Positions 1 through 49,205 of a stretch of DNA of 49,205 bases are shown piece after piece (positions within the stretch are counted from its first letter, which is position 1; each line of letters starts with the position of its first letter). The notes under the pieces are model-generated. The model was not told where the DNA came from and ran no database searches. It saw only the letters and a list, made by a program, of their open reading frames with translations. Origin of the DNA: Prosthecobacter sp. GTDB lineage: Bacteria > Verrucomicrobiota > Verrucomicrobiia > Verrucomicrobiales > Verrucomicrobiaceae. Location of the stretch: NCBI RefSeq assembly GCF_029946185.1, contig NZ_JAQSEA010000111.1, forward strand, positions 1-49,205. The letters are read 5' to 3'. Position numbers and translations under genes: made by a program.

Positions 1-133
1 TTCCTGCGACGCTGAATTCACGATCCCCGGCTTCACTGAGTGCCATCCATGCCAGACATGAATGCCGCTCGGTTAAGCCCATGTTTCGTCCGCATTGCCG
101 CCAAGCTCTCAGACCAAAGGTGCGGGGACTCAG

Positions 134-167
134 CCCAGGGCGCGGCGAGGAACGAGCAAGCCCTGGG
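134..167. repeat. Inverted repeat in a gene-free stretch
   Basis: Positions 1-364 hold no gene I can support; short ORFs on both strands lack recognisable features. Within it CCCAGGGC (134-141) and GCCCTGGG (160-167) form a perfect 8-bp stem with an 18-nt loop. It lies downstream of the autotransporter, which ends at 365. It could be an interspersed palindromic repeat. No U-tract follows it on either strand, so a factor-independent terminator is not supported. Confidence 0.45.
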
Positions 168-364
168 TTACTGCACCAGCTATTCAGGCAGCAAACCCAG
201 CGCGCTCTTCGCACGCCGACTCCACCAGCAGCGTCTCAACGCCCCACCGCAGCTGCCCGTGTGCCCCCGCTTCCACAACCATATGCACCACTCGGTTGAG
301 GCTGCTTTCCGTCGATTGAATGCTATCAGCTACCGGCGTTTTTCAGTGGAAGAACAGCCCCCTG

Positions 365-3300
365 TTAGAAGCTCTTGTTGAACCGAAAATCATACAAATC
401 CAGTTGGTAGTTCTTAGACAGCGCCTTGGTGTAGTAGATCCCCAGCGAGAGATCATTCCGAATGAGCACCTGCAGGCCGATGCTCATGGTCGCCATCGAC
501 CCCAGATCAATCGGCACCGTCATCTTGTCAGCCCCCGCAGGCGCTCCGGAAAAGCCAGCACGCACATACGTGTCATTGCCATTGAGGAAATACTGATACC
601 CAAACTCCGTGTGCAGGCTGATGCGCGTGCCTGATGTCACCAGCAGCGCTTTGCGCACAGTCACGGCCGGCCTCACCCACGCGTGGGCTTCATTGTAGCC
701 CAGCAGCTCCAGGTTGGTGGCCCCTGCCCCGTTCTCAGCGGTCGCACCCGCGGAGAGCTGGGTGACGCCGAGGTCGAGCTGCGGCTTCAAGTAGAAATCT
801 TCATACACAAATTCATGCGCCATGCGCACCATCGCGGTGAGGGTCTGCATGTCGCGGTTGGCAGCGGCATTGAAGAGAGTGGCCACCTCCCCCGCACGCG
901 TGCTGTCCATGTTGTTCCAGCCATAAGATACCAGCGCGGCGAATTCGCTGCCCGCGTTTTTGTAGCGCACCATCGCGCCCACGCGCTCGCTGTTGCCGTT
1001 CGCATTCCAGCGGCCGCCGTAGCCGTTGGCGCTGTTGTCTTCAAAGGAGACCGCGAGGCCTGCGCTCCAGTGCTCGCTGATCATTTCTTCAAATCCCAGC
1101 GCAAAACCGAGCGTCTGCTGCCGCACCGTTTTGTAGTCGTCGTAGGCGCTGTGCAGCGTGTTGGAGCCGATGAAGTCAAACCAGATCGTCCGCTCCTGCA
1201 GCGAGAAGCGCGAGCTGCCGCCATTCAGCATCGTCTCGCCAAAGCGCTGCGTGGCGCGGATCTGCTCCGCCTGCTGCTCGCCATAGAAATCGGGGCCGAG
1301 CTGGCTGAGCAGTTCGCGGTACACTCCCATGTTGGGGGCATACAGCAGCGCGATGAGGGTCGCAGCCAGCGCTGGGGAGCTGCCTGCCCGTTGGATGTTG
1401 TTAAAGTACTCACCCACCTCCAGCAGATTGCGCCCCATGTTGGCGCCCGGCGGATTGAAATTGACGTCGTAGTCGAGGACCTCATCGTTCGGCGTGGGAT
1501 ACTGCAAATCGTAGGTGATGACCACCGAAGGCCGCGTCGTGAGCACCGCGCCGTCATTGGTCACTCCGCCATCCGCATGCACCAGCACTTTCTCGAAATG
1601 GCCGATGGGGATGAGCTGCGGATTCAGCAGCGCGGCATCAATGCGCCCCGCGAGCTTCGCGGTGCCGGTCATGTAAATCTGGTCGATGGCATTCGTGCCG
1701 AAATCGAGCTCGGCAAAGGTCACCCCGCTGCTGCTCTGCGTGAAGCTGCCCGTCATGTCCGTGTGCTGTGCGAAGTTCGTGTCACCAGGGAGCAAGATGC
1801 CGTTGTTGATGAGCTGATTGCCGGCCGCACCGAGGAAGAACTGCGGTCCCAGCACGAGAAGCGCGTCGGCGGCATTGCTGAACTGATTCGCACCCGTGCC
1901 GAAGTCCGCATTCCCCACGAAGGTGCCGTTGTTCTGGAAATGGTCGTCGCCGTTGTCGCCGCGGAAACTCCAGCCTGTCAGTTCATCCAGACCGGCGATG
2001 GTGCCGTTGTTGGTGAAAAGATTATTGCCCCCGCCGGAAAAGCGCACGCCGGTGCCGCCCGTGCCAAAGAAGATCGACTTCGTGGCCGCGAGATCCACGT
2101 TAATGTCGCCCTGCGTGCCGCTGGACTGCGACTGCGCCAGCAGCCCCGTGCCGGAGGCTCCCGTGGCGTAGATATTGCCGCCCATGTGAAAGGTGATGGC
2201 CCCGGAGGTGACCGCCATGGCCAGATCAAGCCCGAAGTTGCCGCCGCCGCCACCGATGGACTGCGCCAGGATGCCGTAGGAACGATAGCCCTTGGTTTCG
2301 ATGTCGCCGACCTGAATCACACTCACCTTTTCCCCATAGCCGCCATCTCCCGGTGCGCCGCCCACAGCCAGACTGAAGCCAAGGTTTTTGTTCTCCTTGT
2401 TCATGTTGTCGGAGTCCGCGTAGGTCCTGGCCAGATTGAAGTTTCCATTGCCGCCACCGCCGCCGATGGACTGCGCCAGGATGCCATCGCTGTAGTCTTT
2501 CACGGTGCCGATGGCGCTGTAATTGCTGACCGTTACGACACCGCCATTGCCCGCTTGGCCACCAGCACCGCCGATGGCGAAGACGGCGGCAAATCCGGCG
2601 TCGGTGTTGTCCTTGCCGGCACTGGAAAAACCAGCGTTGAAATTCATCCCCGCCCCCGCCGCCAATGCTGGAGGCTTGAATGCCATGCGCACTGTAGCCG
2701 GTCGTGGTGATCGCTTGGGTAGCCGCCGAGGACAGCCCCCGGGTGATGGTGACTGCACCCGCGTGCCCCCTCCCGATCCTGTGCCACCCACGCCCACTGA
2801 AATGGGGGAACTGCTCTTCGCATACACCGCCGTCACGTTCATCCCGCCGGTGCCGCCACCGCCACCGATGCTCTCGCCGATGATGCCACGCGCGTAGTCC
2901 CCATCCGTCTGCACCCGGCCGTTTTGCGTGATGCTCACATCTCCGGCATCCGCACCGAAACCGCCGTTGCCACCGACACCCGCGACGATGGTCACGTCCG
3001 TTTTGCCGCCCGAGGCGGTGGAGTCCGCGAAGTTGAACTGGCTGGTGATATTGATGCCGCCGTTGCCGCCGCCCCCGGCGATGCTTTGGGCCATGATGCC
3101 GTGAATCCAGTCACCCGAGGTGATGGCATCGCCGACATGCGTCACCACCACATCGCCACTGCTGGCACCAGCTCCGCCAAACCCACCGATCCCGAGGGAG
3201 ATGGAGGGCGTGGAGTTGTCCTTGTTGATGGCGATGCCGCCCGTCACATTGAGGCCGCCATTGCCGCCACCGCCGCCGATGGACTGCGCCAGAATGCCTG

Positions 3301-6300
3301 CCGCGCTGAGGGTCTTGGACGCCAGTGCCGAGGCATACACATTCGCCGTGACCGTCGCCGTGACATCTTTGGCCACGCCCGCGTTTCCACCAAAACCGCC
3401 CACGCCCACATTGATCGCAGAATCCGAAGTGATCCCGCCGCTCACATTGAGTCCGCCATTGCCACCACCACCGCCAACGGACTGCGCCAGGATGGCGGAA
3501 TTCCCCGCGCCATAGCCCGTGATGCTGCCAGCCCCTGTGACGAGCACGTACACCTTGTCAGCGCTGCCGCCGCTGCCGCCACCGCCGCCAATCGACTGCG
3601 CCAAAATGCCCGTGGAGTCATTGCCCTGCGTGATGATCAGCCCGGTCACATCCACCGCGACATTCCCAGCATTGCCCGCGCCGCCGCCAAAGCCGCCTAG
3701 GCCAACTCCGATGGCCGCGCTGCTCTTGCCCGTGATGTTCACCGCCCCCGTGACATTGATCCCGCCCATGCCGCCGCCGCCGACTGACTGCGCCACCACC
3801 GCGGAGGAGTGATCTCCCGTGGTGCCAATCTGAGTGTAAGTGGCCGTGGTTTTCACCGTGCTGGACACATTGCCCGCATTGCCGCCATCGCCGCCGAAGC
3901 CGCCAATGCCGATGCCCAGCGCGCCGACGCCATCCTTGGTGGCATTGATCACGCCAGTGACATTGATCCCGCCATTGCCGCCACCACTGCCAAGACTCTG
4001 CGCCATGACGCCCGCCGAATAACTGCCCGTCGTCACCACCCCGCCGGTGAAGGTGCTGGTCACCGCCTTGCCATTGCCACCGTCACTACCAAGCCCACCG
4101 ATGCCGATCGCCAGCGCGTCGCTGCCTTCCTTGGAAGCCGTGACCGCGCCCGACACATTGAGTCCGCCATTACCACCACCCCCAAGGGATTGGAACAACA
4201 CGCCAACCGAGTGACAGCCCTGAGTTTGGAGGTAACCCGCAACCGTGTTGGTGACGTCGGCCGCGTCACCGCCTTTGCCGCCGGACCCGCCCAAACCAAA
4301 GGCCAGCGCACCCGCTCCAGTCTTCGCCATGGAGATGGCGCCACTGACACTCAGGCCGCCCATACCGCCACCACCGCCGAGCGATTGGGCGGCAACACCG
4401 AAGCTATCTTGCTGAATAGTGTACACGTTTCCGGTCAAAGTGTTGGTGACGCTGCCCGCGTTTCCGCCGTCTCCACCCGACCCACCGAGCCCCACACTAA
4501 TGGCTCCGCTGCCGCTGCCAGCGAACGACATGGCACCCACGATGGAGATTCCCCCATTGCCACCACGGCCGCCGAGCGATTGCGCCAGCAATCCGCCCGA
4601 ACCTGCCTGCTCTGTATTGATGTTTCCCGTTACGTTAGATGTAACGATTTTCTCGTTTTCTCTTGTGCCGCCATTGCCACCCAAACTAACTCCAATAGCC
4701 CCACTGGTAGTGCTAGCCCCTGACAGTGGCGCAGCAACTTCAAAACCACCGCTACCACCATCACCACCAATGGACTGCGCGATGATACTGGTCGATTTTT
4801 TGCCTTTTGTTGTCACGTTATTGGTCGTAGTCAGTGTAACGCTTAAAGCGTCACCTCCACCTGACCCGGAACCACCCAAACCGACGCTCACAGCGCCACT
4901 GGTTTCACCGGAACCGGAGGCCGCGATGCTGACATCGAACCCACCCATACCACCGCCACCGCCGACGGATTGCGCCACGATGCCAGCGGAGTTTTCGAGC
5001 AGGGTGTCCACATTGCCGGTGATGCGCGCTGTTACGCCACCCTCGTTACCATCGCCTGCACCTGCACCGCCGAGGCCTACGCTGATGGCTGCCGTGCCGC
5101 TGCCTGCGCCGGAGCCGCTGGCGGAGACGTTGTACCCTCCGCTGCCGCCACCGCCTCCAATGGCCTGAGCCACAATGGCTGCTGAATTTTTGCCCGTGGT
5201 GCTGACGTCATTGCTCACCGTTAGATTGACCGCTCCCGCATTCGCCCCGGTCCCGCCGCTGCCACCGAGGCCTACGGTAATCACCCACGGCAACCCCGGC
5301 AAAGAGACCGAAGGAGCCCGCGCTGCCGCCACTGCCGCCGACGGACTGCGCGTGGATGCCGAGGGAGTCTTCCCCCAGGGTGATGATGCTGCCGCCGTTG
5401 GTCACGGTGACTTTGCCACCTGCGCCGCCGCCATTTTCGGCAAGCCCGGCATTGCCGCCCACGGAGACCATGCCGAGCGTGGAGCCGCCATCGCCGCCAT
5501 CGCCGCCGCCGCCGATGGACTGGGCGAAGATGGCGTCCGCGTATAACCCCTGTGTCTGGATGATGCCTGTGCTGAGGTTTGACACGGTAACGGTTGAAGC
5601 GCTACCTCTATTGGAACCGGCGCCGCCTATAGAGACCAGACCACTTGCAGAGCCGCCCGTACCGCCGCCGCCGCCGGTGCTCTGGGCAAAGATGCCGCGT
5701 GATTTATTCCCCACGGTCAGAATGGTTCCGTCATTGGAAACCAGAACGGTGCCGCCGTTACCGCCATTGTCTCCGGAGCCGCTGAGCGAGACCAGCAGAT
5801 TTCCCGAAATACCGGCCGAGCCGCCCGAGCCGCCGATGCTCTGCGCCAGAATGCCATGGGCCTGAATGCCGATGGTTGAGATACTGCCGCCGGCTGCGTT
5901 GGTGATGCTGACCTCACCTCCGCTGCCGCCATAGCCGCCTGACCCACTGGTGCCAACGAGTCCCTAGGTGGAGCCGCCGCTGCCGCCATTCTGGCTAACG
6001 CTTAGACCGTAAATACCGATGGCCCCGTCTCCGGTGATGGAGACTGATCCATTTTTCATTACTGTAACGCTGCCGCCATTGCTGGAATGACCGCCCGTGC
6101 CCCCACCGGGTGCGGCGAAACCGCCGCCACCATTGCCTGCCTGACCGCCACGGCTGTAAGCAAAGATACCGTAATGTTGTCGCCGCTGGTGGCCACGGTG
6201 TTGCCCATGCCGACGGTCACGGATGCAGCGCCGCCCGAGCCGCCATTGCCCCCGTCCCCCCCAGATGTAGAGGTAGGAGTCCCCACCATTGCCGCCACGT

Positions 6301-7015
6301 CCCCCGACGCTGCCCACTTCAATGCCGATGGCATTGACGGTGTTGATCGTGGGAATGCTGAGGACGGTGCCGTTGGGATACGTGGCCGCAGGCCCCGCCG
6401 CCCCCCTGCCGCCGGAGTTTGGCGGCACAACAAGAGCCCCGTCGCGGCCATTGGAACCATTCCCACCCGTATTCACAATGCGCACGCCGCTGGTCGCATC
6501 CCCGCCTGCCACGGGGGGCGTGAGCATGCCGGGGGTGTCGGGCGGATTGAGCACTCCATTCATCGTGGTAAAGAGCGTCTGGTAGCTCAGCGAGGTCGTC
6601 GGATCGGTGGGGAGCAGGTTGCTGGGCTGGATCTCCACCGTGCCTGCGGTGGTGTCCTTGCTCACGATCTTCATCGCCACGGGTGGATCGTCATTGTTGT
6701 AGATGAGATCGCCCACGGTTTTGACCAGGAATACGTAACCGTTAGCAGTCTTCACAAAAGCCACATCTCCGACCGTGGGGGTGCCTACAGGGTCATTGAT
6801 AAAACCACTCACCGTGGTCGAAAGATTGGTCACCGGGTTCAACCCGTCATGCCCAAGGTGGAGGTCGCGGTGGGCGGTGGATCCACGGCTAACGCAGACG
6901 AAATGCTCAGAAAAAGGGCCACCCACACGCATATCAGGAGACGCCACGCGCAGGCATTGCCCGCCCGAGTGCTGAATGATTGAGTGAAGGTGATTTTTAA
7001 GGCCTGATTCGGCAT
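365..7015 (-). pseudogene. Glycine-rich repeat autotransporter, broken by frameshifts and a stop
   Basis: This is a type Va-like secreted surface protein. The ATG at 7015 opens a signal peptide with hydrophobic core LLICVWVALFLSISSALA, but that frame stops at 6839-6841. The passenger continues in the next frame (NPVTNLSTTVSGF...). It consists of about 20 glycine-rich repeats, each containing a form of AQSIGGGGGNGG, at about 70-80 residues per unit. The last 280 or so residues form an autotransporter beta-barrel ending DFRFNKSF, with the terminal Phe expected of outer-membrane proteins. Frame changes are visible near 6845, near 6262 and 6170 (a compensating pair), near 5285, and near 2765 and 2650 (a pair). 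An in-frame TAG lies at 5964-5966. The longest open part is 365 to about 5285. Shifts alternate between two frames and several sit at G/C runs, so either decay or sequence error is possible. As given, no full-length protein can be made. Confidence 0.85.
1900..5960 (-). repeat. Tandem glycine-rich passenger repeats of the autotransporter
   Basis: The passenger DNA is a degenerate tandem array with a period of roughly 210-240 bp. Each unit reads approximately VTVTxTGxxxTxGxxSxGIxAQSIGGGGGxGGxNVSG followed by a short spacer and GxGGxGGxGGNAG. About 20 copies of the AQS-IGGGGG core can be counted, some shortened (one reads AQSVGGGGMGG). Such arrays form long beta-helical stalks in autotransporters and are prone to recombination and slippage, which may explain the indels seen here. 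Confidence 0.8.
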
Positions 7016-7076
7016 AGCCCAAAATTTTATTCAATTTGATAGTTATGAAAAATACGATATACGTTAAATGCCCAGC

Positions 7077-7092
7077 CTGATACACCTATCAG
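7077..7092. promoter_or_regulatory. Inverted repeat in the divergent promoter region
   Basis: CTGATA (7077-7082) and TATCAG (7087-7092) are perfect 6-bp arms around CACC. The site lies between the autotransporter start (7015, minus) and the coiled-coil gene (7186, plus). The adjacent 7021-7070 is strikingly AT-rich for this GC-rich sequence, as expected of a promoter for the minus-strand gene. An operator for a dimeric regulator is possible. This is inference from symmetry only. Confidence 0.35.
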
Positions 7093-7185
7093 CTAGGTTC
7101 CTAGGGGGGGGCGGGCACCAGTCCTCATCTTCTGCGTTTTTGCCCGGTTGCAGAGGCCCGGGCATGCGTATAACTTTCCACAGCC

Positions 7186-7698
7186 ATGTTTAAAGACCTT
7201 CTTTCCCCCCAGAACACCTTCGTTTACGGCATTTTGCTCTGCGGCATTTTCCTTGTGCAGTCCCTCTGGGGCCACTTTAAGACCAAGCGCGAACTCAAGC
7301 GTTACAAAGGCATGCTCAGCGACAAGCTGGACCTCGACTCCAAGCAAAGCCAGGACCTCAGCAAGGAACGCGCCTCGCTGAAGCAGGAAAACGAAAACCT
7401 GCGCATGCAGGTGGCACGCCTGAACGAGCGTCCTGACAACAAGATGCAGCGCGAACTGGAAATCCTGGCCCGCGCTGAAAAGCAGATGGTCATCAGCGCG
7501 CCCGGCTTTGCCCCGGCTTGGGAGATGGCCAAGTCGGCGGCTCTGGGCCAGCTTGAGAATGAGGAGAAGGGCCAGTCCTTCCCCTCTAAGATCTTCCGCA
7601 AACTGATCGGTTCCGGTTCCGCGCAAACGAACGTCGCGCTGCCTGAGTCCGCTGCTGCTGCCGCGAAAAACGGCGAAGCGACTCCCTCTATCGCCTGA
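7186..7698 (+). CDS. Membrane-anchored coiled-coil protein of unknown function
   Basis: The protein has 170 residues. Residues 11-29 (TFVYGILLCGIFLVQSLWG) form one N-terminal membrane segment. A charged region of about 70 residues (KTKRELKRYKGMLSDKL... to NLRMQVARLNE) follows, with the heptad character of a coiled coil. A stretch rich in Gly, Ala and Pro and a short tail ending in ATPSIA complete it. No enzymatic motif is seen. It ends 16 bp before dprA and is probably co-transcribed with it. I do not recognise the family; an envelope or scaffold role is only a guess. Confidence 0.75.
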   Translation: MFKDLLSPQNTFVYGILLCGIFLVQSLWGHFKTKRELKRYKGMLSDKLDLDSKQSQDLSKERASLKQENENLRMQVARLNERPDNKMQRELEILARAEKQMVISAPGFAPAWEMAKSAALGQLENEEKGQSFPSKIFRKLIGSGSAQTNVALPESAAAAAKNGEATPSIA

Positions 7699-7714
7699 GC
7701 CTGAGCGTTCTGTC

Positions 7715-8815
7715 ATGACCCGCACCGAGGCCTGGCTGGCGTTGAACCTGCTCCCGCAGGTCGGTCCTGTGCGCGTGCGCAAACTTTTGCAGCACTTCGG
7801 CAGTCCTGAGCGCATTCTCAGCGCGAAAAGCAGCGACATTTTGCAAATCGAAGGCTTTGGACTCGCGCAGGCGGAAAGCATTGCGGGATGGGAGGCGCAG
7901 GTAGATCTAGAAGGCGAACTCAGAAAGGTCAAAGAGCGCGGCCTGACCCTGCTGACGCAGGAAGATGAACTGTATCCGCCCCTGCTACGGGAGATTTACA
8001 ACCCGCCGCTGGTCCTCACGGTGTGGGGGGAACTGACGAAGCGTGACCACAACGCCCTCGGCGTGGTGGGCAGTCGCCATGCCACGAACTACGGCCTGAG
8101 CACCGCGAAGAAGATGAGTTTCCAGATCGCGTATGCGGGCTACACGGTGGTGAGCGGGCTGGCCCGTGGCATCGACACCGCCGCGCATGAGGCCGCGCTG
8201 GCAGCCAAGGGGCGCACGGTGGCGGTCATCGGCTCTGGCATGGGCAAGCTGTATCCGCCGGAGAACATGGCGCTGGCCGAACGCATCGCGCAAAACGGCG
8301 CGGTGGTGAGCGAGTATCCGGTGGATCGGCCCGCCGACAAACAGACATTTCCGTATCGCAACCGCATCGTCGCGGGCTGGACCTGCGGGTTGATCGTGGT
8401 GGAGGCTCCGCTGCGCAGCGGCTCGCTGATCACCGCGCAGCAGGCCACCGAGCAGGGCCGCACGGTGTATGCCGTGCCCGGTCCCATCGACAAGCCAACC
8501 TCCGCCGGGTGCAACCGCCTTATTCAGCAGGGTGCCAAGCTGATCATGGATGGAGCAGATGTGCTGGATGATTTGATGACCCTCTTCCCAACCGCGCCGA
8601 AAGCGCCGGTGGTCGAGGAATCCCGGCCTGCTGTCACGCTGACGCTGGAGGAAGAGATTCTGTACAACGCCATCAGCACGGATGAAGCGCACATCAATGA
8701 CATCACGACCACTTCGGGACTGACGACTGCGACGGTGTCAGCGACGCTGATGAGGCTGGAGATGAAGCGGCTGATCCGGGCGCTGCCGGGGCGGCGGTAT
8801 GTAAGGCTGGTTTGA
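7715..8815 (+). CDS. dprA: DNA processing protein DprA (Smf)
   Basis: DprA binds incoming single-stranded DNA and loads RecA during natural transformation. The protein has 366 residues, normal for the family. An N-terminal helix-hairpin-helix/SAM-like segment (about 1-70) precedes the Rossmann-like core. The core shows GVVGSRHATNYG, SGLARGIDTAAHEAAL, GSGMGKLYPPEN, FPYRNRIVAGW and SGSLITAQQATEQGRTVYAVPG. The C-terminal 65 residues (EEEILYNAISTDEAHINDI... to PGRRYVRLV) are the DprA winged helix. The start is ATG at 7715, 16 bp after the preceding gene. The frame is intact, in contrast to the broken genes on both sides of this two-gene block. The assignment is secure from the motifs. Confidence 0.96.
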   Translation: MTRTEAWLALNLLPQVGPVRVRKLLQHFGSPERILSAKSSDILQIEGFGLAQAESIAGWEAQVDLEGELRKVKERGLTLLTQEDELYPPLLREIYNPPLVLTVWGELTKRDHNALGVVGSRHATNYGLSTAKKMSFQIAYAGYTVVSGLARGIDTAAHEAALAAKGRTVAVIGSGMGKLYPPENMALAERIAQNGAVVSEYPVDRPADKQTFPYRNRIVAGWTCGLIVVEAPLRSGSLITAQQATEQGRTVYAVPGPIDKPTSAGCNRLIQQGAKLIMDGADVLDDLMTLFPTAPKAPVVEESRPAVTLTLEEEILYNAISTDEAHINDITTTSGLTTATVSATLMRLEMKRLIRALPGRRYVRLV

Positions 8816-8816
8816 G

Positions 8817-8835
8817 TGTTGCCATTTTGGCAACA
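8817..8835. promoter_or_regulatory. Perfect palindrome before the HigBA remnant
   Basis: TGTTGCC (8817-8823), spacer ATTTT, and GGCAACA (8829-8835) form a perfect 7-bp inverted repeat. It begins one base after the dprA stop and ends two bases before the first ATG of the toxin gene. HigA-type antitoxins autorepress from such palindromes over their own promoter. The position fits an operator, but a dprA transcription end is an alternative. Confidence 0.5.
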
Positions 8836-8837
8836 AA

Positions 8838-9161
8838 ATGTCACAAATGTGCGTGCGTGTCATCAAGCCGACACATCGCAGCAGGCTTGGCTCCAGGCAT
8901 TCAGCCTCGCTACCAGCCGTTGAAAAGTGGCTGCGGCTTGTCAGGTACGCGCGCTGGCAGCACCTTGCCGATGCCCGGCGTGTCTTCCCGCATGCGGATG
9001 CTGTTGAAGTCGCCAGTGGCAACACCGTCACCTTGTTCAATCTCGGCGGCAATGCCTTCCGGCTGATTACCGCCATTCATTACCGCACCCAGAACATCTT
9101 CATCCTCCGCCTGCTGACCCACGCCAGCTACTCCAAGAACACCTGGAAACAAGAGCTATGA
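8838..9161 (+). pseudogene. higB: HigB-type toxin (RelE-like mRNA interferase) remnant
   Basis: HigB toxins are ribosome-dependent mRNA interferases. The C-terminal two thirds match the family: WLRLVRYARWQHLADARRVF, GNTVTLFNLGGNAFRLITAI, FILRLLTHASYSKNTWKQEL. Between about 8862 and 8910 the annotated frame reads unconvincingly. The next frame gives the expected helix (DTSQQAWLQAFSLATS), and the original frame resumes at VEKWLRLV. A one-base loss followed by a one-base gain explains this. An open frame of 107 codons remains, so a protein with about 17 altered residues could still be made. The start is ATG 8838 or, closer to family length, ATG 8847. It overlaps the antitoxin start by ATGA, as in intact higBA operons. 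Confidence 0.7.
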
Positions 9162-9613
9162 AAACCACCTCGCGCGCCCGCTTCACGCCGCCACCTTTTG
9201 CAGAACTGCCCAAGGATTACACTCGTCTCTGCCTGCTACTGTTACCACGTCCCAATTCATTCCCGCACTCAGGCAGGCGAGGTCGAGGCCATGATTGATA
9301 CGCTCGCGGTGGACGAGCGCCGTCTCTCGGCCGATGAGCGTGACTACCTGGAAATGCTCAGCGAAGTACTCACCGTCTGGGATGAGTCCCGCTCTCCCGC
9401 CGCTGCTGACATCGCGCCTGCCGCATTACTGAAGCTTCTGCTGGAGGAATCAGGTCAAACCGCCGCCGCCGTGGCACGGGCGATTGGGGTGGACCGCTCC
9501 GTCATTACCCGCTTGCTCAACGGCGAACGCGCCTTCACCATTCAGCAAGCCAAAGCGTGGCGGCACACTTCGCTCTAGCACCAGCGGCATTTTTGGATCT
9601 TTCCAACTCTTAG
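9158..9613 (+). pseudogene. higA: HigA-type antitoxin remnant (HTH), two frameshifts
   Basis: HigA binds HigB and represses the operon through an XRE-type helix-turn-helix. Translation from ATG 9158 begins MKTTSRARFTPPPFAELPKD and reaches LLLPRP. The family pattern then continues one base on (IHSRTQAGEVEAMIDTLAVD) through the HTH (QTAAAVARAIGVDRSVITRL). A second shift at about 9556-9560 (GCG TGG) ends that frame early at 9576-9578. Restoring one base gives the expected tail ALAAHFALAPAAFLDLSNS, ending at TAG 9611-9613. One gain near 9251-9256 and one loss near 9558 cancel in length. As given, the antitoxin is not translated intact, although a protein carrying the HTH could start at ATG 9291. 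Confidence 0.75.
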
Positions 9614-9652
9614 AAAGAACGAACCCATGAAATACAGCCCACTCAAAACAGT

Positions 9653-10423
9653 ATGAAAATCATCTTACCTGTCTATCTGACTCTGGCATTCGCATCGCTT
9701 GTTCACAGCCAAACTCTTCGTGAACAGCTTGAGGCCCGAGAAGCCGCTGGTTCCAAAAAGGTAACCCCCGAAGTTAAAGAGGAATTCGCGAAAGGCATCG
9801 CCTCCATCAAGGTGGCCCAAATCGTCGAGGGCGCAAAAAAAGTGGGCGACCAAGCCCCCGATTTCACCCTCAAGAATGCAGCAGGGAAAAGCATTCGCCT
9901 TGCCTCAGAACTAAAAAGAGGTACCGTTGTCCTCACTTGGTATCGGGGAGGGTGGTGTCCCTACTGCAATATTGCGATGGCAGCGATGCAAAAAGAGCTT
10001 CCGGCCATCAAGAAAACTGGAGCCACCCTCATCGCAATCACTCCCGAGTTGCCAGACAAGACTCTAACGACCAAAGAAAAGAACGGCCTCGATTTTGAAG
10101 TGCTTACTGACCTGAACCATCAGGCAGCAAGACAGTATGGATTGCTATTCAAACTTACTCCTGGTGTAGAGAAGCTTTATGGAAAGTTCTTTGATCTCAA
10201 AAAATACAATGGCGAGGATGCTGGCACCGACACTCTTCCACTCGCTGCCACCTACATCATAGGTCAAGATGGGAAGATTTTATGGGCATTTCTGCATCAT
10301 GATTATCACATGAGAGCCGAACCCAAAGAAATCGTCCAATTTCTCAACAACCTCAATGAGGAGTCGTCAAAGAACGGAGAACAAGGCGGTGCTGACAAAC
10401 CCGCTACAGCTCCGGGTCGTTAG
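9653..10423 (+). CDS. Secreted peroxiredoxin-like (AhpC/TSA) protein
   Basis: A thioredoxin-fold protein likely to reduce peroxides or act as a thiol oxidoreductase outside the cytoplasm. It has 256 residues with a signal peptide (IILPVYLTLAFASLVHSQ). After a helical linker the AhpC/TSA domain starts at about residue 64 (VGDQAPDFTL). The active site is WYRGGWCPYC, with Cys102 and Cys105. Later segments include ITPELPDKT and a hydrophobic strand (TYIIGQDGKILWAFLHHDY). The last 20 residues are low-complexity (NGEQGGADKPATAPGR). Sampled lines are about 50-55% GC, clearly below neighbours, which suggests transfer. Whether CPYC is a peroxidatic site or a thioredoxin-like pair cannot be decided here. 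Confidence 0.85.
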   Translation: MKIILPVYLTLAFASLVHSQTLREQLEAREAAGSKKVTPEVKEEFAKGIASIKVAQIVEGAKKVGDQAPDFTLKNAAGKSIRLASELKRGTVVLTWYRGGWCPYCNIAMAAMQKELPAIKKTGATLIAITPELPDKTLTTKEKNGLDFEVLTDLNHQAARQYGLLFKLTPGVEKLYGKFFDLKKYNGEDAGTDTLPLAATYIIGQDGKILWAFLHHDYHMRAEPKEIVQFLNNLNEESSKNGEQGGADKPATAPGR

Positions 10424-10521
10424 GCGCGCCCAGTCGCTCCACTGAACCCAATCCCCCCAGATGTTCACTTGTTCCGAGCATACCGGAGGACCTTGACCCA
10501 CGACACGCCGTCGGTGGTCTT

Positions 10522-11613
10522 TCACCTCTTCTCCCACAGCAATGCCAGAAACAGCGGGAACTCTTTCCGTGAGCGGTTTTCGGCGGCGGCGCGGGGTCCG
10601 GGCTGGCTTTCTTTGTGGGAGTACCATTCTTCAATGCCGGCGAGACGGAGGCCGGCGCTGAAGCCGGTGGCGGTGAGGGTCTGCAGGCTGCGGTGGAAGG
10701 AGGTGGTGGTCTCGCTGTCGGCCTGGCCGGGGTGCATGATGATGGGGATGCTCAGGGTGCTGCTGTAAGCATCGATGCGGCGGTACTGTATCTTAGTGGC
10801 TTCTTCATTGCCCCAGCTCGTCTGACGCGGGATGCGGAAGGCGGGATGATTGACGACCCAGAGCATGCGGCCACCGGACTTGAGGACTTTGGCGGCGGCG
10901 GCGCTGACGACATCGAGGTGCTCCATGTTTTGCACGCAGAGGATGGCGGAGGCTGCATCGAACTCGCCGAGGTCTTCGATCTCGGCGGCGTCGCGGGCGA
11001 GGTAGCGCACGGGGGGCTTGACGGGATAGGTGCGGGCTTTTTGGATGAGGGTGGGGGCGGCATCGATGCCGGTGACCTGGCAGCCAGCTTGGGCGAGGGC
11101 GCGGCTGAAGACGCCCTGGCCGCAGCCGAGGTCGAGCACGCGTTCGCCGGGCTTGGGCGCGAGGAGGCCGAGTGCGCCGGGTATGACGACGGCCTGGTAG
11201 AGTTCGGAGCCACGCTCGCCGATGATGCCGTCGTACCAATCGGCGGATTTTTCCCAGGAGGTGCGGTGCTCGTGGCCGCCCTGTGTGCGATTGAGTTTGC
11301 GCTGGGCGCGATTGCCGGGCTCGCGTTTGACGGGTTCGCGATTGCCTTGGGGGCGGCTGCCGTATTCTTGATTGCCATGCTCGCGATTGCCTGACGCATT
11401 TTTTCCCTGCGGACGATTGCCGTATTCGCGGTTGCCTTGCGGGCGGTTGCTTGGCGCGCTGTCGCCCTGCGGTCGATTGCCTTGTGGGCGTTCCTCCTGT
11501 TCGCGACTGCCCGGCTCACGGGGCGGTGAGGGGCGTGGACGGAAGGGGCGGCGAGGCGGCTGCGGCATGCGGCATGATGTCGCGGCGATCGGGGATTGCC
11601 AGCGGCTCTGCAC
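10522..11613 (-). CDS. Class I SAM methyltransferase with repetitive basic N-terminal tail
   Basis: The protein has 363 residues. The catalytic part starts at about residue 118 (SWEKSADWYDGII). Motif I is VLDLGCGQGVFSRAL, followed by GCQVTGIDAAPTLIQKA and GEFDAASAILCVQNMEHLD, the usual UbiE/UbiG-like Rossmann pattern. The substrate is unknown. The first 115 or so residues are a disordered Arg/Gln/Gly/Asn-rich tail of short repeats around NRPQGN and REYGN. GTG at 11613 is preferred because AAGGA lies just upstream; ATG at 11568 is an alternative. It is transcribed away from the gene starting at 11676. The tail resembles RNA- or ribosome-binding RG-rich tails, which is inference only. Confidence 0.88.
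   Translation of the reverse strand: MQSRWQSPIAATSCRMPQPPRRPFRPRPSPPREPGSREQEERPQGNRPQGDSAPSNRPQGNREYGNRPQGKNASGNREHGNQEYGSRPQGNREPVKREPGNRAQRKLNRTQGGHEHRTSWEKSADWYDGIIGERGSELYQAVVIPGALGLLAPKPGERVLDLGCGQGVFSRALAQAGCQVTGIDAAPTLIQKARTYPVKPPVRYLARDAAEIEDLGEFDAASAILCVQNMEHLDVVSAAAAKVLKSGGRMLWVVNHPAFRIPRQTSWGNEEATKIQYRRIDAYSSTLSIPIIMHPGQADSETTTSFHRSLQTLTATGFSAGLRLAGIEEWYSHKESQPGPRAAAENRSRKEFPLFLALLWEKR
11300..11515 (-). repeat. Short tandem repeats coding for the methyltransferase tail
   Basis: This stretch is an irregular array of 12-24 bp units on the minus strand encoding variants of N-R-P-Q-G and R-E-H/Y-G-N (for example NRPQGN, EYGNRPQGK, NREHGNQEYG, SRPQGNREP). The reading frame stays open throughout. 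The array probably arose by slippage and may vary in length between strains. Confidence 0.65.
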
Positions 11614-11675
11614 AATGTCCTTACTTTTATCTTCCCTGAATCAGGGTGATATGCCAGCCTCACGCCCTTTTTCCA

Positions 11676-14102
11676 ATGTCTAACTCCCCTTCCCGTGCTG
11701 TTCCTGGCATCATCCTCGCGGCACTGAGTCTGCTGAGCGCTTTTTTGCTGTTTCAGGTGCAGCCGATCATCAGCAAATTCATCCTGCCGTGGTTCGGTGG
11801 GAGCCCGGGGGTGTGGACGACGTGCATGCTGTTTTTCCAGGTGGTGCTGTTTGGCGGCTATGCGTATGCGCACACGCTGACGCTGCTGCCACGGCGCTGG
11901 CAGGGCATTGTGCATGGGGTGCTGCTGGGCGCGGCGATCGCGATGCTGCCGATCGCGCCGAGTGAGATGTGGAAGCCGACGGGTGCGGAAGATCCGGCGC
12001 TGCGGATTTTGCTGCTGCTGTTTGTGAGCGTGGGGCTGCCGTACTTTGTGCTCTCCAGCACGAGTCCGCTGGTGCAGGTGTGGTTTACTCGCACGACGAA
12101 TGGAGCGAGCCCGTGGCGGCTGTATGCGCTGTCGAACATCGGATCGCTGGTGGCGCTGCTGAGCTACCCGCTTTTCTTTGAAGTACACTGGGATGTGCTG
12201 GAGCAGACGACGCTGTGGGCGGTGGGCTTTGGTGCGTTTGTGGTACTGTCACTGGCGGGGATTTGGCTGGACCGCAGTCATGCCATCGTGGCGGAGTCGA
12301 AGCCGGTTGAGGTGGTGGACAAGGCGGCGGATCATCCGGGATGGCTGAAGAGAATCCAGTGGGTGCTGCTGCCGGCACTGGCGAGCTGCGTGCTGCTTTC
12401 TGCAACGAATCACGTGTGCCAGGACGTGGCGGTGATTCCGTTTCTGTGGGTGGTGCCGCTGAGTTTGTACCTGCTGACGTTCATCATCTGCTTTGAGCAT
12501 GAGCGCTGGTATGCACGGATCTGCGCGCTGTGGGCGCTGCTGGCGCTGCCGGTGCTCTTCATCACCTGCACGGAAAGCAGCCTGCGGGAGCAGCCTTTTT
12601 GGACGGATTTTGAAATGATGCTGCACAACCATGTGGAGCCGGTGCTGAACCGGCTGACGGGGCAGAAGTTCCTCCTGAGCAACATCGACCTCACACCGAA
12701 TTTCATCTGGGAGCTGGGCTGGTCTTTCAGCGCGATGTTCATTGCCTGCATGCTCTGCCATGGGGAGCTGACGCGGCTGAAGCCGGCACCCCGGCGGCTC
12801 ACAGAGTTTTATCTGCTGATGTCCTTTGGCGGTGCGCTGGGTGGGCTGTTTGTGAGTCTGGGTGCTCCGCATGTTTTCACCAGCTTTGCGGAGTGGCCGA
12901 TCAGCCTCATCGTGGTGAGCGCGCTGGCGTGCTATATTTTGCTGCGCTCCGTGCTGAGGGTGAAGCATGTGTGGGAATGGCTGCTGGTTTTGATCCTCGC
13001 GGGCGTGACCTGTTGGATTGGCTGGGAGCTGTATCAAAGGGGCATCGTCACCCTTGAGAAGTTGCGGGAATTGATGAAGCAAAAAGACATGCCGCCGGCT
13101 GCGGCGATGTACGGCGCCGTGGGTGCCATCGGCCTCTGTTTGGCATTGCTCATTTTCCGATTGGTTCAGCGTGGGCGCATGCGGCCCGCTCTGGTTTCTC
13201 TCACACTGCTAGCCGTGTACTTTACCTTGGGCCTGTTCGCAATGAGCTACCTCGGCTTCAAGAGTGACGACAAAATCGAACGTGTGCGCAATTTTTACGG
13301 CATGCTCTCGGTCTCGGAGGATGACTACGAAAGCGGCGGGCAGACCTTGATATACCGCCAGCTCATGAACGGCGGGATCGTCCACGGCATGCAGAATCTA
13401 GATGCGTCGGTGAGGGAAGAACCGACGACGTACTACGGCCACCAGACGGGGATCGGCAAGGCGCTGGACAGTCTGAAGGACAAGCCGGATGCGCGCATTG
13501 GAGTGGTGGGCATGGGCGCGGGCACGGTTTCCTGCTACGCGAAGAGCGGGCAGACGCTGCGCTTTTATGACATCAATCCCGATGTGGTGCGGATCGCGGA
13601 GAAATATTTCACCTACCTCGAAGATGCTAAAAAACGCGGGGCAAAGGTGGAGATCGTGGTCTCGGATGCGCGGCTGGCGCTGGAGCGTGAGAAGTCTCAG
13701 CAGTTTGATGTGCTGCTGCTGGATGCCTTCAGTGGGGACTCGGTGCCGGTGCATCTGCTGACGCAGGAGGCCTTTGCCATTTATGACCGCCACATGAAGG
13801 CGGACGGCATCATTGCGGTGCACATCACGAACAGCTATCTCGTGCTGGCGCCTGTGATCGAAAAAATCGCTGAAGCGAGCGGCTTCAAAATGACCCGAAT
13901 CGCAACCGAGGCCGAAGGTGACCATGATTCGACGGACTACATCCTGGTGACTCGCAATGAGGACTTCCTGAAAGCGACACCGCCGGACCTGCTGGGCAAC
14001 GAAACCGAGCTGAAGCATGCCGTGCGCCTGTGGACGGACCGGTATCACAATTTGCTGCGCATCCTCGACATCCCGCAGAACACGAAGGACTCCGAAGAAT
14101 AA
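11676..14102 (+). CDS. Polytopic membrane protein with spermidine-synthase-like domain
   Basis: About 808 residues from ATG 11676; an in-frame GTG 10 codons upstream is less likely. The first 550 or so residues hold multiple membrane helices in the fused MFS/spermidine-synthase style (IILAALSLLSAFLLFQVQPI, ISKFILPWFGGSPGVWTTCM). The C-terminal domain from about residue 600 is an SpeE-like Rossmann fold: IGVVGMGAGTVSCYAKSGQ, LRFYDINPDVVRIAEKYF, and FDVLLLDAFSGDSVPVHLL. These proteins are widespread, but the true substrate of the membrane-fused class is not established, so polyamine synthesis should not be assumed. It is the first gene of a four-gene plus-strand run. Confidence 0.9.
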   Translation: MSNSPSRAVPGIILAALSLLSAFLLFQVQPIISKFILPWFGGSPGVWTTCMLFFQVVLFGGYAYAHTLTLLPRRWQGIVHGVLLGAAIAMLPIAPSEMWKPTGAEDPALRILLLLFVSVGLPYFVLSSTSPLVQVWFTRTTNGASPWRLYALSNIGSLVALLSYPLFFEVHWDVLEQTTLWAVGFGAFVVLSLAGIWLDRSHAIVAESKPVEVVDKAADHPGWLKRIQWVLLPALASCVLLSATNHVCQDVAVIPFLWVVPLSLYLLTFIICFEHERWYARICALWALLALPVLFITCTESSLREQPFWTDFEMMLHNHVEPVLNRLTGQKFLLSNIDLTPNFIWELGWSFSAMFIACMLCHGELTRLKPAPRRLTEFYLLMSFGGALGGLFVSLGAPHVFTSFAEWPISLIVVSALACYILLRSVLRVKHVWEWLLVLILAGVTCWIGWELYQRGIVTLEKLRELMKQKDMPPAAAMYGAVGAIGLCLALLIFRLVQRGRMRPALVSLTLLAVYFTLGLFAMSYLGFKSDDKIERVRNFYGMLSVSEDDYESGGQTLIYRQLMNGGIVHGMQNLDASVREEPTTYYGHQTGIGKALDSLKDKPDARIGVVGMGAGTVSCYAKSGQTLRFYDINPDVVRIAEKYFTYLEDAKKRGAKVEIVVSDARLALEREKSQQFDVLLLDAFSGDSVPVHLLTQEAFAIYDRHMKADGIIAVHITNSYLVLAPVIEKIAEASGFKMTRIATEAEGDHDSTDYILVTRNEDFLKATPPDLLGNETELKHAVRLWTDRYHNLLRILDIPQNTKDSEE

Positions 14103-14166
14103 ACCGCGGGGGCCAACAGCGAATTTGCGAACGTCCGCGAACGCGCCAAGCTTGGGTGAATTCGCT

Positions 14167-14664
14167 ATGATTTCCCTCGATCCAGTCCCCACGCCGCAGC
14201 AGCTCTTCCGCTGGCTGGACAGCGGCCATATCTCCCGTGAAGAATTCCGCAGGGCGATGGCGGTGCATACGGGCGAGCTGATCCAGGAGATGGAGCAGGC
14301 GCATGCGAACCCGCTGGTGGCGAAGTTCAATGAAATGATGAACCGCCGCGAGGCCTGGAAGTGGACGCGCAAGCATGGTGAGATGGTGATGCGTGAGATC
14401 CTGTGCGCGCTGATGGATGAGGAGCGCTTCACACCGGCACGCTGGCTGTGGAATGCCGCGCATCCGCACATTCCCCTGCACTGCTTCTTTCGCACGCGGG
14501 GCACGCCGGTGCTGCGCTTTTTGGAAATGTCCGTTCATCCGCAAAATGTCACCGTGCTGGTCGAGCATGGTGGCAGTGAAACGCTGCCTCCCACACGTGA
14601 GCGCTTTCACCTGCGCCGCACCCGCCAGCAAAGTCTTCAGGTGGAACGCCGTGAACTCGAGTAG
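14167..14664 (+). CDS. Conserved-looking protein of unknown function
   Basis: The protein has 165 residues, starting at ATG 14167 (MISLDPVPTPQQLFRWLDSG). No signal peptide or membrane segment is visible. The first half is helical (EEFRRAMAVHTGELIQEMEQ). The second half is richer in strands and contains HPHIPLHCFFRTRGTPVLRF and SVHPQNVTVLVEHG. It is 64 bp downstream of the SpeE-like gene and 38 bp upstream of the glycosyltransferase, on the same strand, so it is probably co-transcribed. I do not recognise the family. Confidence 0.75.
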   Translation: MISLDPVPTPQQLFRWLDSGHISREEFRRAMAVHTGELIQEMEQAHANPLVAKFNEMMNRREAWKWTRKHGEMVMREILCALMDEERFTPARWLWNAAHPHIPLHCFFRTRGTPVLRFLEMSVHPQNVTVLVEHGGSETLPPTRERFHLRRTRQQSLQVERRELE

Positions 14665-14702
14665 TTCATGCGTCATTCCGCTTTCGACCTTCGTCATTCC
14701 TC

Positions 14703-16316
14703 ATGCCCCATCCTCAGAAACAAAAGTCCCTCGGCCGTCTTGGCCTGATGATCTTTGCCATCGTCTCACTCGCCATCGGAGCCTACTACCGCCTGCCTTC
14801 ACTCGGGGACCGCCCGATGCACACGGATGAGGCGATTCTGGCGATGAAGTCCGCCGAGTTTCAAGCCACCGGCCATTTCCAATACGACCCGAAAGATTTC
14901 CACGGTCCGGGCCTGCACTACGTCACGCGCGTCTGGTCCAAACTGGCGGGCTGGGGTGACTCAGCGACGTGGACTGAAGCGCAACTGCGCACGGTGCCGG
15001 TGGTGTGCGGGCTGCTGCTGCTGCTGACAACGCTGCTGCTGCGCAATGCGCTTGGCCGGATGGCGACGGGCTTCGCGATGCTGCTGATCTCCATCTCGCC
15101 GATGATGGTGTATTACTCGCGCTACTTCATCATGGAGGTGCCTCTGGTGCTGTTCATTACACTGAGCATCGCCGCGCTGTGGCACTACTCTCAGGGAGGC
15201 GGGCGCTGGTGGCTGGTACTGGCGGGTTTTTCACTCGGCATGCAGCACGCGACCAAGGAGACCTTTGCCATCAATGTGGTCGCGGCGCTGGTCGGATTTG
15301 CGGTGACGAAAATGATGGCGGGTGACTTCGCGCCACGGCGCAGCGGCTATGACACGGGTAGTAGCAAACGGCGCGCGGCACGCCCCTGGATGTGGGTGAT
15401 CATCGCCGCTGTTTTGACCAGCATCATGATCTACTCCGGCGGCTTCAGTGACTGGGAGGCGGTGAAAGACAGCGCGCTGACTTATCTGAACTACTTTAAG
15501 CGTGCCGGTGGCAGCGGCCACGAAAAACCGTGGCACTACTACCTGACGCTGATCTTCTGGCGGAAGGACGGCCTGGCGTGGAGCGAGGCGATGATCGGCT
15601 GCCTCGGCATCGTGGGCATGCTGCATGCGTTTCTGGGAAACCACACGAAGCAGCCCGGGCGGCAGGCGTTTCTCATTTTCCTTTCCGTTTACACCTTCGT
15701 CCTCTTCTTCATCTATTCCTTACTGGCCTACAAGACGCCGTGGTCCATCCTCAGCGCGCAGCATGCGCTGACGCTGCTGGCGGGTGTGGGTGCTGCTGCG
15801 ATTGCAGGCGCGCTCAGGGGGAGGATTTCGCGGATCGTTTTTAGAGTCGCTTTCGGCATCGGCATGTACCATCTCATTGCACAGACCAATCTGGCCATTC
15901 ACCTGTATGCTGCGGATTCGCGCAATCCGTATGTTTACTCTCATACCTCCACGAATCTCATGCAGTTGCTGCCACAGGTGAGGGAGTTGCAGAAGACCGC
16001 GCCGGATGATGCCTTCAATGTTCTGGTGATCAATCGCGATGCGGGCTGGCCGCTGCCATGGTATTGGCGCGACATCAAGAGCGTGCATTACACGGACACC
16101 GTGCCTGAAACGATTGATGCACGGATCATCATTGCCGAACCCGAAATGCAGGCCGCGCTGGAGTCCAAATTTGCAGGCCGCAGCTACATTTCGCCGGATT
16201 CCTTTTTCGGGCTTCGCCCTGGAGTGCTGCTCAAGATTTGGATCGAGCAATCTCTCTGGGATCGCCACACCCTGCGCAAGGAGCAGGAGAAACAAAAGCA
16301 ACACTCCGCACCGTGA
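14703..16316 (+). CDS. Agl23-type membrane glycosyltransferase (TIGR03663-like)
   Basis: A GT-C fold protein expected to move a sugar from a polyprenyl carrier on the outer face of the inner membrane. It has 537 residues and about ten hydrophobic helices. The first periplasmic loop holds RLPSLGDRPMHTDEAILAMK, whose acidic pair (DE) is the catalytic signature of this superfamily. The segment FHGPGLHYVTRVWSKLAGW is also typical of the 'flippase activity-associated protein Agl23' family. Other helices include GFAMLLISISPMMVYYSRYF. The 3' end overlaps the next gene by 4 bp. Donor and acceptor are unknown. Confidence 0.82.
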   Translation: MPHPQKQKSLGRLGLMIFAIVSLAIGAYYRLPSLGDRPMHTDEAILAMKSAEFQATGHFQYDPKDFHGPGLHYVTRVWSKLAGWGDSATWTEAQLRTVPVVCGLLLLLTTLLLRNALGRMATGFAMLLISISPMMVYYSRYFIMEVPLVLFITLSIAALWHYSQGGGRWWLVLAGFSLGMQHATKETFAINVVAALVGFAVTKMMAGDFAPRRSGYDTGSSKRRAARPWMWVIIAAVLTSIMIYSGGFSDWEAVKDSALTYLNYFKRAGGSGHEKPWHYYLTLIFWRKDGLAWSEAMIGCLGIVGMLHAFLGNHTKQPGRQAFLIFLSVYTFVLFFIYSLLAYKTPWSILSAQHALTLLAGVGAAAIAGALRGRISRIVFRVAFGIGMYHLIAQTNLAIHLYAADSRNPYVYSHTSTNLMQLLPQVRELQKTAPDDAFNVLVINRDAGWPLPWYWRDIKSVHYTDTVPETIDARIIIAEPEMQAALESKFAGRSYISPDSFFGLRPGVLLKIWIEQSLWDRHTLRKEQEKQKQHSAP

Positions 16317-17179
16317 GCGAAGCCGCCCCCCAGCACCATCGATTCACCTGCCATGCGATGGCCACCACGTTCGACGTGATCATCAATCATGCGGATGCCG
16401 ATGAAACCTACGCGGCACAAGCGGCGCAGGCGGTGTTTCAAGAGATCGCGCGGCTGGAAGATGATCTGAGCCGCTTTCGCGCCAGCAGTGACATCCACCG
16501 GCTCGGGCAGCTCAAGGCAGGCGAGAGCATAAGCGTGGGCATGGCGGCGTGGGATTGCCTGTCGCTGGCGAAGGCGATGCATGAGGAAACTGCGGGGGCT
16601 TTTGACATCACCATCGGCCCGCTGATGGATTTATTCATCACGTCTGAGGGCGAGCCACGACAGGTGAGCAAGGAGGTGCTGGAGCAGGCGCGGCAGATCA
16701 TCGGCAGCCAGCGGTTTGATCTGGAAGAGGAAACACTGAGCGTGACTGTGCATGCCACGGGCATGATCTTTGATCTCGGTGCCATGGGCAAAGGCTATGC
16801 GCTGGATCAAGCGGCGGATGTGCTGCAGGACTGGAAGATCAAGAACTTTGTAATCAATGCGGGAGACAGTACGATCCTGGCCATGGGTGCGCCGAGTGGG
16901 AAAGAGGCGTGGTCCATCACGCTGGGTGGTGGTGAGAAACGGACGGCGCTGATCAATCGCGCGGTGAGTGGTTCGGGCTTTGCGGTCAAGGGTGCGCACA
17001 TCATGAATCCGCGGTTGTTTGCGCCGGTGCCTTTGAGGAAGCGCCGCACCTATGCGCTAGCGCCAACGGCAGCGCTGTCCGATGCGCTTTCGACGGCGTT
17101 CATGGTGATGGAGAAGGATGAGATCGAGGCGCTGTGCGCGAGGTATGAGGGGGTGGAGGCGCTGGAGATGGAGGTGTAG
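16313..17179 (+). CDS. ApbE-like FAD:protein FMN transferase
   Basis: ApbE proteins attach FMN to threonines of membrane redox proteins such as Nqr/Rnf subunits. The protein has about 288 residues. The GTG at 16313 overlaps the stop of the preceding gene (GTGA), indicating translational coupling. Recognisable parts are CHAMATTFDVIIN, ARLEDDLSRFRASSDIHRL, AGAFDITIGPLMDLF, IFDLGAMGKGYALDQAADVL, AVKGAHIMNPR and APTAALSDALSTAFMVME. It is divergent: the usual NAGGD reads NAGDS, and the HIxDPRTG motif reads HIMNPRLFA. No signal peptide is seen. Activity is therefore likely but less certain than for canonical members. No Nqr/Rnf gene is in the window. Confidence 0.85.
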   Translation: MSEAAPQHHRFTCHAMATTFDVIINHADADETYAAQAAQAVFQEIARLEDDLSRFRASSDIHRLGQLKAGESISVGMAAWDCLSLAKAMHEETAGAFDITIGPLMDLFITSEGEPRQVSKEVLEQARQIIGSQRFDLEEETLSVTVHATGMIFDLGAMGKGYALDQAADVLQDWKIKNFVINAGDSTILAMGAPSGKEAWSITLGGGEKRTALINRAVSGSGFAVKGAHIMNPRLFAPVPLRKRRTYALAPTAALSDALSTAFMVMEKDEIEALCARYEGVEALEMEV

Positions 17180-17184
17180 GCTGA

Positions 17185-19719
17185 TCACTTCCACTCCGCC
17201 AGCAGCGCGAGGCCTTCGCGGTTTCTGGGAGCGAGGGCGAGGGAGTCGAGGAGGTGTTGCTTTGCTTGGGTGGCATCGGAGGGACGAAGCAGTTCGGCGA
17301 GTTTGAAATGGGTCTGGGCGCTGCCGGGATCGAGGATGAGGACGCGTTCGTAGGCGGCGATCGCCTCGGGCGTTTCTTTCAACGCGGCGGAGGCGGCTGC
17401 GAGGGCTCTTTGCGGGGTGACTAGAAAGGGGTTCAGGGCCATGGAGCGCTGGGCATTGGCTTTGACTTCGGGCCAGCGCTTGGCTGGCAGATCGAGCTCG
17501 ATGAGGCGGAGGAAGGAGCTTTGGGCGCTGGAGGATTTCGCAGCGATCTGGCGGAGCACGGCGGTTTCTTCATCAGTGTGTTTGAGCTGGCGCAGGGCCT
17601 GCACTTTGAGTGCGTAGCCGCTGTCCTCATCGTAGCTGTCGGGCAGCAGTTCGATGAGTTTGTCGGCGAGGGGCAGGACTTCAGACCACTTCTTGGCTTC
17701 GACCCGTGTTTCGGTTTGCTTGCGTAGCGCCCAAAGATTGTTGGGATGCTTTTTCAGAAATTCGGTGAATGAGCCTGCATCGAAGGGATTGAGGTCTTCG
17801 GGTTTGGGCTCGTTCCAGTCGGCCTTGGCACCGAAGCTTTTGGCTTTGGCGATGATGTATTGGGCGAACTGTTTTTCGATCTCTTCGATGCTGCCCACGT
17901 TTGCGGCGATGGCGTCATTGATGCGCTTGCCGTTGGCGAGGTCGTGCAGGATGCCCTGGAACTTGTCCTGGCCGAATTTCTCCAGCAGAAACTCCACGGC
18001 CTGGCTGGACTCATAGTAGGCAAACAGCAGATGATGCTGGGTCTTGGGTGCCATGAAGGCGCTGCTGAGACGCGACATGGGTGTCAGGGTTTCCTCGTCG
18101 AGCACCATCCCGCGATACCTCTCGCTCATCCACATGCCCCAGGCGGGATCGCGCTGACGTTCTTCGTGGACGCTGATGCCTTCGCTGAGCCAGCGTGGCA
18201 TGCGGTTGTTCGTCACGGTGAGGGTGATGACGTGGCAGAACTCATGCCAGAGAGTGCTCTCCCAATTGTTGCGGCCTTGGGCCAGACTGCCGGGGCTGTT
18301 CATCGTGACCACGGTGCCAAAGCAGACGCCGAGCATGCCCTGCCCGCCGAGCGCGCCGAAGGTACGGATGGCGAAGTCCTGCTGCGCACCGAAGAACTCG
18401 ACGAGCACGGGGCGTTTCAAATTCATGCCATATTTTGCGCCGAGCACGGTCTTCGCATCGCGCAGGAGTGCGAGCGCGCGCGCGCCGTAGATGGGCCATT
18501 CGCGCTTGGGCATTTTCAGGATGAAGTCGTCGAAGGTCTGCGTGGTGTAGCCATTCATCTCCTTCTCCAGCTTCGCCAGATTATGCGCCTGAATGTTGTA
18601 GCCGTCTTCCTTGCGGATCATGTCCGCGACCTTCCAGGCTTCCTCTTCTTCACCGAGGCGGAGCAGATCATTGCAGAGCTGCATCTTGGCTGGCAGATAC
18701 TTCGGATCAAACTCCAGTGCCTGACGCTGGCGGGCGGCGCTTTCGGCAAAGCGGTACGCACGCGAGATGCAGCGGCCGATGGTGTGATCGACCTCGGGAT
18801 TTTTCGCCCAGCGCTCCAGCGCATGCTGCCGCGCGTCTTCCATCTTGCCGGCATCGGCTTGAAAGAGATAGGCGACAACGGCACGCAACGCCCAGGCCAC
18901 GGGATGGTTCTCATCCTGATCAAGCACCTGCTGGATGGCGGCTTCGGCTTCGATGAATTTTTCACCGCCAATGAGCTGCTCCGCTCGCAGCAGATGGGCG
19001 GCGGCAAGATGGGGATTCAATTCGAGGGCTTGCTTCAGGTTCTCTCCCGCTTTTTCGCGGTCGCTAGACTGGAAGGCTTTTGCGAGGCCGAGGCGCAGGT
19101 CTGCGGTCTCACCATGGGCTTTCAATCCGGCACGAAAGACATCTGCGGCGCGCTGGGCATCGTCTTTGTCGAGCGCGAGATTTCCTTCGGCGAGATACGC
19201 TGCCTCCAGCTTGGCGTCCTTGCTCTGCGCGAGTTTGAAATACTGCGTGATGACTTTTTGTGCATCGGCACCGAGCAGCACTGCGGCACGCCCGAGCATC
19301 ACGGATTCCATGGCGGTGCGATCTTTGGCAGGTTTGGTTTTTGCGGCGTCGTTGAGGCCTTTCAGTGCGGCAGCGGCGACATCCGCGCGGCCCAGCATTT
19401 GTGCTAGATCATGGCGTAGCAGGAGGATTTCGAAATGACCTGGAAACACCACCAGCGCCTTGCCGGCCTCTTCCAGCGCCTGTTCGATGTGGCCCATTTC
19501 GCGCAGCGCCTTGAAGCGCAGGATGCGCCAGTCGGGCGACTTCAGGCCCTTCGTGGCAGCCGCCTCGCCGATGCGCGCGACGAGCTCGTAGTCGCCGTGT
19601 GCGAGGAGTTCCCCCACGGGCCCGAGATTTTTTTCCTCGAAGATTTTTTCGAGGTCGATCTGCTGGGCGTTCGAGATCGAGATGCCCAGAAGGAGCAGAA
19701 AGAAGGAAAGCAGGCGCAT
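17185..19719 (-). CDS. Secreted TPR protein with gluzincin (peptidase MA-like) domain
   Basis: About 844 residues from ATG 19719, chosen because MRLLSFFLLLLGISISNAQQ is a clear signal peptide; an in-frame extension to 19755 lacks one. TPR-like repeats fill the N-terminal half (ALEFDPKYLPAKMQL and similar). A metallopeptidase-like domain follows with WHEFCHVITL (HExxH) and, 19 residues on, RWLSEGISVHEE supplying the downstream Glu. More TPRs close the protein (ALVFPGHFEILLLRHD near the start, ERVLILDPGSAQTHFKLAEL near the end). The zinc ligands look complete. It converges with the apbE-like gene 5 bp away and lies 78 bp downstream of the VWA gene. The substrate is unknown. Confidence 0.87.
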   Translation of the reverse strand: MRLLSFFLLLLGISISNAQQIDLEKIFEEKNLGPVGELLAHGDYELVARIGEAAATKGLKSPDWRILRFKALREMGHIEQALEEAGKALVVFPGHFEILLLRHDLAQMLGRADVAAAALKGLNDAAKTKPAKDRTAMESVMLGRAAVLLGADAQKVITQYFKLAQSKDAKLEAAYLAEGNLALDKDDAQRAADVFRAGLKAHGETADLRLGLAKAFQSSDREKAGENLKQALELNPHLAAAHLLRAEQLIGGEKFIEAEAAIQQVLDQDENHPVAWALRAVVAYLFQADAGKMEDARQHALERWAKNPEVDHTIGRCISRAYRFAESAARQRQALEFDPKYLPAKMQLCNDLLRLGEEEEAWKVADMIRKEDGYNIQAHNLAKLEKEMNGYTTQTFDDFILKMPKREWPIYGARALALLRDAKTVLGAKYGMNLKRPVLVEFFGAQQDFAIRTFGALGGQGMLGVCFGTVVTMNSPGSLAQGRNNWESTLWHEFCHVITLTVTNNRMPRWLSEGISVHEERQRDPAWGMWMSERYRGMVLDEETLTPMSRLSSAFMAPKTQHHLLFAYYESSQAVEFLLEKFGQDKFQGILHDLANGKRINDAIAANVGSIEEIEKQFAQYIIAKAKSFGAKADWNEPKPEDLNPFDAGSFTEFLKKHPNNLWALRKQTETRVEAKKWSEVLPLADKLIELLPDSYDEDSGYALKVQALRQLKHTDEETAVLRQIAAKSSSAQSSFLRLIELDLPAKRWPEVKANAQRSMALNPFLVTPQRALAAASAALKETPEAIAAYERVLILDPGSAQTHFKLAELLRPSDATQAKQHLLDSLALAPRNREGLALLAEWK

Positions 19720-19797
19720 GGATTCAAATCGTGTCCAAACACCTGCTTCTCGCATGAGTTGTGCCTGCAGAATAGGAAAGATGAAGGAGCGGAGTCC

Positions 19798-20973
19798 TCA
19801 CTCAAAGACGATACCCTTGTCTTTTGCCTGCGCACGCAGAGTCTGGGCGACTTGATCATCGAAAGAATCGGCCTTCTTACCTGGCGCGAGCTTGCTGCGC
19901 TCTGCCTGCATGAAGACGTCACGCTCCTTCACCAGAACGGCAATGCGTGTTTGGATCGTCTCACGCTCTGCCTGCTTCCTGGCCACATGGGCTTTCAATT
20001 CCTCCGGGCTCAGGTTTCGCAGAGCCTCGGGAAGATCCTGAGTCTTCACGTCATCGAGTTTCATTTTCCCCTCTTTCAATGCATCAATCAGTTCGCCGGT
20101 ACCTTGCACGGTCTTAGCGGTCTTCCAGTTATAAGACAGACGGCTGGCCGCAGCGGCGGGTGCGGCGGCCTCTGCGCGACTTTGTTTGGTCGTGATCTCG
20201 CTGCGCACGGCGTCACTCCCGCAGGGGATGAGAGTGCTGCCCACCTTCACGTTCAGTTCCTGAAGTTCCTTGTCCTGCGGTGCAGCGATTTGCTTCATGT
20301 TACCATCCTGAGGAATGACGGCATAGGCACCGCCTGCATTGCTGGCGATGGCCTTCCACGCCTCCGCAGTACCGGCCATGTCGCCGCATTGAATGGTGTT
20401 GATCAGAATGCCCTGCTCCGACGCGACCTTGCACACATCCTGCCAGCGTTTGCCGTCAGAATAGCTCTGCGGAGGTGCATCCCCCACGAGATAGATGACC
20501 TTGAACACATCCCGCTGCACATTCCAAGGCATGGAGTTGACCGCCTCATGCAGAGCCTCGCTCACGCTTTCCGGAGTGTCGCCACCGCCATCCGCTTTGA
20601 ACTTCTGCAATTCTTCATAGATGGCGTCCAGATCGTCGGTCAGGGCCACCGGTTTGGTCACATAGGCATCGCCGCGGTCACGATAACCCACGAGACCAAA
20701 GCGCACCTGAGGTTTCGGTTTGGCAGAGACTATGTCGTTGGCCATGGACCAGATCTTCTGCTTGGCCCCTTCGATGAGGCCGGACATGGAACCGGTGGTG
20801 TCCAGCACAAAGCAGACTTCCACGGTTTTTTGCGGTAGTGCTGGTTGAGATGGAGCAGCCGGGGCTGGTGGCGGGACGGGTGCTGGCTTGACAGGTTGAA
20901 CACTAGATTCCCGGGCATGTAAGACCAAGGAGAGAGAGACGGCGAGAGCCGTGAGAAGAAGTTGTGGTTTCAT
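19798..20973 (-). CDS. Secreted von Willebrand factor A domain protein
   Basis: The protein has 391 residues. A signal peptide (MKPQLLLTALAVSLSLVLHA) is followed by a Pro/Ala linker (VKPAPVPPPAPAAPSQPAL). The VWA domain starts at about residue 50. The MIDAS metal site is DTTGSMSG (Asp58, Thr60, Ser62), and the later parts are GLVGYRDRGDAYV, GGGDTPESVSEALHEAV and VIYLVGDAPPQ. The C-terminal 130 residues are charged and probably helical (EELKAHVARKQAERETIQ). It is a likely metal-dependent adhesion or assembly protein in the periplasm or on the surface. It is upstream of the TPR/gluzincin gene on the same strand. Confidence 0.9.
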   Translation of the reverse strand: MKPQLLLTALAVSLSLVLHARESSVQPVKPAPVPPPAPAAPSQPALPQKTVEVCFVLDTTGSMSGLIEGAKQKIWSMANDIVSAKPKPQVRFGLVGYRDRGDAYVTKPVALTDDLDAIYEELQKFKADGGGDTPESVSEALHEAVNSMPWNVQRDVFKVIYLVGDAPPQSYSDGKRWQDVCKVASEQGILINTIQCGDMAGTAEAWKAIASNAGGAYAVIPQDGNMKQIAAPQDKELQELNVKVGSTLIPCGSDAVRSEITTKQSRAEAAAPAAAASRLSYNWKTAKTVQGTGELIDALKEGKMKLDDVKTQDLPEALRNLSPEELKAHVARKQAERETIQTRIAVLVKERDVFMQAERSKLAPGKKADSFDDQVAQTLRAQAKDKGIVFE

Positions 20974-20984
20974 GACGCCCCCAA

Positions 20985-20998
20985 GCTCTCATGAGAGC
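20985..20998. promoter_or_regulatory. Perfect 14-bp palindrome upstream of the VWA gene
   Basis: GCTCTCATGAGAGC is fully self-complementary and lies 11 bp upstream of the VWA start codon at 20973, between it and the 3' end of the DUF1501 gene. It could be an operator for the VWA gene or part of a transcription end for the upstream operon. No U-tract follows on the minus strand. Confidence 0.3.
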
Positions 20999-21094
20999 CT
21001 GGGGAAGTCTGTAAACGCAGTGTAAAGAAGCCCTTGATATGCCAAGGCTACTACCTCATTGCCTTCGAAACGCGCCTTGCCTACACCCCTGACT

Positions 21095-22390
21095 TCAGGC
21101 AAACAAGCTGGTGATCGGCTGGCCTTTGTCGGTGACGGTGAAGGGGCGTTTGGTGTTGGAGTAGAGGACGAGGTCGAGGGGGAGACCGAGGGCGTAGGCG
21201 ACGGTGGCGTTGAAGTCGGGGACATCGACTTTGTTTTCGGTGACTTCGATGCCTTTGTCGGTCTTGCCATAGACCTGCCCACCGGCGATGCCGCCGCCCC
21301 AGAGGACGGAGCTGAAGGCTTTCGGGTAATGGTCGCGGCCGTCGTTCTGATTGATCTTGGGAGTGCGGCCGAATTCGGAGGTGAGGACGACGAGGGTGTC
21401 GTCGAGGAGGCCGCGGCGTTCGAGGTCGGTGAGGAGGGTGCCGAGGGCTTGATCGAGATCGCCGCAGCGTTCGGGGAGGCGGGCACCGATGTCCTGGTGC
21501 ATGTCCCAGCCGCCGAGGTTGACTTCGACGAAGCGGACGCCGTGCTCGACAAGGCGGCGGGCGAGGAGGCAGCCTTGGGCGAAGCTGCCGTCACCGTATT
21601 CGGCGTGGGTTTCGGGGGATTCTTTGCTGAGGTCGAAGGCGTCGAGGTCTTCGCTTTTCATGACCTTGATGGCGTCTTTGTAAACGTCGGCATAGGCTTT
21701 GACGTTTTTGTAGTTGTAGGCCTGCTGGAAGCCTTGATCGAGCTTGGCGGAGAGGCCGAGGCGGTAGTCGAAGTCGCCTTCGCTGATGGTGCCAGGACGG
21801 TGGCTGTTTTGCAGGCCACGGGCGGGATCATTGAGGACGAGGGGCTGGCAGGCGGCTTCGAAGAATCCGCCGCCGGGGTGCTTGCTGTCGCCGGTGATGA
21901 TGACGGAGCCGGGGAGGTCGGTGTTGCCCTTGCCCTGAAATTTCTGCATCCACGCGCCCATGGTGGGGTGGCGGGTGGCACCGCGCATGGTGTAGCTGGT
22001 GTGCTGGAAGTAGTTCCCCTGCGCATGAGCGCCTTGAGTGGATGAGAGTGAATTGATGATGGCTCCGCGATGCATCATCTTCGCGGTGTGGGGGAGTAGC
22101 TCGCCGATCTGCACGCCGTCTGCGCTGGTGGCGATGGTTTTCGTTCCGCCCATGGTCTCGGCACCGGGGACGCAGCCGAAGGTGTCCAGGTGCGTCATGC
22201 CGCCGGACATGTAGAGATAGATGACGCGCTTGGCGGTGGCTGCTTGTTTGGCCTTGCTGGAGCCTTCAAACGCTGCGTAGCCGCGTGGCGCGAGGGCGCT
22301 CATGACGGTGACGCCGAGGCAAGTCTTGGCAATGTTTTTGGCAAAGTCACGGCGGGTGACATCGTCACAGGAATGGATGAGGGGTTTCAT
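21095..22390 (-). CDS. DUF1501 protein (Tat-exported, sulfatase-like fold)
   Basis: The protein has 431 residues. The N-terminus carries a Tat-like signal (TRRDFAKNIAKTCLGVTVMSALAP). The body matches the DUF1501 family, which has an alkaline-phosphatase/sulfatase-like fold: VIYLYMSGGMTHLDTFGCVP, PHTAKMMHRGAIINSL, VRFVEVNLGGWDMHQDI and LVVLTSEFGRTPKINQNDGR. It starts 21 bp after the DUF1549/1553 gene and forms an operon with it. This pairing is characteristic of Planctomycetota and Verrucomicrobiota, where large numbers of such pairs occur. A role in extracellular polysaccharide use has been proposed for them but is not shown here. Confidence 0.94.
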   Translation of the reverse strand: MKPLIHSCDDVTRRDFAKNIAKTCLGVTVMSALAPRGYAAFEGSSKAKQAATAKRVIYLYMSGGMTHLDTFGCVPGAETMGGTKTIATSADGVQIGELLPHTAKMMHRGAIINSLSSTQGAHAQGNYFQHTSYTMRGATRHPTMGAWMQKFQGKGNTDLPGSVIITGDSKHPGGGFFEAACQPLVLNDPARGLQNSHRPGTISEGDFDYRLGLSAKLDQGFQQAYNYKNVKAYADVYKDAIKVMKSEDLDAFDLSKESPETHAEYGDGSFAQGCLLARRLVEHGVRFVEVNLGGWDMHQDIGARLPERCGDLDQALGTLLTDLERRGLLDDTLVVLTSEFGRTPKINQNDGRDHYPKAFSSVLWGGGIAGGQVYGKTDKGIEVTENKVDVPDFNATVAYALGLPLDLVLYSNTKRPFTVTDKGQPITSLFA

Positions 22391-22411
22391 GATGAGGATG
22401 ATGCGTGAGGA

Positions 22412-24568
22412 TTACTGAACGAAGAGGAACTGCGAGCCAGTGATGAGGGCGTGGGTGACATCGGCGACGGCTTTGTCGCCGCGCTCTTTGATGACGCCAT
22501 CGAGGATGGCCTGCTCTCCGGTGGTGGGGGCGCGACTGAGGAGGGCGTGGTAAAGGGTGGTGATCTTCTGCGCGGGGGTGCCGGCCTGGGCGATGGCTTG
22601 ATTCAGCTTGGAGGCGGGATTGTTGATCACCTCGGCAGCGGGGCCATTGAGGAGGGTGAGGGCCTGGGGCACGGAGGCGTCGTCGCTGGCGTTCTGGATG
22701 AGTTCGCGGTCGCTCTGGCCAAAGGTGCGCAGGAAGGTGCCGGGGCGTGCGGGGCTGGGCTGCTCTGAGGCGCGGGAGGTGAGGCCCATGCCGTCCTTGC
22801 CCCTGCTGTTGCGCTGGTAGGCCAGCATGAACTCTTTGCGCTGCTCCTTGGTCATGGATTCGAGGGTCTTGCGATCAATCTGCGGGCGCTTTTGCTGCGC
22901 GGGTTTGTCGGGGCGGTAGCCCTGGCGGAGGTCATCGGCGCGGTCTTTGCCGAGGAGGGCGATGAGGATGTCCTTCTCAGCGGATTTACGCAGGTTGTTG
23001 GCCTCTCTGGCGAGGGCTTTGGCAGCAGCGGTGGTGTCGATGCCCTTGGCTTTGTCGGCTTCGAGCTTGGCTTTTTTCTCTTCGATCTGCTTCTGATTGG
23101 CATCCAGGTGGGAGCGGCCTTCCTTGGCGATCTGAACGAGACCTTCCGGGCCTTTGGATTTGATGGTGCCGAGGAAGGTGGAGAGATCGCCAAGATACTG
23201 GTGCAGGCGGGCGTTTTCGTCATCAACGCTGTCATCGATATTGCCCTTGGAGAGGGTGACGAAGGAGTCCCAGATCTGCTCGGCGCTCATGCGGCGGAGG
23301 ATGGGGCCGGTGAAGTGGTAGCTCTCGCCGAGGGGGACCTCCTGCGTGGTGGCGGCGCGCTGGTAGGTGTCAGTATTATACAGCACCCGCAGGAAGGATT
23401 TGAGCGAGTATTGTTTCTCGATCATGAGCTGGCCGAGGTAGTCCATGAGGGCGGGATTGCTGGCGATGGTGCTATCGGTGATTTCATCGACGGGTTCGAT
23501 GAGGCCGACGCCGAAAGCTTTCTTCCACATGCGATTGGCGATGACGGTAGTGAAGCGGGGATTTTCCGGGCTGGTCATCCAGTCGGCGAAGGCATTGAGG
23601 CGTGTCTCGCCGGGCTTGATGACGGCATCTTTGCCAAAGATGGTTTTGGACTCGACCTTCTCGCCGGGCTTGGCATCAGGGTATTTGTAGTCGGAGGGGA
23701 GGCTGGGGAGCTTGCCCTCCTGCCACTCGGCGCTGGTGTAGCGCAGGGGTTTCATGACGTCCTGCATGGCGCGTTTGACCTGGGCCATGTCTTCTTTGCT
23801 GATCTTGGATTCTTCCGCTTTTCTCTCGGCCAGCATCTTGGCGCGGTAGGCTTTTTGTTCTGGCCGGCTCAGGGCTTGGATGGCTTTTTTGTCCATCGCC
23901 TGGCGCTTGGGGTTGAGGTCAACCCCGCGGCTTTTGGTGTCCATGCCGTAGGTGAAAGCGGCCATGTGGTAGTAGTCCATCTGGGACCACTTGTCGAAGG
24001 GGTGATTGTGGCACTGGGCGCAGACGATGCTGGTGCCGAGGAAGACCTGCACGGTGTAGGCGAGGTGGTCGAGCTTGTTTTCGTCGCGCTGCCAGAAGCC
24101 AATGCTGCCGCTGTCCCACACGCCGCCGTCGGTGGTGAGGAGGTTTTTCACGAACTGGTCATAGGGCACGTTGGCTTTGACCTGCTGCTTGAGCCATTCC
24201 TCGTAGGCTTCGGCGGTGATGCGGCCTTTCACGTTGTCGGTGAGACGGAGGACATCGGCCCAGTAGTTGAACATGTGGCTGGTGTAGCCGTCGGAGGCGA
24301 GGAGGGTGTCGATGAGCTTGGCGCGCTTCTGGGAGTCTTTGGAGGTGATGTAGGCCTGCGCTTCGTCGAGGGTGGGGATGCGCCCGGCGATGTCGAGGTA
24401 GAAGCGGCGGACGAGGACTTCGTCCGTGGCGGGTGCGTTGGGCTTCAGACCGGCCTTGTCCCAGCCCGCGCTTAGGAGCTGATCGATCTTCTGGCTTTCC
24501 GGCAGCGGGGCAGCTTGCAGCGTGGCTGTGGTAAGGAGGCCGGTGAGGAGGAGTCGGAGGGGGGACAT
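22412..24568 (-). CDS. DUF1549/DUF1553 protein (planctomycete cytochrome-associated family)
   Basis: The protein has 718 residues. A signal peptide (LRLLLTGLLTTATLQAAP) is followed by DUF1549 (KIDQLLSAGWDKAGLKPN, RRFYLDIAGRIPTLDEAQAY). Its CAQCHNHPFDKW contains a CxxCH haem-like motif at about residue 180. DUF1553 follows (RLNAFADWMTSPENPRFTTV, NRMWKKAFGVGLIEPVDEI). A Lys/Glu-rich coiled segment (EEKKAKLEADKAKG) sits between the halves. There is no separate N-terminal cytochrome c (PSCyt1) domain, so this is the short form. It is probably exported and works with the DUF1501 partner. The function is unknown. Confidence 0.94.
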   Translation of the reverse strand: MSPLRLLLTGLLTTATLQAAPLPESQKIDQLLSAGWDKAGLKPNAPATDEVLVRRFYLDIAGRIPTLDEAQAYITSKDSQKRAKLIDTLLASDGYTSHMFNYWADVLRLTDNVKGRITAEAYEEWLKQQVKANVPYDQFVKNLLTTDGGVWDSGSIGFWQRDENKLDHLAYTVQVFLGTSIVCAQCHNHPFDKWSQMDYYHMAAFTYGMDTKSRGVDLNPKRQAMDKKAIQALSRPEQKAYRAKMLAERKAEESKISKEDMAQVKRAMQDVMKPLRYTSAEWQEGKLPSLPSDYKYPDAKPGEKVESKTIFGKDAVIKPGETRLNAFADWMTSPENPRFTTVIANRMWKKAFGVGLIEPVDEITDSTIASNPALMDYLGQLMIEKQYSLKSFLRVLYNTDTYQRAATTQEVPLGESYHFTGPILRRMSAEQIWDSFVTLSKGNIDDSVDDENARLHQYLGDLSTFLGTIKSKGPEGLVQIAKEGRSHLDANQKQIEEKKAKLEADKAKGIDTTAAAKALAREANNLRKSAEKDILIALLGKDRADDLRQGYRPDKPAQQKRPQIDRKTLESMTKEQRKEFMLAYQRNSRGKDGMGLTSRASEQPSPARPGTFLRTFGQSDRELIQNASDDASVPQALTLLNGPAAEVINNPASKLNQAIAQAGTPAQKITTLYHALLSRAPTTGEQAILDGVIKERGDKAVADVTHALITGSQFLFVQ

Positions 24569-24687
24569 AAAATGGGGGCGGAGGGTGCTTCCAGCCGCGA
24601 AAACGTGGGGGCTTCAGGTTTCTTACCATTAAATGTGAATATGATATAGCGGAGGGCGCGACATGGGGGAGCTTGGACCGATTCATG

Positions 24688-24708
24688 AACCGCAGAGGCT
24701 GGACGGAC
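24688..24708 (+). repeat. 21-bp repeat with an inverted copy at 36414-36434
   Basis: The sequence from AACCGCAGAGG to GGACGGAC is identical to the reverse complement of 36414-36434, so the window holds two exact inverted copies 11.7 kb apart, both between genes. Related CGCAGAGG words flank both copies (24709-24715; 36371-36380). The gene-free stretch 24569-24884 also contains the REP-like hairpin at 24760 and the promoter region of the metalloprotease. Confidence 0.6.
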
Positions 24709-24759
24709 GCAGAGGTCTGATGTTATTGCTCGCCTGGGAGGCTCGGAGCTTCCGGGAAC

Positions 24760-24771
24760 GAGCTGAAGCTC
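24760..24771. repeat. REP-like hairpin, degenerate copy
   Basis: GAGCTGAAGCTC lies in the context GGAAC-hairpin-GGGAG, matching the copy at 46188-46199 (AAC before the same 12-mer). The CTAC expected 3' of the hairpin reads GTGC, so this looks like a decayed member of the family. It lies in the divergent region between the DUF1549/1553 gene and the metalloprotease. Confidence 0.5.
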
Positions 24772-24884
24772 GGGAGTGCTTTCCCTGAACGAGCCTTGAT
24801 TTTTTATACAATGATCTCGCCGCTGGCACGTTGTGTTGAGGTATTGTTATTGCCCTGATCCTATCACCAGCCATTTACCTGATC

Positions 24885-27578
24885 ATGTCTCGCCGCCTCA
24901 TCATTGTGTGTTCCGCTCTAGTCCTGCCTGTGTTCAGCCTGTCTGCGGCACCTGCAAAACCTGAGCCGAAACCGATTCCTGCGAAGCCTGAGCCAAAACC
25001 GGAACCGAAGCCGGAGCCTGCTAAGCCGGAGCCGGCCAAACCTGCGCCGGCCCCCACACCGCCTGCTCCTTCAACGCCACCGGTCACGGGGCCACCGGCT
25101 CCTGCTGCAGCAGGGACGACGGTGAGCCTGACGAAGAGCGATGGGGACAACAAACCCAAGCGGAAATCGGTTGCTGATTTCACCAAGGGTTTTACCCGGG
25201 TGGATGGTCTCTTCCGGGTGTATCTGGATGGCGAACGCGGCAACCCGTGGCTGTTCATTGCGAAGAACCAGTTTGGCCCGGAGTTCATCTACTTCAATCA
25301 CAGCGTGGATGGCCCGGTGGCTTCGGGGCATAACCGGGGGCGGTATGGCGATTCTCTGATCTTTAAGATTCACAAGACGGCTGACCGCATCGAAATCATC
25401 GAACAAAACACCAAGCTCTACTTTGACCCGCAAAGCGCGCTGGCCAAGGCCCGCACGGCCAACACGAGCAGCGCGATTTTGAACAGCGAAGTCATCGCGG
25501 CGGAGGATGCGGAGGGCTATCTAATCTCCTGCACCAACCTCTTCATGCGCGAAAGTCTGGCGCAGGTGAAGTTCAGCAACTTGGGCGGAGACAAGGCGGT
25601 GCTGGGCAAGCTGTCCGAACCGAAGTCCAAGATCCTGCGCGTGAACGGCTACCCCAAAAACACCGCCATCACCGCGGAGTATGTGTTTGAGAATCCGATG
25701 CCGACCTGGGAGACCGCTGCGGATGTGGCCAATGCGCGCTACGTCAGCGTGCAGGTGCAGCACACGCTGCTCGCCATGCCGGAGAGTGACTACAAGCCGC
25801 GCGCGGACGATCCGCGCATCGGATACTTCACGCACAAGATCACGGACATGACCAGCGTGGATGTGGCCCCGTACCGCGATGTGATTCACCGCTGGCGGCT
25901 GGTGAAGCAGAAGCCGGGCACGGCGATGAGCGAGCCAGTGCAGCCGATTGTATTCTGGATCGAGAACACCACGCCTGTGGAGTTCCGCGACACCATCCGC
26001 ACGGCAGTGCTGAAGTGGAATGAGGCGTTTGAGACAGCGGGGTTCAAAGACGCGGTGGTCGTTAAGCTGCAGCCGGATGATGCGAAGTGGAGTGCGGATG
26101 ACATCGAGCACAATGTGCTGCGCTGGACGAGCAGCGTGGCTCCGCCCTTTGGCGGCTACGGCCCGAGCTTTGCGAATCCACGCACGGGAGAGATCCTCGG
26201 CGCGGACATCATGCTGGAGTACAGCTTCATCACCAAGCGCCTGCTGACCAAGAAGCTGTTTGCGGATCTGGGCACGGAGGCAGAGACGGCGGATGCGAGG
26301 AAGGCCTTTAACCCGCATGCCTGCGAGGCCTGCGGCTCTGCGCGCAATGGGCTGATGTTTGGCCAAACGATGCTGCGTCTGCAAAAGAGCGACCGCGTGG
26401 AGATGGACCGCCTCATCAAGGAGTCCCTCTACTACCTGTGCCTGCATGAGGTAGGCCACACGCTGGGCCTGAACCACAACTTCCGTGCCAGCCAGATGCA
26501 CAGCCTCAAGGACATCCACAATGCGGAGATCACGGAGAAGACGGGGCTCACCGGCTCTGTGATGGACTACCCGCCGGTGAACATCGCGCCTAAAGGCATG
26601 AAGCAGGGGCAATATTTCACCACGAAGCCGGGACCCTATGACCATTGGGTGATCAACTACGGTTACAGCGAGTCCTTGGAAGATCCGGTGGAAGAGGAGA
26701 AGCGCCTGGAGGCCATCGCCGCGCTCTCGCACAAGCCGGAACTGGCCTTTGCGAATGACGCGGACGACATGCGTGCGCCGGGCAAGGCCATTGATCCGCG
26801 CGCGATGCTTTATGACATGAGCAGCGACTCCATTGAGTATGCGGCGCAACGCTGCGAGACCGTGCGTGTCGAAATCGGCAACATCCTCAAAGATGTGTCC
26901 GATCCTGGCAAGAGCTGGCAGGAAGTGGCGCAGGCCTTTGCCTCGCTGACGAAAGAGGCGAGCGGATCGCTGAATGCGGTGTCGCGCTATGTCGGCGGTG
27001 TGTATGTGGAGCGCGGGGTGCAGGGGCAGGCCCCGGGAGTCGCGCCGTTCAAACCGGTGGAGGCTGACAAGCAGCGCCAGGCCATTGCGATGCTGACGAA
27101 GTATGCCTTTGCGCCGGATGCACTCCTCGCGCCGCCGGAACTGTACGCGCACCTGCAACTGCAGCGCCGTAGCTTTGACCATCGTGACGAAGGGGAAGAC
27201 CCGAGGCTGCATGAACGCGTCTCTCTGATCCAACGTGCGCTGCTGGACCAGCTGCTGCATGCGCACACTTTGAAGCGCATCGAGGACACGGCGCTTTATG
27301 GCAACGAGGTGAGCCTGGATGAAGTGATGAACTCGCTGACCACGGGGATCTGCACCGGTGATGATCCCGCTAAGCCGGTGAGCATCGCGCGCCAGAATCT
27401 GCAGATCGACTACCTCAACCGTTTGCTCAACATTACCAACAACGGCGGGCACCCGCCTGCGGTGCAGAGCGTGGCGCTGCTGCAGATTGAGCGGATCAAG
27501 GGGCTGACCTTTGCGAATACTCCGGCGCATCAGCTTGCGATCAAGTATCGGATTCGGCGTGGGCTGGATGAGAAGTGA
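24885..27578 (+). CDS. Secreted zinc-dependent metalloprotease (DUF5117/DUF4953 type)
   Basis: The protein has 897 residues. A signal peptide (LIIVCSALVLPVFSLSAAP) is followed by a linker of Pro/Glu/Lys repeats (PEPKPEPKPEPAKPEPAKP, about residues 22-60), probably a wall- or envelope-spanning spacer. A DUF5117-like domain comes next (GLFRVYLDGERGNPWLFIAK). The metzincin-like catalytic site is HEVGHTLGLNHNF (His521, Glu522, His525, His531), with a downstream SVMDYPPVN Met-turn. A DUF4953-like C-terminal region completes it. All catalytic residues are present. It probably digests proteins outside the cell or in the periplasm. It lies 316 bp from the divergent DUF1549 gene. Confidence 0.94.
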   Translation: MSRRLIIVCSALVLPVFSLSAAPAKPEPKPIPAKPEPKPEPKPEPAKPEPAKPAPAPTPPAPSTPPVTGPPAPAAAGTTVSLTKSDGDNKPKRKSVADFTKGFTRVDGLFRVYLDGERGNPWLFIAKNQFGPEFIYFNHSVDGPVASGHNRGRYGDSLIFKIHKTADRIEIIEQNTKLYFDPQSALAKARTANTSSAILNSEVIAAEDAEGYLISCTNLFMRESLAQVKFSNLGGDKAVLGKLSEPKSKILRVNGYPKNTAITAEYVFENPMPTWETAADVANARYVSVQVQHTLLAMPESDYKPRADDPRIGYFTHKITDMTSVDVAPYRDVIHRWRLVKQKPGTAMSEPVQPIVFWIENTTPVEFRDTIRTAVLKWNEAFETAGFKDAVVVKLQPDDAKWSADDIEHNVLRWTSSVAPPFGGYGPSFANPRTGEILGADIMLEYSFITKRLLTKKLFADLGTEAETADARKAFNPHACEACGSARNGLMFGQTMLRLQKSDRVEMDRLIKESLYYLCLHEVGHTLGLNHNFRASQMHSLKDIHNAEITEKTGLTGSVMDYPPVNIAPKGMKQGQYFTTKPGPYDHWVINYGYSESLEDPVEEEKRLEAIAALSHKPELAFANDADDMRAPGKAIDPRAMLYDMSSDSIEYAAQRCETVRVEIGNILKDVSDPGKSWQEVAQAFASLTKEASGSLNAVSRYVGGVYVERGVQGQAPGVAPFKPVEADKQRQAIAMLTKYAFAPDALLAPPELYAHLQLQRRSFDHRDEGEDPRLHERVSLIQRALLDQLLHAHTLKRIEDTALYGNEVSLDEVMNSLTTGICTGDDPAKPVSIARQNLQIDYLNRLLNITNNGGHPPAVQSVALLQIERIKGLTFANTPAHQLAIKYRIRRGLDEK
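24955..25065 (+). repeat. Pro-Glu-Lys codon repeats in the metalloprotease linker
   Basis: Imperfect repeats of a 6-12 bp unit encode P-E-P-K / K-P-E-P, then P-A-P and P-P-A. They stay in frame and give a charged, extended spacer between signal peptide and catalytic region. Such arrays change length by slippage. Confidence 0.7.
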
Positions 27579-27642
27579 GGAGGCCCCTGCCCTGCCAGTC
27601 CGAGTGTGGAAGCCCCCGTACGCGCTGCTGTACGTGAGGGCG

Positions 27643-27656
27643 GGCTGTCCTCAGCC
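27643..27656. repeat. REP-like hairpin in the dinB upstream region
   Basis: GGCTG-TCCT-CAGCC is the inverse of the hairpin core at 30189-30202 (GGCTG-AGGA-CAGCC). The flanking GTAG seen in other copies is not preserved (GTGAGG). It lies in the 140-bp gap between the metalloprotease and dinB, which also holds a CGTACG-CGCTGCTG-TACG run (27617-27634). Confidence 0.45.
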
Positions 27657-27718
27657 AGCCGCGTCAGGTCGCATGCCTTTCAGCAACCTAGCTGGTTTTT
27701 CAGCCGTACGTTAAAGCC

Positions 27719-28801
27719 ATGCCGCGAGTGATCATGCACATGGACATGGACGCGTTTTTTGCGTCGGTGGAGCAGCGGGACAACCCGGAGTATCGGGGGA
27801 AGCCGGTGATCGTGGGGTCGCCGCCGGATCAGCGTGGGGTGGTGTGTGCGGCGAGCTATGAGGCGCGGAAGTTTAAGGTGCGCTCGGCGATGCCGTCGCG
27901 GACTGCTGGACGGCTGTGCCCGGCGGGGATTTTTGTGCGGCCACGGATGGAGGTGTACCGGGCGGAGTCGGCGCGGATCATGCGGATTTTGCAGGAGTTT
28001 ACGCCGATGATCGAGCAGGTGTCTGTGGATGAGGCGTACCTGGATGTGAGCGCCCATGCGGACCCGGATTTGGAGGTGGATGCGGCGATCGACGCGGCGC
28101 GGCCGATGGCGGCGGCGATCAAGCGGCGCATCCGCGAGGAGTGCGGGCTGACGGCGAGTGTGGGGATCAGCGCGAACAAGTTTCTGGCGAAGCTGGCGAG
28201 TGATTTCCAAAAGCCGGATGGGCTGACGGTGATTTTCGACCGGGATAAGATCGCTTTTTTAAGGCCGCTGCCGGTGAGTGCGATCCATGGGGTGGGGCCG
28301 GTGACGGCGCAGGGCCTGGAGTCGCTGGGGCTGCGGACGATTGGGGATCTGCAGGACTCGACGCAGGGGCTGGAGGCGGTGGCGGGGTCGTTTGCGGCGC
28401 GGCTGCGGGAGCGTGCGATGGGGAATGATGGGCGTGAGTTGGACCTGAGCGAGGAGCGCAAGAGCATCAGCGCGGAGAACACGTTTCTGAATGACACGGA
28501 CGCGCGGCCGGTGCTGCGGGCGGCGCTGAAGGAGATGGCGCTGGATGTGGCGGGGACGCTGGGGAAGCACGGGGTGGGCGCGATGACGGTGCAGGTGAAG
28601 GTGCGCTACAGTGACTTCACGACGCTGACGCGGCAGATCCGGCTGGAGGAGCCGGTGACGACGGAGCGGGAGATCTACCGGATGGCGTGCTACCTGCTGG
28701 CGCGAGACCGGCTGGTGACGGGGCCGCTGCGGCTGATCGGGATCGGGCTTTCGACGCTGGTGGCGCCGGAGCAGAGGCGGCAGTTGAGGCTGGGGATCTG
28801 A
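27719..28801 (+). CDS. dinB: DNA polymerase IV (Y-family, translesion)
   Basis: Error-prone translesion polymerase. The protein has 360 residues, standard for DinB. The palm residues are in VIMHMDMDAFFASVEQ (Asp9) and VSVDEAYLDVS (acidic pair at about 103-104). Other hallmarks are VVCAASYEARKFKVRSAMPS, ASVGISANKFLAKLASDFQK and the HhH segment AIHGVGPVTAQGLESLGLRT. The little-finger domain follows. The last six residues QLRLGI fit the beta-clamp-binding motif of E. coli Pol IV (QLVLGL). The start ATG 27719 directly precedes the conserved N-terminus. It has no operon partner and no LexA box that I can identify. Confidence 0.96.
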   Translation: MPRVIMHMDMDAFFASVEQRDNPEYRGKPVIVGSPPDQRGVVCAASYEARKFKVRSAMPSRTAGRLCPAGIFVRPRMEVYRAESARIMRILQEFTPMIEQVSVDEAYLDVSAHADPDLEVDAAIDAARPMAAAIKRRIREECGLTASVGISANKFLAKLASDFQKPDGLTVIFDRDKIAFLRPLPVSAIHGVGPVTAQGLESLGLRTIGDLQDSTQGLEAVAGSFAARLRERAMGNDGRELDLSEERKSISAENTFLNDTDARPVLRAALKEMALDVAGTLGKHGVGAMTVQVKVRYSDFTTLTRQIRLEEPVTTEREIYRMACYLLARDRLVTGPLRLIGIGLSTLVAPEQRRQLRLGI

Positions 28802-28899
28802 GGGGGGCGGTGGCTGGATGAGGATCAGGCTTTGAGGTCTATCGCTTTTTCTTCAGCTTGGCCGGAGGCAGTGGTGTTTGCGATATTGGGTATGAAGCG

Positions 28900-28963
28900 T
28901 CGCCCGCTAGGTAATGGCGACCTGCTGAGGACGGGAAGTCCGCGCCCCTTGGGTACTAGGGGC
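28900..28963. repeat. Two small hairpins in a gene-free stretch
   Basis: The gap 28802-29070 has no supported gene. It contains TCGCC (28900-28904) with GGCGA (28916-28920), and GCCCC (28944-28948) with GGGGC (28959-28963). They may be interspersed palindromic repeats or a transcription end for dinB. Neither has a clear U-tract. Confidence 0.3.
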
Positions 28964-29070
28964 ATTTGACAGGGCCTGTGGGCTGGTGGAGGACGATTAT
29001 TGTGAGAGACAGGAGCGACTTGGGTTGTTAGTCTGCTGCTGTTGTTCTTAAATTTTACTGCCTCGCTTTT

Positions 29071-29550
29071 ATGAAACATTCTCTTCTGCTCGTTTGCTCA
29101 TTGATGGCGGCCGGTGGGCTGGCTTCTTGCACTGGTGATCTCTACACCCGCACGGTGCCGGCACGCACGACTTCCACATCTGCCAAGGTGGCTCCGCCTG
29201 AGTATGGCTCGCCTGCGTATGTGAGTGGCCTGCGCCCGTATGGGCGGCCGTATGAGCGGAGCGGATTTTACCCGTACAGCGCAGCGCGCCCGGGTGGGAT
29301 GGGGTACTATGACCGTGTGGCATCGCCAAATGGGTCGTATGAGTATCTTTACCATGACATGGAGGCACCGCATCCGGCACCGGGGACGCCGCTGAAGGAG
29401 AAGACGGTGCGGTATACGTCGCGCTATCCCAACTCATGGGGATCGCCGGTGTGGGTGACGACGTTTAAGCCGGTGGTTTACCCGCGCGTTGTCCATGGTG
29501 GGGGGACCACCACGACGACGACGAGGACCACGACAACGGGGTCGGAGTGA
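29071..29550 (+). CDS. Small Tyr/Pro-rich lipoprotein
   Basis: The protein has 159 residues. Its signal peptide ends in a lipobox (AAGGLASC, Cys20), so it is probably a lipid-anchored envelope protein. The mature part is rich in Tyr, Pro, Gly and Arg (YGRPYERSGFYPYSAARPGG) without a known domain. It ends in a Thr tract (GGGTTTTTTRTTTTGSE). AT-rich sequence just upstream (about 29040-29060) is a plausible promoter. The function is unknown. Confidence 0.8.
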   Translation: MKHSLLLVCSLMAAGGLASCTGDLYTRTVPARTTSTSAKVAPPEYGSPAYVSGLRPYGRPYERSGFYPYSAARPGGMGYYDRVASPNGSYEYLYHDMEAPHPAPGTPLKEKTVRYTSRYPNSWGSPVWVTTFKPVVYPRVVHGGGTTTTTTRTTTTGSE

Positions 29551-29676
29551 AGGATGGGGAGTGGGCGCGCTTTCAGAACCCGCTCAAGCCGTGACTTCAG
29601 TGCGAAGAGTCCGGAGTTGGTGGCTGCTGGGTTTCCGTGGGGTTGATGTGCGGAATCGAGGTGGTGGCACCAGGGG

Positions 29677-29919
29677 GTGTTTGAAAACCTCAGTGTTCGT
29701 GAAGGTTATGGGGCTTTTAAGAGGGTGACGGCGTCTTGGCGTGCTCCAGTCTTGTGGAGCTTTCCGCAGGCTAGAGGACGTTCGAAAGCGCCGGAGGACC
29801 GGCGCACTCCAGGACGCTCCGCGTTCGTGGATGCGCTGGAACTTGCTGGTGTGTGTTGGGGGGCGCTGTAACACCCATTCATGAGTTGCGTCTGAGTAGC
29901 TGCTTAGGTTTTCAAACAC
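29677..29919. repeat. 243-bp MITE-like element with 14-bp terminal inverted repeats
   Basis: GTGTTTGAAAACCT (29677-29690) is repeated perfectly in inverse at 29906-29919. Inside, about 29731-29817 is a long imperfect palindrome: GCGTCTTGGCGTGCTCC pairs in style with GCGTCCTGGAGTGCGCC on the other strand. As a result both strands give short ORFs beginning MFENLS, which I regard as spurious. It has no coding capacity for a transposase. Non-autonomous mobile element is the best reading. No target duplication is evident. Confidence 0.65.
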
Positions 29920-29964
29920 GATCTAGTTCTACCGTGTTAAGCGTTTGGGATGAGGCGGAGCGTT

Positions 29965-30040
29965 CCTTGTTCCACAGGAACAAGGCTACCTTGCTGCGCC
30001 AGGGCGAGAGCCCAATGTAGCTCAGTTCCTGTGGAACTGA
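29965..30040. repeat. BIME-like pair of GTAG hairpins
   Basis: The left hairpin is CCTTGTTCC-ACA-GGAACAAGG (29965-29985) followed directly by CTAC (29986-29989). The right hairpin is GTAG (30017-30020), then TCAGTTCC-TGT-GGAACTGA (30022-30040). The two are inverted relative to each other with the GTAG tetranucleotides facing inward. This is the architecture of REP pairs (BIMEs). Arms differ at several bases yet stay complementary. Confidence 0.7.
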
Positions 30041-30186
30041 AAAGCGGCACGGCCATGCGGAAGTGTGCGTCGTTCTTTCATGGCTTTGCCCAGGTGGCTT
30101 GGACGATCAATTCTCTAGCCGTTTCTAAAACTCACTTCCGTTTAGCAGATTGTCTCTTGCTCGAAGGACATGGGCTTGTACGGCGA

Positions 30187-30210
30187 CTGGCTGAGGACAG
30201 CCAGCCCTAC
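30187..30210 (-). repeat. REP-like hairpin with GTAG tetranucleotide
   Basis: CTGGCTG-AGGA-CAGCCAG (30187-30204) is a perfect 7-bp stem with a 4-nt loop. It is followed after CC by CTAC (30207-30210), so GTAG is 5' of the hairpin on the minus strand. It belongs to the gene-free repeat cluster 29551-30341, which also holds the 243-bp element and the BIME-like pair. No gene is supported in that stretch. Confidence 0.65.
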
Positions 30211-30341
30211 CAGCACCTGGTATGCGCCGCTCAACGTGAGGCAGGGCACTTGGTCCTCAGAGCGCTGTCGAGGGTCACCACGCGCCGCTTTCCAGAAATC
30301 AGTTTTGGATAATGCTATACCCATGTAGAAACTGGGCGGCA

Positions 30342-30776
30342 TCAGTGATCGCAGATGCAAGCGTATTCGGCGTTGCCGCATTCTTTGCAGGTGTAAAGGA
30401 GGAGCTTGATGCGGAAGTTTTTGGGTTTGGAATTTGCGTCGGGTTTGACCTGGATTACGACTTGATAGTCTTCGCCTGTGGGGAGCGGGGCGGTGGCGAG
30501 GAGGAGTTTGCCTTTGGGGGCGAAGTCAATCTTGGTTTTGCCTGCGGGGGTTTCGGCGGTGGCGGTGACGACTTGGGCTGCGGGGGGCTGGGCTTTGAGG
30601 GCGGCGTCGTAAAAGGCGATGCTGATGGTGCGGTCTTTTTCGACGAAGAATTCGGCGCTTTGTGTCGGGGAGATTTCAAGGAGGCGGCCTTTGCGGGGTC
30701 CGGCTTTGACGGCGGTGTCGGCGATGGCGGAGCTGAGGGTGACGAGGAGGAGGAGGGTGCGGAGGAGGGTTTTCAT
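30342..30776 (-). CDS. Small exported protein with C-terminal Cys cluster
   Basis: The protein has 144 residues with a signal peptide (LLRTLLLLVTLSSAIAD). The middle is a beta-rich domain (SAEFFVEKDRTISIAFYDAA, TGEDYQVVIQVKPD). The C-terminus YTCKECGNAEYACICDH places Cys130, Cys133, Cys140 and Cys142 next to a terminal His, which looks like a metal-binding site. It is 340 bp downstream of the CzcA-like pump on the same strand and may be the last gene of the efflux operon. A periplasmic metal-binding role is inference. Confidence 0.78.
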   Translation of the reverse strand: MKTLLRTLLLLVTLSSAIADTAVKAGPRKGRLLEISPTQSAEFFVEKDRTISIAFYDAALKAQPPAAQVVTATAETPAGKTKIDFAPKGKLLLATAPLPTGEDYQVVIQVKPDANSKPKNFRIKLLLYTCKECGNAEYACICDH

Positions 30777-31029
30777 GGTGGTGGGGGGGGAATGACGAAT
30801 GTGGATTGGTGGGGTGGTGGAGGAAGGCTTGGCGGGGGTGGATGGAGGCTTGGTGCTTTTTCTGACGGGCTTCCTTTTTCGTCAAGGCTTCGAAGGACTT
30901 GAAAGTCCGAACTACGAACGGGAAGGGGCGGGGTTGGGGGGGCGCGGATTGAAAACTGGGAACTGAAAACTGAGAATTGTAAATTGGTGGTGGGTGATTT
31001 GGGGGCGGTGGGGTGTCGCGGGGCGATTG

Positions 31030-31084
<55 letters not shown>

Positions 31085-31116
31085 TTTTGCTTTGGCGGCA
31101 CTCGTTGGGCACTTGG

Positions 31117-34100
31117 TTATGCTTGAGGGTTAGAGTGCTTTTCTAACCATTCGTAGAGGAGTGGGACGACGAGGAGGGTGAGGAAGGTGGAGGTGATTAT
31201 GCCGCCGATGACGACGGTGGCGATGGGGCGCTGGACTTCGGCTCCGGCTCCGGTGGCGAGGGCCATGGGGACGAAGCCGAGGCTGGCGACTAATGCGGTC
31301 ATGAGCTTGGGGCGAAGGCGTGTGAGGGTGCCGGTGACGACGGCGGAACGGAGTTCGTGGCCTTCGCGACGGAGCTGATTGATGTAGCTGATGAGCATGA
31401 TACCGTTGAGGACGGCGATGCCGCTGAGGGCGATGAAGCCGACGGCGGCGGAGATGGTGAAGGGCATGCCGCGCAGGTGCAGGGCGAAGATGCCGCCGGT
31501 GACGGCGAGGGGGACGCAGAGGAAGATGAGGGCGGCCTGCTTGAAGGAACCGAAGCTGAGGTAGATGAGGACGAGGATGAGCCCGAGGGCGAGGGGAACG
31601 ACGATGGTAAGGCGGGCTTTGGCTTCCTGGAGGTTCTTAAACTGGCCGCCGAATTCGAAGTAGTAGCCGGGGGGGAAGACGACTTTCTCGCGGATCATGC
31701 GGGTGGCTTCTTCGACGAAGCCTTCGGTATCGCGACCGCGTACGTTGATGAGGACGCTGACGCGGCGCTGGGTGTCTTCACGGGTGATCTGGTTGACGCG
31801 GTCTTCGAGTTTGACCTTGGCGATCTGCTTGAGGGCGAGCATGCCGCCGCCTTCGGTGCGAAGGGGGAGGCGCTCCATGGTGGTGAGATCGGCGCGCTGG
31901 TCTTCGGCGAGGCGGACGAGGATGGGGGTTCGGCGATTGCCCTGAATGAGGGTGCCGACTTCATCGCCTGCGAGGGCGGTTTCGATGAGGCGGTACAAGT
32001 CTTCGCTGTGGACGTTGTATTTGATCATGGCCTCGCGGTCGGGCTGGATCTCGATCATGGGGACTTTGCCGATGGCGTCGAATTCGGTCTCGCTGCCGCC
32101 GGGGAGGCTGTTCAATACGGCGGTGATTTCTCCGGCGAGGCGCTCGAGGTCGTCGTAGTTTTCGCCGAAGATTTTGCAGAGGAGGTCGGCGCGTGCTCCG
32201 GCCATGATCTCGTTGAAGCGCATCTGGATGGGCTGGGAGACGAGGATGTTTTGGCCGGGGACCTGGGCGAGGAGGCGGGTGCGCATGAGCTCGCCGAGGT
32301 CGGCTTTGGTGATGGGCGCGCCGTTTACTTTTCGCCAGGTGTCGGAGGATTTGAGCATGACGTAGGTGTCGGCGACATTGGGGCCCATGGGATCTGTGGC
32401 GACTTCGGCGGTGCCGATGCGGGAGAAGACATCGCGGACTTCGGGGAACTCGCGGCGGAGGGCGGCTTCGCTCTGCTTTTGAAGCTGGACGGAGGAGGTG
32501 AGGCTGGCGCTGGCGCTGCGGATGAACTGGAAGGTGAAGTCGCCTTCATCGAGCTGCGGGATGAATTCGGCGCCGAGGCGTGAGAAGAGGACGAGGCTCC
32601 AGGCGAAGAGGGCGAAGAGAGGCATGACGATGAGCCAGCGGTGGCGCAGGCCGAAGGCGAGGAGGGGGGCGTAGAGTCTCTTGGTGGCGGTGACGATGAT
32701 GCTGTCCTTTTCCTGAATTTTCCCGCCGAGGAGGAGGGAGCAGAGGACGGGCATGAGGGTGAGGGCGAGGACGAGCGATGCGCCGAGGGCGAGCATGACG
32801 ACCATGGCCATGGGCTGAAACATTTTTCCTTCGATGCCCTGGAGCGCGAGGATGGGGACGTACACGACGGTGATGATGAGGACGCCGAAGAACATGGGGC
32901 TGGCGACTTCTTTGGCGGACTTGAGCACTTCGTCTGCGCGCTCAGTGGCGGTGAGGCGGCGACCGAGGGCGTGCTGTCGCTCGCCGAGATGACGGACGAT
33001 GTTTTCGACCATGACGACGGCTCCGTCGATGATGAGGCCGAAGTCGATGGCGCCGAGGGACATGAGGTTTCCGGAGACGCCGAGGCGGACCATGCCGATC
33101 ATGGCGAGGAGCATGGAGAGGGGGATGACGAGGGCGACGATGAAGGCGGCGCGGGCATTGCCAAGGAGGAGAAAGAGGACGATGACAACGAGGAGCGCGC
33201 CTTCGCTGAGATTTTTCTCCACGGTGTGGATGGTGCGGTTCACCAGATCGCTGCGGTCATAGACGGTGCGGATGACGAGGCCGGGGGGGAGCTTGCGCTG
33301 GATGTCTTCCAAGCTTTCGCGCACGGCATTGGCGACGAGGCGGGCGTTTTCTCCGGCGAGCATGAGGGCGGCGCCGACGAGGGCTTCGTCTCCCTCATGG
33401 GTGCTGGCTCCGGTGCGGAAGGCGGAGCCGATGCCGACGCTGGCGACTTCTTGAAGCAGGATGGGTTTGACGCCGCCGCCGAACTTGAGCGGGAGGCGCT
33501 GGATCTCTTCGACGCTGCTGACGCGGCCGGGGGCGCGGACGATGAGCTGTTCGCCACCGATCTCGACAAAACCGCCGCCGGCATTGCGGGTGCCTTCTTC
33601 GACTTTGCTGGCGAGTTCATCGAGGGACATGCCTGCGGCGACGAGGCGTGCGGGGTCTGGCTGGATGACGATCTGCTTGTGATAGCCGCCGCTGGTATTG
33701 ACTTCGGCGACGCCGGGGGTGCGACGGAGGAGGGGCTTGACCTGGTATTCGTGGATGGTGCGGAGCTCCATGAGCTGGGCTTCGCGGGTCTTGGGCTTGG
33801 AGGGGGCGTCTGCGGTGTAGTCGAGGGTGTAGTAGAAGATTTCGCCGAGGCCGGTGGCGATGGGGGCGAGGCGGGGTGTGAGGCCGGGGGGGAGCTCTTC
33901 GAGGACGCCCTGGAGGCGCTCGGTGACGAGCTGGCGGGTGCGGTAGATGTCCACGCCGTCTTCGAAGATCATGGTGATCTGGGAGAGGCCGAACTTGGAG
34001 AGGGAGCGGAGCTCGACCATGCCGGGGAGGCCGGCCATGTCTGTCTCGATGAGGAAGGAGACGAGCTTTTCGACTTCTTCGGGGGCGAGCGCGGGGACGG

Positions 34101-34254
34101 CGGTGTTGATCTGGACCTGAGGATTGGTGATGTCCGGGACGGCATCCATGGGGAGGCGCAGGGCGGACCAGGCGCCGAGGGCGGCGAGGACGAGGGTGCC
34201 GAGGAGGACGGCGGCGCGCTGGCGCATGGCCTGGGCGAGGAGGAGGGTCAGCAT
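31117..34254 (-). CDS. czcA: CzcA-type heavy-metal efflux RND pump
   Basis: Inner-membrane proton/cation antiporter. About 1045 residues from ATG 34254 (MLTLLLAQAMRQRAAVLLG); an extension to 34314 adds an unlikely Pro-rich leader. The architecture is 12 membrane helices and two large periplasmic loops. The proton-relay helix reads GAIDFGLIIDGAVVMVEN, which fits the DFG-xxx-DGA-xx-VEN signature of CzcA-like (Zn/Co/Ni/Cd) rather than CusA-like (Cu/Ag) pumps. Other family segments are SQPIQMRFNEIMAGARADLL and FIPQLDEGDF. It is 230 bp downstream of the adaptor-like lipoprotein on the same strand. A gene for an outer-membrane channel is not in the window. Confidence 0.95.
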   Translation of the reverse strand: MLTLLLAQAMRQRAAVLLGTLVLAALGAWSALRLPMDAVPDITNPQVQINTAVPALAPEEVEKLVSFLIETDMAGLPGMVELRSLSKFGLSQITMIFEDGVDIYRTRQLVTERLQGVLEELPPGLTPRLAPIATGLGEIFYYTLDYTADAPSKPKTREAQLMELRTIHEYQVKPLLRRTPGVAEVNTSGGYHKQIVIQPDPARLVAAGMSLDELASKVEEGTRNAGGGFVEIGGEQLIVRAPGRVSSVEEIQRLPLKFGGGVKPILLQEVASVGIGSAFRTGASTHEGDEALVGAALMLAGENARLVANAVRESLEDIQRKLPPGLVIRTVYDRSDLVNRTIHTVEKNLSEGALLVVIVLFLLLGNARAAFIVALVIPLSMLLAMIGMVRLGVSGNLMSLGAIDFGLIIDGAVVMVENIVRHLGERQHALGRRLTATERADEVLKSAKEVASPMFFGVLIITVVYVPILALQGIEGKMFQPMAMVVMLALGASLVLALTLMPVLCSLLLGGKIQEKDSIIVTATKRLYAPLLAFGLRHRWLIVMPLFALFAWSLVLFSRLGAEFIPQLDEGDFTFQFIRSASASLTSSVQLQKQSEAALRREFPEVRDVFSRIGTAEVATDPMGPNVADTYVMLKSSDTWRKVNGAPITKADLGELMRTRLLAQVPGQNILVSQPIQMRFNEIMAGARADLLCKIFGENYDDLERLAGEITAVLNSLPGGSETEFDAIGKVPMIEIQPDREAMIKYNVHSEDLYRLIETALAGDEVGTLIQGNRRTPILVRLAEDQRADLTTMERLPLRTEGGGMLALKQIAKVKLEDRVNQITREDTQRRVSVLINVRGRDTEGFVEEATRMIREKVVFPPGYYFEFGGQFKNLQEAKARLTIVVPLALGLILVLIYLSFGSFKQAALIFLCVPLAVTGGIFALHLRGMPFTISAAVGFIALSGIAVLNGIMLISYINQLRREGHELRSAVVTGTLTRLRPKLMTALVASLGFVPMALATGAGAEVQRPIATVVIGGIITSTFLTLLVVPLLYEWLEKHSNPQA

Positions 34255-34343
34255 GGGGCGGGGCGACTGGATGACATGGGGTGGTGGGAAATACCTTGGG
34301 ATGGTGGGGGACACCTTGAAATGGTAGCTTGGGGTGGCCGGAA

Positions 34344-34363
34344 CCGGCTAAAGCCGGGACTAC
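34344..34363 (-). repeat. REP-like hairpin with GTAG tetranucleotide
   Basis: CCGGCT-AA-AGCCGG (34344-34357), then GA and CTAC (34360-34363). On the minus strand this is GTAG, two bases, hairpin. It matches 46188-46207 in layout, but the arms differ (CCGGCT versus GAGCT) with both sides changed together. It lies in the intergenic region 34255-34483 of the efflux operon and might modulate expression between adaptor and pump. Confidence 0.65.
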
Positions 34364-34431
34364 AATACTCGGAGGGGTGGGGCTCGGGGGTGCTGGATGT
34401 TCGCGGGGGTGGATGTTTGGCGGGGTGGTGG

Positions 34432-34466
34432 GATCGAGGACGAGTTCGAGTAGGAGGACGAGGACG
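34432..34466. repeat. Second GGACGA-type repeat copy
   Basis: A direct repeat of 31030-31066: the same GATCGAGGACGAGTTCGAG leader followed by GTAGGAGGACGAGGACGA-type units. It lies 18 bp outside the adaptor gene's stop codon. Together the copies bracket the pump gene. Confidence 0.65.
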
Positions 34467-34483
34467 ATTGGGGGGAAGCGAGC

Positions 34484-35272
34484 TCAGTGGCCGCAGGTGC
34501 AGGATTTGCCGCCGCGGAGGACTTGGAGTTCGGCGAGCCAGAGTGACATGACGGGGGTGGTGACGATCTCGTCTCCGGCGTAGAGGCCATCGGTGATCTC
34601 GACGAGGTCTTCGTTCATGGCTCCGGTTTTGACGGGGGTGCGGAGGTAGGAGGGGCCGTTGAGGGTGTAGGCGAAGGTGCCTTCGGCGGTTTTGAGCAGG
34701 GCGCTGCGGGGGATGGCGGTGACGGCTTCGCCGGGGGCGGCGCGAAAGGTCATGAGGAGGCGGGTGCCGACGGGTAGCGGTGCGGCGGCAGTGACGGTGA
34801 GGGCGAAATCGCCGAGGGTGACGTGGGCGGTTTGCTCGATGCGTGCGATGGTGCCGGTGGATGACTTGGCGTCGTCGCTTTCGGCGTGCAGGGTGACTTG
34901 CTGGCCCGACTTGATCCATGCGGCCTGCGCGGCGGTGAGCCAGCCGGTGGCTTGCATGGAGGTGGCTGCATCTGAGGTGAGTGCGGTGGGTTGGAGGTCT
35001 TGTGAGGGGACGATCTGGAGCGAGACGACGAACAGGGTGGGAACGGGTGCTTCGGTGACTTCGGTGGTCTTGAGGCCGATGGCTTGCTTCATCTCTTCGG
35101 TGAGGGTTACCCCCTGCCCTGCCTTGAACTGCGCGCCGTTTTCGGGGCCGTGTTCGCTCTCGTGATCGTGTTCTTCTTGGGCTTCGTGGGCGGTAGCGTG
35201 GGGTTTATCGGTGCAGGAGCCGAGGGAGAGGAGGAAGGCTGCGAGGGTGATCCGTGGAATGAGAGTTTTCAT
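34484..35272 (-). CDS. His-rich lipoprotein, RND membrane-fusion-like
   Basis: About 262 residues from ATG 35272, chosen for its lipoprotein signal (ITLAAFLLSLGSC, Cys20). The mature N-terminus is His/Glu-rich (ATAHEAQEEHDHESEHG), probably metal-binding. The body resembles the beta-barrel and membrane-proximal parts of CzcB/CusB adaptors (IGLKTTEVTEAPVP, EAVTAIPRSALLKTAEGTFA, VEITDGLYAGDEIVTTPVM). The long alpha-hairpin is essentially absent. It ends CTCGH, another likely metal ligand set. It is upstream of czcA in the same operon. At 262 residues it is shorter than typical adaptors (about 350-500). Confidence 0.85.
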   Translation of the reverse strand: MKTLIPRITLAAFLLSLGSCTDKPHATAHEAQEEHDHESEHGPENGAQFKAGQGVTLTEEMKQAIGLKTTEVTEAPVPTLFVVSLQIVPSQDLQPTALTSDAATSMQATGWLTAAQAAWIKSGQQVTLHAESDDAKSSTGTIARIEQTAHVTLGDFALTVTAAAPLPVGTRLLMTFRAAPGEAVTAIPRSALLKTAEGTFAYTLNGPSYLRTPVKTGAMNEDLVEITDGLYAGDEIVTTPVMSLWLAELQVLRGGKSCTCGH

Positions 35273-35421
35273 GGGAAGATGTGAAGTGGGTAAGTTTTGA
35301 GAAGCTGCCGCATTCGAAGGGATTGTGGTGGGCGGAGTCTGACGGATACGGTGATCCTGTCTTTGGGGCGCATGAGAGCCCAAGCCTTGTTCGTGGCTGT
35401 TTTTTGCTATGGTCGCTCTCC

Positions 35422-35457
35422 GATAGGTCTGATGGGACCGATAGGACGGATGGGTCC
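35422..35457. repeat. Four 9-bp tandem repeats (GATRGGWCB)
   Basis: GATAGGTCT, GATGGGACC, GATAGGACG and GATGGGTCC follow each other without gaps in the gene-free interval 35273-35497 between the adaptor and the Cys/His-rich gene. It is within the efflux operon. Repeated binding sites or simple slippage are both possible. Confidence 0.55.
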
Positions 35458-35497
35458 TAGAGCGCTCAGAGGGAGGCGCAAAAAAAACAGCGCGGGC

Positions 35498-35959
35498 TTA
35501 AGCCTGCGTAGGGCCGCGCACGGGACAGGCCGTGCGGGAGAGGACTTCGCAGAGGGCGCGCAGTGGCGGCGGATCGTTGGCTGCGAGTGAAGTGAGAAAG
35601 GTGGTGGCCAGTTCAGGGAGTGGCGCGGGCTCCCAAGTGGCAAGCGGTGGTGCTTCGACTGCCAGCGCCGTCATGGGCGGGAGCTTCTGCATGAGGGTGC
35701 TGCCGTGGGTCAGGAAATCGCAGACGCCACAGTCGAGTCCGGTGTGAAGGGGCGCGTCGTTGCTGTGGTGCCCCTCGTGTTCATGCGTTTCTTCGGCATG
35801 CTCATTGGTGGCCAAGCAGCAGGTGTAAGCAGCACTTCCCTGCACCGCTCCAAAGCGGCTCAGCGAGCAGTGCGCCCAACAAAGGAGCCAGAGCACGAGC
35901 ATGGATGAGGCAAGTGACTTCACAGGAGTGAGTAACCGGGCAAAGAGGTGGAATGTCAA
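35498..35959 (-). CDS. Cys/His-rich small membrane or exported protein
   Basis: The protein has 153 residues. An N-terminal hydrophobic segment (SLASSMLVLWLLCWAHC) serves as signal or anchor. After it come TCC (Cys47, Cys48), a His/Glu-rich stretch (NEHAEETHEHEGHHSND) and LDCGVCDF (Cys77, Cys80). The rest is Pro/Ala/Leu-rich. The layout recalls DUF2946-type proteins found beside metal-resistance genes, though I am not certain of family membership. The start overlaps the stop of the preceding gene by ATGA. Its metal-ligand richness and position at the head of the efflux operon suggest metal sensing or chaperoning. Confidence 0.75.
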   Translation of the reverse strand: MTFHLFARLLTPVKSLASSMLVLWLLCWAHCSLSRFGAVQGSAAYTCCLATNEHAEETHEHEGHHSNDAPLHTGLDCGVCDFLTHGSTLMQKLPPMTALAVEAPPLATWEPAPLPELATTFLTSLAANDPPPLRALCEVLSRTACPVRGPTQA

Positions 35960-36279
35960 GCGTGGGTGCGTGGCGGAGAAAGGACAAAGCTGAGAGCCCT
36001 TGGGGTTTCAATGCCTTGTACGCGGGGAGTGGATTTCACGGTACGCCAGGAGGAGCGAAGGAGGGAGATGCTGAGGACGATGCCGATGATGAGCGACAGA
36101 ACCGCAAAGAAGACGTACAAGGATGTGTAGAACCAAAATGTGAATGGGTTGTCTTTGCGGCGGAATCGCCCGTAACGACAGGTGACCTCCTGCCGAGTCC
36201 ATGCGCGCCAGGAGACGAAGGTGAGGATGAGGCCGGAGATGAAGCACATGAATATGCATGCCAGTTCATTGGACATCAT
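35956..36279 (-). CDS. Small two-helix membrane protein
   Basis: The protein has 107 residues with hydrophobic segments at about 6-24 (LACIFMCFISGLILTFVSW) and 46-72 (FTFWFYTSLYVFFAVLSLII), joined by a basic loop (TCRYGRFRRKDNP). MSNEL at 36276 is an equally possible start. The 4-bp overlap with the next gene indicates translational coupling, so it is probably the first gene of the efflux operon. No family recognised. Confidence 0.7.
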   Translation of the reverse strand: MMSNELACIFMCFISGLILTFVSWRAWTRQEVTCRYGRFRRKDNPFTFWFYTSLYVFFAVLSLIIGIVLSISLLRSSWRTVKSTPRVQGIETPRALSFVLSPPRTHA

Positions 36280-36413
36280 GGGGAGTGTGGGCGCGTGCTT
36301 TTTGCGGGGCGTCTATAGCATCTTGCTAGGCGCATTTCCAGCTTGGTGCGACTGGGGATGTGCGGTTTACACCGCAGAGGGCAGAAACCTGAGTTGGAAG
36401 GGCAGTTCTCTGA

Positions 36414-36434
36414 GTCCGTCCAGCCTCTGCGGTT
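36414..36434 (-). repeat. Inverted copy of the 21-bp repeat at 24688-24708
   Basis: GTCCGTCCAGCC...GCGGTT is the exact reverse complement of 24688-24708. It lies 12 bp beyond the 3' end of the PBP1-like gene. Together with CACCGCAGAGGGC at about 36370-36382 it could fold into a long hairpin acting as a transcription end for that minus-strand operon. Confidence 0.55.
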
Positions 36435-36445
36435 TACTTCATTTT

Positions 36446-38518
36446 TTACTGCGGAACGGGGATGGCTTTGGGGACGTAGTCGTCTTGAGGGACGGGGATA
36501 GCCGCAGGGACGCCGCCGGGGGCGCTGGTGGTTTGGTAGGGGTCTCTGCCGATGACGACGCTGGAGATGGGGGTGACGGGGATGACGCGGGCTTCGCCTT
36601 CGACGAAGAGGGCGCGTGGGGGAGCGGCGAGGAGTTGGGAAGCGGGGGCTTTGCCGTCCCAGCCTTTGGGCTTGCCCTCGGTGACCATGGCGAAAACGGC
36701 GGCCCACAGGGGAAGCGCGGCGGTGGAGGCGGTGGCTTGGGGGCTGATGGGGATGTCTTTGTCATGCCCGATCCAGACGAGGCAGGTGCGTTCGCGGTCG
36801 GAGCCGATGAACCATGCGTCGGTGCGGTCGTAGGTGATGCCGCCGTAGCCGGCGATGCTTTTGTTGGCGAGGCCGTGGGCCTTGAGGGGCTTGCGGTATT
36901 CGGGGCGCTCCATGCCGGTGATGAGGGTGTCGCGCACATGGGTGACGGCGGCGGGGCTGAAAATTTCGGTACTGCGAATGGTGGGGGTGAGGAGGAGGTG
37001 CGGGCTGGCGCACTGGCGGCCGTCATTGGCGATGGCGGTGAAGGCGCGGGCGATCTCGATAAGACGCAGGGAGCTCTGGCCGAGGGTGAATGCGGCTTCG
37101 GCCCGCAAAGGATTGGTGAAACCGCAGCGATTGATGGCGGCACGGAGGGGTTCGAGTCCGACCTGATAGCCGAGTCGGACGGTGGCGGCGGTGCGGCCTT
37201 CAAGCAGGGCCTGCTTGGGGGCGATGCTGCCGCCAGTGTAAGCTACGGGATCGCCTTCGGCTCCCCATTCACCAAGGGTGCCGACGAGGCCGCCGATCAT
37301 GGCCTGTTTGTTGTCCAGGGGGCCGTCGATCTGGGGGGCGTCTGTGACGTCGGGCTGGGCCGTGAGTGCGGCGGCGTAAACGAGGGGGAGAAAGGCGGTG
37401 CCGACGGGGCGGATACCGTCGAGGGCGCGATTGAAGGGGCTGGTGGTGAAGTCGCGGCCGCCCTGCATGGCGAGGATGGCGCCGGAGTTGTTGTCGAGGA
37501 CGATGACGGCTCCCTGGAGGGCTTTGTCTTTGGCACCGACCGTGTCGAGGTGTTTGCGGACGAGGGTGTCGAGCTTATGCTGCCAGTCGAGACGCAGCGA
37601 GATGCTCATCTCGGGCGGGGTGCCGGGCTTGTAGCCGAGGCTCTGAAATTCGGCGCGTGCGGCGGCGAGCATGTAGCCGGTGCGGACGCGGTTTTTGTCA
37701 TAGCTGATGGTGAGGGGCTGAGCGCGGGCGGTGGTGGCTTCGGCCTCGGTGATGCTGCCGGTCTCGGCCATGCGCTGGAGCGTGAGATCACGTTTTTGTT
37801 TGGCGAGTTTGGGCTGGGTGATGGGGGAGAAGGCGACGGGAGCCTTGATGATTCCGGCGAGGGTCGCGGACTCGATGAGGGAGATGTCGCGGACGTCTTT
37901 GCCAAAGTAGCAGCGTGCGGCGGCACCGACGCCGCTGCAGCCGGTGCCGAGATAGATGCGATTGAGGTAATGGGTGAGGATCTGCTCCTTGGTGCATTCG
38001 CGCTCGATGCGCATGGCTAGGAAGATTTCGATGATCTTGCGCTCGTAGTTGCGGCCCTGGAGGCCGAAGGCATTGCGGGCGAGCTGCTGGGTGATGGTGC
38101 TGCCGCCCTGACGGATGCCTTTGGAGGTGAAGTTTTTCACGGCGGCACGGCTGAGTCCGATGATGTCGAAACCGGGATGGGAGAAGAAGCGGGCATCTTC
38201 GGTGGCGATGATGGCCTGGACGAGGGTGATGGGGACTCCATTGAGGGTGACGAGCTCGCGCTCAATGTCGCTGGCGCTGCCGATGGGCTCGCCTTTGGCA
38301 CCGAGGAAGAGGGTTTCATTCTGGCCGCGAGTGAGGGCGGCCATGTCATAGGTGGCGGCGAGGCTGGAGTAGTGGTTCCAGACAAAGCCGAAGGCGATGA
38401 GGCCGATAAGACCAAGGATCACACAGGAGCCGCTGATGAAACGGAACCAGCGCGGGAGGCGGTGGTAGCGAGCGCGGAGGCTGGAGAGGAAGGTGCGAAC
38501 TGCTGAGAGTGGAGACAT
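36446..38518 (-). CDS. Class A PBP with active GT51 and inactivated transpeptidase domain
   Basis: The protein has 690 residues. A membrane anchor at about 28-47 precedes a complete GT51 glycosyltransferase: ATEDARFFSHPGFD (catalytic Glu107), RQGGSTITQQLARNAFG, ERKIIEIFLAMRIE, KEQILTHYLNRIYLG and KRDLTLQRM. It should polymerise glycan strands from lipid II. The transpeptidase fold is present but all three motifs are lost: SxxK reads TAFL (RPVGTAFLPLVY), SxN reads GRT (EGRTAATVRLG) and KTG reads YGG (AGYGGITYDRTDAWFIG). The Pro-rich C-terminus ends in a repeated KAIPVPQ-like motif. It is 104 bp downstream of PBP2 on the same strand. It should be functionally monofunctional, with crosslinking supplied by another PBP. 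Confidence 0.93.
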   Translation of the reverse strand: MSPLSAVRTFLSSLRARYHRLPRWFRFISGSCVILGLIGLIAFGFVWNHYSSLAATYDMAALTRGQNETLFLGAKGEPIGSASDIERELVTLNGVPITLVQAIIATEDARFFSHPGFDIIGLSRAAVKNFTSKGIRQGGSTITQQLARNAFGLQGRNYERKIIEIFLAMRIERECTKEQILTHYLNRIYLGTGCSGVGAAARCYFGKDVRDISLIESATLAGIIKAPVAFSPITQPKLAKQKRDLTLQRMAETGSITEAEATTARAQPLTISYDKNRVRTGYMLAAARAEFQSLGYKPGTPPEMSISLRLDWQHKLDTLVRKHLDTVGAKDKALQGAVIVLDNNSGAILAMQGGRDFTTSPFNRALDGIRPVGTAFLPLVYAAALTAQPDVTDAPQIDGPLDNKQAMIGGLVGTLGEWGAEGDPVAYTGGSIAPKQALLEGRTAATVRLGYQVGLEPLRAAINRCGFTNPLRAEAAFTLGQSSLRLIEIARAFTAIANDGRQCASPHLLLTPTIRSTEIFSPAAVTHVRDTLITGMERPEYRKPLKAHGLANKSIAGYGGITYDRTDAWFIGSDRERTCLVWIGHDKDIPISPQATASTAALPLWAAVFAMVTEGKPKGWDGKAPASQLLAAPPRALFVEGEARVIPVTPISSVVIGRDPYQTTSAPGGVPAAIPVPQDDYVPKAIPVPQ

Positions 38519-38622
38519 GAGTGAGGCTTTTATCTTTCTCGTCCTCCCACTCTGCCTCCTACTCTCGGGGCAAGTCAGGGTGCTGAGAAAGGGAGGAAGA
38601 GCAGGAGGAAGATGAAGTTTGA

Positions 38623-40692
38623 TTAGCGGAAGAGGCGCTGGAAGAAGCCGCCGATGCCGGGTTGTTCGCGGTACTGAGCGGGGGCGCCGCCGCCGTAGTA
38701 GCCGGGTGGAGGCTGACTGAAGTCGGGGGTCAGTGGATCGTTTTCTTCCGGGACGGTGTTCGGCTCATACTTCACATCGTGGGCAGTGGGCCTGTCTTCA
38801 ATGTCGTGCAGGACTTTGGCGATGATGGGTGCGGCGGTGCCGCCGCCGGAGAGGCCGCTTTCGCCGGCATTCCCCTCCACCATGACGGCAAAGGCCAGCG
38901 GGGGATTGGTGTCCACAAATCCGGCGAACCAGACGACGTTGGCCTTGGCTCCGCGCAGCACCCACTGGGCGGTGCCGGTCTTGCCAAAGACGGCGACTTT
39001 TTTCAGGCGCACGGCTTTGCCAGTGCCCCGTGAATGATTGACGACACCAAACATGCCGCTACGAACGGTTTCGAGGTCCATCTGGCTGACGGGCATGAGG
39101 GCATCACGGCACGGGATGCTGACGTCTCCGAGCTGACCGGTCTGTGACTGCGTGTGGGTGACAAGGCGCGGGCGGGGGCGGCAGGAGCCGTTGGCGAGGG
39201 TGGCCATGACCATGGCCATCTGCAGCGGGGAGGTCTCGGTGACGCCCTGGCCGATGGAGAGATTGGCGAGGTCGTGATTGGAGGGGGCGTTTTTCGGCAG
39301 ATTTCCGGCGGCCGTTTTTAGCGGCAGCACTGGAGAACTGCCAAGACCAAACTCATGCGCCATGTAGAGAATGGGGCGGTCACGCATGACCATGGCGGAC
39401 TGGTAGAAGTAGGTGTTGCAGGAGCGGATGAGCGCGGCGCGCGCATTGAACCAGCCGTGGTCGTCTTTGGACCAGTTGTTGAATTCGCGGCCGTCGATCA
39501 TGAGGGAGGGACCGCACTCGAACTCCATCTGGGCATCGACGAAGCCGGAGCGGAGTCCGGCGAGGACGACGATGGGCTTGAAGATGGAGCCCGGTGGGTA
39601 GGTGCCGAGCAGGGCGCGGTCAAACAGCGGGCCGTCGATGTCCTGCGTGAGGGTGGTGAAATCGGCGAAGGAGATGCCGCCGGCGAAGGCATTGGGATCG
39701 TAGTGCGGGAGGCTGGCCATGGCGCGGATGTCTCCGGTGAAGGCGTCAACGATGACCATGGCGCAGCGGTGCTTGGACTGCGCGAGGGCGGTCTCGGCGA
39801 GGCGCTGGGTTTCGAGATTGAGGGTGGTGACGACATCGCGCCCGGCGGAGGGCGGAGTGAAAACCTGCTGGTAGGCGACGCTGCCAGCGTCTGCCATCAT
39901 GAGGCAAAGCGTGCCGTCTGTCCCGGTGAGAGGTTTATTAAAGGCGGCCTCAAGGCCTGCTGCGCCCTTCGTGCGCTGCCAGAGGGGCTCGCTGCGGAGA
40001 ATGGGGCCGGACGGCGGTGCGCCGTCAGAGGAGACGTAGCCGAGAATGTGTGCGGCCATGCCGCTCTGCGGGTAGTGCCGCACGTATTCCGTTCGCAGGC
40101 TGGCATGGGCGTGCTTTTGCGGATCGATGACGAGATCCTGCGTGAAGGCATCACTGACAGTCACCGGCAGCTCGCGGCGGCTTTCATAATGGCGTTTCAA
40201 CGTTTCAGCGTCCGGCATGCGTGCTACGGGGAGATCGGCCTTCGTAGCATCAATCTCCTGCTGGAGCCAAGTTGTGTAGGCTTCCAGCGTGCTGCGCTTC
40301 TCTGCGGGCACGGTAAACTGCAAACGACGCACGAGGGAGTTTTGCGCAAGCGGCCGTCCTTTGCGGTCAAGGATCTGCCCACGCGGCGCAGGGATGGCAA
40401 AGTAGAAGGGCTTGACGTCGGTGCGTGAGCCGGTGCCGGGGACGAAGGCGGCGGGAGGCTCTGCGCTGTGCGCGGGAGCAGCAGTCGCAGGCTTTGGGGT
40501 TTGAGCAGGAGCGGCGGCTGGCAGCTCTGCGCTAAATGTAGGAACTGCCGCGAGGATGAGGCCAAAGGCGGCGAGAGCACCGAGGCTTATTCGTCCTGCG
40601 GAACTGCCAGGGGGGGATGTAGGGGCAGTGCGCACTGGCCATGAGAAACGGCTGGGCGCGGGAGGGTGGGCGGACGGCGGAGAGGAAATCAC
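38623..40692 (-). CDS. Class B penicillin-binding protein (PBP2-like transpeptidase)
   Basis: D,D-transpeptidase of elongation-type peptidoglycan synthesis. The protein has 689 residues. After a Pro/Ser-rich cytoplasmic leader, the membrane or signal segment is RISLGALAAFGLILAAVPTF. A Pro/Ala linker leads to the dimerisation domain (RGQILDRKGRPLAQNSLVRR). All catalytic motifs are intact: SxxK in PPGSIFKPIVVLAG, SxN in SCNTYFY and KTG in FGKTGTAQW. A Tyr/Gly-rich tail ends GIGGFFQRLFR. It is upstream of the class A protein with the dead transpeptidase. The start could be later than 40692. The name mrdA is not assigned because no rodA lies beside it. Confidence 0.93.
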   Translation of the reverse strand: MISSPPSAHPPAPSRFSWPVRTAPTSPPGSSAGRISLGALAAFGLILAAVPTFSAELPAAAPAQTPKPATAAPAHSAEPPAAFVPGTGSRTDVKPFYFAIPAPRGQILDRKGRPLAQNSLVRRLQFTVPAEKRSTLEAYTTWLQQEIDATKADLPVARMPDAETLKRHYESRRELPVTVSDAFTQDLVIDPQKHAHASLRTEYVRHYPQSGMAAHILGYVSSDGAPPSGPILRSEPLWQRTKGAAGLEAAFNKPLTGTDGTLCLMMADAGSVAYQQVFTPPSAGRDVVTTLNLETQRLAETALAQSKHRCAMVIVDAFTGDIRAMASLPHYDPNAFAGGISFADFTTLTQDIDGPLFDRALLGTYPPGSIFKPIVVLAGLRSGFVDAQMEFECGPSLMIDGREFNNWSKDDHGWFNARAALIRSCNTYFYQSAMVMRDRPILYMAHEFGLGSSPVLPLKTAAGNLPKNAPSNHDLANLSIGQGVTETSPLQMAMVMATLANGSCRPRPRLVTHTQSQTGQLGDVSIPCRDALMPVSQMDLETVRSGMFGVVNHSRGTGKAVRLKKVAVFGKTGTAQWVLRGAKANVVWFAGFVDTNPPLAFAVMVEGNAGESGLSGGGTAAPIIAKVLHDIEDRPTAHDVKYEPNTVPEENDPLTPDFSQPPPGYYGGGAPAQYREQPGIGGFFQRLFR

Positions 40693-40849
40693 AGGCAGGA
40701 AATGAGAATGATAATACCGCGAACCAAGTCAGACTGCCAACAAAACCAGCGGCAGCATAAAATCGTATGTGCGGGAAGTTTGGACGCCGAGTCGTGAGGC
40801 TGAGTTCAATCTTGGTTAAAGGACGGGGCAGGAGTCAGACGGTGAGGAG

Positions 40850-40864
40850 GTGAAGGGCCTTCAC
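40850..40864. promoter_or_regulatory. 15-bp palindrome in a divergent promoter region
   Basis: GTGAAGGGCCTTCAC is symmetrical around the central G. It lies in the 296-bp gap between the PBP2 start (40692, minus) and the acidic protein gene (40989, plus). It is a candidate operator for either side. No known regulator motif is recognised. Confidence 0.35.
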
Positions 40865-40988
40865 TTCATTTTCAGTTAAAGCCGCATTAATCCCCTTCCC
40901 CGGCCACCTGTCATACCATGAGGCAGGACAAAAACATAAACGCAAAGCAGTCTGGCGGCGCGATGCCATGGAAGAAAGAAACCCAACC

Positions 40989-41399
40989 ATGAAAACAGCG
41001 CATTCATCCCAGCCTGAAGCCTCGGCGGCTGACTCATCTGCCCCTGCTGCAGACAGACCCGCCACCGCATCCAACACCGAACCGCCACAGCCCACGGTCT
41101 CTGAAGACATGGAGGCCAACACCATGCTGTCAGAAGATCCGCTGGGGAATCTGCCCATGCCGCCGAAGATCATGGTGCCAGGTCTGGCAGAGCTTGAGAC
41201 CTGGGACGCACCTGCCAACGAGTCAGGGTATCGAGTGGCTCCGCAAACTGCAGAAGACGAGGCAGAGTTTCCTGAAATCCTTGTCGAAGAAGGTCTCGAC
41301 GAAGCTGAGGAAGAACTCCGCAGTGTGCAGGATGCTGAGGAAAAGCTGATCGAGCAGAAAGAGGAAGATATCGAGGAGGCCCGAGAGGCGAAGAAGTGA
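40989..41399 (+). CDS. Acidic, probably disordered protein
   Basis: About 136 residues from ATG 40989 (an in-frame ATG at 40968 is possible). There is no signal peptide. The first half is Ser/Ala/Pro-rich (QPEASAADSSAPAADRPATA). The second half is strongly acidic and helical (VEEGLDEAEEELRSVQDAEE, KLIEQKEEDIEEAREAKK). A hairpin terminator follows at 41417. Its 3' 177 bp overlap the antisense 3' end of the SnoaL-like gene. The terminator and acidic codon pattern support it as real. The function is unknown. Confidence 0.65.
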   Translation: MKTAHSSQPEASAADSSAPAADRPATASNTEPPQPTVSEDMEANTMLSEDPLGNLPMPPKIMVPGLAELETWDAPANESGYRVAPQTAEDEAEFPEILVEEGLDEAEEELRSVQDAEEKLIEQKEEDIEEAREAKK

Positions 41400-42320
41400 G
41401 GCGGGGTCAGGGTCTGAACGGTGATTGAGCACCGTTTTAGACCTTGTCATGTACTTGTCATGTCCCTGTCCTTCCATTCCTGTTTTCGATCTTGGTTTAT
41501 CGGAGGGACTGGGGATGGGAAAAATGACAAGACCGAAACAGCCTTCCCTATCCATCACTCGAAGGCTTGAGATTGAGGAGGCCTGCCCGGTGTTCATGTC
41601 AAAGGGCACGGAGCTGTGCAGATGGGTGATGAGCCATCTACCATCGCGTTTCTCAAAGCACGCAGTCTCGCGCCACCACATGTCGATGGATTCTCCGTCG
41701 TTCTTGGCGCCCTTCAGCTCATTGAGACTACGGCAAAAGGCGGTGTCATTTGCAGCGGAAATGGAGAGATCTCTCAACTGGTAGTCGATGGGGCCTGCAA
41801 ATGAGGCAAACCACTCGTCGGCACGTCGTTTCACGGTGTCTTTGCCGCAGTAGCGCAAGGGGTTGATGAGATCAAAGGCGGTGACGTCGGGCGCGTAGTT
41901 ACGCATAAGTGCGGAGACATCTTTGGCGCGGCATGCAGCGGCGATGTCTTCCATGAGCACCCGAATCTCGGCTTCGGTGGTGGCAACGGGATCTTCGGAG
42001 CCGAAGTACACCTCCACCTGCGAGATTTTGCCACCGCCCACGGTGAAAAACTCGGTGTTGCCGAAGGTCATGCCCTGTGACGTGCGGGCTTCATAGCGGA
42101 CGCACACATTGTTTCCTTCGACCATGAGATCCTTGATATCAAATGAGGAGAGATGCTGGCTGTTGGGCCAGCATCTCTCAAAGTAGTGCGCCCGGTTGAT
42201 ATGATTATCCACAGGACTGGTAAAAGTGAAATCTTCCGAGAGCAGATACTCCAGGGCCGCGCGGTCCTTGTTCTCGTAAGCGGCATAACATGCACGGACG
42301 AGGTCAGCGGGTGATTTCAT
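41223..42320 (-). CDS. Two-domain SnoaL/NTF2-like protein with odd C-terminal extension
   Basis: The protein has 365 residues. Two NTF2-like (SnoaL/DUF4440) domains are seen: residues 1-118 (DLVRACYAAYENKDRAALEY, LLSEDFTFTSPVDN, FFTVGGGKISQVEVYFG) and about 122-245 (DIAAACRAKDVSALMRNYAP, ADEWFASFAGPIDYQLRDL, GRWLITHLHSSVPFDM). The fold normally ends there. The remaining 120 residues (ISSLRVMDREGCFGLVIF and on) look unlike a domain and run antisense into the acidic gene. A lost stop or a frameshift near 41580 is likely. Its start overlaps a small upstream ORF by ATGA. Substrate unknown; polyketide-cyclase or isomerase-type folds bind many small molecules. Confidence 0.8.
   Translation of the reverse strand: MKSPADLVRACYAAYENKDRAALEYLLSEDFTFTSPVDNHINRAHYFERCWPNSQHLSSFDIKDLMVEGNNVCVRYEARTSQGMTFGNTEFFTVGGGKISQVEVYFGSEDPVATTEAEIRVLMEDIAAACRAKDVSALMRNYAPDVTAFDLINPLRYCGKDTVKRRADEWFASFAGPIDYQLRDLSISAANDTAFCRSLNELKGAKNDGESIDMWWRETACFEKRDGRWLITHLHSSVPFDMNTGQASSISSLRVMDREGCFGLVIFPIPSPSDKPRSKTGMEGQGHDKYMTRSKTVLNHRSDPDPASLLRLSGLLDIFLFLLDQLFLSILHTAEFFLSFVETFFDKDFRKLCLVFCSLRSHSIP
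41417..41440 (+). terminator. Hairpin terminator after the acidic gene
   Basis: AACGGTG (41417-41423), loop ATTGAG, CACCGTT (41430-41436), continuing into TT. The perfect 7-bp stem with four consecutive T fits a weak factor-independent terminator on the plus strand, 18 bp after the acidic gene's stop. It lies inside the 3' extension of the opposing SnoaL-like gene. Confidence 0.6.
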
Positions 42321-42511
42321 CGCGAAGCAAACATGTGCATTGAGGACGGCTTCGCCTGCGGGGCGGAGGCATTCATCTTGCGAAGGAACCTGTAGGTGCG
42401 GAACGGTGCGGCATCGATGATCATGGTGGGAACTTCTTCAGTTTCCACGATGGGCTTCGAGGTGGACAATTCCAACCTTTTCGGATTGAGCCAGTTTTTG
42501 AGCATGTTCAT
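42317..42511 (-). CDS. Small ORF coupled to the SnoaL-like gene
   Basis: The product has 64 residues (MNMLKNWLNPKRLELSTSKP...), with no membrane segment or known motif. Its stop overlaps the next start by ATGA, which suggests a translated leader or small protein. Codon use does not settle whether it is real. It is kept because of the coupling and because it fills the interval between two genes on the same strand. Confidence 0.4.
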   Translation of the reverse strand: MNMLKNWLNPKRLELSTSKPIVETEEVPTMIIDAAPFRTYRFLRKMNASAPQAKPSSMHMFASR

Positions 42512-42558
42512 GGCAGTGACGAGTGAAGGGTGGTGACTGCGGGAGTTTTTAAGGCGTA

Positions 42559-42744
42559 TTAGAGCTTCGCGATGGTCTCGCGCAGGTTCTCTTTGGTTTC
42601 CCCGAGCTTCTGCTGGAGACGTCCCAGAACTTCTTCATCTTTGCCCTCCGCGAAGAGCAGATCGTCATCGGTGAGCTGGGCGTACTTCTGCTTGAGCTTG
42701 CCTTTGATTTCGTTCCAAGAGCCGTTGAATTTGAGCTTGGTCAT
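42559..42744 (-). CDS. CsbD family stress protein
   Basis: The protein has 61 residues, the usual length. The CsbD pattern is clear: FNGSWNEIKGKLKQKYAQLT, DDDLLFAEGKDEEVLGRLQQ and KLGETKENLRETI. CsbD proteins are abundant, probably disordered or helical stress-response proteins (sigma-B controlled in Bacillus); the biochemical role is unknown. It sits in a group of small charged genes that may form a stress-related cluster. Confidence 0.93.
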   Translation of the reverse strand: MTKLKFNGSWNEIKGKLKQKYAQLTDDDLLFAEGKDEEVLGRLQQKLGETKENLRETIAKL

Positions 42745-42801
42745 AAATGTTAGGGGGTGGGTGAGGATGAATGCGGGGCTGCTGTGAGTTTCTGTGGCAG
42801 A

Positions 42802-43023
42802 CTATTTTTCGCCTGCGTTGTTTTTATCGAAGTCGTCGCCTGCATCGTCATCGATGCCCTCGTCACCGGCGGCCTTGTCGATGTCATGCTCCTCATCGCT
42901 TTCCACGCCGTGATCGCGCACCACGATGGGTTTCTCCTCAGGCTCAAGAGGAGGCGTGGTGAGAGGCTCTGTCTCCTCGGGATCTTGCGGGGCTTCTGTT
43001 GCTGCATTGGGGTAAGTATTCAT
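42802..43023 (-). CDS. Small, highly acidic protein
   Basis: The protein has 73 residues from ATG 43023 (MNTYPNAATEAPQDPEETEP). The in-frame upstream extension to 43167 overlaps the hairpin region and looks non-coding. It is rich in Asp and Glu (DEEHDIDKAAGDEGIDDDAG), probably disordered. It is followed by csbD in the same direction. No family recognised; a stress or ion-binding role is speculation. Confidence 0.5.
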   Translation of the reverse strand: MNTYPNAATEAPQDPEETEPLTTPPLEPEEKPIVVRDHGVESDEEHDIDKAAGDEGIDDDAGDDFDKNNAGEK

Positions 43024-43089
43024 CCATGAATCATAGGACCCCGGTGCCCTCTCACAACCCGATCCCGCCCTGCCCAGATGTTCAGGGGA

Positions 43090-43133
43090 TGCCTGATGCA
43101 AATACCCATGCATCAGGACATGGTCATCAGGCA
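43090..43133. promoter_or_regulatory. Alternative hairpins between the acidic gene and kup
   Basis: Two perfect 9-bp pairings compete for the same strand. CCTGATGCA (43092-43100) pairs with TGCATCAGG (43109-43117), while TGCCTGATG (43090-43098) pairs with CATCAGGCA (43125-43133). Direct repeats CATCAGG lie at 43111 and 43125. This could be paired operators or mutually exclusive RNA structures in a kup leader. The gap 43024-43291 holds no gene. Confidence 0.4.
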
Positions 43134-43200
43134 CCGCCGGGCAGCGGTCGAAGGACGCATGCTCCACTGTTCATTCACACACCCAAAACCCAAGACCTGC

Positions 43201-43284
43201 GCCGAACTGTCTCTTGCATCTTCGGCAACACTGGCTAACAGCATTAGTCCCTGATTCAAACAGGGCTTCGGGACTGTCTCGAAG
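43201..43284 (+). promoter_or_regulatory. Three consecutive small hairpins before the kup start
   Basis: GCCGAA (43201-43206) pairs with TTCGGC (43221-43226). CCCTG (43249-43253) pairs with CAGGG (43261-43265). CTTCG (43266-43270) pairs with CGAAG (43280-43284). The last ends 8 bp before the start codon, so it could hide the ribosome-binding region. A structured 5' leader is possible. It does not resemble the c-di-AMP (ydaO) riboswitch as far as I can judge. Confidence 0.35.
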
Positions 43285-43291
43285 ACACCTC

Positions 43292-45178
43292 ATGTCAGAA
43301 CACAAAAACTCAAACAGTTGGACCCTGGCCCTAGTCGCCTTGGGTGTGGTATTCGGGGACATCGGTACCAGTCCGCTCTATGCACTGCGGGAGTGCCTCA
43401 CGCATGCGGGCTACACACCGGGCCGTGACGGAGTGGACATGATCTACGGGCCGATTTCGCTGATGTTTTGGTCGCTCACGCTGATGGTTTCGGTGAAATA
43501 CCTCGGGCTTCTCAGCCAGGCCACAGCGCAGGGAGAGGGCGGCATGTTTGCCCTGCTGTCTTTGCTGCGCTCCAAAAAAGAGGCGCTCAGCCCCAAGGCC
43601 AGTTCCTTTGTGGTGCTCGTGGTGCTCTTTGGTGCGGCGCTGCTGTATGGCGATGGCATGATCACTCCGGCCATTTCGGTGCTCTCGGCCGTGGAAGGCA
43701 TGAAGCAGATCAGCGCGGAAATGCCGCAGCACGTCATCGTCTACATCTCGGTGGCGATCATTTTTGGCCTGTTCATGGTGCAGAAGTACGGCACGGCGAA
43801 GATCGGCGTGGCATTTGGTCCGATCATGATCCTATGGTTCACCGCACTGGCCAGCCTGGGCTTATACCGCTACATCGAGCATCCTGAAGTCATCGTGGCG
43901 CTGTCTCCACATTGGGGCATTTATTACCTGATGCATCATGGCTACCATGGCATCGTCATCATGGGAATGGTGCTGCTGGCCGTCACGGGGTGTGAGGCGC
44001 TGTATGCAGACATCGGCCATTTCGGATCGAAGCCGCTGAAGCGCGCCTGGTTCATCCTCGTCTATCCCGCGCTCATTTTGAACTACCTCGGCCAAGGCGC
44101 GCTGGTCATCAGTGATCCGGCAGCGCTGGAGCACCCGTTTTTCAAACTGGTACCGCAGCCCCTGCTGGTGCCGATGATCATCCTGGCAACGATGGCCACC
44201 ATCATCGCCTCGCAGGCCATGATCACGGGCGTTTACTCACTGACACAGCAGGCGGTACAGCTCGGCTACCTGCCGCGCTTGAAGATCATCCACACCAATC
44301 CCGACGTGCGCGGACAGATCTACATGCCGCAGGTGAACTTCCTCCTGATGGCCGCATGCATCGCGCTGGTGATCGGCTTTGAGACCTCCAGCAATCTCGC
44401 CTCCGCCTACGGTCTCTCGGTTTCGATGGAGATGTTTCTCACCAGCATTTTGTTTTTCTTTGTGGCCCGCCGCATCTGGGGCTGGGCGTTTTGGAAAGCT
44501 TTTCTTCCTGTGCTGGCTTTCACCATCATTGAACTGGGCTACGTCTCCGGCAGCCTGATCAAATTCATGCAGGGTGCGTGGTTCCCGCTGGCCGTCGCGG
44601 CCTGCATCTGGGTGATCATGAAGACATGGACGGATGGACGCTCCATCTTGTACGAAGCCATGCAGCGCGGCCGCCTGCCAGTGGTACATCTGATTGATGA
44701 ACTCAAAAAGGACCGTGTCATTCGCGTGCCGGGCACGGCGGTCTTCATGTCTGCCAGCGCCGACGGCCTGCCGCTGGCGCTGCTGCATCATTTGAAGCAC
44801 AACAAGGCGCTGCACAAGCAGGTGGTGCTGCTGAGTGTGAAGTTCGCGGATGCCCCCTATGTCAGTGAGGAAGCGCGCCACGAGATCAGCGAGTACTACG
44901 AGGAGTTTTACCGCGTCGTCCTGCGCTATGGCTTCTCCGAGCCGCCGGATGTGTTCAATGACCTCTGCGCGGCGATGAGCGAAAAGACCAAGGTGAAACG
45001 CAACGGCATCACCTTCTACCAGAGCCGCGAGGTGCTGCTGACCAATGGGCCCGGCAAGATGGCCGCCTGGCGGAAGAAGCTGTTTGTGATGCTCTCGCGC
45101 CTGTCCCGCCCTGCCACGGGGTACTTTGATCTTCCGCCGCGTCAGGTCATTGAGCTGGGGATTCAGCTGGAGGTGTAG
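43292..45178 (+). CDS. kup: Kup-type potassium uptake protein
   Basis: Proton-coupled K+ symporter of the KUP/HAK/KT family. About 628 residues from ATG 43292 (MSEHKNSNSWTLALVALGVV); an ORF extension to 43214 runs through the hairpins and is not preferred. The hallmark GVVFGDIGTSPLYALRECL opens the first helix. Other family segments are LYGDGMITPAISVLSAVEGM, ADIGHFGSKPLKRAWF, SQAMITGVYSLTQQAVQLGY and PDVRGQIYMPQVNFLLM. About 12 helices are followed by a cytoplasmic C-terminal domain (about 150 residues) including RVPGTAVFMSASADGLPLAL. The frame is intact and it is probably functional. Confidence 0.96.
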   Translation: MSEHKNSNSWTLALVALGVVFGDIGTSPLYALRECLTHAGYTPGRDGVDMIYGPISLMFWSLTLMVSVKYLGLLSQATAQGEGGMFALLSLLRSKKEALSPKASSFVVLVVLFGAALLYGDGMITPAISVLSAVEGMKQISAEMPQHVIVYISVAIIFGLFMVQKYGTAKIGVAFGPIMILWFTALASLGLYRYIEHPEVIVALSPHWGIYYLMHHGYHGIVIMGMVLLAVTGCEALYADIGHFGSKPLKRAWFILVYPALILNYLGQGALVISDPAALEHPFFKLVPQPLLVPMIILATMATIIASQAMITGVYSLTQQAVQLGYLPRLKIIHTNPDVRGQIYMPQVNFLLMAACIALVIGFETSSNLASAYGLSVSMEMFLTSILFFFVARRIWGWAFWKAFLPVLAFTIIELGYVSGSLIKFMQGAWFPLAVAACIWVIMKTWTDGRSILYEAMQRGRLPVVHLIDELKKDRVIRVPGTAVFMSASADGLPLALLHHLKHNKALHKQVVLLSVKFADAPYVSEEARHEISEYYEEFYRVVLRYGFSEPPDVFNDLCAAMSEKTKVKRNGITFYQSREVLLTNGPGKMAAWRKKLFVMLSRLSRPATGYFDLPPRQVIELGIQLEV

Positions 45179-45216
45179 CAGCGCTGGCGTAGATCACCGA
45201 TTCTGCGCCCCGACCT

Positions 45217-46119
45217 ATGACCTTCCTTCGCCACCTCGTCCCCGCGCTTTGCCTGCTGGCGGGTGCCCATGCCTTTGCTCAAACTCCGGCTCCTACGCAC
45301 GCCAATGTGCCCTATGGGAAGCATGCGAATCAGGTGCTGGATTTTTACCAGGCGAAAGCGGAGCAGCCGACGCCGCTGCTGTTTTTCGTCCATGGCGGCG
45401 GCTGGATGAATGGCGACAAGGCGAATCCTGATTTCCTGGCCAAGTGTCTGGAGAACGGCATCTCCGTGGTGTCGATCAACTACCGCTTCATCCCGGATGC
45501 GCAGGCGGAAAAGATCGAACCTCCGGTGAAGGCCTGCCTGGATGATTCAGCGCGGGCGCTGCAGTTTGTGCGCAGCAAGGCAGCCGAATGGCACATCGAC
45601 AAAGACCGCGTGGGCGGCTGTGGCGGGTCGGCGGGTGGGTTCACGGCGCTGTGGCTCGGGTTTCATCCCGACATGGCGAATGCGAAAAGTGCCGATCCGA
45701 TTGCGCGCGAGTCCACACGCCTGCGCTGCGTGCTGGCCTTCGTGCCGCAGACTACGCTGGACCCGAAGCAGATGCAGGCGTGGATTCCGAACAACGAGTA
45801 CGGCAGCCATGCGTTTGGGCTCGGCAGCATGCAGGAGTTTCTGGATAAGCGGGAGAGTTTGCTGCCGTGGATCGAGCAGTTCTCACCGTATGCGCTGGCC
45901 AGTGCGGACGATCCGCCGGTGCTGTTATTTTATGACAGCGCACCGGACCTTGGCAAGCCACCGGCCAAAGACCCGGTGCACTCAGGCAACTTCGGCGCGG
46001 GCATTGCGGAGAAGTTGAAGGCGGTGGGCATTGAGCATGAGATCAACTATAACAATGATTACGGGCACATGAAGTGGCCGGATCTGTTTGGGTTTTTGAA
46101 GGCGAAGCTGGGGAAGTAA
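45217..46119 (+). CDS. Secreted alpha/beta hydrolase (esterase/lipase type)
   Basis: The protein has 300 residues. A signal peptide (FLRHLVPALCLLAGAHAFAQ) is followed by an alpha/beta hydrolase of the hormone-sensitive-lipase / BD-FAE-like group. The oxyanion motif is FFVHGGGWMNGDK (His59-Gly62), the nucleophile elbow GCGGSAGG (Ser138), and the likely catalytic His lies in NDYGHMKW near the C-terminus. ALQFVRSKAAEWHIDKDRVG is the usual segment before the Ser. It probably hydrolyses esters of plant or algal polymers in the periplasm or outside; the substrate is not known. It starts 38 bp after kup but is functionally unrelated to it. Confidence 0.92.
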   Translation: MTFLRHLVPALCLLAGAHAFAQTPAPTHANVPYGKHANQVLDFYQAKAEQPTPLLFFVHGGGWMNGDKANPDFLAKCLENGISVVSINYRFIPDAQAEKIEPPVKACLDDSARALQFVRSKAAEWHIDKDRVGGCGGSAGGFTALWLGFHPDMANAKSADPIARESTRLRCVLAFVPQTTLDPKQMQAWIPNNEYGSHAFGLGSMQEFLDKRESLLPWIEQFSPYALASADDPPVLLFYDSAPDLGKPPAKDPVHSGNFGAGIAEKLKAVGIEHEINYNNDYGHMKWPDLFGFLKAKLGK

Positions 46120-46138
46120 GGGGGGAGTCTGCTGGAAA

Positions 46139-46207
46139 GCAGTCCTGAGCTTTAGCTCGACTCTGGGTGCGGCGGCGTTTCCAGAACGAGCTGAAGCTCT
46201 GGACTAC
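46139..46207. repeat. BIME-like pair of REP hairpins between convergent genes
   Basis: Left: GCAG (46139-46142), TCCT, then GAGCTTTAGCTC (46147-46158). Right: GAGCTGAAGCTC (46188-46199), TGGA, then CTAC (46204-46207). The two hairpins are inverted relative to each other with the GTAG-type ends outward. They fill the 89-bp gap between the hydrolase and the SNF2 stop, where they could end transcription in both directions. Confidence 0.7.
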
Positions 46208-46208
46208 T

Positions 46209-49205
46209 TTATTGAATCAGGGCCTCCAAATCCCCTTCGGTCAGGCCTTCCATCATGGGGGCTTGGTCGTTGAGGGCGGCTTCGACTAGTCCGCGTTTTT
46301 GGGCTTGGAGTTTGAGGATGCGTTCTTCGACGGTGCCGCGGATCGCCAGGCGATAGGCGTTCACGACTTTTTGCTGACCGATGCGGTGGGCGCGGTCGAT
46401 GGCTTGGGATTCGACGGCGGGGTTCCACCAAGGATCGGCGAGGATGACGTTGTCGGCGGCGGTGAGGTTCAGGCCGTAGCCGCCGGCTTTGAGACTGATG
46501 AGGAAGATGCGGCAGTTCGGGTCTTTCTGGAAGCGCTCGACCTGCGCGGAGCGGTCTTGGCTGCTGCCGTCGAGGTAGGCGTGGTCGAGTTTTTCGGCCT
46601 TCAGGTGGTCGCGCATGAGGTGCAGGAATTTCACGAACTGGCTGAAGACGAGGAGCTTGCCGCCGGATTCCATGACGGATTCGATCTGCCCCACCAAGGC
46701 GGGCCATTTGCCGGAGAGGTCTTCCTGGCCGAGGCCTTTGAGGGCGTCGGGCTGGACGCCGGTGAGGCGGAGATCGCAACAGACCTGACGCAGGCGCAGC
46801 AGCACGGTGAACATGGTCATCTTGGCCCCATTCTGGCCGGAGCGTTTGCGGGCGGCCTTGATCTCCTCGCGGCCTTCTTCCAGAATCTTGCGGTAGAACT
46901 CGCTCTGCGCGGCGCTGGGGACGCACCACAGCACCTGCTCGATCTTCTCGGGCAGGTCCTTGAGCACCTGGCGTTTGGTGCGGCGGAGGAAATAGGGCAG
47001 CGTGAGTTTCTGCAGGCGCTGGGCGGCGGCGCGGCCTGCGGGGAGATCGAGGCCGGACTGGATGGGGCTTTCGAAGCGCTCTTTGAAGGAAGTCTGGTTC
47101 CCCAAATATCCCGGCAGGGCGAAGTGGAAGATGGACCACAAATCGCGCACGCCGTTTTCCAAAGGGGTGCCGGTGAGGGCGATGCGACCGGCAGAGTTCA
47201 GGCTGCGGAGGGTCTTGGCGGCGTCGGTATCTGGATTTTTGATGAAGCTGGCTTCATCCAGAAGAAGCAAACCAAACCGGATGGTTTGGTAATGTTTAAT
47301 ATCTCTGATGATCAATTGATAAGAGGTCAATATCACGTCAAAAGCGGGGATGGTCGCGAGGGCTTTTTCGCGGCCTGCGCCTTGGATCAAGAGCACCTTC
47401 AGGGTGGGTGCGAAGCGCTCAAACTCGGCCTGCCAGTTGCCGAGGAGGGACTTGGGGCAGACGACCATCACGGGGCCGCATTGGTCGCCTTTCCGCTGTT
47501 TGAGGAAGAGAGCGAGGGCGATGCTCTGGACAGTTTTGCCCAAGCCCATTTCATCGGCCAAGATACCGCCCCGGCCCCGCAGGACGCGGGAGGTCATCCA
47601 GCAAACGCCTTCCATCTGGTAAGGACGGAGCATGCCAGCGAGATCGCCGATTTCGGCGCGAACCTCGGAATCTGTAACGACGATTTCGTTAGCAGCGCCA
47701 GCGGCTTCATCGCCAAAGTAGGCGGCGTGCGCCCCGTGGACGCGGGCCCCTTCGGGGGTGAGTTCCAGCGGGACATCCCGCAGTGATTCCTCCAAATCAT
47801 CCACCGCAGCGATGTCGAGAATATAACGCTTGCCGTTGGCTCCTTTGACGGACCTCTGACCGGAACGGACGAGCCGGAGCACCTCGGCACGTGGCAGGCG
47901 GAAGCCATCGGTGGACTCATAGGCAAACTCCATGCTGAGCCAGTCGCCGCCGCCGCCCATCTGACCGGCGGGTGGGACGAACTTGGTTTTCGGGGCGATG
48001 CGCTGGATGCCACGAGTCGCGGAGCGCCAGCGTTCCCCCTCCGTGATGGTGGCCAGCTCGCGGAGGAGCGGGAGTTCGGAGGCGTAGAAGCGGAGGACGT
48101 TTTCGCTGCCCTGCAGGCGCAGGACCTGGCCTTCGGGCTTGAAACCGAGGGCCTCCAGACGGCGTAAAAGGCGGAATTCTGCTTCTATATTCTGTACGTA
48201 AAAGACAAATCCATTCGATTCAGCCTGAATTGGGAAGATTGAATGCTTACTGTCTGAATGTAGGATTGGCCAGCTGTTTGACATGTAACGGGCGGATAGT
48301 TTCGCATCTACCACCTGAAGAGAGCCGTCGAGCTGGATTTCGAAGGTGCAGGGCACCGGCGCGACGTGGAATTTCTCCAAGCCTGCGCCACGCAGTTCCA
48401 TCTGGAAGCACTCGCCCAAGGCCTCCCCCTGCTCTGCCAACCAGCGCAGGGGCCGGGTGACGGGAGCCTTGCTCAACTCGCTGGCGAGGGTAGTCAGGGC
48501 GGGGCTGTCGGCCAAATGGCGGAACAGCGATGCGGTCTCCTGGCAGATCCACCACGGGCCGAGGACGTGCTTTTGATGAGCACCTTCCAGTTTGAGGCGC
48601 ACGGTTTGGGCATCGACAGACTCGACCAGCAGCGGCAGGCGCACGAGTTCAGGGGCGACGTGGAGCGCCCGCTCCTGGCCGTTCGGCTTGCCGACAAACA
48701 CCCGGGGGTGCTCGGCGAGGGTTGGCAGGAAGGTGTGGAGGCTTTCGCCTCTGAGGGAGATGGGCAGGCTCTGGGGATGCTTGATGCCCTGGCTGGCGAG
48801 CCATGCTGCGAACAGGGAGGACTCACCTTCGCCGCCGGGTTCGTATTTGACGAAGACGCCGAAGGGTTCGCGGATCTGACCTTGGAGGAGTGGTTCGGGG
48901 AGATAGAGGGAGTAGCGGCCTACGATCTTGAGCGGAGTCAAAGTGGGGGAGCTTCTGGGTAATATCGTCCCGGCTTTAGCCGGGACGGCACCTCCAGAGC
49001 CGCCTGAAGGCGGGGCTACAGTACCCGATCCGCCGGAACGCGGTCTGCCTGCACCGCTTTGTTCGCGGACGTGGGCCAAGGCGACGGCGAGGGCGTGCTC
49101 GCACATCATGCCGCTGCGGCGGGCGTGGGGGCAGGTGCAGAGGTTTTCCACATCCGAAGAGGTGCGGATGCGCAGGCCGGTGGTAAATTTCATCTTTCCG
49201 GAGCC
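46209..49205 (-). CDS. SNF2-family helicase with SWIM zinc finger (5' partial)
   Basis: A Swi2/Snf2 ATPase that translocates on DNA. It is open to the window edge; the first in-window ATG (49193) lies just before the SWIM finger, so the true start is probably outside. Counting from it, the SWIM is LCTCPHARRSGMMCEHA (Cys19, Cys21, Cys31, His33). Helicase motifs are DEMGLGKTVQSIAL (about 547), LLLDEASFIKN, IALTGTPLENGVRDLWSIF, LLVFSQFVKFLHLMRDHLK and IDRAHRIGQQKVVNAYRLA (about 938). Between SWIM and the next domain the frame runs through a REP-like hairpin pair encoding a Gly/Pro/Ala linker. Role in chromosome or RNA-polymerase remodelling is not determined. Confidence 0.94.
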   Translation of the reverse strand, partial: GSGKMKFTTGLRIRTSSDVENLCTCPHARRSGMMCEHALAVALAHVREQSGAGRPRSGGSGTVAPPSGGSGGAVPAKAGTILPRSSPTLTPLKIVGRYSLYLPEPLLQGQIREPFGVFVKYEPGGEGESSLFAAWLASQGIKHPQSLPISLRGESLHTFLPTLAEHPRVFVGKPNGQERALHVAPELVRLPLLVESVDAQTVRLKLEGAHQKHVLGPWWICQETASLFRHLADSPALTTLASELSKAPVTRPLRWLAEQGEALGECFQMELRGAGLEKFHVAPVPCTFEIQLDGSLQVVDAKLSARYMSNSWPILHSDSKHSIFPIQAESNGFVFYVQNIEAEFRLLRRLEALGFKPEGQVLRLQGSENVLRFYASELPLLRELATITEGERWRSATRGIQRIAPKTKFVPPAGQMGGGGDWLSMEFAYESTDGFRLPRAEVLRLVRSGQRSVKGANGKRYILDIAAVDDLEESLRDVPLELTPEGARVHGAHAAYFGDEAAGAANEIVVTDSEVRAEIGDLAGMLRPYQMEGVCWMTSRVLRGRGGILADEMGLGKTVQSIALALFLKQRKGDQCGPVMVVCPKSLLGNWQAEFERFAPTLKVLLIQGAGREKALATIPAFDVILTSYQLIIRDIKHYQTIRFGLLLLDEASFIKNPDTDAAKTLRSLNSAGRIALTGTPLENGVRDLWSIFHFALPGYLGNQTSFKERFESPIQSGLDLPAGRAAAQRLQKLTLPYFLRRTKRQVLKDLPEKIEQVLWCVPSAAQSEFYRKILEEGREEIKAARKRSGQNGAKMTMFTVLLRLRQVCCDLRLTGVQPDALKGLGQEDLSGKWPALVGQIESVMESGGKLLVFSQFVKFLHLMRDHLKAEKLDHAYLDGSSQDRSAQVERFQKDPNCRIFLISLKAGGYGLNLTAADNVILADPWWNPAVESQAIDRAHRIGQQKVVNAYRLAIRGTVEERILKLQAQKRGLVEAALNDQAPMMEGLTEGDLEALIQ
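48966..49019. repeat. BIME-like hairpin pair inside the SNF2 coding region
   Basis: Left: CGTCCCGGC-TTTA-GCCGGGACG-type hairpin (48966-48987). Right: CCGCC-TGAA-GGCGG (49000-49013), GG, then CTAC (49016-49019). The layout equals the intergenic pairs at 46139 and 29965. On the minus strand it is translated in frame as residues about 58-77 (TVAPPSGGSGGAVPAKAGTI), joining the SWIM finger to the rest. This appears to be a repeat insertion tolerated as a flexible linker. Confidence 0.7.

Follow-up and report, generated by a model that had tools for sequence, protein, structure and literature searches.

A class A PBP without transpeptidase motifs and its neighboring PBP2 in Prosthecobacter

The window analyzed here, 49,205 nucleotides of Prosthecobacter DNA forming one contig of a draft assembly that totals 6.2 Mb, carries a class A PBP gene (P0001) that has lost all three transpeptidase motifs, next to a class B PBP2 gene (P0002). 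Both are located on the minus strand, the PBP2 gene first, and their open reading frames are separated by 104 nt. Sequence comparisons indicate that P0001 combines intact glycosyltransferase motifs with a motif-free pseudo-transpeptidase domain maintained by purifying selection, and that it is inherited together with an intact PBP2 as a two-gene cassette. We propose that the two proteins constitute a split peptidoglycan synthase, most likely docked, in which the pseudo-transpeptidase domain serves as a scaffold; the chances of this reading are put at about even. The coordinates of the relevant features are collected in Table 1.

Table 1. Features of the P0001/P0002 cassette in the window
Feature	Position	Strand	Basis
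P0001, 690-aa class A PBP: GT51 polymerase whose (pseudo) transpeptidase domain is catalytically dead	36446..38518	-	ORF, Pfam, orthologue alignment
P0001 N-terminal membrane anchor, residues 28-46, mean hydropathy 2.34	38381..38437	-	hydropathy alone
P0001 GT51 domain, residues 75-249	37772..38296	-	Pfam and orthologue alignment
P0001 pseudo-transpeptidase domain, residues about 333-625, purifying selection	36644..37522	-	Pfam, PBP1A alignment, dN/dS
P0001 SxxK position, TAFL, residues 374-377	37388..37399	-	alignment
P0001 family-marking segment LDNKQAMIGGLVGTLGEW, residues 401-418	37265..37318	-	pattern search on tree rows
P0001 SxN position, GRT, residues 441-443	37190..37198	-	alignment
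P0001 KTG position, YGG, residues 558-560	36839..36847	-	alignment
P0001 cysteines C465, C503, C579	37124-37126, 37010-37012, 36782-36784	-	alignment
P0002, class B PBP2 (MrdA-like) partner, 689 aa counted from the GTG start of the ORF list	38623..40692	-	ORF, Pfam, TIGR, tree
P0002 N-terminal hydrophobic stretch, residues about 33-55	40528..40596	-	hydropathy and reading by eye
P0002 PBP dimerization (pedestal) domain, residues 100-263	39904..40395	-	Pfam
P0002 intact SxxK, SIFK, residues 369-372	39577..39588	-	alignment
P0002 intact SxN, SCN, residues 424-426	39415..39423	-	alignment
P0002 intact KTG, residues 571-573	38974..38982	-	alignment

The GT51 half of P0001 was described as complete in an earlier note on this DNA, and this is borne out by Pfam: PF00912 is matched at 6.4e-59 over profile positions 2-177 of 178, and the GT51 motifs are present, aligned and kept among the orthologues. 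E107 and E164, which we take to be the catalytic positions of GT51, are invariant in 13 aligned rows. The transpeptidase fold around the lost motifs, which the same note considered to be kept, is recognizable by sequence from a PF00905 match barely over the cut-off (24.5 bits against 22.1) and from an alignment with PBP1A along the domain. PBP1A chains are the best solved-structure matches of P0001, and the HMMER alignments with them (printed for 4oon, 3udf and 5u2g) place TAFL, GRT and YGG under SxxK, SxN and KTG, exactly as first read. Misalignment of the motifs was ruled out, as a pattern search finds no other S..K, S.N or K[ST]G anywhere past residue 300 of P0001. An AlphaFold model of P0001 built from 11 close sequences (mean pLDDT 38, pTM 0.31) was too poor to be used.

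P0001 scores 372 bits against TIGR02074 (PBP1A family), below the cut-off of 508.75, and 131 bits against TIGR02070 (MtgA/MGT), below the cut-off of 182.65. The GT51 domain, membrane anchor and transpeptidase domain are shared with the bifunctional class A PBPs (PBP1A, TIGR02074), but P0001 differs from them by the absence of SxxK, SxN and KTG and by an extra LDN...GEW segment. Monofunctional GT51 enzymes (MtgA/MGT) probably perform the same reaction, polymerization only, whereas P0001 keeps a constrained transpeptidase-like domain of about 290 aa. Since P0001 is still scored as PBP1A-like, below the cut-off, and still receives a transpeptidase call from Pfam, such genomes may be credited with too many bifunctional PBPs and beta-lactam targets.

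The orthologue set comprises 15 sequences at >70% identity, window included, of which 13 were found in 13 of the 35 genomes of the window's genus and two are L037 and L041; duplicates of loci already counted (L036, L038-L040 and L042-L047) were removed. In named records the orthologues belong to Prosthecobacter and other Verrucomicrobia assemblies. The earlier note had suggested aligning orthologues to see whether the loss is conserved. It is: SxxK, SxN and KTG are all missing in 15/15, no orthologue having any of the motifs. The Lys position of SxxK is Leu, the third position of SxN is Thr and the Lys of KTG is replaced by Tyr or Phe (YGG or FGG) in every one of them; at the Ser position of SxxK, 14 have Thr and L016 has Ile. 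The loss persists at 71-87% identity to the window among the 12 full-length relatives aligned.

The pseudo-transpeptidase domain is kept about as tightly as the neighboring domains. Mean pairwise identity over 13 full-length rows is 0.838 for the GT domain and 0.820 for the pseudo-transpeptidase, the corresponding value for the live transpeptidase of 11 partner PBP2s being 0.819. Invariant columns amount to 107/175, 159/292 and 187/321, respectively. In seven chosen pairs, the Nei-Gojobori dN/dS ranges from 0.078 to 0.238 for the pseudo-transpeptidase and from 0.019 to 0.208 for the GT domain. The pseudo-transpeptidase has the higher value in four of these pairs and the GT domain in two, and one pair shows no difference. 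Persistence of the loss at such divergence, combined with low dN/dS values, excludes chance. A read error, a mis-assembly or a pseudogene could be suspected from two loci of the set, one orthologue being read in two frames (L017, G013) and another locus being rearranged (L018, G032), yet the probability of such an explanation is negligible. It is refuted for the window's P0001 by full-length open frames in 13/15 orthologues and by dN/dS values well below 1 in all seven pairs, and the absence of any motif in 15/15 under purifying selection shows that the loss reflects no sequencing error and no decay of the gene. In the rearranged locus (L018/L047), only the transpeptidase half of P0001 is left and a PBP2 remnant abuts it: at 4982-7089 of L047, PBP2 residues 81-422 are directly followed by P0001 residues 313-673. 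This collapsed cassette is either a real deletion or an assembly fault.

It is very improbable that the domain remains catalytic through some other residue, be it Thr374 in place of the Ser or one of the cysteines C465, C503 and C579. This possibility is suggested by the prevalence of Thr at the Ser position, by the invariance of the three cysteines in 13/13 aligned orthologues and by the existence of TxxK members in the family (L180, L184, L230), but the Thr is itself replaced in L016, and none of the 15 orthologues retains either the Lys base or the Lys of KTG. C465 and C503 might pair as a disulfide.

The adjacent P0002 is matched by PF00905 at 6.7e-53 and by PBP_dimer, and scores 357 bits against TIGR03423, under the cut-off of 455. 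It possesses the pedestal of PBP2 (MrdA) and a transpeptidase domain with SIFK, SCN and KTG in place, in agreement with the first reading, and these motifs are intact in 15/15 paired PBP2 rows, window included. In 13/15 orthologous loci, the next gene upstream, on the same strand, is a PBP2 orthologue, which in one of them (L014/L042) is cut by a contig end. The remaining two are L009/L038, where only 304 nt of contig are left upstream, too little to reveal a PBP2, and the rearranged L018/L047. Where readable, the gap between the two genes is -4 to 204 nt in 13/14 loci. The same cassette is present in three more distant genomes, one of the same family (G120) and two of other families (G224, G036). 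Comparison of the nine other window genes with 14 cassette loci (13 genomes) returned one 61% fragment (L037) and two weak matches (27-29%). Downstream of the cassette (31117-35383), the window encodes a large RND efflux-like protein and a membrane-fusion-like protein, both named by eye; a search of the 14 other loci likewise did not find them beside the cassette.

A 48-row class B tree unites the 15 paired PBP2s in a single clade (SH-aLRT 98); it is a quick tree without bootstrap where several rows, paired ones included, sit on long branches. Their branching order (G036, G224, G120, genus) is that of the P0001-partner tree. The distance matrices of PBP2 and partner correlate with r 0.93 over 11 cassettes, a value that shared ancestry alone would also raise. 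Taken as sequence evidence, these results support the view that the neighboring PBP2 is a co-inherited partner and no chance neighbor; operon partners may simply be co-regulated. N-termini of PBP2s were read by eye in P0002 (40528-40596) and in L045, L060, L061, L043, L238, L234, L122, L235 and L115. The hydrophobic N-terminus of P0002 resembles a cleavable signal peptide more than it does a long anchor. Signal-peptide-like N-termini were seen in PBP2s of the order, paired or not, and the class B proteins L068 and L069 differ in this respect.

The breadth of the loss had escaped the earlier note: P0001 belongs to a wider class A family, usually with an LDN...GEW insert, in which nearly all members placed on a tree are without Ser, Lys or both. 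In a first class A tree, the P0001 clade adjoins a large second clade. A GT51 match at 1e-20 is found in 46/103 genomes of the class; its absence from the other 57 is in line with the report of PVC superphylum bacteria without a class A PBP (PMC8406291). One genome per genus was surveyed in the 27 genera with a GT51 match, five short monofunctional matches being left out. The 66 surveyed proteins include 39 with Ser and Lys, 2 with only Lys (TxxK) and 25 without Lys (some with Ser), the latter count being soft because L147 is a truncated frame and L156, L178, L197 and L203 are poorly aligned. The LDN...GEW pattern occurs in 17 of the 66, from 15 genomes, and in none of the 39 intact ones; Ser and Lys are both gone in 15 of the 17 and Lys alone is kept in 2. 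Three members were found outside the 27 survey genomes, all in family f45: L090 and L229 are intact, and L230 has TxxK.

A more careful tree was calculated from 56 chosen rows, namely 40 of P0001's family and 16 intact class A proteins, with the motif columns removed. Support is 100/100 for the wider family and 100/98 for the paired clade. Ser, Lys or both are lost in 38/40 family rows (neither present in 34, only Lys in 3, only Ser in 1, both in 2), and the LDN...GEW pattern is present in 37/40 (missing in L082, L024 and L035) against 0/16 intact class A rows. Among the 32 rows outside the paired clade, Ser or Lys is gone in 30, KTG or KSG is kept in 29, the Asn of SxN in 23 and a full SxN in 11. 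KTG is gone in all members of the paired clade except the basal L084, a loss encountered outside it in 1/32 (L025, QTS). Within the clade, the motifs read SSFL/SKN/KSG in L084, TAFL/SKL/FSG in L082, TAFL/GKT/WGG in L081 and TAFL/GRT/YGG in the window. The dead form also occurs in genus g2 (2.2-3.5 Mb), for example as TAVL/SKI/KTG in L100 of G048. Counted by parsimony alone, the intact pair requires at least 2 changes, Ser 3 and Lys 4. These counts allow one early loss followed by a regain in f45; without regain, many separate losses are needed, and we think the latter likelier than a single loss with regain.

Several other degenerate forms were encountered. L180, L184 and L230 are class A PBPs with TxxK (TAMK, TAIK and TAFK) in which SKN and KTG are otherwise in place; they could be of interest for activity studies, with Thr at the predicted nucleophile position and the other motifs present. 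A second class A group (L188, L172, L185, L182, L171 and L178) consists of open frames of 1261-1351 aa from genomes of the class. The SxxK Lys is replaced by Gln in the first five (SLLQ, ALLQ, AVLQ), with MTG, MSG or MNG for KTG, and L178 is more degenerate. Since the LDN...GEW pattern was not found in this group, its loss is probably separate. The GT51 proteins L156/L057/L059 and L197 of family f2 (585-613 aa) end in a short degenerate transpeptidase-like tail.

No match to P0002 was detected in eight neighborhoods (10-20 kb) of wider-family members, where the commonest neighbor is a divergent gene (5/8), another gene is found in 3/8 and several in 2/8. Together with the Ser/Lys loss across the wider family, this indicates that a linked PBP2 is required neither for losing the catalytic pair nor for keeping the dead domain. 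Pairing with PBP2 as a general cause of motif loss is thereby ruled out. The earlier note had interpreted the two genes as a division of labor, the pseudo-transpeptidase possibly docking the adjacent PBP2; co-inheritance supports the PBP2 as a partner, which may or may not dock, but the pairing does not provide the general reason for the death of the domain.

The same observations leave room for P0001 acting alone as a regulated monofunctional polymerase whose pseudo-transpeptidase positions or switches the GT domain, with crosslinking by any PBP and P0002 merely co-transcribed. The wider family indeed retains the domain without the Ser/Lys pair, with no P0002 match in the eight neighborhoods read, and three intact class A PBPs (STVK, SAMK, SALK) are encoded in the same genome. 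We nevertheless judge this explanation unlikely, while granting it more weight than any other alternative considered: it leaves unexplained why the paired PBP2s form a clade of their own, found among the 48 tree rows beside P0001-type genes only, in surroundings unlike those of the window.

KTG or KSG contributes to substrate binding in active PBPs. The retention of KTG or KSG in most rows outside the paired clade, where Ser or Lys is nearly always gone, would suit a pseudo-transpeptidase that binds stem peptides non-covalently, as a sensor or anchor on the existing wall guiding the polymerase. Such a role has a rather low probability for P0001. The replacement of KTG by YGG or FGG and of the SxN Asn by Thr in 15/15 window orthologues means that the known peptide site is gone exactly there, and even outside the paired clade the Asn and the full SxN are kept only in the 23 and 11 rows given above.

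In SEDS-class B PBP pairs (RodA-PBP2, FtsW-FtsI), one protein polymerizes and the class B PBP crosslinks; gene linkage is not universal in true pairs of this type. The proposed arrangement would follow the same scheme, but its polymerase is a GT51 protein and P0002 does not look transmembrane-anchored. No match to a SEDS gene (FtsW or RodA) was found in the window or in ten cassette loci. The SEDS-PBP logic invoked in the earlier note applies by analogy only. The genome as a whole contains five transpeptidase proteins without GT51, P0002 counted, versus two SEDS matches. These proteins include another PBP2-like protein (C184), an FtsI-like protein (C234) and two further ones (C176, C145). A 1152-aa frame of the same genome (L072/L243, G000:C145) has a transpeptidase-like domain with DAFT, SCR and KTG and is another possible dead transpeptidase.

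In the split synthase that we favor, P0001 would be a membrane-anchored GT51 enzyme polymerizing glycan strands from lipid II, and its transpeptidase domain would catalyze nothing, bind no penicillin and be retained as a scaffold. The extra PBP2, P0002, would supply the crosslinking lost by P0001, acting on P0001-made strands, most likely while docked on the P0001 ectodomain. Loss of the Ser/Lys pair would already have been under way in the wider family at the origin of the pairing or earlier, and the paired lineage would afterwards have given up its KTG and SxN sites as well. On this account, the wider family lost transpeptidation either early or repeatedly, its dead domain fulfills a scaffold or binding role, and one lineage became linked to its own PBP2.

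Docking and split labor are plausible in view of systems described in two articles. Pneumococcal PBP2b and PBP2x crosslink in vitro alongside a class A PBP (PBP2A) with a transpeptidase mutated dead (PMC4632607). There, as proposed here, a class A polymerase with a dead transpeptidase is accompanied by class B crosslinking, the difference being that PBP2A is a laboratory mutant and P0001 a natural conserved state. E. coli PBP2 stimulates the GT activity of PBP1A but, unlike the pneumococcal proteins, is inactive on strands from a transpeptidase-inactive PBP1A (PMC4632607). In C. difficile, the class B PBP3 is in complex with PBP1, division does not require the transpeptidase activity of PBP1, and PBP3 promotes septum synthesis by PBP1 even when PBP3 itself lacks its catalytic serine (PMC12539705). 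A class B partner can therefore exert its effect purely through regulation. In both the E. coli and the C. difficile complexes, class A and class B proteins interact and affect each other, but the wild-type class A protein has transpeptidase activity, whereas P0001 is naturally devoid of the motifs and the genes are paired. These cases make the split plausible, but they also caution that the role of the partner may be regulatory.

The P0001/P0002 arrangement suggests that a task for which a single protein often suffices is here shared by two. A broader proposal, which we advance tentatively and hold as less probable than the split synthase itself, is that of a third natural synthase architecture, in addition to bifunctional class A PBPs and SEDS-class B pairs. 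Here the dead transpeptidase domain of a GT51 polymerase would dock a dedicated PBP2, which may itself be unanchored, and tether it to the membrane. This architecture would have evolved in a wider class A family that repeatedly gave up transpeptidation but kept the domain. Among the titles and abstract beginnings retrieved from the open-licence literature, none describes a family of class A PBPs whose transpeptidase domain is naturally dead; this is weak evidence of novelty.

The coupling of polymerization and crosslinking in class A PBPs has been probed with laboratory point mutants. Here, related organisms display the successive stages naturally: SxxK is intact in some, TxxK stands in between, and at the far end all three motifs are gone. 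In the window's clade, selection acts on the dead domain. This series points to a non-catalytic role of the transpeptidase domain, and the PBP2 cassette names a directly testable candidate partner. Elsewhere in the window, a 1655-aa frame on the minus strand (365-5332) contains glycine-rich repeats and, by eye, a C-terminus resembling an autotransporter barrel.
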